Translations under genes and position numbers: made by a program
Notes under the pieces: model-generated
The model's input: the letters and a program-made list of their open reading frames with translations, nothing else
Told to the model about the DNA's origin: nothing
Database searches by the model: none
Shown: in pieces, positions 1 through 43,978 of the stretch
Layout: each line of letters starts with the position of its first letter
Position numbering within the stretch: position 1 is the stretch's first letter
Virus record (IMG/VR): IMGVR_UViG_3300032046_000057
Span: 1-43,978 of that record
Strand: one strand, 5' to 3'
DNA length: 43,978 bases
Source of the DNA: a virus

Positions 1-187
1 TAGCTAGGGCCAAGCAACTCCTGGGTATGAGTATAAACTGCCCAACAAATCGTATCTTTAGTCCATCACCCGGACGCAATCCTTACCAGTAATCGTGAAC
101 AGATTGAGAATCGTGGGGATTTTCAACTGGTAAACATCTGAGTTGCACAGAGTGGGTGATGGACTAAGAATATGAAATTATGACCTC
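1..187. repeat. Left copy of 187-bp terminal direct repeat
   Basis: Bases 1-187 match 43792-43978 in the same orientation with only two differences: t128 against g43919 and g155 against a43946. The copies therefore mark the closing point of a circular map or a short direct terminal repeat. Both differences fall inside base-paired arms of the inverted repeats described at 59-166, and in both cases this left copy keeps the pairing while the right copy breaks it. An exact k-mer overlap from an assembler would not carry mismatches, so strain variation, read error at contig ends or a true repeat remain possible. Confidence 0.9.
59..166 (+). other. Long nested inverted repeat, candidate structured RNA or DNA site
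   Basis: Three nested helices can be drawn. The outer helix pairs TAGTCCATCACCC (59-71) with GGGTGATGGACTA (154-166), 13 perfect pairs. A middle helix pairs GCAAT (76-80) with GTTGC (142-146), with one G-U pair. An inner helix pairs TTACCAGT (83-90) with ACTGGTAA (126-133), 8 perfect pairs. The terminal part (91-125) has small GATT/AATC hairpins. The element ends 13 bases before the start codon at 180, which has no clear ribosome-binding site. It could be a 5' leader structure, a small RNA or a DNA-level site. I recognise no known RNA family. Confidence 0.45.
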
Positions 188-440
188 TCGTCTTTACTAT
201 TCTATCTGGAACAAACTCAAATCCCTGCCTCATCAAGAAGCTAGGGATGTTGGCGTTTCTATCTCAGCTCCAAGAGTTCTACATAAGCGAATTGTAAAAG
301 CTGTGAAGAAAGAGAAATGGCTAGATGTTGGACAGAAACTTCTTCTCTCTCCGCGTGAAGCTATGTTAACTCATTCAAGAGAGAACAGCATACTCACATT
401 TTATCTCACTTACACTGTAATTAAGGAGGACTTTGAATGA
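180..440 (+). CDS. Small basic phage protein, unknown function
   Basis: This is an 86-residue basic protein with no domain I recognise. Its middle is rich in Lys, Arg and Trp (RIVKAVKKEKW near residues 38-48), and its C-terminal part is hydrophobic before an acidic end. No Shine-Dalgarno precedes the ATG, and a three-codon ORF (172-183) overlaps the start. A structured element (59-166) lies just upstream. It begins the small-gene run leading to the recombination genes and overlaps the next gene by ATGA. The codon use resembles its neighbours. Its reality rests on length, tight coupling and the strong ribosome-binding site it carries for the next gene. Confidence 0.6.
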   Translation: MTSRLYYSIWNKLKSLPHQEARDVGVSISAPRVLHKRIVKAVKKEKWLDVGQKLLLSPREAMLTHSRENSILTFYLTYTVIKEDFE

Positions 441-559
441 TTGAACTATCCACTTACACTTTCGGTTTCATTATGACTATGGTTGGATTCTGTGCAGGAG
501 TGTTGGTATCTTTTATTGGGTACAAAATCTCTACTGCACAGATGTTTGAGGATAAATAA
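437..559 (+). CDS. 40-residue single-span membrane protein
   Basis: Starting at ATG 437 there is a 40-codon ORF ending at TAA 557-559. Its start overlaps the upstream stop as ATGA and is preceded by a strong AAGGAGG ribosome-binding site at 423-429. Residues 8-28 form one hydrophobic segment (FGFIMTMVGFCAGVLVSFIG), followed by a short polar tail ending in MFEDK. It is probably a small inner-membrane protein made early in infection. Function is unknown. Superinfection exclusion or a membrane anchor are guesses only. Confidence 0.65.
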   Translation: MIELSTYTFGFIMTMVGFCAGVLVSFIGYKISTAQMFEDK

Positions 560-563
560 CATT

Positions 564-902
564 ATGAGGCCCACAGATCCAAAAGTAACTCTCACAGGAA
601 CCTGGCTTCGAGAAACAGATAAAGCTGTATACTTTGAAGTGCAAGCAATCTCTGGCTCCCCTATTGATCCTTTCATCTCTGAGTGGTTCCCTTTCTCCCA
701 AGCAGAGAAGTGGTTCAAATCTCCAGATGGCGATGGCGAGGACTGGATCATAGTTTCTGAGTGGATTGTGAAACAGAAGCCGGAACTGAAGAAGTATGTG
801 GATCTATCTGATCCTGCTCCAGTTGGTTCTTATGTTCCCCCTGCCACAACTAAACGAACACAGAAACCATTCGATGATTACGATGATGATGCACCTTTCT
901 AA
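564..902 (+). CDS. Hypothetical acidic-tailed protein
   Basis: This 112-residue protein starts at ATG 564 rather than the in-frame upstream ATG at 483, because the latter lies inside the 437-559 gene. The N-terminal two thirds look like a small mixed alpha/beta fold with several Trp residues (KVTLTGTWLRE, SEWFPFSQAEKWF). The C-terminus is Pro- and Asp-rich and ends DDYDDDAPF, the kind of acidic tail seen on ssDNA-binding proteins such as T7 gp2.5 and E. coli SSB. That resemblance is only in composition. The gene lies upstream of recombination genes, so a DNA-metabolism role is possible but unproven. Confidence 0.65.
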   Translation: MRPTDPKVTLTGTWLRETDKAVYFEVQAISGSPIDPFISEWFPFSQAEKWFKSPDGDGEDWIIVSEWIVKQKPELKKYVDLSDPAPVGSYVPPATTKRTQKPFDDYDDDAPF

Positions 903-918
903 CCGGAACTAATCTCCA

Positions 919-1203
919 ATGGCCAATCTTACATCATACACTGAACTGTCCCAATCAATTCTCCAGCTCGAAGAAGTCATTCTCTCCAAGCATCCACGAC
1001 TACCTGCTCTCCTCCGAGATATTCATTCAGCTCTCTCTGCTCAACCTGAGAATGTCACGTTATTGAAAGAATCTGAGATCCAGATCATTGTGCAAGGTCT
1101 CCAGATTCAGACCAGAACTGAATTCTCCCAAGCTGCTCTCAAACCTGCCGCACAGAAATCAGCGGCAGCGAAAATTAAGGCACTAGGCGCGGCAGCATTC
1201 TAG
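919..1203 (+). CDS. Hypothetical helical protein
   Basis: This 94-residue protein is predicted to be mostly helical, with heptad-like leucines (LSQSILQLEEVILSKHP) and an alanine- and lysine-rich C-terminus (AAQKSAAAKIKALGAAAF). No family is recognised. It starts 16 bases after the preceding stop, with only a weak GGAA upstream. The position between a small acidic protein and the RecB-like nuclease suggests an early DNA-metabolism operon. Confidence 0.6.
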   Translation: MANLTSYTELSQSILQLEEVILSKHPRLPALLRDIHSALSAQPENVTLLKESEIQIIVQGLQIQTRTEFSQAALKPAAQKSAAAKIKALGAAAF

Positions 1204-1211
1204 GAATCATG

Positions 1212-1340
1212 ATGCAAAACAAATATGCTCTCCGACCAACCGCTCTCACAGCAAAAATTTACTGCATGTATTTCGACCGAATTGAGTTCCATCCTACTCA
1301 CGGGCCTATCTTTCATCAGTCTCCGAGACTCCCTACCTAG
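1212..1340 (+). CDS. Possible 42-residue ORF, uncertain
   Basis: A short ORF starts at ATG 1212, six bases after an AGGA that overlaps the stop of the preceding gene, and ends at TAG 1338-1340. The peptide begins MQNKYALRPTALTAK and has no recognisable features. It partly fills an otherwise unexplained 230-base gap before the nuclease start at 1437. A competing ORF in another frame runs 1225-1773, but it overlaps the nuclease by 336 bases and has no ribosome-binding site. Either or neither may be translated. Confidence 0.3.
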   Translation: MQNKYALRPTALTAKIYCMYFDRIEFHPTHGPIFHQSPRLPT

Positions 1341-1436
1341 GTGGAAATACCAACTCCTCAAAGAATGGCTCCATTGTGAGCCTTCTTCCTTTTGTAGAGA
1401 AGGTATTTATTCACCCCTACTCGAAGAAATCACATC

Positions 1437-2492
1437 ATGTCTACCTCAGATTTCAACATCGACTCATTTCTACATGATTCACCAGTGGACGAATCTTCTA
1501 TTTTTGGATCTCTCGATATCACAGCAGAAGGAACTGTATCACCAGCTTATGTCGAACCAGGATATGAAGGCACAATTGATTACCGCATTCGCCAACTTTC
1601 CTATTCATCCCTCCTCACTCTCCACTCCTGCCCCAGAAAGTTCGAACTGTACCGAAAGCGATCCACCTTTCGTACCGAAGAGTCAACCAAGTCCACCGTC
1701 ACGTTTGCCTACGGACACATTGTTGGCGAGGCTATCCAACTTGCGCTTGAAGGGAAAAGTGAGCGGGAAATAATCTGGAAGATGTTTCTAGGTTGGCACA
1801 CTGATCTGGCGCACACAGATCCCAAACTAAACAAATCATTCTACACTGCAGTAATTGCACTGCAAAGATTCATGGCACTGAGAGAGGCAGGGTTCCTAGA
1901 TGATTACGAGCTTGTACATTATAATGGGAAGCCTGCTTGCGAGCTATCTTTTTGTATCACTTTCCCAGATGGATTTAGACTTAGAGGATTTGTGGATGCA
2001 GTGCTACGAAATAAGAGTACAGGCCAGATCATCGTCCTTGAGTGCAAAACAACTGGAGCAGTTACACTTAATCCAGAGTCATATAAGAACTCTTCACAGG
2101 CTATTGGCTATAGCGTGGTTCTCGACGTGCTTTTTCCTGACCTATCTAGTTATGAAGTTCTTTATCTGATCTATCAGACGAAGAGTTTGGAGTTCACACC
2201 GATTCCGTTTTCCAAATCATTCCTTCAGCGCGCACTCTGGATCAAAGAACTGCTTCTCGATATCGAAACTATTAAACTCTATGAGCAAGCTGAAGTATAT
2301 CCAATGCGAGGTGAATCATGTTTCAATTACTCCCGCGCCTGTGAATACTTCAACACCTGTACTCTCTCAACCTCCTATCTAACCAAACCATGCACTGAGA
2401 AAGAAGTGGATAAGACAGAGTACCAGGTTGATATCTCTCTGCAGGATCTGCTCGAATCACAAATGAAGAAGATGGAAGAGGAACTAACATGA
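1437..2492 (+). CDS. PD-(D/E)XK nuclease, Cas4/RecB-like with Fe-S cluster cysteines
   Basis: This 351-residue protein belongs to the PD-(D/E)XK (RecB/Cas4-type) nuclease class. Visible motifs are His94 (AYGHIVGEA), Asp187 (GFVDAVL) and the Glu202-X-Lys204 pair (LECKTT), followed by a downstream Gln221 (SSQAIGY) typical of the class. Four cysteines are placed as in Cas4 and AddB: Cys65 (HSCPRKF), then Cys295, Cys302 and Cys308 near the C-terminus. This implies a 4Fe-4S cluster tying the two ends together. Such enzymes degrade DNA ends and produce ssDNA. The Sak4-like ATPase and SSB-like protein nearby suggest it makes substrate for annealing recombination. Its stop overlaps the next start (ATGA). 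Confidence 0.85.
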   Translation: MSTSDFNIDSFLHDSPVDESSIFGSLDITAEGTVSPAYVEPGYEGTIDYRIRQLSYSSLLTLHSCPRKFELYRKRSTFRTEESTKSTVTFAYGHIVGEAIQLALEGKSEREIIWKMFLGWHTDLAHTDPKLNKSFYTAVIALQRFMALREAGFLDDYELVHYNGKPACELSFCITFPDGFRLRGFVDAVLRNKSTGQIIVLECKTTGAVTLNPESYKNSSQAIGYSVVLDVLFPDLSSYEVLYLIYQTKSLEFTPIPFSKSFLQRALWIKELLLDIETIKLYEQAEVYPMRGESCFNYSRACEYFNTCTLSTSYLTKPCTEKEVDKTEYQVDISLQDLLESQMKKMEEELT

Positions 2493-2656
2493 GCGACCCA
2501 TATATCTATGTCTGGACTGCACTTGTCTTTTGTATTCTCAACGCTGGAATGGTATTAGGCTCAGAGAGAAAAGATATAATTGATAAAGTAATTTATGTAA
2601 CTATCTACGCACTGCTAATTGCCTGGCAAGTTTACATACTGAGTAACAGGAGTTGA
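2489..2656 (+). CDS. 55-residue two-span membrane protein
   Basis: An ORF of 55 codons begins at ATG 2489, overlaps the nuclease stop as ATGA and has an AGAGGA site 5 bases upstream of its ATG. There are two hydrophobic stretches, about residues 6-24 (YVWTALVFCILNAGMVLG) and 35-50 (VIYVTIYALLIAWQVYIL), joined by a charged SERKD loop. This predicts a small two-helix inner-membrane protein. No family is recognised. A membrane protein inside a recombination operon is odd. Anchoring replication or interfering with host or competitor functions are both possible. Confidence 0.7.
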   Translation: MSDPYIYVWTALVFCILNAGMVLGSERKDIIDKVIYVTIYALLIAWQVYILSNRS

Positions 2657-2663
2657 ACTGATC

Positions 2664-2945
2664 ATGAAACTTCGACACAAAACTACTGGACTGGAAGTAA
2701 CTGTATCTCATTCTGTCTGGCTTAGAAAATTCCGTGACGATCCTGAATGGGTAGATATTACTCCCCCTCTTACAGAGAAACAGAAGCAAGTTCATAAAAA
2801 GTTTGTATATTTGGGCAAACTCCATCGCACCAAAGCTAATCTTCAAGATGTGATTCGTTCGTTTGGCGATCATCACGGACTGTTGACAGACGCTGTAAAA
2901 CATTTGCAAAATCTAATTACCTCAATCCATCCACCAAAGCCATGA
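2664..2945 (+). CDS. Hypothetical protein in recombination operon
   Basis: This 93-residue basic protein has AGGAG 10 bases ahead of its ATG. The N-terminus (MKLRHKTTGLEVTVSHSVWL) looks like a short beta unit, and the remainder looks helical. No domain is recognised. Its end overlaps the Sak4-like ATPase start by four bases (ATGA), so the two are probably translationally coupled. Confidence 0.65.
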   Translation: MKLRHKTTGLEVTVSHSVWLRKFRDDPEWVDITPPLTEKQKQVHKKFVYLGKLHRTKANLQDVIRSFGDHHGLLTDAVKHLQNLITSIHPPKP

Positions 2946-3823
2946 AACTATCCCAACGAACAGCATCTAAGTCCCATCGAGTTCTTCTCTTTGGCCCACC
3001 CAAATCTGGCAAGACTCAACTAGCAGGTGAACTCTCCAAGGAATTCAATCTCATCTGGTTCGATCTTGAAAACGGTGTAGATACTCTGCTCAAGCTTCCT
3101 CCAGAACAGCAGGAACGAATCGAAGTTATCTCCATCCCAGATACTCGATCCTTTCCGATGGCAATTCAGACTTGCCTCAAAGCAATCAAAGGACAGAAAG
3201 GAAAAGTCTGTGAAAAACATGGTACATGGAACTGTCTCATCTGTGCAAAGTCTGGTGATCCCACTGTTGAGATTGAACTCGGAACTTTGCCTCTTGATAC
3301 AATTGTCGTATTTGATTCTCTCACACAGCTTACTCAGTCTGCTATCTCTCACATCACAAAGAACCAGCCAGAAGATTACAAGCTAGACTATGATGACTGG
3401 GGGAATCTAGGTAAGCTGATGGATACTTTCCTTTCTCATGTACAGCAGGCAGGTTTCCATGTAGTCTGTATCTCACACGAAACTGAAGCGGAGATGGAAG
3501 ATGGAAAACAAAAACTTGTCCCTACTGCAGGAACTAGAAACTTTTCTCGCAACACTGCAAAGTATTTTGATGAAGTTGTCTACTGCGAGGTTAAAAACAA
3601 ACGACATATCGCTGCGAGCTCAACTCTATACAATGGAAACATACTTACAGGCTCTAGAACAGGGGCTGTCCTTGAGACTCAAGAATCTGCAAGCCTTATC
3701 CCAATCTTCAAAGGAGAAGTAAAGACTGTAAACACTGCATCTGTAAAATCCTCCGACACTCCAGCAGCTAAAGCAGCAAGCTCTTTGCAAGATCGACTGG
3801 CTGCAATGAAGAAGAAAGACTAA
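2942..3823 (+). CDS. sak4: Sak4-like RecA-fold single-strand annealing ATPase
   Basis: This 293-residue P-loop ATPase has Walker A at residues 18-25 (GPPKSGKT) and Walker B ending at Asp125 (IVVFDS), followed by SHE near residue 180. Length and motif order fit the phage Sak4 / AAA_24 group, RecA-core proteins that assist homologous recombination together with an SSB. An insert between Walker A and B carries Cys90, His93, Cys98 and Cys101 (CEKHGTWNCLIC), a probable zinc knuckle. The C-terminus is Ala- and Lys-rich and ends AAMKKKD. The RecB-like nuclease lies upstream and an SSB-like gene two genes downstream, which supports a recombination cassette. Confidence 0.85.
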   Translation: MKLSQRTASKSHRVLLFGPPKSGKTQLAGELSKEFNLIWFDLENGVDTLLKLPPEQQERIEVISIPDTRSFPMAIQTCLKAIKGQKGKVCEKHGTWNCLICAKSGDPTVEIELGTLPLDTIVVFDSLTQLTQSAISHITKNQPEDYKLDYDDWGNLGKLMDTFLSHVQQAGFHVVCISHETEAEMEDGKQKLVPTAGTRNFSRNTAKYFDEVVYCEVKNKRHIAASSTLYNGNILTGSRTGAVLETQESASLIPIFKGEVKTVNTASVKSSDTPAAKAASSLQDRLAAMKKKD

Positions 3824-3826
3824 ATC

Positions 3827-4210
3827 ATGAAACCTAACGATTCAATCTTAGACAAAGCACATGATGTAATCTACGGCGACCGAGAGAAAACATATGGCTC
3901 ACCAGACCAGAATCTCCAACTGATTGCAGACTTCTGGAATTCTTATCTGGCCCGCAAAGATAATGGTCAGACCCTCTTGACACCGTATGATATCTGTCAT
4001 ATGATGGCACTCCTCAAGATTGCACGCTTGCGGCACTCACTAACCCACAAAGATTCACTCATTGATCTATGCGGATACGCTGCATTGGTTGAACGAGTGG
4101 AGGATTATAAGAAAGGATCTCTGACACCTGAACCTATTATTCCTGCCCCTACTTTTAAAGACACTGTCGATCTTAAAGGTCGTACCACTTCTAACTACAC
4201 TGTTCTCTAA
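3827..4210 (+). CDS. DUF6378-like protein
   Basis: This 127-residue protein shows the pattern I associate with DUF6378: DREKTYGSPDQN near residues 18-29, an LTPYDICHMMALLKIARLR helix and a DSLIDLCGYAALVE segment. Such proteins are frequent beside phage recombination and replication genes. The fold may be related to all-alpha NTP pyrophosphatases, but the acidic metal-binding residues are not clear here. It lies between the Sak4-like and SSB-like genes with a 3-base gap to the former. Biochemical role unknown. Confidence 0.75.
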   Translation: MKPNDSILDKAHDVIYGDREKTYGSPDQNLQLIADFWNSYLARKDNGQTLLTPYDICHMMALLKIARLRHSLTHKDSLIDLCGYAALVERVEDYKKGSLTPEPIIPAPTFKDTVDLKGRTTSNYTVL

Positions 4211-4237
4211 TCTTTTCTCAACTATCCAAACCATATC

Positions 4238-4693
4238 ATGAACGCACAAACCCAATCCTCTTTCCTCGACATTGACTCTCTCCTCGACGGCACTCTGGAT
4301 GACATTGCAGATATGCCTGAGTTCAAGCCTTTCGCGGCCGGTGCTCATGTCTGTACTCTGAAAGTGGAACAGAAACAAATCGGCGCCGAAAAGACTCCGG
4401 CCTTTGAAGTTTCCCTCACTGTTGTCGAAACTCAAGAGCTTGCCAATCCTGAGAAGGATGAGGCTCCGAAGCCTGGCGATTCCACCAATGTTCTGTACAT
4501 GATGAACAATGAACTGGGTCAAGGTAGTTTCAAGAAGCTCCTGGCTGCGGCGGCTGAATCATTTGGCCCGAAGAAGAACCGGGAACTGATTGATGATCTG
4601 CAAGGTGCTGAAGCTTTGGTTGTCACGAAGGTTCGGATGAATAAGGATAAGACGAAGAGCTATACCGATATTGTCTCGCTCCAGATTGTCTGA
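4238..4693 (+). CDS. Probable single-stranded DNA-binding protein
   Basis: This 151-residue protein has an acidic N-terminus (DIDSLLDGTLDDIADMPEF) followed by a beta-rich region (FAAGAHVCTLKVEQKQIG, AFEVSLTVVETQEL) compatible with an OB fold. The neighbours, a Sak4-like ATPase upstream and DNA polymerase downstream, match the usual place of a phage SSB. Its codons use more G/C-ending triplets than adjoining genes, as expected for an abundantly made protein. A terminator follows (4723-4759). No strong Shine-Dalgarno is seen, only catatc directly before the ATG. Identification is by position and composition, so moderately sure. Confidence 0.6.
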   Translation: MNAQTQSSFLDIDSLLDGTLDDIADMPEFKPFAAGAHVCTLKVEQKQIGAEKTPAFEVSLTVVETQELANPEKDEAPKPGDSTNVLYMMNNELGQGSFKKLLAAAAESFGPKKNRELIDDLQGAEALVVTKVRMNKDKTKSYTDIVSLQIV

Positions 4694-4722
4694 TCCCGTT
4701 GATAACGTAAGCTAATCCCAAG

Positions 4723-4759
4723 TACCCTCTTAAGTCTTTCCGGCTTCTGAGGGTATTTT
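4723..4759 (+). terminator. Rho-independent terminator after SSB-like gene
   Basis: TACCCTC (4723-4729) pairs with GAGGGTA (4749-4755), followed directly by TTTT (4756-4759). Inner AAG/CTT pairing lengthens the stem. It separates the recombination genes from the polymerase gene, so it may raise SSB over polymerase transcript levels. Confidence 0.8.
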
Positions 4760-4790
4760 CATTAGCTCACCATGAAAGAACAGGAGAACT

Positions 4791-7142
4791 ATGAGCGCAA
4801 CAGGTAACTGCCTTTTCCTAGGTACCCCAGAAGATAAACCTTACCTACCTTATCTCAAAGGAATGTTCAATGGTAGATCCACATACACAATCTGTGATAC
4901 TCTCACCATGCTCACAGAGCTGGAATTATATTGTTCCAAGCGAAGCATCACGGCGATTGTCTCGACCTCAGTCACTATCCTCACAAAACTTCTTGCCAAT
5001 TCAGGGAAGTCTGACACCAGGAAACAGCCGAGTCTGTCTAATTATGCCGGATCCGTTTTCACTCACAAAGGGATCGAGATTGTCTTCATCGAACCTTTGG
5101 GACAACTCCTCACAGTTTCCTACGCCAAGTTCATCTACCAACGGCATATCAGTAAAGTTGTATCGCCAGATTCCTGGGCAGAGGCAACATCCTTTGTCTG
5201 GTCTCTTTGTGATTCACCCACTAAGCTAGAGTCCGCATATCATGATCTATCATCTGCATTCCTTATATCTTGTGACATTGAGACTACTCGTGTCAATCTG
5301 GCTATTCGTTGCGTTGGTTATACTGGGCTGTATCGCTCTACCTCTGGTAGCATTGAGTCTCGTTCCTATGTTATTCCTCTGGATTCGAGTTTCAATCTGG
5401 CCTACGTCCGGAAAATAAATGCGCTAGATATCTCGAAGGTATTTCAAAATGGAAAGTATGACAACACATATTTCCTTAGATACAACGCTCCCTGTACCCG
5501 ATGGATCTGGGACACTGCACATCAATTTCATAGTTGGTATTCCGAGCTACCAAAGGATCTTGCTTTCCTTAATGCCTTCTTTCTACGGAAGGTGGTATAC
5601 TGGAAGGATCTTGCAGAGACACAAGACCTTTATGAATACTATAAATACAATGCACTTGATACCTGGGCCACAGCAAATGTCTGCATTCAATGGATTCTTC
5701 GAGCCCCGGACTGGGCCAAAAGGAACTATGCACTAGAGTTTCCCCTAGTGTTCCCGTGTCTCCTGGCTGAGATGACTGGGCTGAAACGAGACCCAGAACG
5801 ACTCCTTGAAGCACGGAAAGAAGTTGATGAAGAAGAATCCTCACTTCTATCTTCTCTCCGTGCGTCTCTCGGCGTAGCCGGTTTCAATCCTGGCTCACCT
5901 GTCCAAGTTAAAACTCTACTCAAAGTTCTAGGCTGTGGAGATATTACCTCCACCAATGAGAAGGATCTGAAGAAAGCAATCCTCCGGCATCCTCTGAATG
6001 AACGACTCCTTGGGGAGCGAGGAATTCTAGGTATCCGAGGGCTCAGGAAACTAGCAACCACATATCTTCGAGTCGAATCTGACGCAGATAAAGATGGAGA
6101 AAAAGGTGCAAAAGAATATCGGAACCGTGTACTTTACGCTCTCAACCCCCACGGCACTGACACGGGGAGACTGGCAAGTAGAGAGCACCATTTCTGGTGT
6201 GGACTACAAATCCAGAATATTCCTAGGGGACCTGAAGTTAAGAAAACCCTCTGCGCTGACGAAGGGTTCTACCTCGCTGAGTGTGACCTTGAACAAGCAG
6301 AATCTAGAGATACCGCACATATTTCTGGAGATGAGGCACTCATTGCAGCAGTTTCTGGAACTCGAGACTTCCACTCAGTTAATGCTAGTAGTTTTTTTGG
6401 CGTGTCATATGAATCCATCTATGATGATAGCGCTGGGAAAACAAGAGACAAGGCGCTTCGTGATCTCGCTAAACGAGTCAACCACGGGGCAAACTACAAC
6501 ATGGGTCCTGGGGTTCTAATTGACACAATGGGAATTGATAAGATCCGGGAAGCTGGTAGATTGCTCAAGCTTCCTTTCAATGACCTGAAGAAGATTGCAG
6601 AGTATCTCCTAGCCCAGTTCCATAAAACCTATCCACGAATCAAGGACTCATACTATGTCAGCGTCGTCAACGAAATCGGAATATCCAGCAAGCTTGTTAG
6701 CCGTGCATATCACCACACAGAATATAATGTCAGAGTTGGTAACGCTGCAAAGTATATTGAACAAGGCGACTGGACTAGATACTGCTTTGGAAAACCAGAT
6801 AAAAACAAACTTGATTTGAATAGCTATGTGGCCCATTGTCCGCAATCACTCAATGCAAGAACTCTTAACGAAGCATTCATGAGGGTGTTCTATGAAGTTG
6901 CACTACCCAACCCAACTACCTTCCGCCTACACGCCCAGATACACGACTCAATTCTCTTTTCATATGCGCACGGAAGGGAAGAGCATGCTAATACAGTTCG
7001 TGAATGTATGGAGATTCCTGTCAGTGTCCGCGATGTATCTGGAGTTACACGAACCTTCACAGTCCCGGCTGCCCTGAAGATGGGGAAGAAGGATAAGGAA
7101 GGTAATTTCAAACCTGCAATTTATTGGTCCGAGACTGAGTAA
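4791..7142 (+). CDS. Family A DNA polymerase with 3'-5' exonuclease
   Basis: This 783-residue phage replicative polymerase of the Pol I / T7 class extends DNA and proofreads. The exonuclease motifs are Exo I Asp162-X-Glu164 (SCDIETT), Exo II Asp224 (NGKYDN) and Exo III Tyr286 to Asp290 (YNALD). The polymerase motifs are A at Asp499 (AECDLEQAESR), B at about residues 557-569 (RDLAKRVNHGANY, where Phe is the more common residue in O-helix motifs elsewhere) and C at His718-Asp719 (QIHDSIL). All catalytic acids are present. No 5'-3' exonuclease domain is present, as in T7 and other phage enzymes. The start has AGGAG six bases upstream. It heads the DUF3987 ATPase / MazG cluster. Confidence 0.95.
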   Translation: MSATGNCLFLGTPEDKPYLPYLKGMFNGRSTYTICDTLTMLTELELYCSKRSITAIVSTSVTILTKLLANSGKSDTRKQPSLSNYAGSVFTHKGIEIVFIEPLGQLLTVSYAKFIYQRHISKVVSPDSWAEATSFVWSLCDSPTKLESAYHDLSSAFLISCDIETTRVNLAIRCVGYTGLYRSTSGSIESRSYVIPLDSSFNLAYVRKINALDISKVFQNGKYDNTYFLRYNAPCTRWIWDTAHQFHSWYSELPKDLAFLNAFFLRKVVYWKDLAETQDLYEYYKYNALDTWATANVCIQWILRAPDWAKRNYALEFPLVFPCLLAEMTGLKRDPERLLEARKEVDEEESSLLSSLRASLGVAGFNPGSPVQVKTLLKVLGCGDITSTNEKDLKKAILRHPLNERLLGERGILGIRGLRKLATTYLRVESDADKDGEKGAKEYRNRVLYALNPHGTDTGRLASREHHFWCGLQIQNIPRGPEVKKTLCADEGFYLAECDLEQAESRDTAHISGDEALIAAVSGTRDFHSVNASSFFGVSYESIYDDSAGKTRDKALRDLAKRVNHGANYNMGPGVLIDTMGIDKIREAGRLLKLPFNDLKKIAEYLLAQFHKTYPRIKDSYYVSVVNEIGISSKLVSRAYHHTEYNVRVGNAAKYIEQGDWTRYCFGKPDKNKLDLNSYVAHCPQSLNARTLNEAFMRVFYEVALPNPTTFRLHAQIHDSILFSYAHGREEHANTVRECMEIPVSVRDVSGVTRTFTVPAALKMGKKDKEGNFKPAIYWSETE

Positions 7143-7146
7143 TCAA

Positions 7147-7341
7147 ATGATCTATCTAAATAAACTAGAGCCTTCTCCTCATATTAACCTTCTGATCGAG
7201 GGCGAATCTATCCCAGGATTCATCCAACTTCTCAACCGCGCACTAAACACCTGGGATGATGCGCCTCCCGAACTTAAAGCTTTAGCTGACCAGATCATCT
7301 ATGGCCAGCAGCTTCAAGATTATAACAACCTTCCGAGGTGA
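7147..7341 (+). CDS. Hypothetical small protein
   Basis: This 64-residue acidic protein starts 4 bases after the polymerase stop. It looks helical (IPGFIQLLNRALNTWDDAP, ELKALADQII). No known family. Close spacing on both sides indicates co-transcription with the polymerase. Confidence 0.6.
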   Translation: MIYLNKLEPSPHINLLIEGESIPGFIQLLNRALNTWDDAPPELKALADQIIYGQQLQDYNNLPR

Positions 7342-7343
7342 GT

Positions 7344-7529
7344 ATGTTTAATCCTTTTCACTTTACTGCCTATAGATCTACATATGGGTACTCAGATCTA
7401 GGCATCCCGATTACTAGGAACTATGAGGGCAATCTGTACACAGTTAAACTGTACGTCTGGAAGGTAGGTTTTGAATTTACCTTTGTTCTCTGGAACTCTA
7501 TCACTGAGGTACCTTATTATGAGACCTGA
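7344..7529 (+). CDS. Hypothetical small aromatic-rich protein
   Basis: This 61-residue protein starts at ATG 7344, with GAGG (7335-7338) upstream. An in-frame GTG at 7338 overlaps the preceding stop and is a less likely start. It is unusually rich in Tyr, Phe and Trp (FNPFHFTAYRSTYGYSDLG, YVWKVGFEFTFVLWNS). No family is recognised. The following 40 bases before the next gene hold no visible structure. Confidence 0.5.
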   Translation: MFNPFHFTAYRSTYGYSDLGIPITRNYEGNLYTVKLYVWKVGFEFTFVLWNSITEVPYYET

Positions 7530-7569
7530 GTTCTTATCCTATCTACCTCCCTAACCTGAGATCTTCCCC

Positions 7570-8844
7570 ATGCCACCAGAGGACTTCTTCTCCTCTTATC
7601 TTTCCTACACATCGAATACAGAAGTTCCTGCCTTCTTCTCCAGATGGGCGGCAATTACTGGAATCGGTGCATTCCTTGGGCGCCAACTCTACTTCGAGCA
7701 TGGACACTTTACTATTCATCCGAATATGTATACCATGCTCATCGGCTCCCCAGGAACCAGAAAGTCTACGGCAATTAAGCTGATGAAGAAACTGTTAGTC
7801 AATGCAGGTTACGACACAATAGCAGCAGATAAGACAACCAAAGAGAAGTTCCTTCTGGATCTGGCAGGAGAATCAGGCGACCCGAAGGAAATCAAATCAG
7901 TCCAGTCGATTCTGGAAGAGAATATATTCGGTGATTCCGATGAAGGGAAACAAGATGCAGAATGTTTCATTATGGCGGATGAGTTCAATGATTTTTTTGG
8001 CAATGGGAACATTGAGTTTATCTCTTTACTTGGCACTCTATGGGATTATTCGGGGAACTACAAGAATCGAATCAAGAACGGGACAAGTGTTTCTATTCAT
8101 AATCCTACTGTCTCTATTCTTGGGGGCAATACTCCCACTGGATTTTCTTTAGCCTTTCCTACTGAAATCCTAGGCCAGGGTTTCTTCTCACGTATCCTCT
8201 TAATCTATGGTGAACCAAATGGAAAACGAATCGCATTCCCAGAACCTCCAGATCCAAAGCATACAGAATATCTTGTTGAACGACTTAGAAGGATTAAAAC
8301 AGATTGCTACGGAGCAATTGAGGTTACAGGTACTTCACGAAAACTCCTTGAAAAGATTTACTCTAGACCTAGAGCGCTTGAAGATGTGCGGTTTGAGTCG
8401 TATTCAACTAGAAGATTCTCCCATCTACTTAAGCTTGCTCTGGTATACTCAGCATCTTCGGGCAGAAAGACTCTCCTTGAAACAGATGTTATCGGAGCAA
8501 ACACAATTCTCTCCTACACTGAACAGCTTATGCCAAAAGCTCTTGGAGAATTCGGAAAAGCAAAGAACTCAGATGTGAGTCACAAAGTTATCCAGCTCCT
8601 AGATTCTGCCACTCATGTGGTAGCATTTAAGGAAATCTGGAGACACGTTAGTTCTGACTTGGAGAAACCTGCTGACTTAGCTACAATCATGCAGAACCTC
8701 CAGATGGCAGATAAGATTCAGCAGGTAAAAGGTGCAGATGGTGCGATGGGATTTCTACCTAAGCGCCGAACGATTGAGCAATATGATTCCTCGTTGCTTG
8801 ATTACTCGATCTTAACAGAGGAAGAACGAAAGATTATACTATGA
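7570..8844 (+). CDS. DUF3987-type ATPase, putative primase-helicase component
   Basis: This 424-residue P-loop protein has Walker A at residues 59-67 (GSPGTRKST) and Walker B Asp137-Glu138 (FIMADEFND). A conserved-looking SILGGNTPTGF motif follows, then a helical C-terminus. The overall pattern fits DUF3987 proteins, common in phage and plasmid replication modules and regarded as helicase or primase-helicase ATPases. No separate zinc-ribbon or TOPRIM primase is visible, so how primers are made is open. It lies between DNA polymerase and MazG genes and overlaps the latter by four bases. Confidence 0.8.
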   Translation: MPPEDFFSSYLSYTSNTEVPAFFSRWAAITGIGAFLGRQLYFEHGHFTIHPNMYTMLIGSPGTRKSTAIKLMKKLLVNAGYDTIAADKTTKEKFLLDLAGESGDPKEIKSVQSILEENIFGDSDEGKQDAECFIMADEFNDFFGNGNIEFISLLGTLWDYSGNYKNRIKNGTSVSIHNPTVSILGGNTPTGFSLAFPTEILGQGFFSRILLIYGEPNGKRIAFPEPPDPKHTEYLVERLRRIKTDCYGAIEVTGTSRKLLEKIYSRPRALEDVRFESYSTRRFSHLLKLALVYSASSGRKTLLETDVIGANTILSYTEQLMPKALGEFGKAKNSDVSHKVIQLLDSATHVVAFKEIWRHVSSDLEKPADLATIMQNLQMADKIQQVKGADGAMGFLPKRRTIEQYDSSLLDYSILTEEERKIIL

Positions 8845-9299
8845 CTCAGAGCCCTTCAGCTTCCCAATCCCTCCACGAAGCAGATCCAAATCTCAACTCA
8901 TCTTCCAGAGCCAACTCATTCATCTGGGTTCAAGTCCAAGGAGAAGATGGTCTCCCAATTCTCAAACATATTCGCTATGACCAGTTTGTACTTCTCCTTC
9001 TCAAAGCAGATACCTACTCCAACCAAGCTAATCATGTTGCTCTCGGAGTGTGCGGAGAAGCTGGAGAGTTTGCTGATTGTATCAAGAAACATCTACACTA
9101 CTCTCAGCCCCTTGATCGTGATAATCTTATTGAAGAACTCGGAGACCTGAGGTTCTATATCCAAGCGGCACAGAATATCTGGAATGTAACTGAGCAAGAG
9201 ATTCTCCAGGCGAATGCGAAGAAACTGGAGAAGCGGTATAAGTCTCTGGCTTTCACGGAGCAAGAAGCAAAGGATAGGAATGACAAAACAGGGGCATAA
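8841..9299 (+). CDS. MazG-like nucleoside triphosphate pyrophosphohydrolase
   Basis: This 152-residue protein carries the MazG-type EXXE-EXXD metal site: Glu73 and Glu76 (CGEAGEFAD), Glu98-Glu99 and Asp102 (EELGDLRFY), in helices typical of all-alpha NTP pyrophosphatases. These enzymes hydrolyse (d)NTPs to monophosphates and in phages may adjust nucleotide or alarmone pools. An approximately 45-residue Ser/Gln-rich N-terminus precedes the domain. The start overlaps the previous stop (ATGA), and the end overlaps the winged-helix gene by 20 bases. Confidence 0.85.
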   Translation: MTQSPSASQSLHEADPNLNSSSRANSFIWVQVQGEDGLPILKHIRYDQFVLLLLKADTYSNQANHVALGVCGEAGEFADCIKKHLHYSQPLDRDNLIEELGDLRFYIQAAQNIWNVTEQEILQANAKKLEKRYKSLAFTEQEAKDRNDKTGA

Positions 9300-9621
9300 G
9301 CTGATTCCAGGAGCTTCCTCTACCTCATTTGCAGAACTCTGTTTGCTCCTGAACCAGGGATATTTTAGTCAGGCAGAACTACAGGAGCGGATCGGAGTTT
9401 GCAATGCTACCATGACTCGGTACATGCTCCTATTGAGGCGAAGGGAATTGATCTACATTCATGTATGGATTCGAACTGGAAGAAGCACTACACCGTATTG
9501 GGCCTGGGGATACAATACTCCTAGCGCACCTAAACCAATCCCTCAGACTGTAGCTCATGCTTGTAAGCAGTATCGAATCAGATTGAAACTAAAGGAGTTA
9601 TATGGCAACACAACAACGTGA
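9280..9621 (+). CDS. Winged-helix / HTH DNA-binding protein
   Basis: This 113-residue basic protein starts at ATG 9280, just after an AGGA at 9275-9278 within the MazG gene. The upstream in-frame start at 9214 lies inside MazG and is less likely. Residues about 17-60 read as a helix-turn-helix: a SFAELCLLLNQGYFSQAELQ helix, then QERIGVCNATMTRYMLLLRR. A wing-like segment with YWAWGYNT follows. It could be a transcription regulator of the phage switch or a replication accessory protein. Its end overlaps the next gene by 20 bases. Confidence 0.65.
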   Translation: MTKQGHKLIPGASSTSFAELCLLLNQGYFSQAELQERIGVCNATMTRYMLLLRRRELIYIHVWIRTGRSTTPYWAWGYNTPSAPKPIPQTVAHACKQYRIRLKLKELYGNTTT

Positions 9622-9910
9622 TGTACGGGGCGGTCTGGTGTTCGAATACCTATCCGATTCCCTCATCGCACTCCAAGCGGAACTAGCTTACCATCCCCGA
9701 CTTGTCCTCAATCTACAGAAACATCTGCCACAAGACTTTGAGTTCCGTATGGCAGAGATCTGTGCTTACTGTGACATTGTCCTAGATGGAGACTATGTGC
9801 AGGAGGACTGGAATAAACTTGCAGACATATTGCTCCGAAGGTTGAAAGATAAGAGGGAAGGTAGACAGTCGATTCTGATTGTGAATGAAATGCCGAAAGG
9901 GGTACAATGA
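9602..9910 (+). CDS. Hypothetical protein
   Basis: This 102-residue mostly helical protein has a strong AAAGGAG eight bases before its ATG. Cys residues near positions 53-57 (AEICAYCDIV) are a single pair and do not make a recognisable zinc site. It is near the end of the replication operon and overlaps the next start by ATGA. Confidence 0.65.
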   Translation: MATQQRDVRGGLVFEYLSDSLIALQAELAYHPRLVLNLQKHLPQDFEFRMAEICAYCDIVLDGDYVQEDWNKLADILLRRLKDKREGRQSILIVNEMPKGVQ

Positions 9911-10101
9911 TGGAAATTTCATATGTGACTACAAAGACTTACACACTGACACTTAGTGAGTACGAACTGTATAAACTAAATCAGATTCTCATTATGCACG
10001 AAAACTCAGCCACTAAATATTCTGCATTTGCTCAAACATTTAGAAAACAACTTGATAAACCTACACAAGTTGTTTCTGCCCCAGGCTGTGAACCTGAATA
10101 A
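9907..10101 (+). CDS. Hypothetical small protein, last gene of plus arm
   Basis: This 64-residue protein begins MMEISYVTTKTYTLTLSEYE: a likely beta hairpin followed by a helix. The ATGA overlap with the previous gene shows coupling. It is immediately followed by the convergent terminator at 10115-10151. Function unknown. Confidence 0.6.
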   Translation: MMEISYVTTKTYTLTLSEYELYKLNQILIMHENSATKYSAFAQTFRKQLDKPTQVVSAPGCEPE

Positions 10102-10114
10102 CCCCAGACAAAAC

Positions 10115-10151
10115 AAAGCCCCCAAGGACTCAACATCCAAGGGGGCTTTTT
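10115..10151. terminator. Bidirectional terminator between converging arms
   Basis: AAAGCCCCC (10115-10123) pairs perfectly with GGGGGCTTT (10141-10149), followed by further T residues to 10151. On the opposite strand the stem is followed by a T-rich run (complement of acaaaacaaa, 10108-10117). It lies exactly between the last plus-strand gene (ends 10101) and the last minus-strand gene (ends 10179), so it can stop transcription from both sides. Confidence 0.9.
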
Positions 10152-10178
10152 CATGCCTACAAATTACTCAGTTCCAAC

Positions 10179-13100
10179 TCACTCCGATCCTCCCATCAGC
10201 AACTGCATCTTATAACTCAGAGGATCTTTCAACTGCTTCGCCAACTCCTCACTCTGAACTGTATTAGCTGCCTTATACTGATTCATCATCCACTTACCGA
10301 ACTGATCCTGTTTCCCTCCTTGTGCAGCATAGGCTTCAGCAAATGTAGAGACCTGATCCGAACTAAGAGTTCCTCCACCTGCCACAGAAACTTTCACAGT
10401 CTCCGCGAGATTCAATGATCTCCCTTTATCCACCGCCTCGTATGCACGTTTTCTATACATAGCATCAGTCATCACAGCTTCATCCAGTGGTTTCGCACCT
10501 GCAATTCTAACTGCACTGGACCATGAGAACAGATCATTCTGTCCCATCATTGTGCCTTTGTTAGAAGTGGAGAACACAGTTCCATCGCTGACTCCTGCTC
10601 GCAGCACTTGCGCGATACCAGCTAGAGGTCTGGAGATCCCGTTATGTTCTAGTCCAAACAGAGTAGATTGCACAACCGAACCACCAGCTCCAATCTTCTG
10701 TGCAGTATCCAGGAGATTAGATGCAAACTTCCCGTACGCACCAATGAATGGAACCGAAGCCAGATCAGTTGGCAGAATCGTTACCTGTCTCGGATTGATA
10801 TCGCCCCGAGTGTAGAGATTGGAGTCGAGGAGATAGCTTGGTGCACCGTACAGGAAGAATTTCCCTGCCTCAACTCCAGCAATTCCATAGGTTGCATCAT
10901 AGAGATCCCGATGGCTCGAGTTCCCAGATGCAGTTCCCACAATATGCTGATTGATAAATGCAAAACCAGGCATACCATTCAGACCATAGAAAGTCCCTTG
11001 CAGACCTAACAGAGTCGCCACATCCTTTGCTCTCCCTTCCCCAACATAGCGGAAAAGATTCTGCATCAGATTGAACTGATAGCTCTGAAACAAACCAACT
11101 GCCTGACCAATCGGACCCTGGAAAATCAATGGACGCTGTGAAGCGATAATGTTTCCTTCCACCCGATTGACAAATGTGTTGATATAGGCACGAGCCTCTC
11201 GCTGACTTATCACACCTGCATCCACAGCCACATCTGTAATCTGCCTCATCACATCGGCGGAAACAAAGCGGTTGAACTCCTCGGCAAAAGTATTCCCAGT
11301 GAGCTTCTCACCCTTGTCACCTAATTCCCTCGCCTTAGCAAACCCCCGCTGAATCCGCGAGTTCAAATCCCCAACTGTCTCAGTTCCCTGCAGGGTGAAG
11401 TCATCCAGAATCGACCTGAATTGCTCAGTAATATTCCGAATGTATCCATCAGCCTTGTATCGCTCAATCAATGCGGCTGATTCAGGCGAGAAGAAGTTCT
11501 TGAAAGCCTGGGCTGTCAGTTTGGCAGGAGAAGTGATAAGAGCGCGCTGTTCTGTAGGTAGCGCAATCTTAGTCAGCTCAGCCAGTTTCCCTGCAGCTTC
11601 TGGATTCGATGCTTCCAGCGCCCGAGTCAGATAAGAGAGTTCTGTACCTCTCAAAACATTCGCACCAATCGCATTGTTCAGTGCATTCATCGGATCCAAA
11701 CCAAGTGTGAACCTGGAAAGAATTGCATTGGACGCACGGATAAACTTGGTTAGTTCCCCTTTCGGTGCAGTGTGATTCGCATACAGATTCAGAGCGGCAT
11801 CGTAGTATGCATTGTTATACCCAGATTCCTGGAGCGCAGTATTGATTCCATCCAGATCAGCAGGAGACTTAGCCGAGTTCCAAACTTCCCTCACCCGCCC
11901 AACTACTTTACTCACCGCAGTATCGAGTGCGCGGTTAACTGAGGAAAGCAGAGGATACTCAGATGCGCGGGAAACATCGAGAGCCGCTTTCACATAACTC
12001 ATGTAAGGGTTCTTCTCAAACTTCTCCACCTTATCCAGAGTAGCCCCGTATCTAGAAGCTTCGAGGGAACTATAAGCTCCTGCCTGATCTTCCAGCCAAT
12101 CAAACTGTCGCTGATACTTTCCCCGAACTACCTCTACCGCCATAACATCTCGCTGGCGCATATGCCAATTTAGTGTCTCATCTACAATTTTCTGTGGATC
12201 AGTCTTGATAAAGAACTCAGAGGCAACACCTTTCCTACGCAGATCAGAGTCTACGTAATTGTCATGGAGTGAGCGATCATATTCGTAATCACCCTTGGCT
12301 TTATAAAACGCCTCCGCTTGATCCTTCGTAACCACCTTGTACTCAGGAGCTTTCAGTTGCACCTGCTTAATCAGCTCATTCAATTCCCGTTCCGAAGCTG
12401 CATGGATCATGGACTTATGGCCCACATCTGTAACTCGCGGATCAACCACAAAAGCAAAGTGCTGGAAGTCTTTGGTATTCGGGCGGACTGGATAGAAGGT
12501 ATTGGAGTCCTTATAGTTTTCCTTACCTTGTGAGGCTCTCAGATCCCGCTCCATTTGAATCATTTCTCCATTAGCCCTGACATGTTCTTTGGCAGTTTTA
12601 ACTGTAGTTTCATTTCTAATAGGAATAGCTTCAGGCGCCCCTTTAGCAAGAACTTGTTCTGCCCCTTCAAATCCTTCTTCCTGCGCCCCCTTCATGAGTT
12701 TACGTGCAAGCAAACCTGGACCTTCTCCAAACCCATATTCAGCTAGCTCATCTACAAACACATAGTGCTCAGGCAAAGAAGCTACAATTTGATTCAATCT
12801 TGCCCACTCAATTGCCCCCTTAGTATCTTGAACTAAAGCCACCAGAGGAGGATTGAGAAGATCTTTACCGGATTCTTTAAGCTGAATTTTAAATCTCTGA
12901 GTCACAGAACCAAGTTGCTGCACTGCAGATTCCAAGGAACCATATGCCCCAGATGCAAATGTAATCAGCCCAGGCCCACCACCTCCGCGATTAGCTTGAG
13001 GTAAGAGTCGAGTTAGTTCCTCTGCCGTAGGAAGCCCGACAGACAAATCTCCCATGTATCTGGCAGCAACTCGATCCACATCTGCCTGAGCCATTTTCTC

Positions 13101-15101
13101 CTGGTTCTTCAGGAACACCATCCCATCAATCACATTCCCATCAATCTTCACCAGATCTTCCGGAATCTTATACGAGATCTTCACATACTCAGGAATCAAA
13201 GCGGTATCGTAGACTCCAGGTTTCATATCCAAACCTTCAGCCACTCTCGCTTCTGCATAAGCCTTATTCATGGACTGGCGGAAGAACAGATCCTTGACTT
13301 CATCCTCCAGATTTTGATCCCCTTCCAGATACTTCTTCCGGGTGTTCACAATGCGGGAGATAAGATCAGTGCCTTCAGTTGTAGGAATCTTACCTTCATA
13401 AGACATCTTGAGCAGCAATTCATTCGCCACCTCCAGCTTAGTCTGCTTGATATGTTCATAGAGTTCCTGAGTCGAGTCGATCTTGAACTCAGTTTTCCCA
13501 TCTGTAAGTTTAACTTTCCCTGGCAGACCTGACTCAAACACAGTCTCTAGCGCAGGGATATCATTCATGTGGATAACAACTGGCTTCTTAGCTCCTTCCA
13601 GAACTTCTTTACCTTTACCTCTCCACCAGATATACCGAGCCTCAGCTTCCAGATGTGCTTCAGGCCCAACTGAGTCAGCGGCATTCCAGAGTTTCTTTGT
13701 AGAGATCTTTCTCGCTGCTACATTCTCCATCACCGCATCACCGACTGATTGCCCTTTCCTAGGCATCACAGTGTCGGCCAGGCTTTTAACTACAGGAGTT
13801 CCATCCAGAACTTTCCCCGTATCTTCCCCGGTTACCTTAACAATTCGCACAGCCAGAGTAGAAAGGGCGTCTAGATTCCCAGCCTTGAGAGCCGCTGCCA
13901 ACTCGGTTTCCACATTAGTTTTCTGCCCCACTCGCACCACCTGATCCGCATGGAGCAGATTTCCCATTACCTTATCGGCGGGCATAGCGTTCTCACCTGC
14001 CAGAAGTTTGGAAGGATTGACAGTCATGGTATCCGCCAGCAGATTCCCAGCTTCCTTGTTATCTCCAGGAACCATCTTGTTCACCTCAGTGCGGATATCA
14101 TTGTTCCGCTTCTCCTGGGTAAGAAGAAAGTTATTCCGATCCTTGAGATAGATTGCCTCAGACTGCTCCCCAGTTCCAGCCCGAATGGGTACAGGGGCAG
14201 CCTCTCGCTCTGCCGCAGAAAGAATTGCTTTGGAAGAAGGAGGCAAAGATTCTGCGTAGGCTTCCTTAGATGTGAAAGGCTTGGACAGAATGTCTTCCGC
14301 ATTCCTACCGGCAGCAAGCTTAGTTGTGATTCGAGCAGCTTCAAACGCCCCACCGATTACACCACTCAGCGCGCCACCAATCAGCAGGTTCTTTGCAATA
14401 TCCCCTACGTCTTGGTCCTCCAGAACAGGAGACTTAAACATCGTAGCCTGCACTGCACCTTCAAATGCCAAACCTTCCAGCACATTCTGCCAGGTACCGT
14501 TACGGAGAGCCAGAAGTGCGTTCTGATTCAGAAGAGAGAATGAAGCATTGGTCCGAGCAATATCTGCCGAAGCAAGTTTCACATAGTTTGCAGTCTGAGG
14601 AGCCAGAATCCCAGTTGCCCGGGCCAGATTCGAACCAACTGCTCCTGCTTCAGAGGCTGCAATCAGAGCTTTCTGCCCCACATTCAGCATCTTAACTCCG
14701 CCCAAACCAGGAACCAGAGAGCCTGCAATAAAACCTGCAAGATCAGCGGCCGAGCGATTCTGGGAATAGTATTCGCCCAGATTAGAATCCAGGGAGGAGA
14801 TCCAGGAATCAGTCTGGCGAATCTCATTCTCCGCACCAAACCAGTTCCCTACAGTCTGGGCGGTTTGATAGAATGAATTGGCCCCGGACAGAATAGACAC
14901 CGAGACAAACTTACCAGCTCCCTGGAATTTATCTCCCCAGGTAGATGGCTCGAACCAGGAACCTCCCAGAGAATTCCCCAGATTATGGTTATCTGCCGCC
15001 ACCATCCAAGAAGGAACTTGGGAGACAGAAGGAAGATTGGAGGAGTCTTCAGATGGATTGGAAAGGGAAGGAGAGGAATTGAAGATAGAAAAGTCAGCCA
15101 T
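10179..15101 (-). CDS. Giant internal virion / DNA ejection protein
   Basis: At 1640 residues this is the largest gene. Length, Ala/Gly-rich hydrophobic stretches near residues 110-260 and position at the end of the virion operon fit the large ejection proteins of podoviruses (T7 gp16, P22 gp16 class), which leave the capsid and help DNA cross the envelope. I see no lytic transglycosylase ESR motif at the N-terminus, so enzymatic activity is not supported. The start at 15101 has AAGGA upstream. Three other ejection-like genes lie immediately upstream. It is the last gene before the convergent terminator. Confidence 0.75.
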   Translation of the reverse strand: MADFSIFNSSPSLSNPSEDSSNLPSVSQVPSWMVAADNHNLGNSLGGSWFEPSTWGDKFQGAGKFVSVSILSGANSFYQTAQTVGNWFGAENEIRQTDSWISSLDSNLGEYYSQNRSAADLAGFIAGSLVPGLGGVKMLNVGQKALIAASEAGAVGSNLARATGILAPQTANYVKLASADIARTNASFSLLNQNALLALRNGTWQNVLEGLAFEGAVQATMFKSPVLEDQDVGDIAKNLLIGGALSGVIGGAFEAARITTKLAAGRNAEDILSKPFTSKEAYAESLPPSSKAILSAAEREAAPVPIRAGTGEQSEAIYLKDRNNFLLTQEKRNNDIRTEVNKMVPGDNKEAGNLLADTMTVNPSKLLAGENAMPADKVMGNLLHADQVVRVGQKTNVETELAAALKAGNLDALSTLAVRIVKVTGEDTGKVLDGTPVVKSLADTVMPRKGQSVGDAVMENVAARKISTKKLWNAADSVGPEAHLEAEARYIWWRGKGKEVLEGAKKPVVIHMNDIPALETVFESGLPGKVKLTDGKTEFKIDSTQELYEHIKQTKLEVANELLLKMSYEGKIPTTEGTDLISRIVNTRKKYLEGDQNLEDEVKDLFFRQSMNKAYAEARVAEGLDMKPGVYDTALIPEYVKISYKIPEDLVKIDGNVIDGMVFLKNQEKMAQADVDRVAARYMGDLSVGLPTAEELTRLLPQANRGGGGPGLITFASGAYGSLESAVQQLGSVTQRFKIQLKESGKDLLNPPLVALVQDTKGAIEWARLNQIVASLPEHYVFVDELAEYGFGEGPGLLARKLMKGAQEEGFEGAEQVLAKGAPEAIPIRNETTVKTAKEHVRANGEMIQMERDLRASQGKENYKDSNTFYPVRPNTKDFQHFAFVVDPRVTDVGHKSMIHAASERELNELIKQVQLKAPEYKVVTKDQAEAFYKAKGDYEYDRSLHDNYVDSDLRRKGVASEFFIKTDPQKIVDETLNWHMRQRDVMAVEVVRGKYQRQFDWLEDQAGAYSSLEASRYGATLDKVEKFEKNPYMSYVKAALDVSRASEYPLLSSVNRALDTAVSKVVGRVREVWNSAKSPADLDGINTALQESGYNNAYYDAALNLYANHTAPKGELTKFIRASNAILSRFTLGLDPMNALNNAIGANVLRGTELSYLTRALEASNPEAAGKLAELTKIALPTEQRALITSPAKLTAQAFKNFFSPESAALIERYKADGYIRNITEQFRSILDDFTLQGTETVGDLNSRIQRGFAKARELGDKGEKLTGNTFAEEFNRFVSADVMRQITDVAVDAGVISQREARAYINTFVNRVEGNIIASQRPLIFQGPIGQAVGLFQSYQFNLMQNLFRYVGEGRAKDVATLLGLQGTFYGLNGMPGFAFINQHIVGTASGNSSHRDLYDATYGIAGVEAGKFFLYGAPSYLLDSNLYTRGDINPRQVTILPTDLASVPFIGAYGKFASNLLDTAQKIGAGGSVVQSTLFGLEHNGISRPLAGIAQVLRAGVSDGTVFSTSNKGTMMGQNDLFSWSSAVRIAGAKPLDEAVMTDAMYRKRAYEAVDKGRSLNLAETVKVSVAGGGTLSSDQVSTFAEAYAAQGGKQDQFGKWMMNQYKAANTVQSEELAKQLKDPLSYKMQLLMGGSE

Positions 15102-15111
15102 TTATTTTTCC

Positions 15112-16872
15112 TTACCGATAGATCGAAGGAGCGCCATCAGGCGGAGTATTGGTAATAGTGGGGCCGAACTGGAGAGGCACGGAATTTACCAAATCTTTCA
15201 TCCCAGCTCTACGTCCTGCCAGACTTTCTTGGTACGAAACTCGGGCAAGATACGAATTAAGCGCGCGACCCAAATCAGTAGGATCAGTTAGGTCCACAAC
15301 TTTAGAGCCGCCTAGACGGAGAAGATCCAGATCAATCTGAACTTTATATCCTACAGTAGCAGGAGTTACACCTTGAATCCCAAACTTATTTAGATTCTTC
15401 TCAGCCAGATTCACAGCTTGTGCTTGTTGATACACCGTAGAAAGTGAGAGCGCTTCAGGTATAGTAATCTGATTCTTTCTCACAGCTTCAGCAGTTACTT
15501 GAAGCACTTTTGTTGGATCATCAAATGTCTCGCCATTCTTGATCCGCTCTCGAAACAGTTTCTCAAACACAGGAGTCTGCTGTACATTCCTCATACCTGC
15601 AAAAGCCTGGAGCCCAGGAAGTGCGAATAGGTTCTTAGTATCTCCAGCTCGAACCTCAGTGGAATCTTGCTTGATCAGTTTAGTTACTGCATCATTGAAC
15701 TTAGCAGTGTTCCCTGCCACGTCCTTATTACTTGCATCCCAAGTCTTATCCAGTCTAGCCAGTGCAAGTGCCCGATCAAACAGAGGATTCACATACTTCT
15801 GTGCTTCAGGTAGATTGATAGTCTGTCCAGATCCAACACGCTTCACATACTCAGCAGGACTATTGGCCAGAGTAACTGAGCCAGACTCATAAGCCCTCTC
15901 ACCAGTTTTCATGTCATCCATCAGATCCTGGGAGAGCTGAGATTTGGACTTGAGAGCAGCAAACACTTTCTCAGCCTGAATCCCTTGGAGCAATGGAACT
16001 CCCCGAGCAGCGCGCCCGACATTGATGGATTCTACGATAGATGAATAATATTTATCTTCATCTTCCTTCGCCTTGAAATTCATCTCGAACATCTTGGCAG
16101 ACCTAGCTTCTTCCCGAGCAGATCTTGCAGCAGCCGCCCTAGAAAGCTGGAGTTGTTCCTCAGAGTTCTGTGCACCTTTAGCCTGGAACAGATAAGAAAG
16201 CTGTTGCGCATTGAGGGAGAGAGCTTCCTTAATCCCGGCTGAGTTATTTGCAATCCCCTGGATCGTTTGGTTATTCGCTTCAATTTTAAACTTAGCGGAG
16301 GTAAGTCTAGCTGCAGCCTCAGCAGATGCTTGAGTTACTGGAGCCGCATATTGTTGCTGGAGAATAGCCGCACCGGAAGATAGCTGAGTCAACGCTGCAA
16401 TTTGCTCCTTCTTTGCATTGGCGTTAGACTCAGCCAAGTTGTGCTTAGCAATATCAGAGTTGATAGTAAACGAGTTAATGATTGCTTCGAGAGGATTCTC
16501 AAAGAAGCTAACCGACATTTTTTTCTCAACTTCAGCAGCGTACTTGTCCCGCTTCTCATTCTCAACTCGCATTTCAGTGGCAAGCTGAGTGTAGAGTTCA
16601 TTGGTCTGGGTAATATCAGTACCAAAAGTGAGCCCTACTTTCTGCTTTGCAGATTGAAGTTTCAGTGCGGCCGCAGATTCCGCAGTGGAAACCAGTTCCG
16701 AATCTTTTCCGGCTTGTCTCAGAACCTCTGCCGAGTTCACATTCAGAGCTTGCGAATCTGCCGCATTCATCTGAAGCAAACCTGCACCTTTAACAATCTG
16801 ATCTGTAGCCTGCCGAACCGAGTTCAGAATCGACTCAAGATCCAAACCACCTGAGGAGGAAGAAGTAGCCAT
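15112..16872 (-). CDS. Internal virion protein, coiled-coil rich
   Basis: This 586-residue protein starts at the ATG at 16872 (MATSSSSGG), which has GGTGGA upstream. An earlier in-frame start at 16911 lacks one and overlaps the upstream gene more. It is Ala-, Gln- and Ser-rich with long helical stretches (residues about 90-290) and few aromatics, typical of the internal core proteins that form the ejection channel in short-tailed phages. It lies 10 bases from the 1640-residue gene. No enzyme domain is seen. Confidence 0.7.
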   Translation of the reverse strand: MATSSSSGGLDLESILNSVRQATDQIVKGAGLLQMNAADSQALNVNSAEVLRQAGKDSELVSTAESAAALKLQSAKQKVGLTFGTDITQTNELYTQLATEMRVENEKRDKYAAEVEKKMSVSFFENPLEAIINSFTINSDIAKHNLAESNANAKKEQIAALTQLSSGAAILQQQYAAPVTQASAEAAARLTSAKFKIEANNQTIQGIANNSAGIKEALSLNAQQLSYLFQAKGAQNSEEQLQLSRAAAARSAREEARSAKMFEMNFKAKEDEDKYYSSIVESINVGRAARGVPLLQGIQAEKVFAALKSKSQLSQDLMDDMKTGERAYESGSVTLANSPAEYVKRVGSGQTINLPEAQKYVNPLFDRALALARLDKTWDASNKDVAGNTAKFNDAVTKLIKQDSTEVRAGDTKNLFALPGLQAFAGMRNVQQTPVFEKLFRERIKNGETFDDPTKVLQVTAEAVRKNQITIPEALSLSTVYQQAQAVNLAEKNLNKFGIQGVTPATVGYKVQIDLDLLRLGGSKVVDLTDPTDLGRALNSYLARVSYQESLAGRRAGMKDLVNSVPLQFGPTITNTPPDGAPSIYR

Positions 16873-16876
16873 AGTA

Positions 16877-17731
16877 TTATCCACCCTTTTGTTTACGTTT
16901 TGCAAGTTCAACTTGCGTAGTTATCCGAGCGAGATTGTTTACAAACTGTGCAGTAGACCCATCGAGACCTAGAACTCCACCAGTCTGTCCAACAATTCCG
17001 AGAAGAGAAGCTGAGAGAGGATCACCTCCGGTTGCTGCCGCTGTAACACCAGAAGTTATACCAGATGTGGCGGCGCGGCCGAGTGCTGAAGTTCCGAAGA
17101 TAGGAGTAAGCGATGATGAGATTCCTCCAGAGAGTGCGCCAGTTACACCAGCTTTAATTGGATCTTTACCTTGAATCAGAGCTGAGATTCCAGACTGAAC
17201 TCCGCCTTGAACCGCCCCTCTACCAATTGTACCGATAGCTTTGCCGAAAGCAGAGGAGCCGAAACTTCCAGGTCCTCCCGCTGCTAGCGGACCAAATCCT
17301 GCAGCTCCTGCAAAAGCTGTACTCAATCCAATCATCACCGCTGCATTGAGAAGCTGAGGACCTAAACCAATCTTATCATACTCATCTGTGACAGAGGCTT
17401 TGGTTCCTGTGTCGGAAACTATGGAAGATTTATATGCTGGGGCACCAGAGGGAGAACTTACATTCTTCCCTTCGAGTCTAGCATTCGGACCTAGAGTTGC
17501 AAGAGCTTTAGAGTTCTGATCCTGCTGTTCCTGAGTGAGAACTTGAGCCCGATTATAATTCTGTCTCTCAAACCCTGATCCGCCAAATGTATAATCAAGT
17601 CTGGGGGTCTTATTCAGAACTATACCAGTTGAGGCAACCAAATCATCAATGGCGCCCGCCCAGGTTCGACCTTGCTTCGAGATAAGATCCGCAATCGAGA
17701 TAGTTACATTATTATCAATATCGTACGCCAT
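16877..17731 (-). CDS. Gly/Ala-rich internal virion protein
   Basis: This 284-residue protein has a polar N-terminal half and, from about residue 120 onward, a long Gly-Ala-Ser-rich hydrophobic region (AFAGAAGFGPLAAGGPGSFG and following). That composition suits a protein that inserts into membrane during DNA ejection. AGGAGA precedes the ATG. It sits within the run of four ejection-type genes and ends KRKQKGG, giving a basic tail. Confidence 0.6.
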   Translation of the reverse strand: MAYDIDNNVTISIADLISKQGRTWAGAIDDLVASTGIVLNKTPRLDYTFGGSGFERQNYNRAQVLTQEQQDQNSKALATLGPNARLEGKNVSSPSGAPAYKSSIVSDTGTKASVTDEYDKIGLGPQLLNAAVMIGLSTAFAGAAGFGPLAAGGPGSFGSSAFGKAIGTIGRGAVQGGVQSGISALIQGKDPIKAGVTGALSGGISSSLTPIFGTSALGRAATSGITSGVTAAATGGDPLSASLLGIVGQTGGVLGLDGSTAQFVNNLARITTQVELAKRKQKGG

Positions 17732-17747
17732 ATGATTCTCCTATGTA

Positions 17748-18404
17748 TCAATCACCAGATCCTGAGGTTCCACCAAAGAGGAAATCAAAACCTCCGTAGT
17801 CCATTGAAGGATAGCTCATCAGATCTTCCTCGTCTAGAATCACTTGATCTTCTGGAGAGACATAGTTAGATGCACCTCGGAGTTCTGGGGGAAGTTCAGT
17901 TCCACGGTAATCGGTAGTGTTAGCTCCCTGAGAACCAAAGATTAGATCCGCCAGACCTTTACCTAGCCCACCAATTCCACCTTCAATCCCAGCTTCTTTG
18001 AGTCCGCGAGAAATAGAAGGATTTAAAAGAGAACCTGCCAGAACTACACCCGCAGTTTTCCCTGGATTCAGAGTTGGATCTTGAGATGTAGAATTAGAGG
18101 AGGTAGAGGTTGTAGTAGTTCCAGCTTGTTTCACCGCCAGTTCTCCAGCCGCCCGAGAGAGGAAATCTCCCAGGAGCTGCTGATTCACAGTAGAATTATA
18201 CAGTCCAGTCTTGCGCTCCCCAGAAACAATCGAAGCAACTCCTCGATCCGATTCTAAAATCTGGCGGAGCAACGCATCCATCCCTTCTTTGGAGATATCA
18301 GATTTGGTAGTCTGAGTCTGGGAGCCAGAAGTGGTGCCGGATTTGGAAGTAAAGAGGGATAGGAGAGAGAGGATATCTGGAGTGGCCTGTGCAGGAATTG
18401 CCAT
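17748..18404 (-). CDS. Ser/Thr-rich virion protein, likely ejection module
   Basis: This 218-residue protein begins MAIPAQATPDILSLLSLFTS. It has a Thr/Ser-rich linker about residues 97-110, a Gly-rich hydrophobic segment about 117-155 and an acidic C-terminus (EDQVILDEEDLMS) ending Gly-rich. It is the first of four ejection-type genes and is preceded by a possible promoter at 18436-18465. GGAG lies 12 bases before the ATG. No family is recognised. Confidence 0.55.
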   Translation of the reverse strand: MAIPAQATPDILSLLSLFTSKSGTTSGSQTQTTKSDISKEGMDALLRQILESDRGVASIVSGERKTGLYNSTVNQQLLGDFLSRAAGELAVKQAGTTTTSTSSNSTSQDPTLNPGKTAGVVLAGSLLNPSISRGLKEAGIEGGIGGLGKGLADLIFGSQGANTTDYRGTELPPELRGASNYVSPEDQVILDEEDLMSYPSMDYGGFDFLFGGTSGSGD

Positions 18405-18435
18405 GATTTAGATCTCCATGAGAGTTGGATGACGT

Positions 18436-18465
18436 AGTATAGGAGGGTTAGGAAGATTGCGACAA
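18436..18465 (-). promoter_or_regulatory. Possible sigma70 promoter for ejection genes
   Basis: On the minus strand TTGTCG (18465-18460), an 18-base spacer and TATACT (18441-18436) precede the 18404 start by about 30 bases. The -10 is strong (5 of 6). The -35 matches 4 of 6. It lies in the only 68-base gap between tail and ejection genes. Confidence 0.4.
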
Positions 18466-18472
18466 GAGGGAC

Positions 18473-19621
18473 TCATGAGTAGGTAGCTCCAGATAAAAGG
18501 GCTGCGAAGCGTTCGATGGCAATGCGGTCGGCAGAAAGCATTGCTACGGGTGCAACAGCAACAAGCCATACACATCCGTTCATTGGTAAAGCTACCGTTT
18601 GTGCACCTTGTCCAATAGAAGCATTAGGGTAAGAGCTTAATTTAGTGGCTACTGCATCAGTAGCAATAGAAACTCCGCCACTAAAAATTGTTTTTCCTGT
18701 GGCAGACAGCACTCCGCTAAAAACAGCGGGAGTATTATCTACATACGTAGCCGGGCCAAACAAGTCATTTCCCCACTGCGAGAAAGCAGGGCGAGAAGCG
18801 TTGGTACCAAAAAGCAAATTAGTGTTTGCTATATTGTTTGAGCCGCCAAGAATACTTTTCGTAGTTGCTGCAGAATCTTGGTAAGCCCCCGCAGTAATTA
18901 CTGTGTACTCTGAATTAACAATACGAGTTCCATCAAAACCTAAAAAGTCATTCACCCCATCAAACCGCATCCCATAATACCCATTCGCCTGCAATTCCAA
19001 AGTCGGTTTATTTGCTGCGGTGGCTTGGAGCGCAGAGTATCCGAGGACCTCTTGAGCTACTACGTTATCAACGGAGTAGTTATCCCCAGATTGAAACCCA
19101 ACAAAGCCAGTGCCAGAACAAACGCTGATAATGCTTCTTGTGGTTGTGCCCGCAGTAATTGTTAAATTGTTGTATGAACCACCGCCCACAAGCACATTAA
19201 AACTTGTTCCACTAACTGACGTGTATGTGGCAGTTATCTTGTATGTTTTCCCGGTAATTAGCGGGGTTGCCACACTATTTATTTGACCTATTCCAGCGGC
19301 AGTTTTTGACGCCACTCCGCCAGACACAGCCCAGTTAGCCCCCGCGCTCCACTCCGCCGGCACTGAAAAATCATTTGTGAAAACTGTGGTTGAATTGCTC
19401 GCCCCATAGCTCCGATCCAGCAGCAACCCGACCGGATCAGTTCCAGTCGCAGGAGTTGTGCCGGTGGAATCTTCATAAACCCAGCCATCCGGATCAGAAC
19501 CTACATACCAAAGTGCTGCTCCATTCCTTCTTGCGGCTTCTTTTGCAGCCGCCTCAAATTGCTCGTAAACAGTTCCAGCGGCCCGCATTCCGATTGAAGG
19601 TATACCAACTCGTAGACTCAT
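18473..19621 (-). CDS. LamG-like receptor-binding tail protein
   Basis: This 382-residue beta-rich protein has an N-terminal helix likely used for virion attachment (VYEQFEAAAKEAARRNG, residues 18-34), then two jelly-roll-like regions. The second ends with a VWLVAVAPVAMLSADRIAIE segment typical of LamG/concanavalin-like carbohydrate-binding domains. It likely binds cell-surface sugar. Its start overlaps the preceding holin-like stop (TAATG). Together with the two tailspikes upstream it gives the phage three candidate host-recognition proteins. Confidence 0.65.
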   Translation of the reverse strand: MSLRVGIPSIGMRAAGTVYEQFEAAAKEAARRNGAALWYVGSDPDGWVYEDSTGTTPATGTDPVGLLLDRSYGASNSTTVFTNDFSVPAEWSAGANWAVSGGVASKTAAGIGQINSVATPLITGKTYKITATYTSVSGTSFNVLVGGGSYNNLTITAGTTTRSIISVCSGTGFVGFQSGDNYSVDNVVAQEVLGYSALQATAANKPTLELQANGYYGMRFDGVNDFLGFDGTRIVNSEYTVITAGAYQDSAATTKSILGGSNNIANTNLLFGTNASRPAFSQWGNDLFGPATYVDNTPAVFSGVLSATGKTIFSGGVSIATDAVATKLSSYPNASIGQGAQTVALPMNGCVWLVAVAPVAMLSADRIAIERFAALLSGATYS

Positions 19622-20043
19622 TATGCCACCTTCTTAATTTTTTCGGTAGTTCTCAGTGCGCCCAGGCCAAGCATACCTAGGAGAACTGGAAGCATCTCAG
19701 ACATATCTGCCTGAACTAGATTGAGTTCTTTGCCCATCAGGGCCGCCATAAACATACCTGTTGGAAGCCCAATCCAGTTCCAGGCAAATGCAGTTCCGCA
19801 GACCCATCCAATATATGGACGCCACCCAGCTACAAAGACACTAGAATTCTTTGCCTCTTCAGCATTGACGTCTAGTTGGGCTTTAGCCAGTTCTGTATTA
19901 GAAGCAAGCTGGGCCAGTTCTCCATTCTGCTGCATCTTGAGAAGTTCAAGTTTAGCAGCATTAGCCTGGAGAGGATCTGGCCAGAGGCGATCAATAACTT
20001 TGCCGCCAATATCCAGAGCAATACTAATCGGATCGAATGCCAT
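19621..20043 (-). CDS. 3-TM holin-like membrane protein
   Basis: This 140-residue protein starts at the ATG at 20043 (MAFDPISIALDIGG), which has AAGGA upstream. The in-frame start at 20130 lies inside the tailspike gene. The pattern DRLWPDPLQANAAKLELL, then a helix, then SVFVAGWRPYIGWVCGTAF and two more hydrophobic segments fits the phage Holin_3TMs family, whose members are proposed holins. It is separated from the endolysin by tailspike genes. A second small membrane gene at 23886 could also be the holin. Confidence 0.7.
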   Translation of the reverse strand: MAFDPISIALDIGGKVIDRLWPDPLQANAAKLELLKMQQNGELAQLASNTELAKAQLDVNAEEAKNSSVFVAGWRPYIGWVCGTAFAWNWIGLPTGMFMAALMGKELNLVQADMSEMLPVLLGMLGLGALRTTEKIKKVA

Positions 20044-20065
20044 ATGTTTTTTCCTTCTGTTCCAA

Positions 20066-21976
20066 TTATTCCTGCCACACCCAGATTTGAGCTGTACCTG
20101 CGGCCAGATTAACTGCAGATCCAGTTTCATTATGGAAGTTCAATTTTACTGTATTTGCAGCAGAGACCCATCCCCAAATATTTACACCTTGAACATCATC
20201 AGACCAAGAAATTTCTACTCGTTGCCCCAACTTTGCACCTGTAACTGTAATACCTGGGGTAATTATATTATCCCCGTCAGGAAGATTTGCAGGGTCGTAT
20301 GCGTAACTAGCTTTCAAAACATTCACATACTGGAATGCTTTAGATTCCATATATGCTTGGGCTTCAAGCTGAGTATCAAAGCGGATTGCTTGGAAAGCTC
20401 CGAGCCGGAAAGTAATAGTTCCTGCAGTATCTGGATTACCCAGATCCAAATAGAACTGAACGCTTGCACCGGCGGCATAAGCAATTGCGGCAACTGTAAA
20501 AAAGTTAGCCGTATTTGGAGCCAGTGTCGGAGAGACAAGTTGATAGTTGGCGCGATCCCAGATTGCAAATCGAGGTTTACGAACTGAAGTTACTTTAATA
20601 TCTGCAGTAACCACATACCAACCAGCTCCTGCTGTAGTTGTAGAAGCGGTGAGCAAACCTGTGTACTGCCCAGGATTATAGGAAGCTGTGTACTCATTGC
20701 AGAGTTCAAACAGAGTTCCATCCTGAACCACTGTGCCCACATTTGAGAATGCGCCGGTCAGAGTTACAGCAGTGCGGAAAGTTTCTGCCACACCTTTGAT
20801 TACTGGAAGGCCATTAATTGCGCGACGAGGAGAAGTTAGGAAAGCGCGTCGCTGACCATTTGAGGCCGAGTTATCAATGGCGATGGCAGTTGTCTTAGTA
20901 AAGCCTGCCGTGATAATACCTGGAGCAATTGGCAGGCCGCCATCTGAAGAAACAGAGTCAAGAAAGATTGAACCCGTGTTTACATCAATTGAACCGCCGC
21001 CATATGCCGGAGCTTTCTCAACTCGAGAGTTGAAACAATAGATCGAGGCATCAGTTGCACCGAAGTTAATATCAGTGAAGAAGCCTCCATCAAAGTTGTA
21101 CTCTCCAGTCTGGCCATCAAAGATCTTGGTGCGCTTAGTAACCACTTGATCAGAGCGAATCGAACCAGTCCACAGATCCAGAGTTACTGTTTCTGCGGAA
21201 GCTCCGAGAGTCTGACCATTGGCTTCAAACCAAACATCTTTGAACTGAATTGGAATGTACTGGACATTGGACAGGTTAGTATAGATACCGATCTTATTGG
21301 TCTCAATGATCGTACCGATGAGTTCAACCCCTCCAAGACCTACAGTCTGATTCACAATATAGATACAGCAGTCATTCCCTGCCATGTGCCCGCCACGGAA
21401 ATACTTATTCCCGGCATGCATCAGATCCCCGCCGAAACGGTTATCCATCAGATAGGCGCCGTAGAAGTTTCCTACGAATCCACATTCCTCAAACGTGGTT
21501 CCAATGTTACCTGCCGGCGCCTGGAAACCTTTTCTCAGCCCAGTAAATTCTACATTGTAGAACTGGACATTGTTGAAGTATTCATCCCCTGCCACATAAT
21601 CATTTGGATTAGTGCGACCGAAGGTGAAGCCAACTCCCACCTTTCCAGTTCCCTTAAACGCTAGGTCTCGGATTTGGGAGTGGTATTTCCAGTAGGAATT
21701 TTTCCTACAGGTGAGAGCGGCTACAGCAGTATTAAAAGGTTTGATGAAGGAGGAGTTAGATCCATCACCTTCAATAATGAAATCCTCTGGGAGAATTGCG
21801 TTACAGGCGAGAGTGCCTTCAGGCAGATAGATCCGATTACCTTTTGCAACTAGTTCTGCGATGAGAGCCGTTGAGTCAGAAGCTCCTGTTAGATCAGCGC
21901 CTGCTGCTTTGAGATTAGAAATAGTACGAAGGTTCCGTACATTCCGAATGAGTTGGGAGGAGGGAGTAAGTGCCAT
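20066..21976 (-). CDS. Second beta-helix tailspike
   Basis: This 636-residue protein starts at the ATG at 21976 (MALTPSSQL) with AAGGA upstream. The longer start at 22042 overlaps the other tailspike. The N-terminus (NLKAAGADLTGASDSTALIA) and YLPEGTL motif resemble the opening of pectate-lyase-like right-handed beta-helix tailspikes. A series of short N/G-rich rungs covers residues about 80-360. The last about 230 residues are beta-sandwich-like and may be a trimerisation or carbohydrate-binding domain. It may degrade or bind capsule or O-antigen. Catalytic residues cannot be assigned. Confidence 0.7.
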   Translation of the reverse strand: MALTPSSQLIRNVRNLRTISNLKAAGADLTGASDSTALIAELVAKGNRIYLPEGTLACNAILPEDFIIEGDGSNSSFIKPFNTAVAALTCRKNSYWKYHSQIRDLAFKGTGKVGVGFTFGRTNPNDYVAGDEYFNNVQFYNVEFTGLRKGFQAPAGNIGTTFEECGFVGNFYGAYLMDNRFGGDLMHAGNKYFRGGHMAGNDCCIYIVNQTVGLGGVELIGTIIETNKIGIYTNLSNVQYIPIQFKDVWFEANGQTLGASAETVTLDLWTGSIRSDQVVTKRTKIFDGQTGEYNFDGGFFTDINFGATDASIYCFNSRVEKAPAYGGGSIDVNTGSIFLDSVSSDGGLPIAPGIITAGFTKTTAIAIDNSASNGQRRAFLTSPRRAINGLPVIKGVAETFRTAVTLTGAFSNVGTVVQDGTLFELCNEYTASYNPGQYTGLLTASTTTAGAGWYVVTADIKVTSVRKPRFAIWDRANYQLVSPTLAPNTANFFTVAAIAYAAGASVQFYLDLGNPDTAGTITFRLGAFQAIRFDTQLEAQAYMESKAFQYVNVLKASYAYDPANLPDGDNIITPGITVTGAKLGQRVEISWSDDVQGVNIWGWVSAANTVKLNFHNETGSAVNLAAGTAQIWVWQE

Positions 21977-21995
21977 TTTGTTTCCTTGGTCCTTT

Positions 21996-23858
21996 TTATT
22001 CCGAAAGACATCTAGCTTGCCACACAAATGACATTGCGACACCTGTCACATTAGTGTTGACTACAATTTGGAAAGTCGTAGCGCCTACAGAGGTGATGTA
22101 AAAACTAGATACCCCAGAAGCTGTGAAACTAGAGTTTGGAGTCACCCAGATATCGTGGGCCGAAGGAGTGGTGGCAAGACCGTGAGTCACAGTGATACTT
22201 GAGGTCCCCGCTGCTACGTTTGCAGAACCCTTGTTCTTCGTGACGTAACCAATGTTGTTTCGTACAACGCCGCCAGCAGGGCTAAGATTTACAGCCGCGT
22301 TGGTATTTCCAGAGAAAGTGTTTCCTTCCATTTCATAGTTAGTGCAACCGGAATCCATGTAGAGGCCGAAAGCATTTGCACCTGACCCATCAAAATCACC
22401 CGCCTTGATGTCTTTAAGGTAAAATTTGCTTCGATTGGAAGCGATACTAATACCAGCTCCGACGTTACCGCCATACACCCCGCCAGTAACGTGTAACTCA
22501 GTTCCATTGATGTTCACCAAACCATCAGACCCGTTGAACATGCACCAAGTGTTTATAAAATGAGTTCCTAAAACCGTACCCGCACCAGCGATAGTTATTC
22601 CACGGCCCGTGTGCGAAGATGCCCAATTATCATGAAAATAATTTCGAAGAGCAAGGCCCCCGGCAGAAGGTTCGATGGAAATACCCATGTTGGCTGTATC
22701 GAAGTAATTATCGTGAATATAAGAAGCGGACACCGTCTGGCCATTACCTGGGCGAATCGCTAGATCCACACCGCAGTGAATAATATCATTGTCAGCCAAA
22801 ATTGGTGCATCTGCCCACAAGAGAAAGATGCCATAACTTGGCATCAGCGCAGGCTCATTGTCTGCTGTGCACGAATGAATTTGAGAATCGACTGTCTGTT
22901 CGCTAGCTCCCACAATCACACAAGCACCATTCGCGGCGGTGCTTGCTGGGCAGCCAACACGGAAATGCCCATCACGTACTCGGTGGATGACGCCACCATT
23001 AAGCGAGATTCCAACATAGTAATTTTCAAACCTAAAGCGCTCGATCACCACTCCAATGCACCCATTTAAGTTGAAGAATGCTCCTGAAGTGTGCATAGCT
23101 GCACCGCGCATAGAACAATCAGTAACAACAATACCTTCAATATTGGAAGCCGAAAACACGTTGCCAGTGGTGAAGTTGACAGTAATCGCAGCGCCACCTC
23201 GATAGCCGCCGCTGTCAAACTCGAGTTTTACTGGTTTGGTGAATGTTACTCCTGAATCCATTTTATAAGTTACGCCAGCAGGGAATTTAATCACGCCCCC
23301 CGCAGATGGTAGAGCATTGTGCGCCTTTAAAATTGCCGGAGTCGCATCAACAGTTCCAGAGTTAGCCAGTTCGTCATAGTCAGTGACTCTAACAGTATCT
23401 TCATTTATATCTGACTGTGTACGAAATACTGATCCTGCACCAAGAGCTTTAGCTCCAATACCGGTAGTTCCCAGATAAGTAGCAAGATCCTGTACAGATC
23501 TGACTGCGCTATCAGGGAAAGTATAAGGAACAAGTGCCGCTGTAACTCCAGAAGGAGATACGTTGATAGGCCTACCAACTGCTGCATAAAGTCGATCAGC
23601 ATCTGTAGGAGTAGAGATAAGTGTGATAGAATGAGTTGTAGTTTCTGTATAATCAACTACAGGTTGAAGCGGCATCCCTCCATCAATACCAACTTCAAGG
23701 CTTTGAAGCCCTGGAGTATAAACAAAAGTTGGATCTACAGAGGCAAAATCTACAAGAGTCTGCCCGGCTGCAATGTCAATCCAAATTCTTTTATACACAT
23801 AATCTGGCGGTGCTTCTGATGGAATTGTGTCGTCTGGCGACCAAATGGATGCGCTCAT
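21996..23858 (-). CDS. First beta-helix tailspike
   Basis: This 620-residue protein has an N-terminal region of about 120 residues that probably joins the tail (WIDIAAGQTLVDFASVDPTF, then SVQDLATYLGT). The central region shows GGVIKFPAGVTYKMDSG and repeated N/G/D-rich rungs (DNDIIHCGVDLAIR, HDNYFDTANMG, NYFHDNWASS) typical of a pectate-lyase / NosD-like right-handed beta-helix. A small C-terminal beta domain follows. It is a likely host-surface polysaccharide binder or depolymerase. Its N-terminal domain differs from that of the second tailspike. Confidence 0.8.
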   Translation of the reverse strand: MSASIWSPDDTIPSEAPPDYVYKRIWIDIAAGQTLVDFASVDPTFVYTPGLQSLEVGIDGGMPLQPVVDYTETTTHSITLISTPTDADRLYAAVGRPINVSPSGVTAALVPYTFPDSAVRSVQDLATYLGTTGIGAKALGAGSVFRTQSDINEDTVRVTDYDELANSGTVDATPAILKAHNALPSAGGVIKFPAGVTYKMDSGVTFTKPVKLEFDSGGYRGGAAITVNFTTGNVFSASNIEGIVVTDCSMRGAAMHTSGAFFNLNGCIGVVIERFRFENYYVGISLNGGVIHRVRDGHFRVGCPASTAANGACVIVGASEQTVDSQIHSCTADNEPALMPSYGIFLLWADAPILADNDIIHCGVDLAIRPGNGQTVSASYIHDNYFDTANMGISIEPSAGGLALRNYFHDNWASSHTGRGITIAGAGTVLGTHFINTWCMFNGSDGLVNINGTELHVTGGVYGGNVGAGISIASNRSKFYLKDIKAGDFDGSGANAFGLYMDSGCTNYEMEGNTFSGNTNAAVNLSPAGGVVRNNIGYVTKNKGSANVAAGTSSITVTHGLATTPSAHDIWVTPNSSFTASGVSSFYITSVGATTFQIVVNTNVTGVAMSFVWQARCLSE

Positions 23859-23885
23859 AATAATATTATCCTAGATGGAATTGAA

Positions 23886-24158
23886 TCAAGGCTTGTATCC
23901 GTGCGCAACTAGCCACTCACGAAATACATGCCAAGCAAATGTGGAAGAGATAACAATAGCGGCCCACACTAGAGCCACTGTAGTTTTCTCTATAACTGCT
24001 TTACGAAAAGCTAATCTTTGCGCCTGAATTTTCATTGCGTCTTGCACCCATTCACGCTCTTCAGCATTTAAAGAATGGGAAGCTTCTACAATGGCTTCGC
24101 GCACAATGGCTAATAGCTCTTCTCTAGTTACAGCTACAGGGGAAGAAGGATTAGGCAT
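23886..24158 (-). CDS. Single-TM protein, candidate holin or spanin-like
   Basis: This 90-residue protein has a helical, charged N-terminal half (REELLAIVREAIVEASHSLN, REWVQDAMKIQAQRLAFRK) followed by one hydrophobic segment, about residues 60-80 (TVALVWAAIVISSTFAWHVF). Location next to a small beta protein and the endolysin suggests a lysis role. One TM near the C-terminus with a long cytoplasmic-type N-terminus is unusual for a classical holin. A membrane-anchored virion protein is an alternative. Confidence 0.55.
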   Translation of the reverse strand: MPNPSSPVAVTREELLAIVREAIVEASHSLNAEEREWVQDAMKIQAQRLAFRKAVIEKTTVALVWAAIVISSTFAWHVFREWLVAHGYKP

Positions 24159-24163
24159 TCTTC

Positions 24164-24469
24164 TTAACCCCCTGGAGTCAAATAAACCTTGCCGGTTCCA
24201 GAGGCAGTAATAAATGCAAGTTTGTTTCCTGAATTAACCCAGCAGCGATAAGTCTGATTAGCTAGAAGGATCTGATCAGTTCCATTTGAGAGTGCGGTAG
24301 GATCTGCATCTTGACGCACAAAACAGTTCGCGTCAACTGTAATGAGAACATAGCCAGCTAGAGCAGCTTCAAATGTGAAAACTGCTGACTGAGCTGAAGT
24401 TGTTGAGATTGCGACCGAAGAAGATTGGCCACCGCTGAGAATATTGAGAGAGTGTTCAAACACTACCAT
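24164..24469 (-). CDS. Small beta-rich virion protein
   Basis: This 101-residue protein starts at the ATG at 24469 (MVVFEHSLNILSGG), which has GGAG eight bases upstream and overlaps the endolysin end by 14 bases. The sequence is beta-rich and Thr/Ala/Ser-rich (VAISTTSAQSAVFTFEAAL, LANQTYRCWVNSGNKLAFI, ending KVYLTPGG). This type is common among small decoration or tail-knob proteins. No enzyme motif is seen. Confidence 0.6.
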   Translation of the reverse strand: MVVFEHSLNILSGGQSSSVAISTTSAQSAVFTFEAALAGYVLITVDANCFVRQDADPTALSNGTDQILLANQTYRCWVNSGNKLAFITASGTGKVYLTPGG

Positions 24470-24956
24470 GAGGAACTCCATTAGAATTAGTAAGTCCAGA
24501 GGCGTATTTTCCACCTCTTAGCAAGGATAGCACTTGGCGTTTTGGCACAGCATTGGGGTCATTTGGAATAGAGATATGAACCCAAGTATGCTCCAGGATC
24601 AGTTGCTCAAAACGAATCAGTTCAGGGTATTTCAGAATCTCTCGACAGATCTCTAGAGGTGTCCCGTAGCGATCACAGTCAAAATCTACAGCAGTTCCTT
24701 CCAGGTGCTGAGAGTTCTTGGCGCCTCCGATAGCAGCGTTTAGAGCAGGGGAACGGTACCAGGAGGAAGGAGAGATTGGATAACCTAGCAGAGTTCGGAT
24801 ACGCTCCAGAATATGGGCAGAGCGGATGAGTTGAGGAATCAGATTAGATGGAGGAGTGTTGTCAATATCTAAGCGAGAAGCTGTCTGAGATTTAGTAGCT
24901 TCGAGTAGCGTGAAATGATCTGAGAGAAAGAACAGTTGTGGGTTAGAAGGCGACAT
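24456..24956 (-). CDS. M15 family peptidase endolysin
   Basis: This 166-residue protein starts at the ATG at 24956 (MSPSNPQL), which has GGAGAA upstream. An in-frame ATG at 25013 is possible but lacks a good site. It matches the zinc D-Ala-D-Ala carboxypeptidase-like Peptidase_M15_3 group: SDHFTLLEATKSQTASRLD near the start, SSWYRSPALNAAIGG, then the zinc ligands His84 (NSQHLEG), Asp91 (AVDFD) and His127 (TWVHISI). It would cleave peptidoglycan peptides at lysis. There is no signal peptide, so it needs a holin. It lies inside the tail operon. Confidence 0.85.
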   Translation of the reverse strand: MSPSNPQLFFLSDHFTLLEATKSQTASRLDIDNTPPSNLIPQLIRSAHILERIRTLLGYPISPSSWYRSPALNAAIGGAKNSQHLEGTAVDFDCDRYGTPLEICREILKYPELIRFEQLILEHTWVHISIPNDPNAVPKRQVLSLLRGGKYASGLTNSNGVPHGSV

Positions 24957-25185
24957 GGGCAATTCTTCTCCAGGTGTTTGTGTTGATACAGATGTAGAGA
25001 TAGTTGGCATCATATGAAATCATTCCAGGATCTCCTCTTGCTCCAGATGTTGCAGGTGTGTAGAGAGGAACTGGGCGAGAGAGAAGTAGCCAGAGAGCAG
25101 AATAGATTTTATTAAATTTCTGGTACTCATCTGGCGGAGTTGCTGGAAGATTTACATCATGCAGAGATAGATTAGTTTCTGACAT
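24943..25185 (-). CDS. Small tail protein with GDPG-YLYICINTNTW motif
   Basis: This 80-residue protein has AGGAG just upstream. The second half, GARGDPGMISYDANYLYICI then NTNTWRRI, is a short beta module found repeatedly at the ends of phage tail fibres and spikes (general knowledge of the motif). Here it stands almost alone, with a 40-residue helix-like N-terminus. It may be a tail tip or knob component that assembles with the nozzle gene just upstream. It overlaps the endolysin region by 14 bases. Confidence 0.6.
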   Translation of the reverse strand: MSETNLSLHDVNLPATPPDEYQKFNKIYSALWLLLSRPVPLYTPATSGARGDPGMISYDANYLYICINTNTWRRIAHVAF

Positions 25186-25193
25186 ATAAACTC

Positions 25194-26777
25194 CTATGCC
25201 CTCCCGTGGTTAAAGAACTCAAGACATAGAGATGTAAGATTGATCGGACCAATGAACAGGATTGAGTGGTTAGTTCCTACGCAGGAGAACGAGAAAAATC
25301 TCTGCGTCCCAGTCGTCTCGTATGGATAACCTGCATACTCTGTAGTTGTTTTTCCATCCAGAGAGCACAGATCGTAGCAAGAGAGTGTATCTTCAGGCCG
25401 GATGTTTTCTACAGATACATAGTTCAGAGCTAACATCCGAGCCCGCACATACTGATATTTACCTAGCAGTATAACTCCTGAACCGGCTCCTGGGGCATTC
25501 GAGATATATGGGCGCTCAATCTGTCCTGCCATTCCAGCCAAACCTATGTTTGCATAGTGCGCAGGTTCGGTAGCCAGGGCCTGATGGTTACTCTCAAAAC
25601 AAGACACGTGAGTATACTTCAGTTTTCCGTACCGTTTCAGGTTCAGATCGTATACAATTACATACGTGTAAGGGGAATTTACAGTTCCAGGCGGACCATA
25701 AGACAGTGTGATGTACCTGCCTGCAATTAGATTCAGCTCCAATGAAAAAGCAAGAAGCCCAGTAGGGCCATATTGAGTACGACTAAAAGTCCTACTCGTC
25801 TCATTGAAATCTTCATAATAACTGCATTGCAAGAAATCGTTGAGTTCTGGGAGGATTGAGGACGCAGATTTTGGACCCAGAGACTGCAGTCCGTTCGTCG
25901 TGAGTGCAATCTGTGCGGAAGCGGAAGCGTCTTCGGTAATGTATCTATCAGGTTGGGTGTAGTCAAGGCAACCTCCAGCAGCTTTAATTTCATCAAATGT
26001 GAATGGGTAGCGTGAATTACCTGTGTAAGTTATGGCAACTGCATTGGTTTCAGTGTAGATAACTGCCCCAAAACCTGAGGCTTTCACCGCTACAATTCGC
26101 CCTTTTACCTCTTGTACATTTGCTCCACCCGCTCCGGTAATAAGAGAGGGAACAAAGTCAATTGGATTAGTGAGAGATGACCAGGCAATTGCAGTATCCG
26201 AAAATGCAATAAGATACCCGGACACGGCAGCAATCCCTGTAGTCACTCCAGATAGGCCGGAAAGAACTACAGGGGTAGCCACAAATGTGGAGAGATTAAT
26301 TGTATAGCAGGTAGAAGTTCCGGCGGCTGGGCCAGTTACGCCATAAGAGAACAGATAAGATTGCCCATTAACTGTTCCTTTGGTGTGCCGATAAGTAGAG
26401 GTACCATCAAGAGTTATACCTACAGCAGTCCACGGAAAACCATCCGTGCACGCAACTACTTGTGTTCCTCGAAAACCTAGCAAACCGTCTTCGCCAAGAT
26501 TATACCAAGGAAATACTTGGGTTACTCGCGTGCCGAGAGAGTCCTGGGGAAGATCGGTTTTGTAAGTTACAGTGTGAAAACCTCCTGTGATAGGAAGTAC
26601 ATTGTGCGCATAATAGAGTTGAGGAATACCTACATCTCTATCCGACACCTCCTGAGAACCTACAAGTCTGTTATAGGTGTTATCCGGGCCAGGGATAATG
26701 ATTGTGTGGCCATGGTATTCGGATACCAGAGGGAAAGATGCAGAGGATAGGTTGGCTCTATAAGTAATATCTGCCAT
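25194..26777 (-). CDS. Tail nozzle / tubular protein B-like
   Basis: This 527-residue protein is almost all beta structure with many aromatic and Gly residues, and its length is close to P22 gp10-type nozzle proteins (T7 gp12 is longer). It follows the adaptor gene, as in short-tailed phages. Segments such as GYLIAFSDTAIAWSSLTNPI and VKGRIVAVKASGFGAVIYT look like repeated propeller blades. AAGGA precedes the start. Assignment rests on synteny and fold type rather than a signature motif. Confidence 0.7.
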   Translation of the reverse strand: MADITYRANLSSASFPLVSEYHGHTIIIPGPDNTYNRLVGSQEVSDRDVGIPQLYYAHNVLPITGGFHTVTYKTDLPQDSLGTRVTQVFPWYNLGEDGLLGFRGTQVVACTDGFPWTAVGITLDGTSTYRHTKGTVNGQSYLFSYGVTGPAAGTSTCYTINLSTFVATPVVLSGLSGVTTGIAAVSGYLIAFSDTAIAWSSLTNPIDFVPSLITGAGGANVQEVKGRIVAVKASGFGAVIYTETNAVAITYTGNSRYPFTFDEIKAAGGCLDYTQPDRYITEDASASAQIALTTNGLQSLGPKSASSILPELNDFLQCSYYEDFNETSRTFSRTQYGPTGLLAFSLELNLIAGRYITLSYGPPGTVNSPYTYVIVYDLNLKRYGKLKYTHVSCFESNHQALATEPAHYANIGLAGMAGQIERPYISNAPGAGSGVILLGKYQYVRARMLALNYVSVENIRPEDTLSCYDLCSLDGKTTTEYAGYPYETTGTQRFFSFSCVGTNHSILFIGPINLTSLCLEFFNHGRA

Positions 26778-26786
26778 GGAAAGTCC

Positions 26787-27380
26787 TTAGTATCCTACAG
26801 CTTGGATGTTTGAGATCTTGAGTAGTGCAATCTGCTCGCCTACCAGATTCCTCATCGAAGCTTCTTGTTCCGCATAGCCAATGGTTTTGAACACAGTAGC
26901 AGTTGCGTCATAGATGATTGAGAAGGGAAAGTTATCTGCAATCCAAGAAGAGTATCCTTCAGCAGTGATATCTGGGTGAAGATAGCAGCCAACCAGGAAA
27001 TACTTAGTTGCATTTCTGGCTCGAATTTCCAGAGTCTGCCCCGCCTCATAAACCACATTCTCTTTCTCAATGGAGTATGAATCCATGAAAGAGTCTGGGG
27101 AGATTACAGTGAGAGAAGGACCATAAGGTTCAAGAGAAGTTGAGTCGATGCAGCGGATATACTTGAGTGCGCGCCAGCGAGGAAAGACTGTGCGGTACTC
27201 TAGAGTTTGGAGATATGCAGCAGAAGAGAACTCTACGCCAGATTCAGTGAGATCTTTTGCATAGTAGTCTGAATGGTGCATTTTGAGGGTTGCCGCCTGA
27301 ATGGCGGAAAAGGTCAAGGCTGCCAGATCAGGTCTCTTGGTTAGTTCAATTACGCTGGATTGGAGCTGTGCGAGATTCAT
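26787..27380 (-). CDS. Head-tail adaptor (tubular protein A-like)
   Basis: This 197-residue protein has an N-terminal helical region (MNLAQLQSSVIELTKRPDLA, FSAIQAATLKMHHSD) then a beta region and a helical C-terminus. This order fits the T7 gp11 / P22 gp4 adaptor class that sits between portal and nozzle. It lies directly upstream of the nozzle gene. AAAGG precedes the ATG. No catalytic motif is seen. Confidence 0.65.
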   Translation of the reverse strand: MNLAQLQSSVIELTKRPDLAALTFSAIQAATLKMHHSDYYAKDLTESGVEFSSAAYLQTLEYRTVFPRWRALKYIRCIDSTSLEPYGPSLTVISPDSFMDSYSIEKENVVYEAGQTLEIRARNATKYFLVGCYLHPDITAEGYSSWIADNFPFSIIYDATATVFKTIGYAEQEASMRNLVGEQIALLKISNIQAVGY

Positions 27381-27408
27381 GATTGGCAGCCTTTGGGGAG
27401 TTATCTAC

Positions 27409-27903
27409 TTACTTACCAGCCTTGACTTTGATCGAGGTCATATCCAGAGTTGGGACTTGGACATTTCCAGCAGGATCAGCCTGGACAAAAGACAGGGAAT
27501 CTGAGCGAGGAGCTGCAGCAGCAAATTCAGACGAAGAAGCTGCATTGATCTTGGTAGCTGCATCATAGTTACCCATATCACGCTCCAGGGAACCAGAGGC
27601 TGCAAGCATCTTAGCTTTCTCTTCTGCAATAATTTCAGCGCGCAGACGAGCCTTCAGCCCTGCCAACTTATCTTCTTCTTCAATCTCTTGTTCTGCACCT
27701 TCGATTTGAAAAATGTAGGTGAGGCCGCCAACAATTTCAGCTTTGAGTTCATCAATCTCAGCTTGCTTATTGGTACGGAACTTGCCGCCAATAAAGGCGA
27801 TGTAAGTGCCATTCTTCAGCACCATCTGCATAGACGGAGTGCGCGAATGAAAAACTTCCAAAGTAATAGCCTTGGAAGCAGGGGTAGTTTGAATAGTGGC
27901 CAT
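27409..27903 (-). CDS. Virion-module hypothetical protein
   Basis: This 164-residue protein starts with a compact beta unit (VLKNGTYIAFIGGKFRTNKQ) and continues with an EI..L helix, a charged coiled-coil-like stretch (EIEEEDKLAGLKARLRAEII) and a Ser/Ala-rich tail. It lies between the capsid terminator and the adaptor gene. Small proteins with a similar IAFI-G-F-T opening occur after capsid genes in other phages. Possible roles are head completion or capsid stabilisation. Confidence 0.6.
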   Translation of the reverse strand: MATIQTTPASKAITLEVFHSRTPSMQMVLKNGTYIAFIGGKFRTNKQAEIDELKAEIVGGLTYIFQIEGAEQEIEEEDKLAGLKARLRAEIIAEEKAKMLAASGSLERDMGNYDAATKINAASSSEFAAAAPRSDSLSFVQADPAGNVQVPTLDMTSIKVKAGK

Positions 27904-27925
27904 GATTTTAAGGTAGGTTTTAGAG

Positions 27926-27966
27926 GAAAAAAAGACCTGGGAAGATAAGGTGATAAACTTCCCAGG
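27926..27966 (-). terminator. Terminator after major capsid gene
   Basis: On the minus strand CCTGGGAAG (27966-27958) pairs perfectly with CTTCCCAGG (27944-27936), followed by TCTTTTTTT (to 27927). It lies 14 bases past the capsid stop. Read-through must supply the tail genes, so it probably lowers tail expression relative to capsid. No other terminator is this strong within the virion operon. Confidence 0.9.
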
Positions 27967-27979
27967 CCAGAGAAACTAC

Positions 27980-29206
27980 TTAGCCCGCAGCGCCAGCAGT
28001 CAGGTTATAGATGATTGCATTGGCAGGAGGATTCTTAACCACGCAAGTCATTTCAGTTGTCAGAGTACCGCCCATTGCATCGATGCCATTGTCATCAGCA
28101 TCAGTTGCATTCGCATTGAATGCCTTATGTTGCGTACGACGATCGCCCAGATAAGCAGTCTTGAAAGTGCTCAGATCCACAGCAACTGCCATCTTGCTCC
28201 AAACAGAGTTCGAATTGAACAGCGGATGCTCAACCATGCGGAAAGTACCACGAGCAATCTTGAAGGTCTGGAATTGCAGACCATACGAAGTTGCCCCATC
28301 CTGGAAATAATAGGTACCTTGGAAACGACCAATCTGAGTCAGCACTTTCTTAGCAGTGCCACCGACAAACAGAACTCGCTCATTGGCAACCTTCGGATCG
28401 GTAGCTTGGTTAAACACCGGATCCAGGAAGTTTTCCAGTTGAGTGTAGTTAGTGGTGCCGCCAGCAGTGAACACGTTAACTGCCGAGTAAGAAGGTGGGT
28501 AGAAAGCCAGAGTACCGACAATGTTGATCAAACCATCCATCGTGCGGAAAGGTTGGCCATTGCGAGTACCTTGCGACTTCTGGCCAAAGAACAGCGCAGT
28601 TTCGATGTCCTTAGCATGGAAAGCCATGCAATCCATCTTGCTTTCTGCAACGTTCGAATCTCCAGCGATCATCATCGTAGCACGAGCAGTTTCAGAAATT
28701 GCCCAGCTATTACGGAAGATCTGCGTCAGGTTGGTAATGCGAACAGATTTGATGTTGTTAGCATTCGGACGAATCGACGATTCTTCAAAAGCAGTACCGA
28801 CTTGGAACAGCTTGGTAGTAGCAGGAATGGTTGCAGCCGCCACAGTACCGACAGCACGCTGAACTTGAATCTGCGTAGGCGACAGAACTTGGTTGATCAG
28901 AATATTCTCATACGTGCCGTCAACACGCATAATCATATTGGCCAGGATGTTCGAGGTATCCGTAACATCCAGAGTAGTGAGAGAAGCTGCCTGGGAACCG
29001 ACCGAAGTCATTTCCGGGAACAGCATGGGTTTGGTAAAGAAGCCGTGCTCAACTTGAACAGCGATTTCAGTTGCTAGCATAGAAGTCATGCCGAAGAGCG
29101 GAGCCTCGCCCATTGGCATCAGACGAGTAATCGCCGAAGCAAATGATTTCTTAGCAAGGTCGGTAGGGATGAACGTCGAGCTGGTATTAAAGATGCCAGT
29201 TGCCAT
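27980..29206 (-). CDS. Major capsid protein, SU10/DUF5309-like HK97 fold
   Basis: This 408-residue shell protein follows scaffold and decoration-like genes. Features matching the SU10-type (DUF5309) capsid family include RLMPMGEAPLFG near residue 28, SWAISETARATMMIAGDSN in the middle, the long helix with HAKDIETALFFGQKS and the downstream NGQPFRTMDGLINI. No N-terminal delta domain is obvious, consistent with the separate scaffold. Codon use is biased toward a restricted, G/C-ending set, as expected for the most abundant protein. AGGA precedes the start, and a strong terminator follows. Confidence 0.85.
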   Translation of the reverse strand: MATGIFNTSSTFIPTDLAKKSFASAITRLMPMGEAPLFGMTSMLATEIAVQVEHGFFTKPMLFPEMTSVGSQAASLTTLDVTDTSNILANMIMRVDGTYENILINQVLSPTQIQVQRAVGTVAAATIPATTKLFQVGTAFEESSIRPNANNIKSVRITNLTQIFRNSWAISETARATMMIAGDSNVAESKMDCMAFHAKDIETALFFGQKSQGTRNGQPFRTMDGLINIVGTLAFYPPSYSAVNVFTAGGTTNYTQLENFLDPVFNQATDPKVANERVLFVGGTAKKVLTQIGRFQGTYYFQDGATSYGLQFQTFKIARGTFRMVEHPLFNSNSVWSKMAVAVDLSTFKTAYLGDRRTQHKAFNANATDADDNGIDAMGGTLTTEMTCVVKNPPANAIIYNLTAGAAG

Positions 29207-29243
29207 GATAGTAAATCCTAAAAGTTATGGGAAGATTGAGAGA

Positions 29244-29645
29244 TTAGAGAGCGACCATCGTCATGGTAGCAGGACCAGTTCGGGTGAACACCAGGAACTT
29301 AGAAGTCAGAGTCAGAACAACCAAATTACCAGAAGCAGTAACACCAACACCGCCGGCGAGAGTCAGAGATTGAGCCGATTGATTCGAGACACAGACAATA
29401 AACGAATCGCCAATGTCCATATCTGCATTAGCCGCCAGAATGTTAGTTGCAATATCCGTAGTGTCGGTTCGACCAACAGTAAGACCAGAACGAATATACA
29501 GACCGCCTGACATTTTTGCAGACGTCATAGTTGCAGCAACGTCAGTTGCATCCGAGAACGGATTCAGGTGAGCAAGCCATCCAAAACCTGGACGAGCTTT
29601 TTGCATGAGACCGCTAACTTCTGCATAAGCACGAATAAAAGCCAT
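29244..29645 (-). CDS. Head decoration-like beta protein
   Basis: This 133-residue protein begins with FGWLAHLNPFSDATDVAAT near residue 20. The rest is Thr/Ala/Gly-rich beta structure (MDIGDSFIVCVSNQSAQSLT, LAGGVGVTASGNLVVLTLTS). It lies between scaffold and major capsid genes and shares the capsid's codon bias, so it is probably a high-copy capsid decoration or stabilising protein. The start is preceded by AAGGA. Confidence 0.65.
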   Translation of the reverse strand: MAFIRAYAEVSGLMQKARPGFGWLAHLNPFSDATDVAATMTSAKMSGGLYIRSGLTVGRTDTTDIATNILAANADMDIGDSFIVCVSNQSAQSLTLAGGVGVTASGNLVVLTLTSKFLVFTRTGPATMTMVAL

Positions 29646-29694
29646 GATAGAGATTCCTTAGAGAGAGAGGGAAGAAGAGAAGGAAGAAGAGAGA

Positions 29695-30441
29695 TTACGA
29701 GTTAGCAAACGCATCCCAGTCAAAACCATCATCTTTGGGATTCTTAGTTCCAGAAGAAGCTGATTTTTTCGGGGCCATTGTATCTGCAAATTGCTGCACA
29801 TACTGCATAGTCATTTGATTGATTTCCTCAGGAGAAGCCTGGGGGAACTGACCCATCAATTGACCTTGAACTGCACCAATGATTGGAGCAATTGCAGGAT
29901 TAGCAAGCAACTTATTCTGAGACTTGAGGGCATCAGAAGCAGTTTGTTTTTTGATATGGTTTGGGAGGTTTTGCTCCATTCTGGCGACGGCTTCTTGTAC
30001 AGCCCTGTCTACAATCTGAGTCGTTGCAACAGCAGATTGGCCGTAGACAGTTTGCGCAGTTCGATTCAGTGCATCAATAAATGCAGCCGAAGCTTCTGGC
30101 CCACCAGCTTGGATTTTTGCAAGGGTTTCTGCGCTGACAACTTTTGCAAAATCAATCTTGCCAGCAGCTTCTTGGATTTTCGCCGGATCAATATTTGCAA
30201 ACAAAGGTTTATTTGCATCACCAGCGTTAGCGGGAGTATCCCAGAGCTTGGAAAAGTCTACATTGGGGGTCCCAGATGAGCCTTCATTTGGAGGAGTGGC
30301 GGGCACAGTTCCATTCTGGGGAGCAGTTGCATCAGGGTTCTGGGAGAGTTGGGAAGTAGGAGTTGGGGCAGGAGCTGCAGGAGCCGAAGTTGGGGCGGTA
30401 TTTTTCATGCCACCGAACAGAGCGGTAATGGGATTCATCAT
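29695..30441 (-). CDS. Capsid scaffolding protein
   Basis: This 248-residue protein has a Pro/Ala/Thr-rich disordered N-terminus (residues about 14-60), a helical middle (IDPAKIQEAAGKIDFAKVVS, VQEAVARMEQNLPNHIKKQ) and a basic then acidic C-terminus ending DDGFDWDAFANS. This composition, the D-W-D-A-F tail and position between portal and capsid genes fit scaffolds of short-tailed phages. It would guide procapsid assembly and be removed. ATG ATG begins it with only a weak site. Confidence 0.75.
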   Translation of the reverse strand: MMNPITALFGGMKNTAPTSAPAAPAPTPTSQLSQNPDATAPQNGTVPATPPNEGSSGTPNVDFSKLWDTPANAGDANKPLFANIDPAKIQEAAGKIDFAKVVSAETLAKIQAGGPEASAAFIDALNRTAQTVYGQSAVATTQIVDRAVQEAVARMEQNLPNHIKKQTASDALKSQNKLLANPAIAPIIGAVQGQLMGQFPQASPEEINQMTMQYVQQFADTMAPKKSASSGTKNPKDDGFDWDAFANS

Positions 30442-30460
30442 GATTTAGCTTTCAAGGATT

Positions 30461-30754
30461 TTAGTTGGGAGATTGATTCGAGATCAGTTCCGCACGCTGC
30501 TCATCTTCAGCAGTTTGGGAACAGTCAAGAAGATATTGAAGGATACCAATTTGGCCTTTTAATTCGGCCTCTCGCTGCATGAATGTATTTAGGTCATTTG
30601 GTGTAAACTCCATTGCAAGTTTTTCATTGGCGATATTAGAGAGGTTATATTGGAGCCACATTTTCTGTGGCCCGGTGAGGATGGAAGATTGTTTTGCTTC
30701 CAGATCTGTAGGGAATTCTACAGCACAGAAGCGGGAGGGGATGATTTTAGCCAT
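30461..30754 (-). CDS. Small protein between portal and scaffold
   Basis: This 97-residue mostly helical protein (KMWLQYNLSNIANEKLAM, DLNTFMQREAELKGQIGIL) lies five bases after the portal stop. No family is recognised. Its place suggests a role in procapsid or portal assembly. No clear ribosome-binding site is present, so translation may be coupled to the portal gene. Confidence 0.65.
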   Translation of the reverse strand: MAKIIPSRFCAVEFPTDLEAKQSSILTGPQKMWLQYNLSNIANEKLAMEFTPNDLNTFMQREAELKGQIGILQYLLDCSQTAEDEQRAELISNQSPN

Positions 30755-30758
30755 GAGA

Positions 30759-32780
30759 TTAGGCGGAAGGAGTTTGAGGAGCCGAAGCTGATTCTGTAGG
30801 AGTTGCAGTAGTCTGGGCTGGCTGTTTCATCTGATTTGCTGGCACATAACCAAACTGTTCCGGGAGTGGTTGAGGTTGGTCGAACTTAACTCCTTTCTCT
30901 GCATTGATTGTTGCAATCTGAACCCATTGATTCACAGCCTGTTCATACGCTTGCTGTTCTGGAGACTTCTCAAATGGAGTCAGATTGGTATTCTGAGTTG
31001 CCATAAGATAGGAGAACATTGGGGCAATATTGTATGCACCGCCGAGGAGAGGTGAAGAAGCAAGAGTTTGGATAGCAACCTGGAGAGTATCTGCAGAGAT
31101 GATTTTAGACGCAGGCAGAAGACCGTCCGAGATCTTGAATGACATCGCAGTCTTGCGCAGTTTCACTGGATCAATACTTACAGCTTTTTCCAGTTGCTGC
31201 GAGAAGATCTCAGTTACACCTTGGTACTGCAGAATGTTGATTTTCAGGAGTTCCTTGAGAGGTGTGAAGATTTGGGCTTCGAGTCCGAGAGAGCAGAGCT
31301 GATCCCTGCCATTCGAGTTCGCCATTGTATCTTCGTACTCTCTCAGCGTTTTGTTTCCCTTCTGGAACTGCCCACGCCTAGAGCGATTCTGCCCAGTAAT
31401 CTGATCGGCTAGTTGAGAAATCTGCTGCACTTCTTGGAGCAGGATTCCTGATTGATCATCCCGGAATGGGAAAGCATAGACAGCTTCACCAACTGGCTTT
31501 CCGTATGCAGATGGGCGAACAGGAATCTTGGCGGAGGGATTATCCGAATTAATATGATGCTCTGCAATCCTGGAAGGATCATACAAAGTCCGATCTGAGA
31601 TAGCACGACGCCGAGCTGCCATCACAGAATTCATCATTGCAGAGGTGACAGACTGGATCGGAGCTACATTCTCTGCAAGAGATTTGGATTGAATACCTAG
31701 GCCATCTTCCAGAGGTTGCCCGAGAAGAATAGGGATTCTGTCATGCGCATTGGTTAGGCGTTCGGCACAGATAAGAACCTGGTTGTTTACAAACTGGAGT
31801 TTCCAGACTTGCGGAGTTGCGGCACCGGGAACCTTGAGGGAGAAATCTTCAGGAATGATTCGGACATAGAGAACTGTCCAGGTGTAGGTATTATGGTACT
31901 GAATCTTGGTTGAGCCATTAGAAGCTCCAACCCAGCGCATCCAGTCGATCTCACCAGAGTTCAGTTGTTGCTGGGTATCTGGAACATCTGGGCGGACAAT
32001 AGGAATGTAGAATCCAGTTGCCTGGTTAGAAGCCTGGAAATAGGGAGAAGTCAGAGGAGGAGATTCGAGAGCTTTCACAATGTTTGCCATGATAACTTTA
32101 GGCAAAGATGCGATCTTTTTCTTGATCTCAGAACGGGACATCATCAGGGAATATCCTGCATACTCGCCTCGCTCAGAGACTTCTGCAGGATTATACCGAC
32201 GATCATAGAACAGATTGTACGGGTCAATTCGGTTAACTACATTGCCAGACCAGATGACTTCTTTGATCTCAGACTTACCTACGGATGTGGAGGAGGTTTC
32301 AAAAGCTGGGACAACTTTAGAACACCAGTCTACTTCTACAGCCATCAGGTTGTATTTGAAACCATCTCGGAAAGCCTGAGTCAGTTGCCGCACCCAGCCA
32401 CCTCGAATCGAATTCTCCTCAATCACAGTGTTCATCTGGAGCGCAGCCTCCATATTAGCTGGATCTGCGACAGTTGTGAATAGAGGATAGCCCGAGAGGA
32501 ATACTCCAGCTTGGTAAGTTACAGCTTCTTCCACCTGGGGATAGATGATTGGAACTGTGATGTTCTGGTAACGATCCGCATCGCCCAGATAATTGGCGAG
32601 TTTGGCCCGACGATTCGGAATGGTTTGGTCTTTCTCCCGATAATATGCCAGGTCGATTTGCCTGAAATGCTCACGGTAATCTGTATAAGATACAAAAGCT
32701 TCGAGGCAAGAATCCTGTAGCGCTTTGAATCCGCGCTGTGCATCTTCAGGAATAAAGATTGATTGAGTTGGTGTTGGCAT
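30759..32780 (-). CDS. Portal protein
   Basis: This 673-residue protein starts at the ATG at 32780 (MPTPTQSIFIPEDAQ). An in-frame TTG at 32807 overlaps the terminase. Length and place after the terminase match P22-class portals. Typical elements are the N-terminal helical region (YTDYREHFRQIDLAYYREKD), a mid region (VEVDWCSKVVPAFE, VNRIDPYNLFYDRRYN) and a Gln/Pro-rich disordered C-terminus. It forms the twelve-subunit DNA entry channel. The C-terminus (QPAQTTATPTESASAPQTPS) is low complexity. Confidence 0.85.
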   Translation of the reverse strand: MPTPTQSIFIPEDAQRGFKALQDSCLEAFVSYTDYREHFRQIDLAYYREKDQTIPNRRAKLANYLGDADRYQNITVPIIYPQVEEAVTYQAGVFLSGYPLFTTVADPANMEAALQMNTVIEENSIRGGWVRQLTQAFRDGFKYNLMAVEVDWCSKVVPAFETSSTSVGKSEIKEVIWSGNVVNRIDPYNLFYDRRYNPAEVSERGEYAGYSLMMSRSEIKKKIASLPKVIMANIVKALESPPLTSPYFQASNQATGFYIPIVRPDVPDTQQQLNSGEIDWMRWVGASNGSTKIQYHNTYTWTVLYVRIIPEDFSLKVPGAATPQVWKLQFVNNQVLICAERLTNAHDRIPILLGQPLEDGLGIQSKSLAENVAPIQSVTSAMMNSVMAARRRAISDRTLYDPSRIAEHHINSDNPSAKIPVRPSAYGKPVGEAVYAFPFRDDQSGILLQEVQQISQLADQITGQNRSRRGQFQKGNKTLREYEDTMANSNGRDQLCSLGLEAQIFTPLKELLKINILQYQGVTEIFSQQLEKAVSIDPVKLRKTAMSFKISDGLLPASKIISADTLQVAIQTLASSPLLGGAYNIAPMFSYLMATQNTNLTPFEKSPEQQAYEQAVNQWVQIATINAEKGVKFDQPQPLPEQFGYVPANQMKQPAQTTATPTESASAPQTPSA

Positions 32781-32797
32781 AGGGATAAGATTCCGAG

Positions 32798-34360
32798 TTA
32801 GAAACAAGAATTATCTTCCACTTCTAGCACTCTCGCAGCTCCCATAGACTGATCTTCTATCACAGAAAGGGAGATGATATAGGCTCCGTAGAGTTCTATA
32901 ACTTTCGGTGCATATGTGAAAAGATCTAGAATACCATCTGTGTTAGCAGTTTTGAGTGCGTTAAAAGATGTGATCTGGGAATGGAGTGGGCCAGTGCAGG
33001 AAGGATGACAGAAGATTTCTCCAGCTCGATATGCTTTGAAGAAATCAAGGATTCTGGAGTTTTTCGAGCGCTGCCCAGAGTAGACATCTACCGCTTCAAT
33101 TCCAGAAATACCCAGTTGTTTTGTAACTTCTCCGAACCAGAAAAGAAGTGAGTATTGAAACGCATTTGATTCAACTGCAATTACCTGGATATTTCTTCTT
33201 AATGCCATCTTAAGTGCTTCCTTAATTGTATCACCTGGGGACAGGCGACCTTCTTTAAGTTCTACACAGACAGGCACAGCAGGAAGGCGAGAAGTTGAAT
33301 GAATCTCGAAAGCTCCGATGGAAACTGCATCAGAATTGGCTTTATCGTTTGAAGGATCAATGATGATGAAGCGGCCCAAAGGGATTTCATCAGGAGAAAA
33401 GGGAAAAGCGGGAAGTTTGGAGAGATCGATTAGGTTGTTTACAGAAGCATTCTCATCGTTCAGGACTTCTGCAAAGAAAACTTCCGGCCGCCCCATCGCT
33501 TTGTCATTCTCATATTCGCGCAGAAGTTGAGAGATCGGTTGGAGATCCTCCCAAAGAGAGGTTCCATCAGCTAGGATTCCGCCAGCAATGAATTTAGTCC
33601 AGGTTCGGTTCTGTTTGAGCTTACGGAGAAGAGAATGTGGAGTGGGATACATGTTTGCAATGAAGATGAAGAGGCATCCGTGAGGGGATTTCGCCTTCAT
33701 TGCGGTTCCGACCATCCAGGTCTCAATGTTTTTCGAGACTGATTCAGAATCTGCATCTTCACGAGTCTGAATGTCATCAAAAATCATAATATCTGGTCGC
33801 TCATTCTCCAGTGTGATACCTCGAATGTCTGATTCTGCGCCAGCTCCCATAAGAATTACATTTCGCCCTCGGAATCCGAATCGCCGGAGATCCTGCCGAT
33901 CTGTTTCTACTCCGAGTTTCCAGTCTCCAAACACCTTTCTTATGTTCGACTCAGATAACATAGACATCACATCGGTGATAATGTTATTCGCTTTGGTCTG
34001 GGTACCACAGATGATCAGGATAAAACGTTTTTTCGAGAACAGAATGCAGTAAATGATAAAGATCTTCATCAGCATGGTTTTTCCGAACCCGCGTGGAAGT
34101 CCTATGGCGAGTTGGGAAAAGTCACGAGTTTTGTGTACATAGGAAAGAAGCCAGAGCCAGATAGATTTGAATACAGGAGGAAAGAAGTAGCGAAAAACAG
34201 CAGGCATAGCAAGAGCTGCCAGAAAATCCAGCGAGTCTCTTGCCATCTGTTGCACTTGTTCTGGATCAAATGCTGCTTCTGTAACTGTAGATTCCTCATC
34301 CTGGGGAAGATCTGGATGATTAGAGGAGGAAAGTTTAGCTAAAAGGTTTTGCTGGTTCAT
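32798..34360 (-). CDS. terL: Terminase large subunit
   Basis: This 520-residue ATP-driven packaging motor and nuclease starts at the ATG at 34360, with a TTG five codons upstream as an alternative. Neither has a clear ribosome-binding site. Walker A is GLPRGFGKT (residues 87-95) and Walker B is DIMIFDDIQ, with Asp195-Asp196. The coupling region is followed by the RNase H-like nuclease with Asp335 (FIIIDPSNDKANSDAVSIG) and an acidic pair in VIAVESNAF. The Walker A has an Arg-Gly-Phe insertion seen in some terminases. The small subunit gene is 60 bases upstream. Confidence 0.92.
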   Translation of the reverse strand: MNQQNLLAKLSSSNHPDLPQDEESTVTEAAFDPEQVQQMARDSLDFLAALAMPAVFRYFFPPVFKSIWLWLLSYVHKTRDFSQLAIGLPRGFGKTMLMKIFIIYCILFSKKRFILIICGTQTKANNIITDVMSMLSESNIRKVFGDWKLGVETDRQDLRRFGFRGRNVILMGAGAESDIRGITLENERPDIMIFDDIQTREDADSESVSKNIETWMVGTAMKAKSPHGCLFIFIANMYPTPHSLLRKLKQNRTWTKFIAGGILADGTSLWEDLQPISQLLREYENDKAMGRPEVFFAEVLNDENASVNNLIDLSKLPAFPFSPDEIPLGRFIIIDPSNDKANSDAVSIGAFEIHSTSRLPAVPVCVELKEGRLSPGDTIKEALKMALRRNIQVIAVESNAFQYSLLFWFGEVTKQLGISGIEAVDVYSGQRSKNSRILDFFKAYRAGEIFCHPSCTGPLHSQITSFNALKTANTDGILDLFTYAPKVIELYGAYIISLSVIEDQSMGAARVLEVEDNSCF

Positions 34361-34419
34361 CTGGGCGCCGTGCAAGAATGAGAGCGATTGAGAGAAGTTG
34401 AGCCTTAGCCTGAGATTTA

Positions 34420-35001
34420 TTACGCTCCAGGAGCCGAGACTTCAGATCCGCTGCTTGGAGGGCCCGGATTTGCGATGGTGATGGGGAGAGGCACATTGGA
34501 ATTCCTTTCTGCCATAGAGTCTAGTTGGGATGATTGTACAGTAATTAGCTCTTGCTGTCCAGCTTGGATTACTTGGTTATGGATGTTAAGTCTGAGCGAG
34601 TCTGGGGCGAACTGATTGATCACCTGGGTGGGCATGATGAGCTGAACAATTGTTTGTTGTGCAGTCAGTTGATCTGGAGCCGATTGGCCACGGCGTTTTG
34701 CCATATTGATTCGTGTGAGTGCATTCAGAACTTCTCCTGGTTTATACATCATCGGGAGAAGATTCCGCATTTTATCCAGGAGTTCATCCTCTAGGGAATC
34801 ATACTTTGCATCCCGTTCGGAGTGCGCTGAAAGATTCTTGAACCGAAGTTCTGCAACTTGAGCTGCGAATTCTGGGTCCGAGATAAGTTGCGAGATTCTG
34901 GATGGGGAAACTCCGACTGCCGAGGCAACTACTTCCGCGCCGAGTCCTTGACCTAGGAGAGCCAATGCGCGAGATTCTGTGGAAGTGTGGATGGAGGGCA
35001 T
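34420..35001 (-). CDS. Terminase small subunit-like HTH protein
   Basis: This 193-residue protein starts at the ATG at 35001, which has AGGAAAA upstream. A longer form from 35067 is unlikely because it would overlap the promoter region. Residues 10-45 read as a helix-turn-helix (ALALLGQGLGAEVVASAVGV, then SPSRISQLISDPEFAAQVAE). A Gln-rich helical middle and a Pro/Ser/Gly tail follow. First gene of the operon and adjacent to terL, so it is probably the packaging-site recognition subunit. Identification is by position and HTH. Confidence 0.75.
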   Translation of the reverse strand: MPSIHTSTESRALALLGQGLGAEVVASAVGVSPSRISQLISDPEFAAQVAELRFKNLSAHSERDAKYDSLEDELLDKMRNLLPMMYKPGEVLNALTRINMAKRRGQSAPDQLTAQQTIVQLIMPTQVINQFAPDSLRLNIHNQVIQAGQQELITVQSSQLDSMAERNSNVPLPITIANPGPPSSGSEVSAPGA

Positions 35002-35048
35002 ATGAATTTTTCCTAGAAAATTTTTGCAGGTGCTAACCTGATGGGAGA

Positions 35049-35058
35049 AGTATAGCAG
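35049..35058 (-). promoter_or_regulatory. Extended -10 promoter for late operon
   Basis: The minus strand reads TGCTATACT, a TGn-extended -10 with five of six -10 matches. The transcript would start about 40 bases upstream of the terminase small subunit ATG. Only a poor -35 is present, which an extended -10 can tolerate or which may indicate need for an activator. No phage RNA polymerase is encoded, so host enzyme must read it. Confidence 0.5.
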
Positions 35059-35103
35059 AACTTGCAATCTTTCGAGCTGGGGACAGGAGAGAGGGCAAAA
35101 AAG

Positions 35104-35155
35104 TTTAGGAAAATGGGTGGGGGTCTATAGGATATACAGCCCACAGAAACCTAAA
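35104..35155. promoter_or_regulatory. Nested inverted repeat, possible operator
   Basis: TTTAGG (35104-35109) pairs with CCTAAA (35150-35155) and GTGGG (35117-35121) with CCCAC (35140-35144). The centre, GTCTATAGGATATAC (35123-35137), is itself nearly symmetric. Three concentric inverted repeats between divergent promoters suggest a regulator-binding site. A transcript hairpin is the alternative. Confidence 0.4.
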
Positions 35156-35340
35156 AAGGCCCCAAGCCCCCCCCTGAATGAGAATGAGAATGGTTCGTAT
35201 TACGGTTTGGCTCACTACTGACTGATTGGTTAGTTAGTAAGTACTTGGGGGTTTGTAAGGTTCGCGTAAGTTTCAAGGCGCATTATCTAGTTCTATGTTA
35301 AACTTCACCCCTTGCACCTCCTGCACCTAAAGGAGCTGTC

Positions 35341-35538
35341 ATGTTTGATAAACTAACTCAGGAGATTGAGATGTACAAAGTATTCATCGTGTTGCCCAAC
35401 GGCCATACAATGCAAATTGGCTCATTTGATTATGCGGATAACGCACGGCAGGAGGCGGATTACCATAGGCAATTCTCAGGCTTGCATGGCGTGAAGTTTG
35501 AGGTTTGCTATTCGGGAAAAACGATCTACACCCGCTGA
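35341..35538 (+). CDS. Hypothetical small protein, first gene of early arm
   Basis: This 65-residue protein has AAAGGAG just upstream of ATG 35341. A second in-frame ATG at 35371 also has AGGAG, so a 55-residue form (MYKVFIVLPNGHTMQIG) is possible. The core reads as beta strands with DYADNARQEADYHRQF as a helix, a small alpha/beta unit. No family is recognised. As the first gene of the rightward arm it may act against host functions. Confidence 0.6.
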   Translation: MFDKLTQEIEMYKVFIVLPNGHTMQIGSFDYADNARQEADYHRQFSGLHGVKFEVCYSGKTIYTR

Positions 35539-35557
35539 TTCCAGCGCGATTTCTGCT

Positions 35558-35613
35558 GATAAGGTATTGAGAGATTCTAGATTCTCAGTATCTTATCGGA
35601 TGCAATCTGCATC
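35558..35613 (+). promoter_or_regulatory. Two-hairpin leader upstream of 35640 gene
   Basis: A 15-pair hairpin joins 35558-35572 to 35583-35597 with two G-U pairs that form only in the plus-strand RNA. A second 6-pair hairpin (GATGCA 35599-35604 with TGCATC 35608-35613) follows at once. No T-run follows, so it is not a standard terminator. It sits 27 bases ahead of the gene start with a GGAGATTCTAT ribosome-binding element between. It probably acts in RNA as a stabiliser or translation control. Confidence 0.5.
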
Positions 35614-35639
35614 GACCTTGTAATTCTGGAGATTCTATT

Positions 35640-36323
35640 ATGTCAGTCATCGGCAATCGTCACACTGTCACCCCGTTTATTTCTGGTGAGTCTAAGGCAC
35701 AGCATGGGCAAAGACTCGCGAAGGTTGGTTATAAGAGCACGAAAGACAAGGAGACAAAGAAGGAGATTCCGCCTAAGTTTCCCTCGATCTGTGTCTCTGT
35801 GCCTCAGATTCCGGCTGAGTTTTTGAGTGCGGATAACATCAAACGTCTGGCACCTTATATTGGTTCGATGCTTGAGGAAGCTCAGAATGGTGTGATTAGG
35901 TCGCTGTATGAGTCTTCTCAGGGTTCGCTCTCTGCTGTCTCTGATGATGATATTGGAATTGATGCAATCTGCGGGTATCTGGAGTCTCAGGCCAATGGTG
36001 ATAGATTGTCTGGGGATTCAATCGGTGCGTGGTTTGATACTGCGGCGCGCGATAATCTGACTGTCATCTTTGCGGATAAGCTGGGTTTTGATCTCTCGAC
36101 TCCTGAGCAGGAACAGACAGTGGCCAAACACTGCGGAATGTATCGGGCTCTCATGGTTTCTTTGAGCGGGAAAGAACTCGCACCTACGATCCAGCAGAAA
36201 CAGGCTATGCGAGTTGTTCTCCGAGTCTCTGAAGATGACTCAGTGATCGCACAGAAACTCACTGCGAAACTGGATCAATTGGATAAGAAACCAGATATGG
36301 AAGCACTGTTGCTGATTGATTGA
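35640..36323 (+). CDS. Unknown early protein, possible paralogue of 42979 product
   Basis: This 227-residue protein has GGAG nine bases ahead of its ATG. The N-terminal 40 residues are basic and polar. The rest is helical and acidic. No domain is recognised. Its layout resembles the 42979 product: an E-x-x-N-x-VIR motif (EEAQNGVIRSLYE against KEAMYNVIRGAVA), a Trp/Phe-bearing helix (SGDSIGAWFDTAARD against ITAESWAAFAADYV) and a similar end (LTAKLDQLDKKPDMEALLLI against LTKKLDTYMKADDPALLLQG). This suggests distant duplication. A hairpin leader precedes it and a terminator-like hairpin follows. Confidence 0.65.
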   Translation: MSVIGNRHTVTPFISGESKAQHGQRLAKVGYKSTKDKETKKEIPPKFPSICVSVPQIPAEFLSADNIKRLAPYIGSMLEEAQNGVIRSLYESSQGSLSAVSDDDIGIDAICGYLESQANGDRLSGDSIGAWFDTAARDNLTVIFADKLGFDLSTPEQEQTVAKHCGMYRALMVSLSGKELAPTIQQKQAMRVVLRVSEDDSVIAQKLTAKLDQLDKKPDMEALLLID

Positions 36324-36337
36324 TCCTGAGCTAGATT

Positions 36338-36364
36338 CTCCCTGGATAGATTCCGGGGAGGTTT
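36338..36364 (+). terminator. Terminator-like hairpin after 35640 gene
   Basis: CTCCCTGG (36338-36345) pairs with CCGGGGAG (36353-36360), eight pairs with one G-U, followed by GTTT. The T-tract is short, so it is a moderate terminator. Confidence 0.5.
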
Positions 36365-36723
36365 AGTTAGATAGTTCTGTTTTAGTTTCCAGTTCTATCT
36401 AACTAGACCGTAAAAATCACAGTCTGCCAGACCGCTAGACCGCCAGACTGTTCAAAATTCCCATAGGCCATATGAGCCCCTATTTTGCCCCCTCATGCGT
36501 GTATATATCTTTTATACCTCTATATATCTATTTATATATCCCTCCCTATGTATAAGATTAAATTTTTAGTGGGGGTAGGTTTATACCCTAAGACTAGAGT
36601 TATAGTTACATACCTATAGATACCATAACAAGTAATATCTAACTTAGCTCTAGGGCAGGGGTTGACACGGCAGGCCCATAGGCGTACCCTGATTTTGGGC
36701 GGTCTGACAGTCTAGCAGTCTAG
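36364..36723. other. Candidate replication origin with inverted iteron arrays
   Basis: This gene-free stretch of 446 bases (36324-36769) contains, in order: a perfect 11-pair inverted repeat TAGTTAGATAG / CTATCTAACTA (36364-36374, 36395-36405); a CTAGACCG unit (36403-36410); three tandem 8-bp units CCAGACCG, CTAGACCG, CCAGACTG (36427-36450); CCCATAGGC (36460-36468) leading to CCCCTATTTTG; an AT-rich core with repeated TATATAT (about 36500-36660); CCCATAGGC again (36675-36683) leading to CCCTGATTTTG; and three inverted 8-bp units CGGTCTGA, CAGTCTAG, CAGTCTAG (36700-36723). Consensus unit CYAGACYG. Iterons around an AT-rich core are classic for origins. A regulatory site is the alternative. Confidence 0.55.
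36662..36690 (+). promoter_or_regulatory. Sigma70 promoter inside iteron region
   Basis: TTGACA (36662-36667), a 17-base spacer, then TACCCT (36685-36690): consensus -35, three of six at -10. The spacer contains the second CCCATAGGC copy, and the right iteron array begins 10 bases downstream, around +3. A protein bound there would repress it. It would read the 36770 gene and the following small genes. Confidence 0.5.
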
Positions 36724-36769
36724 TTTCCCGTCCATTCTTTTCAATCTCAATTTATGAAAGTTTCATCTT

Positions 36770-36982
36770 ATGCATATTGAATTACGTCTTAATCCTGCCG
36801 GATATATTGAGTATCGGGTTGTCGGTGGGTTTAACCATGCATCTTGCCAATGGAAACCATCTAGAGATATGGCTCCAGTAGATAAATTGGTAGCTGATAC
36901 CGGCATGGAAATTGTGACGCGAGAATACTGGGAGAGTATGAAAGGAACTAAGGGAATGAAACCTCCGAAGAAGAAAGGATAG
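36770..36982 (+). CDS. Hypothetical small basic protein
   Basis: This 70-residue protein opens MHIELRLNPAGYIEYRVVGG, a beta hairpin, followed by a helix and a Lys/Pro-rich tail (KPPKKKG). No Shine-Dalgarno is seen. An eight-codon ORF (36754) lies just ahead, overlapping its start. The opening recalls DUF2997-like small proteins, a weak similarity. It is the first gene after the origin-like region and its promoter. Confidence 0.5.
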   Translation: MHIELRLNPAGYIEYRVVGGFNHASCQWKPSRDMAPVDKLVADTGMEIVTREYWESMKGTKGMKPPKKKG

Positions 36983-36994
36983 AAGGAGAATTCT

Positions 36995-37063
36995 AGGGGA
37001 ATTGAATCTCCCCTTATAATCAGATTATTGAATCATAATTCTGTGCTCCCGTAGTCTGATTAT
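36995..37063 (+). promoter_or_regulatory. Hairpin leader / weak terminator before 37084 gene
   Basis: AGGGGA (36995-37000) pairs with TCCCCT (37009-37014), then TTATAAT follows, a weak terminator. Next, ATAATCAGA (37016-37024) pairs with TCTGATTAT (37055-37063), enclosing ATTAT/ATAAT (37024-37028, 37035-37039). The exact TATAAT at 37015-37020 has no matching -35. The block ends four bases before GGAGATTCTAT, the same element that precedes the 35640 gene. Confidence 0.4.
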
Positions 37064-37083
37064 CACTGGAGATTCTATCTATC

Positions 37084-37278
37084 ATGGCCGAACAATCTAA
37101 GCCCTCTAAGCCCTCTAAGCCACTTCAATTCTCTGCTATGCTCTGTGATCTAAACAATCCCACATGCTATGATGATCCTTTCTATGTATCAGGAACTGCC
37201 GAAGCATTGACACAATGGCTTAAAACTCTACCTGCGGGTGCTGTAATTGAGGTAATCGTAAAACCCGCTGAAGAATAA
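37084..37278 (+). CDS. Hypothetical small protein with SKP repeats
   Basis: This 64-residue protein has an N-terminus holding three SKP units encoded by a 9-bp tandem repeat (TCTAAGCCC, 37096-37122). The remainder (FYVSGTAEALTQWLKTLPAG, AVIEVIVKPAEE) looks like a small alpha/beta unit. GGAG precedes the ATG by 12 bases. Function unknown. Confidence 0.55.
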   Translation: MAEQSKPSKPSKPLQFSAMLCDLNNPTCYDDPFYVSGTAEALTQWLKTLPAGAVIEVIVKPAEE

Positions 37279-37289
37279 GGAATCTAATC

Positions 37290-37502
37290 ATGCCAAGACT
37301 CACTCATGAACAACATTCTACCCAGACATCCGCAGCGATTCATGCGGAATCTGAGCTAAATCAGACTGTCACGAACCAATGTAATGGCTACGTCATCGAA
37401 TCAACCGGAGAATCTCCCCATACAAAGCACATAGTCTATTTCTTCTATCCTGATGGCTCAAATTCATCTTTCGATGGCAAGGAGTGGAAACATTATCTCT
37501 GA
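37290..37502 (+). CDS. Hypothetical small protein
   Basis: This 70-residue protein has a polar His/Gln/Thr-rich N-terminus and a beta-like C-terminus (HIVYFFYPDGSNSSFDG, EWKHYL). AAGGAATC lies 8 bases or so ahead of the ATG. A strong terminator follows (37533-37562), so it ends a small transcription unit. Confidence 0.5.
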   Translation: MPRLTHEQHSTQTSAAIHAESELNQTVTNQCNGYVIESTGESPHTKHIVYFFYPDGSNSSFDGKEWKHYL

Positions 37503-37532
37503 TTTTAACTGAGAATCTATTCTCCCTCTTAT

Positions 37533-37562
37533 CCCCAGGACTCTAACAGTTCCTGGGGTTTT
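37533..37562 (+). terminator. Rho-independent terminator
   Basis: CCCCAGGA (37533-37540) pairs perfectly with TCCTGGGG (37551-37558) around a 10-base loop, followed by TTTT (37559-37562). It closes the 36770-37502 unit. The downstream genes therefore need read-through or an unrecognised promoter. Confidence 0.9.
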
Positions 37563-37588
37563 CCCGTTTCTGGAGCTAACATCCTATC

Positions 37589-37975
37589 ATGGCTAAAAAA
37601 TACCGCCCATACTTCACTCTCACTGAACTAAAAATCATTCAAGGTTCTCTCTCTTCTTCCCAGAATCTAGGCCATGTTTCCCTCATCAATTACCTATCTA
37701 AATACATCACTGATATAGAATCAGGATATAGGAAGGAGAATATGAGCCTGAAACCTGATCTCCTAGAATCTCTCACAGAATCATCTTCCCCGTCTGTCTC
37801 TCAATCTGACAAAGATAAAGAATTAGATCTTCTCACCAGATATCGTACAGGATATTTCTCCGGCATGACTCCAGCGGAAATCTCTCAAGTGAACCAACTG
37901 AGATATGAGAATGGTCTCATGACAAAAGAACAAGAAGAAGAATATGAGTCTTCTCTGTTCTCCCTGAAATCTTAA
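37589..37975 (+). CDS. Hypothetical early protein
   Basis: This 128-residue protein starts MAKKYRPYFTLTELKIIQGS and continues with LINYLSKYITDIESGYRKEN, a helical unit seen in many small phage proteins of unknown function. The C-terminal half is Ser-rich then acidic (MTKEQEEEYESSLFSLK). GGAGC lies 16 bases before the ATG, rather far. Confidence 0.6.
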   Translation: MAKKYRPYFTLTELKIIQGSLSSSQNLGHVSLINYLSKYITDIESGYRKENMSLKPDLLESLTESSSPSVSQSDKDKELDLLTRYRTGYFSGMTPAEISQVNQLRYENGLMTKEQEEEYESSLFSLKS

Positions 37976-37990
37976 CCTTGGAATCAAATC

Positions 37991-38236
37991 ATGACTTTCC
38001 CTATCATTTCCAAATCTGCTCCACCTTATCCCCCAATCTCCCTCACCTATCCCAATATTTTCATTCTCGCAACCCAGGCACCAGATGAAGATTTAGCTTA
38101 CTGGCCTGATCCTGCAATCACATCACATGCTCAATTTAATCTCATTTATATGCACAACATCTATCCTGAGCATCCAATGGATTTTACAGAAATGAGAATG
38201 GTTCTCCTCTTTGCGTACTATTTCACAACTTGGTAA
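37991..38236 (+). CDS. Hypothetical small protein
   Basis: This 81-residue protein has a Pro/Ile-rich N-terminus (PIISKSAPPYPPISLTYPN), a middle with APDEDLAYWPDPAI and a hydrophobic end (MVLLFAYYFTTW). No family is recognised. Weak GGAATC before the ATG. It sits 15 bases after the previous gene, in the early cluster. Confidence 0.5.
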   Translation: MTFPIISKSAPPYPPISLTYPNIFILATQAPDEDLAYWPDPAITSHAQFNLIYMHNIYPEHPMDFTEMRMVLLFAYYFTTW

Positions 38237-38250
38237 GGAATTATCCCATC

Positions 38251-38379
38251 ATGAAACTTTCCCCTGAAACCAAAGAACTCCTATTTGTTCTCCTCGCAAT
38301 TCTGCTAGTCTGTCTGTGCTATCTTCTAGGAGCCTATCTAGATACAATCTCAGCTCAAACACTACGCTCACTCGCCTGA
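38251..38379 (+). CDS. 42-residue single-span membrane protein
   Basis: The ORF runs from ATG 38251 to TGA 38377-38379, with AAGGA 11 bases upstream. After a polar start (MKLSPETKEL), residues 11-30 form a clear transmembrane helix (LFVLLAILLVCLCYLLGAYL). A short tail follows. It fills the gap between the 37991 and 38407 genes and reads in the same direction. It is the third sub-60-residue membrane gene in the early arm. Function unknown. Confidence 0.65.
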   Translation: MKLSPETKELLFVLLAILLVCLCYLLGAYLDTISAQTLRSLA

Positions 38380-38406
38380 TCATCAATCTAGATTCTAGGA
38401 TTCTAT

Positions 38407-39423
38407 ATGAAAATACTCTGTTCCCTCTCCTCTCTCGAATTTTCCTGCGAACATTTCCCAGGATCTCTCTATTCGAGAGAAACCAGCCATCCCGTCTTTT
38501 CTCTCCCCCAGAAGAAACTTCTCTCATATCTCCACAAATGGTCATCCGGGGAACTAACCTCAATTGACTCTTATCTCTTATTTCTCGCACTTCTCAATTC
38601 CAGCGATCTTGTCCAGTTCAGAGTCCCAGCGATTCGCACAGAACGAACAGCTAGCATCATCGCTCAAAACATGGAGGATCTGGCCAAAACTGTAATCAAA
38701 CTCAATACAGTAACTGTCCCAGGTAAAATCTTCCCTCACTTTGTAATCTCCCAGGACACCAAAACATTAGATAATGTCCACTACTGGATCGAGAACTGGA
38801 AAGATTCCTACTCCGACTTCCAGGCAGGAGTCCTAACTGATCTTGAAGGTAGAGATGAATGGAAGAAACTAGCTAATCGAGAAGCTGCACTAGAAAGACT
38901 GATTAAGAATCCTCATCGCCCATTATCTGATTATGCTTCCCAGATTGCAGAGTGGGCTTCAGTTGCAGGATCTTTCCCTCAAGGTACAGTTCCATCTCCT
39001 TTCACAGGGCTCCAGATCCCTCTAGCAGATTACTGGAAATTCATCATAATCAAATCCAGCACAGAATCTGCTCTCTATTCCATCCCTAAAACAGACCTAG
39101 AGGATCTCCTAGAACACTGTGAAACTCACATATCTATCGGAACCATCTTCTCCAACGCCCTATTCAAAATCCTCCGTAATGCCCTGCAGAAACAGCGTAA
39201 TTTCATCGGACTAGGAGATAAAGATATCGGGCGAGTCAGGATCGGAGATTTCACAATTCTAGATCCAGATGCCTCAACTGAAGACGCAAATATGGCAGCA
39301 ATTATTGCCTCAGCTCCAGAATCTCTCCCAACTCCAGATCAATATAGAACTAAATTCGAGTACATGAAAGCGAAGTTAAGGTGGGACATGAATCTGAAGC
39401 ATAAGAGGAAGGAAGGAGTTTAA
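38407..39423 (+). CDS. Conserved-looking phage protein of unknown function
   Basis: This 338-residue protein opens MKILCSLSSLEFSCEHFPGS, with Cys5 and Cys14. It continues as a helical protein with several Trp residues (NVHYWIENWKDSYSDFQ, ADYWKFIIIKSS). The C-terminal region contains KDIGRVRIGDFTILDPD and a basic tail (KAKLRWDMNLKHKRKEG). I recognise no catalytic motif or domain. It is the longest unknown gene of the early arm and lies upstream of the repair and helicase genes. Ribosome-binding site is poor (TAGGATTCTAT). Confidence 0.7.
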   Translation: MKILCSLSSLEFSCEHFPGSLYSRETSHPVFSLPQKKLLSYLHKWSSGELTSIDSYLLFLALLNSSDLVQFRVPAIRTERTASIIAQNMEDLAKTVIKLNTVTVPGKIFPHFVISQDTKTLDNVHYWIENWKDSYSDFQAGVLTDLEGRDEWKKLANREAALERLIKNPHRPLSDYASQIAEWASVAGSFPQGTVPSPFTGLQIPLADYWKFIIIKSSTESALYSIPKTDLEDLLEHCETHISIGTIFSNALFKILRNALQKQRNFIGLGDKDIGRVRIGDFTILDPDASTEDANMAAIIASAPESLPTPDQYRTKFEYMKAKLRWDMNLKHKRKEGV

Positions 39424-39426
39424 ATC

Positions 39427-39663
39427 ATGTTGATGACTTTTATAGTTCGTTCTTCAGACCGGCCAGATTCCACGCCAAAGCTTCACTGTAATTTCTCCGA
39501 CACCCATTTTTTTTCCTCTCTTCTAGAAGCTAACCCAAAAGTAATTGAGTACAAACTGGTGGAGGCTACAGAAGTATATCTAACTCTACCAAACACTTCT
39601 ATCTCTCCCCGCAAACTCGTAACCCAGTTTAATTACTCAAAAGAGAGGAGTCCTAAATCATGA
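39427..39663 (+). CDS. Hypothetical small protein
   Basis: This 78-residue protein starts 4 bases after the previous stop, and a GGAAGGAG site (39410-39417) lies 10 bases ahead. The sequence looks beta-rich (VIEYKLVEATEVYLTLPNTS). The end overlaps the next gene as ATGA. Unknown function. Confidence 0.55.
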   Translation: MLMTFIVRSSDRPDSTPKLHCNFSDTHFFSSLLEANPKVIEYKLVEATEVYLTLPNTSISPRKLVTQFNYSKERSPKS

Positions 39664-39935
39664 ATCATTCTGTTCTCACATCATCCTTCTCTGTTCCTCC
39701 ATCTTTTCGCCCTCTCCTCCAGAAAAACTATCTTCTCCACTGGTCCGGAGATTATTTCCTAGATCTATACTACTCTCACTCCGGTAGAATCACCCATCAA
39801 GATACAATCTATCAAATCATCTTTGATCCAGAACAAGGTGAGCGAACTGTTCTCTCTTGCCCGAAAGTTGCTCTATCTTTCCGTTCTGTAGATGGTGAAA
39901 CAGGTTTCGTAATTGTCCGAGGAGTTATAGCATGA
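39660..39935 (+). CDS. Hypothetical small protein
   Basis: This 91-residue beta-rich protein (NYLLHWSGDYFLDLYYSHSG, ERTVLSCPKVALSFRSVDGE) has ATGA overlaps at both ends, which place it firmly in a translationally coupled run. GAGAGGAG lies upstream. No family is recognised. Confidence 0.55.
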   Translation: MNHSVLTSSFSVPPSFRPLLQKNYLLHWSGDYFLDLYYSHSGRITHQDTIYQIIFDPEQGERTVLSCPKVALSFRSVDGETGFVIVRGVIA

Positions 39936-40123
39936 ATTCTCTACCAACTAAACCACATTTCAAACTTCGCCCTAAGTGGAAAGCAGACTTAGAATTCTAC
40001 TATAGAGTAACTTCAGTTTCAGGGTACCCTCTAAACGGGTTCACGATGTGTAAAATAGGGCATATTCATATCCTCTATAATCGTCGCACAGATCAATATT
40101 ATTATGCATTTGGGAGATCCTAA
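39932..40123 (+). CDS. Hypothetical small basic protein
   Basis: This 63-residue Tyr- and Arg-rich protein (FKLRPKWKADLEFYYRVTS, LYNRRTDQYYYAFGRS) has CGAGGAG ahead of the ATG. The stop overlaps the next start as TAATG. It looks like a small beta domain. Unknown function. Confidence 0.55.
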   Translation: MNSLPTKPHFKLRPKWKADLEFYYRVTSVSGYPLNGFTMCKIGHIHILYNRRTDQYYYAFGRS

Positions 40124-40644
40124 TGAACATATTTGTCCTTTCTCCCCATACACAAGAAGCAGCAGCTTATCATTGTGACCAGCACATACATAAGATGATC
40201 CTGGAATCAGCTCAGATGCTATCTACCGCTGCTCTCAAACATCTACCAGAATCGTCCCATAAATACTTCTACAAACCAACCCATCAGAATCATCCCTGCA
40301 CTCTCTGGCTCCTAGAATCAGTATCTAACTGTAACTGGCTCATGGATCTTTGCATAAATCTTGAAGGAATCAGATTCTCTTTGAACCATCCAACTCATGC
40401 ATCAATGGACATAATCAAATGTTTCGCAGATTATTCTTTTGAGCTAGATCTGGATTCCCCGACACCTTTCACCTTCGCTGGCCCAGCTTTCATCAAGCTA
40501 GATAATCTCCGGTATCCAGATGTCTCCTCTAAATACCAAGAATACTATCGGTATAAGCATCGCCAATGGGTACTTGACAAGGGGCGCGGAATGAGTTATA
40601 AAGGACGTCCTGTGCCATATTTCATGAAGGATATAATTGTATGA
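40123..40644 (+). CDS. Pyrimidine-dimer glycosylase-like (DenV / Pyr_excise) protein
   Basis: This 173-residue protein begins MNIFVLSPHTQEAAAYHCDQHIHKMILESAQML, shown here in pieces: CDQHIHKMILESAQML near residues 18-33, then FYKPTHQNHPCTLWL and CNWLMDLC. The order D-H-hKM-ES-Q-L, KPTH-NHPC-W and N-W-L matches a phage family often named pyrimidine-dimer DNA glycosylase, related to T4 DenV, which cuts at UV photoproducts. Catalytic assignment here is by family resemblance only. Its stop overlaps a 20-codon ORF next to the HNH gene. Confidence 0.65.
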   Translation: MNIFVLSPHTQEAAAYHCDQHIHKMILESAQMLSTAALKHLPESSHKYFYKPTHQNHPCTLWLLESVSNCNWLMDLCINLEGIRFSLNHPTHASMDIIKCFADYSFELDLDSPTPFTFAGPAFIKLDNLRYPDVSSKYQEYYRYKHRQWVLDKGRGMSYKGRPVPYFMKDIIV

Positions 40645-40703
40645 CCTCCACCTGTCCCCAATACGGTAAAACAACCAGACAGCTTACACTGAAGCCTCTT
40701 TAA
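40641..40703 (+). CDS. 20-codon ORF, possible remnant beside HNH insertion
   Basis: The ORF from ATG 40641 (ATGA overlap with the previous stop) reads MTSTCPQYGKTTRQLTLKPL and stops at 40701-40703, 13 bases before the HNH gene. The ATGA coupling is like that of real genes in this run, but the product is very short. It may be the start of a gene cut by the HNH insertion, possibly the original N-terminus of the helicase, or an independent peptide. Confidence 0.35.
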   Translation: MTSTCPQYGKTTRQLTLKPL

Positions 40704-40715
40704 CTAGGAGGTTAT

Positions 40716-41213
40716 ATGCCTTGGCACAATGTACTTAATCTGGTAGGCCATACAAATGGGCGTCTTAAAGTAATTGCACCTCTCCCAAGAAACGATAAAG
40801 GAGAGTATATGTGGCATTGCAGGTGTTATTGCGGTAATTTCTGCGAATATTCCACGCCTAAAATTCGTCACACCAAATGGCCTGCACAATCTTGTGGCCA
40901 TTGTTATCTAGATAAGCGTTTTAAGAAAGAGTATCACACTTGGGAAAACATGAAAGACAGGTGCTATAATAAAAACAGGGCACGTTATCCAAATTATGGA
41001 GGGCGTGGAATTACTGTATGCCAAAGATGGCGACACGATTTCCTATATTTTCTTGAAGATATGGGATTGTGCCCTACTCCTTGGCACACAATAGAAAGAA
41101 AAGACGTGGACGGTAATTATGAGCCTTCAAATTGTGTGTGGATGCTAGACGCCTTTCAGAATTTTAACACTACGCGAAGTATTAAATATAAGGAATCTCA
41201 TGGACAAGGATAA
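40716..41213 (+). CDS. HNH-type homing endonuclease-like protein
   Basis: This 165-residue protein has AGGAGG upstream. N-terminal residues 8-20 (VGHTNGRLKVIAP) are followed by a zinc-ribbon-like WHCRCYCGN with SCGHC, a TWENMKDRCYNKN segment, YGGRGITVCQRW and the HNH-like end (PWHTIERKDVDGNYEPSNC, then VWM). This layout is frequent in free-standing phage HNH/AP2-type homing proteins. Such genes are mobile and often sit next to replication genes. Its end overlaps the helicase start by 14 bases. The codon mix is A/T-richer than the helicase, consistent with recent arrival. Confidence 0.85.
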   Translation: MPWHNVLNLVGHTNGRLKVIAPLPRNDKGEYMWHCRCYCGNFCEYSTPKIRHTKWPAQSCGHCYLDKRFKKEYHTWENMKDRCYNKNRARYPNYGGRGITVCQRWRHDFLYFLEDMGLCPTPWHTIERKDVDGNYEPSNCVWMLDAFQNFNTTRSIKYKESHGQG

Positions 41214-42849
41214 ATTTCAGGAGCTTCTAGCCAAGTATAAAAACAAAAGACTAGAAGAGACAAAAACAATTGTGCTTTCTAAACCTTCAGAAATCAGAGA
41301 GGATGTGTTTGAAATAACTGACAAATATGGTAATCCAATTCAACTTAACGAAAAACAAAAGGAGTTTGTAACTTTAGCTACGCAAGGCGATTCATGCGTT
41401 TTGATAGGGGCCGCTGGCGTAGGCAAAACAACCTGCCAGAAAGCAGTTACCCAATCTCTTATCCTCTCAGGTAAAGCGGGTATCCTCTCCAGCGATGGCC
41501 ATAAATATCTTCCCAGCGATACCCCAGGAATCGTAATCTGTGCATACACTCGGCGAGCAGTTGCAAATATCAAACGTAACATGCCTCCAGATCTCCAATC
41601 TAACTGTATCACGATCCATAAACTCCTAGAGTATCAGCCCGTCTACTATGAAGTAAATGATGATGTGACTGGAGAATCTAAGAACAAGATGAAATTCGAG
41701 GCGACTAGGAACTCTGCGAATCCTCTCCCATCAACTATCCGTACCATCATTTTCGAGGAAGCCTCAATGATTGGTACAGATCTACATAAGGAAGTCGAGT
41801 CTGCCTGCGCTCACCCCGTACAATTTATTTATCTCGGTGACATTCAGCAGCTCCCGCCAGTTTTCGGACCTGCAATCTTAGGCTTCAAGCTTTTGGAACT
41901 TCCTGTTGTGGAACTTACAGAGGTCTATCGGCAGGCTCTCGAATCTCCCATCATCTCTCTTGCCCACCGTATTCTTTCTGGAAACCCAATTGAATCAAAA
42001 GAGCTCCCAGACTGGAAAACCCCAGGACAATTAACTCTCCATCCCTGGAAAAAGAAACTCACTGCAGAACTAGCTTGCACCACAGCAGGACATTTCTTTA
42101 TCCAAGCAGAAAACTCAGGAGCCTATGATCCAGAGGAGGATATGATCCTGATTCCTTTTAACAAATCATTCGGCACAATCGAACTGAACAACATCATTGC
42201 AAATCATCTGGCCCGGAAAAACAATCGAGTAACTCACCAGATCATCGCAGGATTCAACAAGATCCATCTTTCCGTCGGAGACAAGGTTCTGTATGATAAG
42301 GAAGATGCAATTGTTACTGATATCCAGACAAATCCAGCATACTCTGGAGCTTCATTTGCCGTTGCTTCTACGACTCTGGATTATTGGGGCTGTGAGCAAG
42401 ATCCCGCAAATGTACCTGAATCAGAGTTTAACCTGGAAGATGTGGATTTCATGCTGGCTCAGGTAGCTTCGGCAGAACAAGGAGATCGGGTTCATAAAGC
42501 TTCTCACTGTGTAACTCTGAAAATGCTGGCATCAGATCAAGAGATTAAAGTAGATACAGCTTCAGGACTCAATACGCTTTTACTTGGATATTGTTTGACT
42601 GTGCATAAGAGTCAGGGTAGCGAGTGGCGCAAAGTATTCGTAACTCTACACCAGTCCCATGCAACTATGATGTCTCGGGAACTTCTCTACACTGCTGTAA
42701 CTCGGGCGCGCGAAGAACTCTATGTAATCTGTGAGCCAGAATCTTTTGTGAATGGTATAAGGTCGCAGAGAGTGAAAGGAAATACACTAGCAGAGAAAGC
42801 AGAATACTTCAAGGGTAAACTGGACTCAAAAGATTCAGCCTTCACCTAA
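41200..42849 (+). CDS. SF1 DNA helicase (RecD/Dda/Pif1-like)
   Basis: This 549-residue helicase shows motif I at residues 70-77 (GAAGVGKT, Lys76), motif II as FEEAS (Glu186-Glu187, where Asp-Glu is usual), motif III YLGDIQQLPPV, motif V LTVHKSQGSEW and motif VI LLYTAVTRARE. The order and spacing fit SF1B enzymes such as RecD2, Dda and Pif1 that unwind 5'-3' on ssDNA. An insertion between motifs III and V, about residues 280-460, carries much of the length. AAGGA precedes the ATG inside the HNH gene. It probably serves recombination-dependent replication. Confidence 0.9.
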   Translation: MDKDKFQELLAKYKNKRLEETKTIVLSKPSEIREDVFEITDKYGNPIQLNEKQKEFVTLATQGDSCVLIGAAGVGKTTCQKAVTQSLILSGKAGILSSDGHKYLPSDTPGIVICAYTRRAVANIKRNMPPDLQSNCITIHKLLEYQPVYYEVNDDVTGESKNKMKFEATRNSANPLPSTIRTIIFEEASMIGTDLHKEVESACAHPVQFIYLGDIQQLPPVFGPAILGFKLLELPVVELTEVYRQALESPIISLAHRILSGNPIESKELPDWKTPGQLTLHPWKKKLTAELACTTAGHFFIQAENSGAYDPEEDMILIPFNKSFGTIELNNIIANHLARKNNRVTHQIIAGFNKIHLSVGDKVLYDKEDAIVTDIQTNPAYSGASFAVASTTLDYWGCEQDPANVPESEFNLEDVDFMLAQVASAEQGDRVHKASHCVTLKMLASDQEIKVDTASGLNTLLLGYCLTVHKSQGSEWRKVFVTLHQSHATMMSRELLYTAVTRAREELYVICEPESFVNGIRSQRVKGNTLAEKAEYFKGKLDSKDSAFT

Positions 42850-42868
42850 CTTAGACCTGGGGGACCCC

Positions 42869-42897
42869 TTGACATCCATCCCGTCTCCCCCTATACT
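42869..42897 (+). promoter_or_regulatory. Near-consensus sigma70 promoter
   Basis: TTGACA (42869-42874), exactly 17 bases, TATACT (42892-42897): six of six and five of six matches. It should start RNA near 42904, giving a 75-base 5' leader with two hairpins (CTCAA/TTGAG, 42901-42913; GGAAAGT/ACTTTCC, 42913-42936). It is the best promoter in the window. It drives the 42979 gene and probably the junction region and the genes from 180 onward. Confidence 0.8.
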
Positions 42898-42978
42898 CCG
42901 CTCAACAGTTGAGGAAAGTCTGTCCCAAAACTTTCCAGTTCCCCTCTCAACTCTACCAACCTTTCTAATCTTAAAATC

Positions 42979-43623
42979 ATGACCGACCAAAACCAAACCG
43001 CCAAAATCGTTCCTAACTTCGACAACACCGTGGAATCGGTTGCAATGAAGTTTCGTTTCAAGAAGGATAAGCTGGATTCGCAGCGTCCTACTGTCGAAAT
43101 TTCTGCTCTGGTTCCTAGTCTCGAAGGCATTGTTGCAATCCTGGAATCTGGCGATGCCAAGCAGCAAGAACTGCTGAAAGAGGCAATGTACAATGTGATC
43201 CGTGGCGCAGTTGCTGCGGATGTTGCTGAAGATGAAACGTTTAGTCAAGAAACCTTTGACAAGGACTTTGCTAAGAAGTATTCGTGGGGTGCAATTGCTA
43301 ATCAGGATCGTGCAGATCGTCGTGCAACTTCCATCACTGCCGAATCTTGGGCTGCTTTTGCTGCTGATTATGTGGAAATCATGCCAGCAGTTGCGAACAA
43401 GAAGAAGGAAGCTGTGGAACTGGCAGCCAGTGTCTTTGTGAAGAAGTTCTCCTCGGTTAAGACCAACAAGGAAATCCTGGTGGTTCTCAAGAACCAACTG
43501 GCTCTCTATGTTGAGCACACCAAGAAGGGCGAGGAATTCAGCGAGATCATTGAGGTGCTGACTAAGAAGCTGGATACTTACATGAAGGCTGATGATCCTG
43601 CTCTGCTGCTGCAGGGTCTGTAA
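42979..43623 (+). CDS. Abundant early protein of unknown function
   Basis: This 214-residue protein has an initial FDNTVESVAMKFRFKKDKLD, a helical acidic middle and a C-terminal helix bundle (ITAESWAAFAADYVEIMP, EIIEVLTKKLDTYMKADD). No domain is recognised. Codons are biased to a restricted G/C-ending set, like the capsid and SSB-like genes, and the best promoter of the genome precedes it, so it is probably made in large amounts early. No Shine-Dalgarno is seen (aaaatc before ATG). It may be a distant paralogue of the 35640 product. A DNA- or RNA-binding or host-takeover role is possible. Confidence 0.7.
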   Translation: MTDQNQTAKIVPNFDNTVESVAMKFRFKKDKLDSQRPTVEISALVPSLEGIVAILESGDAKQQELLKEAMYNVIRGAVAADVAEDETFSQETFDKDFAKKYSWGAIANQDRADRRATSITAESWAAFAADYVEIMPAVANKKKEAVELAASVFVKKFSSVKTNKEILVVLKNQLALYVEHTKKGEEFSEIIEVLTKKLDTYMKADDPALLLQGL

Positions 43624-43643
43624 AGAAAGTTGCTCTCCCTGTT

Positions 43644-43799
43644 ATAGTGTCTGAATGCCTCACTATCCGAGCAGTTTAGTTTTAACTAAGACTGCTGATC
43701 CCCTTAACAACGCGGTTAGATAGTGCAGTTAGTAGGTAAGACACTCCCTGATATAGAGCAATCACCTAGCTAGTTTCATGTCGGAGTGTACTAGCTAGG
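43644..43799 (+). other. Structured non-coding region with hairpins and possible pseudoknot
   Basis: After the 43623 stop come ATAGTG/CACTAT (43644-43649, 43661-43666) and a hairpin GCAGT-TTAGT with ACTAA-g-ACTGC (43671-43695). Further on, ACACTCC (43741-43747) pairs with GGAGTGT (43783-43789), and CCTAGCTAGT (43765-43774) pairs with ACTAGCTAGG (43790-43799). The last two helices interleave, with their 3' arms directly adjacent: the layout of an H-type pseudoknot. No T-run follows. A 22-codon ORF (43655-43723) without a ribosome-binding site lies within. No known RNA family recognised. Confidence 0.4.
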
Positions 43800-43978
43800 G
43801 CCAAGCAACTCCTGGGTATGAGTATAAACTGCCCAACAAATCGTATCTTTAGTCCATCACCCGGACGCAATCCTTACCAGTAATCGTGAACAGATTGAGA
43901 ATCGTGGGGATTTTCAACGGGTAAACATCTGAGTTGCACAGAGTGAGTGATGGACTAAGAATATGAAATTATGACCTC
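43792..43978. repeat. Right copy of 187-bp terminal direct repeat
   Basis: This copy matches 1-187 except g43919 and a43946. In it the inner 8-pair and outer 13-pair helices of the nested element each lose one pair. It ends inside the start of the first gene (ATGACCTC), confirming that the plus-strand arm continues across the junction. Confidence 0.9.

Follow-up and report, generated by a model that had tools for sequence, protein, structure and literature searches.

Two predicted types of structured leader RNA at one gene start in a group of related phages

The window analyzed here, a virus record of 43,978 bases, contains a structured element at positions 59-166 (+ strand) that forms the last part of an intergenic leader and lies directly 5′ of a gene for an 86-aa protein. 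As judged by sequence comparison, elements of this kind, which we call type A, are shown to be selected as folded RNA, with variable closing-helix arms and invariant loops. Related phages are likewise shown to carry either a type A or a second predicted core, type B, in the same slot. To our knowledge, few structured RNAs with a control function have been described from lytic phages, most of them in T4 and the lambdoid phages. The comparative evidence argues for two or more new RNA families that related phages exchange at a single start site.

The element in the window and its surroundings

The leader comprises ~350 noncoding bases, read across the repeated ends of the record, from the end of a 214-aa gene (42979-43623, +) directly 5′ of it to the start of the 86-aa gene (180-440, +), whose homologs lie downstream of the leader in relatives. 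The 86-aa gene heads a ~10-kb run whose other members include exonuclease, Sak4-like, DNA polymerase, and primase genes. Its product has no Pfam, PHROG, or clear PDB relative, and the predicted fold (pLDDT 82) has no match at E 0.001 or better in PDB or BFVD; the best VIA matches, Stn1 (Z 5.8), SpoVS (5.4), and KhpB (4.7), are all below trust level. The gene has no Shine-Dalgarno sequence, which is nothing special, as 13 of 32 tested window genes are without one. From its sequence the phage is podovirus-like. The terminase, a distant relative (~30-38% identity) of those of Aeromonas phage P5, Polaromonas phage Tiera, and the Pseudomonas PaP2/119X group, lies ~10 kb from the leader on the opposite strand; PaP2 is listed under Fredfastierviridae.

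The preliminary description of this DNA had proposed a 108-base element of nested helices, and folding confirms it. The predicted fold of 59-166 has an energy of −43.9 kcal/mol, far below that of 200 shuffled sequences (mean −25.9 kcal/mol, z −5.51, 0/200 as good), so the element passes the shuffle control that the description had called for. Both the 13-pair outer helix (59-71/154-166), hereafter P1, and the 8-pair inner helix (105-112/118-125) are present in the minimum-energy fold as described. The middle helix is also there, although with eight pairs (83-90/126-133) rather than the five claimed. Two small hairpins had been overlooked, 72-74/80-82 with the loop CGCAA and 134-135,137-140/148-151,152-153 with the loop AGTTGCA. 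Inside P1 the element is thus built of hairpin 1, GGA-CGCAA-TCC (72-82, +), invariant in the alignment of six type A members; of P2 with two inner hairpins, 92-104 and 105-125 (together 83-133, +); and of hairpin 3 (134-153, +), whose core CTG-AGTTGCA-CAG has a loop strongly conserved in the alignment. If mismatches are allowed, P1 can be lengthened to arms of 22 bases each (50-71/154-175) with 86% complementarity. No Rfam 15 covariance model matched the window or 17 related loci at gathering score, and the leader gave a single match to Rfam at E up to 10, a snoRNA at 13.8 bits that we take as chance.

The element occurs twice because the ends of the record repeat. Positions 1-187 equal 43792-43978 except at two bases, 128 (T; G in the right copy) and 155 (G; A in the right copy), as had been reported. 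The claim that both differences break a pair in the right copy also stands, since 128 pairs with 88 and 155 with 70. Two random substitutions would both fall on paired bases with a probability of 0.19. The right copy (43850-43957, +), with its two broken pairs, folds at −34.5 kcal/mol (z −2.95, 2/200 shuffles as good), a loss of 9.4 kcal/mol, and random double substitutions weaken the fold as much with a probability of 0.011. The family model R1 scores the left copy at 80.1 bits and the right copy at 72.8, the left copy having helped to build R1. In one relative, L015, a compensatory change (U-A) preserves the pair 70-155. Given the fold loss and lower R1 score of the right copy, and this compensation, the functional form would seem to be the left copy.

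In related contigs of 43-45 kb the leader is internal and at varied places, with the 86-aa gene at 38,079, 7,736, and 33,639. The end repeat is therefore best read as the place where a presumed circular assembly was cut. Neither of two other roles that had been proposed for the element, a recombination site and a packaging-related site, is supported by these comparisons: the arms are wholly different between relatives, the terminase is distant and on the opposite strand, and the leader lies internally at different places in the related contigs. More generally, an element acting as DNA (a replication origin, a recombination or packaging site) or an assembly artefact could be suspected from its position in a contig end repeat, its near-palindromic nature, and the two bases that differ in the right copy. 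The varying arms and the internal position of the leader in relatives speak against this, as does GC skew, which has no switch at the element and switches near 23 and 36-37 kb. We regard a DNA-level origin of the signal as extremely unlikely.

Type A and type B cores in related leaders

Related loci were collected by a search with the 214-aa protein (5 loci) and a search with an alignment of the 86-aa protein (23 loci), on contigs that partly overlap. In most of these loci the two genes flank a leader. Type A was defined as P1, GGACGCAATCC, P2, and a CTGAGTTGYACAG-like hairpin, with P1 covarying, and has six members, the window and five other phage contigs (L015, L016, L021, L023, and L025), L023 and L025 being close to each other. 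The window belongs to this type, with an R1 score of 80.1 bits over 61-160, and is among the sequences from which R1 was built. Common to all members, with little or no variation, are GGACGCAATCC and a CTGAGTT(G)YACAG-like hairpin; their closing arms differ.

RNAalifold finds 23 consensus pairs over the six members, 13 of which are changed on both sides. In P1 (seven pairs, six members) all 42 of 42 cells are Watson-Crick, compared with 47% when arms are swapped between members, and in P2 the count is 40/48 compared with 52%, bearing in mind that swapped-arm controls leave shared ancestry in. The suggestion that this might be an RNA element in the leader of the operon starting at 180 is borne out by the five further contigs, in which strand and neighbouring genes are unchanged and the helices show compensatory changes. 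These findings point to type A as a putative undescribed RNA family at the leader of the 86-aa gene. A GCAA/TTGC loop-loop contact fits the window and L023 and, weakly, L025, but not L016 and L021, and is not claimed.

Wider scans returned little else. The type A DNA pattern in viral contigs gave 0 stretches with a gap of 50-80 and two with a gap of 80-110, both in already-known contigs. The 86-aa profile gave 112 candidate stretches in genome contigs with no relative among them. Among named phages, neither the leader (blastn) nor the 86-aa protein (tblastn) had a match. In Polaromonas phage Tiera, EBPR podovirus 3, Aeromonas phage P5, and Pseudomonas phage PaP2, R1 found nothing convincing; the single match among these four, at 8.3 bits (E 4.1, covariance-model E-values being rough), is taken as chance.

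Type B is unrelated to type A and occupies the same leader in 16 contigs, one of which, L021, holds both. It is defined by P1, (A/C)TGGTAAC, P2, and a AGCATAAAA core, usually followed by a third hairpin and then by the 3′ strand of P1. The set consists of ten related loci and six found by pattern, 16 kept from 17 candidates after L156 was dropped as chance. The pattern scan gave 24 matches, of which 11 were kept under the criterion of a P1 of at least 13 pairs directly at the core; of the 13 dropped as chance, 12 had a P1 of 5-9 pairs and the other, L156, an irregular one of 13. Two matches to R2, the type B model, were also not counted: L164 213-317 (21.5 bits), which is without the type B core, and L095 (25.6 bits), which looks like a diverged type B. 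The window has no R2 match and is not of this type, and R2 found no match in Tiera, EBPR podovirus 3, P5, or PaP2.

Type B P1 also provides evidence on the pairing molecule. Over 13 pairs in 16 members (208 cells), 181 are Watson-Crick, 24 G.U, 3 A.C, and 0 other; with arms swapped between members the values are 47.6% Watson-Crick, 17.3% G.U, 9.3% A.C, and 25.8% other. The excess of G.U over A.C, 24 to 3, indicates the plus-strand (gene-sense) RNA, so that in type B the sense-strand RNA is shown, by this bias in predicted pairs, to do the pairing. The same bias favours RNA over any role played at the DNA level. P2 (15 members) is Watson-Crick in 83/90 cells, compared with 37% swapped.

Together, 21 contigs have type A or type B. 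The 86-aa gene was found in all of these but L171 (20 contigs), and the 214-aa gene in all but L153, L157, and L164 (18 contigs). Leaders without either type by these patterns are those of L005, L007, L009, L022, L027, L029, L030, and L095, with L020 and L028 cut off. The interchange of types A and B suggests that a virus gene cluster may be under a form of RNA control not described before. A compact element with a terminal closing helix, invariant loops, and strong stability might also be a separate small RNA acting in trans, e.g., as a decoy or regulator, that lies before the 86-aa gene by chance. However, pattern scans find the element only in this leader, and many type B elements sit directly at the start codon, and we consider a trans-acting small RNA very unlikely.

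The closing helix and the start codon

Counted from the innermost pair, the 3′ strand of type B P1 has an ATG at index 16 in 12 of the 16 members, at index 17 in L157, and at index 31 in L164. L013 and L021 have no ATG in P1, and L164 is counted with them despite the ATG at index 31. In seven members (L003, L006, L017, L018, L019, L024, and L153) this ATG is the start of the 86-aa gene; in L171 and L080 it opens ORFs of 33 and 30 codons, respectively, that are not the 86-aa gene. Separately, we observed that the ATG opens an ORF of exactly seven codons in L004 (3788-3830), L012 (1129-1170), and L169 (8347-8390). P1 contains the start codon or ends 0-7 bases 5′ of it in L003, L004, L006, L017, L018, L024, L153, and L157. 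From these positions, about half of the type B members have the start codon within the closing helix or immediately next to it. The fixed spacing of the ATG may in part be due to descent.

The extended P1 of the window ends 4 bases before the ATG at 180. In the other five type A members P1 has ~7-11 pairs and ends roughly 20-170 bases before the start, with a pseudoknot in between in L016 and L021. As type A P1 is thus short and distant, gating of the start codon is shown by anatomy for type B and not for type A generally.

This anatomy is the ground for our leading reading, and for type A also its main weakness. The element would act in cis, as part of the leader of an mRNA headed by the 86-aa gene, and its closing helix, covering or abutting the start region, would gate translation; we hold this with about even confidence. 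In the window, the long closing helix would hide or position the ribosome-binding region. How often translation occurs might then be set by a factor that binds the invariant loops, either a small molecule or a protein of host or phage, perhaps the 86-aa protein. No alternative pairing of the leader RNA was identified; an upstream strand competing for the 5′ arm of P1 in L013 and L018 was, by a rough estimate, not above chance.

The arrangement is reminiscent of riboswitches and other junction-type leader RNAs, in which helices meet at conserved unpaired bases and a variable P1 lies near the start of the regulated gene. It differs in that the present RNAs are without an Rfam match or an identified expression platform, and in that two cores share one slot. 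The operators of T4 genes 32 and 43 and the structures at the start of T4 gene e are also phage leader RNAs near the start codon of a replication or lysis gene, gene 32 with a pseudoknot upstream (PMC3014915). Their sequence and layout are other than those found here, and the window pseudoknot is widespread and placed at many gene boundaries. A literature search, mostly of records without full texts, found no description of these leader RNAs.

In place of translation, RNA polymerase might be the target, with the leader RNA modifying it for terminator readthrough in the long replication operon as HK022 putRNA does. PutRNA is likewise a structured RNA heading an early phage operon, and acts on RNA polymerase. 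PutRNAs are ~70 nt with two stem-loops and act in cis over 10 kb (PMC9378689). The leader here heads a gene run of 10 kb and its modules are free in order, and consensus scans for promoters and terminators found none in it, the lack of a terminator-like site agreeing with readthrough. The lack of a promoter-like site upstream does not agree with it, nor does an anatomy unlike that of put; downstream terminators were not located, and the fixed ATG would be unexplained. We think an action on RNA polymerase quite unlikely.

A pseudoknot and further leader modules

Next to the type A element, and not part of it, lies a 28-base H-type pseudoknot, ACTC-C-TGGGT-AT-GAGT-ATAAACT-GCCCA (17-44, +), recognized by an exact pattern match and by covariation in its family. 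The strict pattern, S1-C-S2-AT-S1'-WAAAACT-S2', finds at least 120 stretches in viral contigs. Its free pair is complementary in 80/80 matches of 79 loci examined (L033-L111). Over 133 distinct contexts, pair −2/11 is Watson-Crick in all 133 and pair 5/21 standard in 132, each with four pair types. In most loci the pseudoknot lies between genes, often 8-40 bases 3′ of a stop codon, and in L046, L064, and L072 it lies 3-9 bases before tRNA genes. In bacterial genomes the pattern occurs at 23 loci (L182-L204), with the pair kept in 22. Many of the bacterial pseudoknots, from Peptococcaceae, Omnitrophota, and others, lie after a very short ORF, or overlap its end, the last residues encoded being VAHCKGGC or similar. 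No Rfam family was found for the pseudoknot, and its pattern has no match in Tiera, EBPR podovirus 3, P5, or PaP2.

With its one-base loop 1 and A-rich loop 3, this H-type pseudoknot presumably resembles PK1 of E. coli tmRNA. Neither ARAGORN nor Rfam finds a tmRNA in the window, and none was found in 48 pseudoknot loci scanned. Unlike PK1, a variant of the pseudoknot in the crAss-like phage cr7_1 sits in the spacer of a permuted tmRNA (L179 1201-1227).

Such positions, at gene ends in many phages, before tRNA genes, and in the cr7_1 spacer, would also suit a boundary of RNA processing or stability. RNase III-type helices and the pseudoknot would then part the 214-aa mRNA from that of the 86-aa operon and shield the RNA ends, with the loops binding a processing or protecting factor. 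Some leaders, e.g., those of L017, L021, and L027, have helices of up to 23-25 pairs; the longest Watson-Crick inverted repeat is at least 11 in 11/26 leaders vs 5/520 shuffles; and the order of the modules is not fixed. Plain RNase III sites, however, do not need the invariant loops GGACGCAATCC, CCTGAGTTGYACAGG, ATGGTAAC, and AGCATAAAA, and the fixed place of the ATG in type B would be left unexplained. A processing boundary is, on balance, unlikely.

The modules are arranged differently from phage to phage. L021 has type B, type A, and the pseudoknot in this order, and L016 has a pseudoknot, type A, and a pseudoknot. The window is the most reduced type A member, being without the inner hairpin (loop TTTCAT-TCGGAGTG) of L016, L021, L023, and L025. 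It has instead a free-standing hairpin (43765-43799, +) just upstream of the pseudoknot, with the loop TTTCATGTCGGAGTGT that lies inside the type A core of those four relatives, so that this module has moved. A further leader element, GTGTCTGAATGCC ... AGGTAAGACAC (43647-43744, +), is common to the window and L003 (743-846) and part of the leader fold. We tentatively propose, with somewhat less than even confidence, that the leader is a hot spot at which one phage group swaps and nests RNA modules that are independent of one another and undescribed (type A, type B, the TCGGAGTG-loop hairpin, the pseudoknot, and others) around one start codon. It would thus be a combinatorial RNA control region, and the pseudoknot a widespread undescribed boundary element of phage mRNA that also occurs in bacteria. 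The leader RNAs and the pseudoknot stretches would offer a testable set of phage RNA regulators.

A third conserved leader element, GATCAATAGCAGTTGAAA, is present in L006 and L009. Long perfect or near-perfect hairpins with other cores were also seen in this leader in L027 (1371-1445, ~25 pairs) and L164 (213-317, ~20 pairs), and are possibly further RNA types.

Follow-up and report, generated by a model that had tools for sequence, protein, structure and literature searches.

Paired inverted iteron arrays at a probable replication origin of tailed phages encoding an MCM-like helicase

Introduction

The AAA+ helicases Rep of SaPI and Cch2 of SCCmec use their C-terminal domain to recognise short iterons at the origin, and Rep apparently acts as two hexamers (PMC7581432). 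In SCCmec, an A-family polymerase is encoded within the helicase operon (PMC7581432, PMC10061031). Here we analyse a stretch of viral DNA, the window, whose 43,978 bp make up an entire virus record (IMG/VR IMGVR_UViG_3300032046_000057). It shares with these systems short iterons at a putative origin and an AAA+ helicase with a C-terminal winged helix in its predicted fold. The SaPI and SCCmec origins, however, belong to mobile islands and are located directly downstream of the helicase gene, whereas the arrays of the window are found in a tailed phage, about 15 kb away from that gene on the circular map and at an early promoter. The helicases also differ in family, being DUF3987/MCM-like in the window and DUF927 or D5_N/Primase_Cterm in the Rep and Cch proteins of SaPI and SCC elements. 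Given that all 53 of 53 homologues of the window helicase match Pfam DUF3987, the phage protein may work like the SaPI/SCC type, but we do not count it as a member.

Other origin types offer further points of comparison. Iteron plasmid origins, served by Rep and DnaA, also have direct repeats beside an AT-rich region, and the position of an array at a promoter suggests autoregulation as another likeness; their repeat period is about 17-22 bp, as opposed to 8 bp in the window, which lacks a matching Rep protein and has two inverted arrays with the AT-rich region between them. In origins of the lambda type, iterons for the O protein adjoin an AT-rich region as well, but this layout is one-sided; in the window, no O-like initiator was found and the arrays are not embedded in an initiator gene. 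Finally, the modelled window helicase best matches MCM subunits of eukaryotes and archaea, and inverted sites would suit head-to-head loading of such proteins, although the resemblance is one of predicted fold and neither ORC/Cdc6 nor an N-terminal MCM domain was identified in the window. In the literature searched, we found no published origin for this phage group.

Results

Array locus and gene layout of the window

The record ends (1-187 and 43792-43978) form an imperfect 187-bp direct repeat with about two mismatches, so that the map closes into a circle of about 43.8 kb. On it, the early genes extend rightward from 35.3 kb over the junction to 10.1 kb, and the structural genes leftward from 35.1 to 10.2 kb. 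On a hand-made list of open reading frames, the gap at 36324-36769 is the longest internal non-coding stretch of the record; the early operon follows directly downstream, and terS and terL are located about 1.3 kb leftward of the arrays. A nucleotide search of cultured phages with the window gave no match, and all matches to cultured phages are distant and at the protein level. The gap and its left neighbour contain the following features:

35640..36323, plus strand: conserved gene left of the arrays, 227 aa, paralogue of 42979; about three strands and seven helices, without a fold match
36337..36361, plus strand: terminator-like hairpin after gene 35640, ahead of the left array
36364..36405, no strand: perfect 11-bp inverted repeat (36364-36374 / 36395-36405)
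36403..36410, plus strand: lone CTAGACCG unit outside the left array
36419-36426, plus strand: degenerate unit ACAGTCTG ahead of the left array (36419..36450 with this unit included)
36427-36450, plus strand: left iteron array, three perfect CYAGACYG units, CCAGACCG CTAGACCG CCAGACTG; conserved in relatives
36451..36699, no strand: non-coding core between the arrays
36560..36577, plus strand: core motif AAATTTTTAGTGGGGGTA, an A/T run followed by a G4-6 or C4-6 tract; same place in relatives
36586-36594, plus strand: CCCTAAGAC, after the core motif
36662..36690, plus strand: sigma-70-like early promoter, TTGACA (36662-36667), 17-bp spacer, TACCCT (36685-36690); inner side of the right array
36700..36723, minus strand: right iteron array, three units inverted relative to the left, CTAGACTG CTAGACTG TCAGACCG (minus-strand reading), one mismatch; conserved in relatives

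The original prediction had described both arrays, the lone unit, the 11-pair inverted repeat to their left, the intervening AT-rich bases and a promoter overlapping the right side, and each of these is present. The arrays are far beyond chance: a three-unit tandem with at most three mismatches occurs in the 43,978 bp solely at these two positions and in none of 100 dinucleotide shuffles, and the left-right inverted pair scores 16.5, above all shuffles (maximum 10.2). Positions 36501-36650 are the most AT-rich 150 bp of the genome, with 71% AT against a genome mean of 54%. The locus thus combines what is found at iteron origins, namely short tandem direct repeats beyond chance and an adjoining region that is AT-rich by its AT content. 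The right array begins about 10 bp past the -10 hexamer and covers the start region of the early promoter, which a generic promoter scan missed because this hexamer is weak. Also as predicted, copies of CCCATAGGC flank the inner sides of the arrays (36460 and 36675); in the closest relatives, however, the left copy was not seen and the right side has TAGGC within the promoter spacer. The blocks are unconserved and look incidental, and we dropped them as a component of the element.

Spacing is kept while unit sequences differ

Relatives were collected by an IMG/VR search with the polymerase (80 loci), a homologue of 35640 being present in 29 of 50 records examined, and by a profile search with the 35640 family (47 loci), for which the profile was built from a closer subset, the full homologue alignment being too diverse for a DNA scan. 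Most loci have two inverted arrays downstream of the 35640 homologue, and the paired arrays occupy this homologous place although the neighbouring protein is only about 30-50% identical. Within the second locus set, 25 of 30 non-duplicate loci scored above all six of their own shuffles. Arrays are nonetheless visible by eye in four loci that fail this test (L193, L197, L217, L222); L201 has no clear arrays, and L236 passes marginally without a clear array. One locus downstream of a 35640 homologue (L232, genome G029) has its left array duplicated about 120 bp apart, with two copies of AAAGACTGCTAGACTGTCAGACTG.

The alignment of relatives proposed originally, to see whether spacing is kept while sequence drifts, bears out both parts. 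A lag of 8 bp fits the repeats best in 27 of 33 loci (6, 7, 9, 9, 10 and 12 in the remaining six), and the units differ. AGAC-type lineages carry CYAGACYG and near forms; elsewhere we find GTGACYGT (G011), TATTTGAC (L215), TTATCCYG (G034, G036), TGAATGCC (G035), TGCCA-type units (G040, G050) and ATTCAT/AATCAT with a 6-bp step (G039). With arms delimited by hand, the two arms of one phage are far more alike than arms taken from different phages, also when AGAC-type phages are left out (0 of 5000 permutations). As judged from these comparisons, the unit sequence drifts with both arms changing in concert, while the spacing persists. Such unit changes form a natural series in which the joint evolution of an initiator and its sites can be studied. 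The distance between the arrays ranges from 217 to 438 bp across loci, and its remainder modulo 10.5 bp is spread out, giving no sign of helical phasing.

Parts of the core recur as well. A strict pattern for the core motif is matched in 20 of 39 loci, against 1.25 expected from shuffles. AT content of the core is the genome maximum in five other genomes and within the top ~1% of each genome's stretches in most of 20 genomes, exceptions including G034, G032 and G019. A strict scan for a conserved terminator ahead of the left array found one in 10 of 39 loci.

A search blind to gene position extends to cultured phages

We also searched each record over its full length for its strongest inverted repeat, allowing 150-480 bp between the arms and ignoring gene position. 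The array locus was the top match in 16 of 26 records (the window, 119X, Tiera, G035, G038, G039, G040, G034, G009, G021, G050, G036, G030, G014, G029 and G032) and one of the four strongest in G011, PaMx41, Neko, G004 and G019. No such locus emerged in Aeromonas phage P5, EBPR podovirus 3 (partial), G016 (weak pair), G022 and G037; contig breaks fall within the locus in the latter two, that of G037 in a TATG tandem repeat at the expected left-array position. P5 has a helicase homologue, and no such arrays were found there. The match in G035 has units of 8 bp together with the core motif and a TTGAC box, and constitutes a genuine prediction because no 35640 homologue had been detected in this genome beforehand. 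This blind signature, an AT core flanked by two inverted arrays that co-vary, locates the site in uncultured relatives.

Among cultured phages, inverted CAAGGT/ACCTTG arrays are present in the gap that precedes the early operon in the Pseudomonas phages 119X, PaP2, PaMx41, TF17 and Neko (Fredfastierviridae), and Polaromonas phage Tiera has inverted arms of the form TCGATGTAC...ATGTTCGTTAT. Next to its left arm, Tiera (L184, about 1255-1400) carries a direct repeat formed by duplication of an approximately 70-bp segment. The Fredfastierviridae (PaP2, 119X, PaMx41) resemble the window in their homologous replication genes and in paired inverted arrays at an equivalent gap; they differ in the ACCTTG unit, in a period of 10 bp on the right side, in a DNA polymerase only about 27% identical to that of the window, and in that the 35640 and 42979 families are undetectable. 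The gap-adjoining genes of 119X and Tiera are homologous to each other and not detectably related to 35640. The group spans cultured P. aeruginosa phages (PaP2, 119X, PaMx41) and one phage reported as episomal: Shea, a close relative of PaP2, is reported to persist non-integrated, apparently as an episome (PMC13348215), a state that would need an origin.

An MCM-like helicase is the widespread candidate

Three early genes with a potential part in replication lie in one stretch of the window:

4238..4693, plus strand: small conserved protein adjoining the polymerase; SSB-like by inspection alone, without a family match
4791..7142, plus strand: A-family DNA polymerase
7570..8844, plus strand: MCM-like AAA+ helicase with a C-terminal winged helix (PHROGs 'DNA primase', Pfam DUF3987); candidate initiator helicase

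The AlphaFold model of the 7570-8844 product (pLDDT 89, pTM 0.83) was compared with the PDB, and all 50 matches listed are MCM and CMG helicase subunits (E 3e-9 to 1e-6). TM-scores of about 0.4-0.5 indicate a common fold rather than a close structural twin. Within the PDB, the MCM match came from fold comparison alone, as nothing emerged when a sequence profile of the helicase family was searched against it. Pfam MCM was matched directly by 2 of 53 homologues. Residues about 334-397 at the C-terminus are predicted to form a winged-helix-like domain. The modelled fold is thus that of an MCM-like AAA+ helicase ending in a winged helix, which ties a phage protein usually named primase to the MCM helicase fold. 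The original prediction had seen no iteron-binding initiator of known type and expected a new one; this view has to be revised, since the predicted fold is the architecture of the self-loading SaPI/SCC initiators and a candidate of known type therefore exists. Apart from this family, which carries the primase name, no separate primase was recognised in the window, and conceivably the A-family polymerase with its small neighbour could make primers, as in SCCmec.

The helicase is encoded by 19 of 19 relatives and clearly homologous in 119X and Tiera (E 1e-108 and 1e-118). The products of 35640, 42979, 9602 and 38407, all conserved and without an assigned function, were not detectable in these two phages, so that among the conserved candidate binders compared, the helicase alone is common to the clade of the window, 119X and Tiera. 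The identity of its predicted recognition helix is 44% among phages with AGAC units and 40% between unit types; it does not track the unit, and the winged helix may therefore not be what reads it. No protein stands out for co-variation with the arrays, the best partial correlations being 0.28 for the polymerase and 0.25 for the helicase. Two of the binders proposed initially are rare or absent among relatives: the gene for the MarR-like 9214-9621 product occurs in 4 of 19, for which reason we rejected it as a general binder, and homologues of 36770 in none of the 19. The 35640 product was likewise set aside as initiator: it yields a good AlphaFold model (pLDDT 89), but one with no recognisable DNA-binding fold and no fold match in the PDB or a viral library. 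It is paralogous to the product of 42979-43623 (hhalign E 1e-5 over 178 columns). Homologues of 35640 in bacterial genomes were not found, and there is thus no evidence for a prophage state.

Cumulative GC skew, also suggested initially as a check, has an inflection near the arrays, with a sign change there in most genomes, but as a maximum. Origins usually coincide with the minimum of the cumulative skew, so that the sign is opposite to that expected. Both 35640 and 42979 have an unusual positive GC skew at codon position 3; this measure is confounded because 42979, on the other side of the arrays, equals its paralogue in skew. GC skew is evidence in neither direction.

Discussion

What might the paired arrays do? 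An origin is the best explanation of the locus, and this part of the original prediction is much strengthened by the comparison of relatives, with its conserved layout, kept spacing and joint change of the arms, even though GC skew does not settle it. More specifically, the locus is probably an origin served by a self-loading type of helicase, probably also with a side role in regulation. We envision a scenario whereby the two inverted arrays are binding sites that seat an initiator or helicase assembly on each side of the AT-rich region, which would then be opened between them, with forks leaving both ways. For the helicase, the likeliest candidate is the MCM-like AAA+ protein that the phage itself encodes, which would act at the arrays alone or with a partner; its winged helix is placed where related self-loading initiator helicases carry their iteron-binding domain. 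In the clade of the window, the right array lies over the early promoter start, so its binder probably restrains early transcription, and such autoregulation would probably couple initiation to the expression of the replication genes.

Is the locus perhaps an operator and nothing else? A repressor or early regulator bound to both arrays might loop out the core and shut the early promoter. We regard this main rival as unlikely, notwithstanding that the overlap of the right array with a promoter fits it equally well. In the clade of the window, the TTGACA box is located to the inside of the right array, whose units lie over the -10 hexamer or the start; no outward-facing promoter of this type was seen at the left array in that clade. 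An overlap of the right array with the promoter start is seen in most AGAC-type relatives, with 14-43 bp between TTGAC and the first unit. The early operon is directly downstream, and the episomal persistence proposed for Shea would suit the idea of a carrier state. Given the promoter overlap, the locus likely acts in regulation, be it solely or besides another function. A loop, however, needs neither a recurring core motif nor very high AT content, and it sits poorly with array distances of 217-438 bp without helical phasing. By inspection, moreover, Tiera has its right array upstream of the likely promoter, and in 119X no TTGACA box can be made out at the array, so that what is constant in the wider group is the pair of arrays round an AT-rich core. 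Nor was a universal phage repressor found, the MarR-like protein being restricted to a minority of relatives.

Other functions are less probable still. That the locus is a packaging or terminus site (pac/cos) read by the small terminase is improbable, even with terS and terL nearby. The records of 119X, PaP2 and PaMx41 (L187, L188, L191) begin within 1 bp of one point in the core between the arrays, as a physical end might; those of TF17 and Neko start elsewhere, and the shared start may therefore be a convention. Inverted arrays of drifting units up to 438 bp apart are not usual for pac or cos sites. Terminally redundant ends have been reported for Shea (PMC13348215), but the assemblies of several relatives are circular, with end overlaps of k-mer size, which gives no sign of a fixed end here. 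A centromere-like partition site for low-copy episomal maintenance would match the style of plasmid centromeres and the persistence suggested for Shea, but is very improbable; the early proteins scanned gave no ParA/ParB-like match. Hardly more credible is an RNA element, with the right array in the early-transcript leader or the arms pairing in a long transcript: the promoter of the window places the right array in the transcript from about its first base, but the left array is outside the early transcript and preceded by a terminator-like hairpin, and an Rfam search found nothing.

Returning to the origin, its geometry invites a bolder scenario, which we put forward tentatively and hold to be doubtful. 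This widespread phage lineage might load two MCM-like hexamers head to head at mirror-image arrays on either side of the AT-rich core, in a phage counterpart of MCM double-hexamer loading whose recognition sequence drifts quickly and in step at both arrays.

Repeats of a similar kind also occur in other settings. In three phage contigs that appear unrelated (L084, L087, L095), a TTGACA-type promoter is directly followed by CCAGACYA repeats, which are oriented the other way round.
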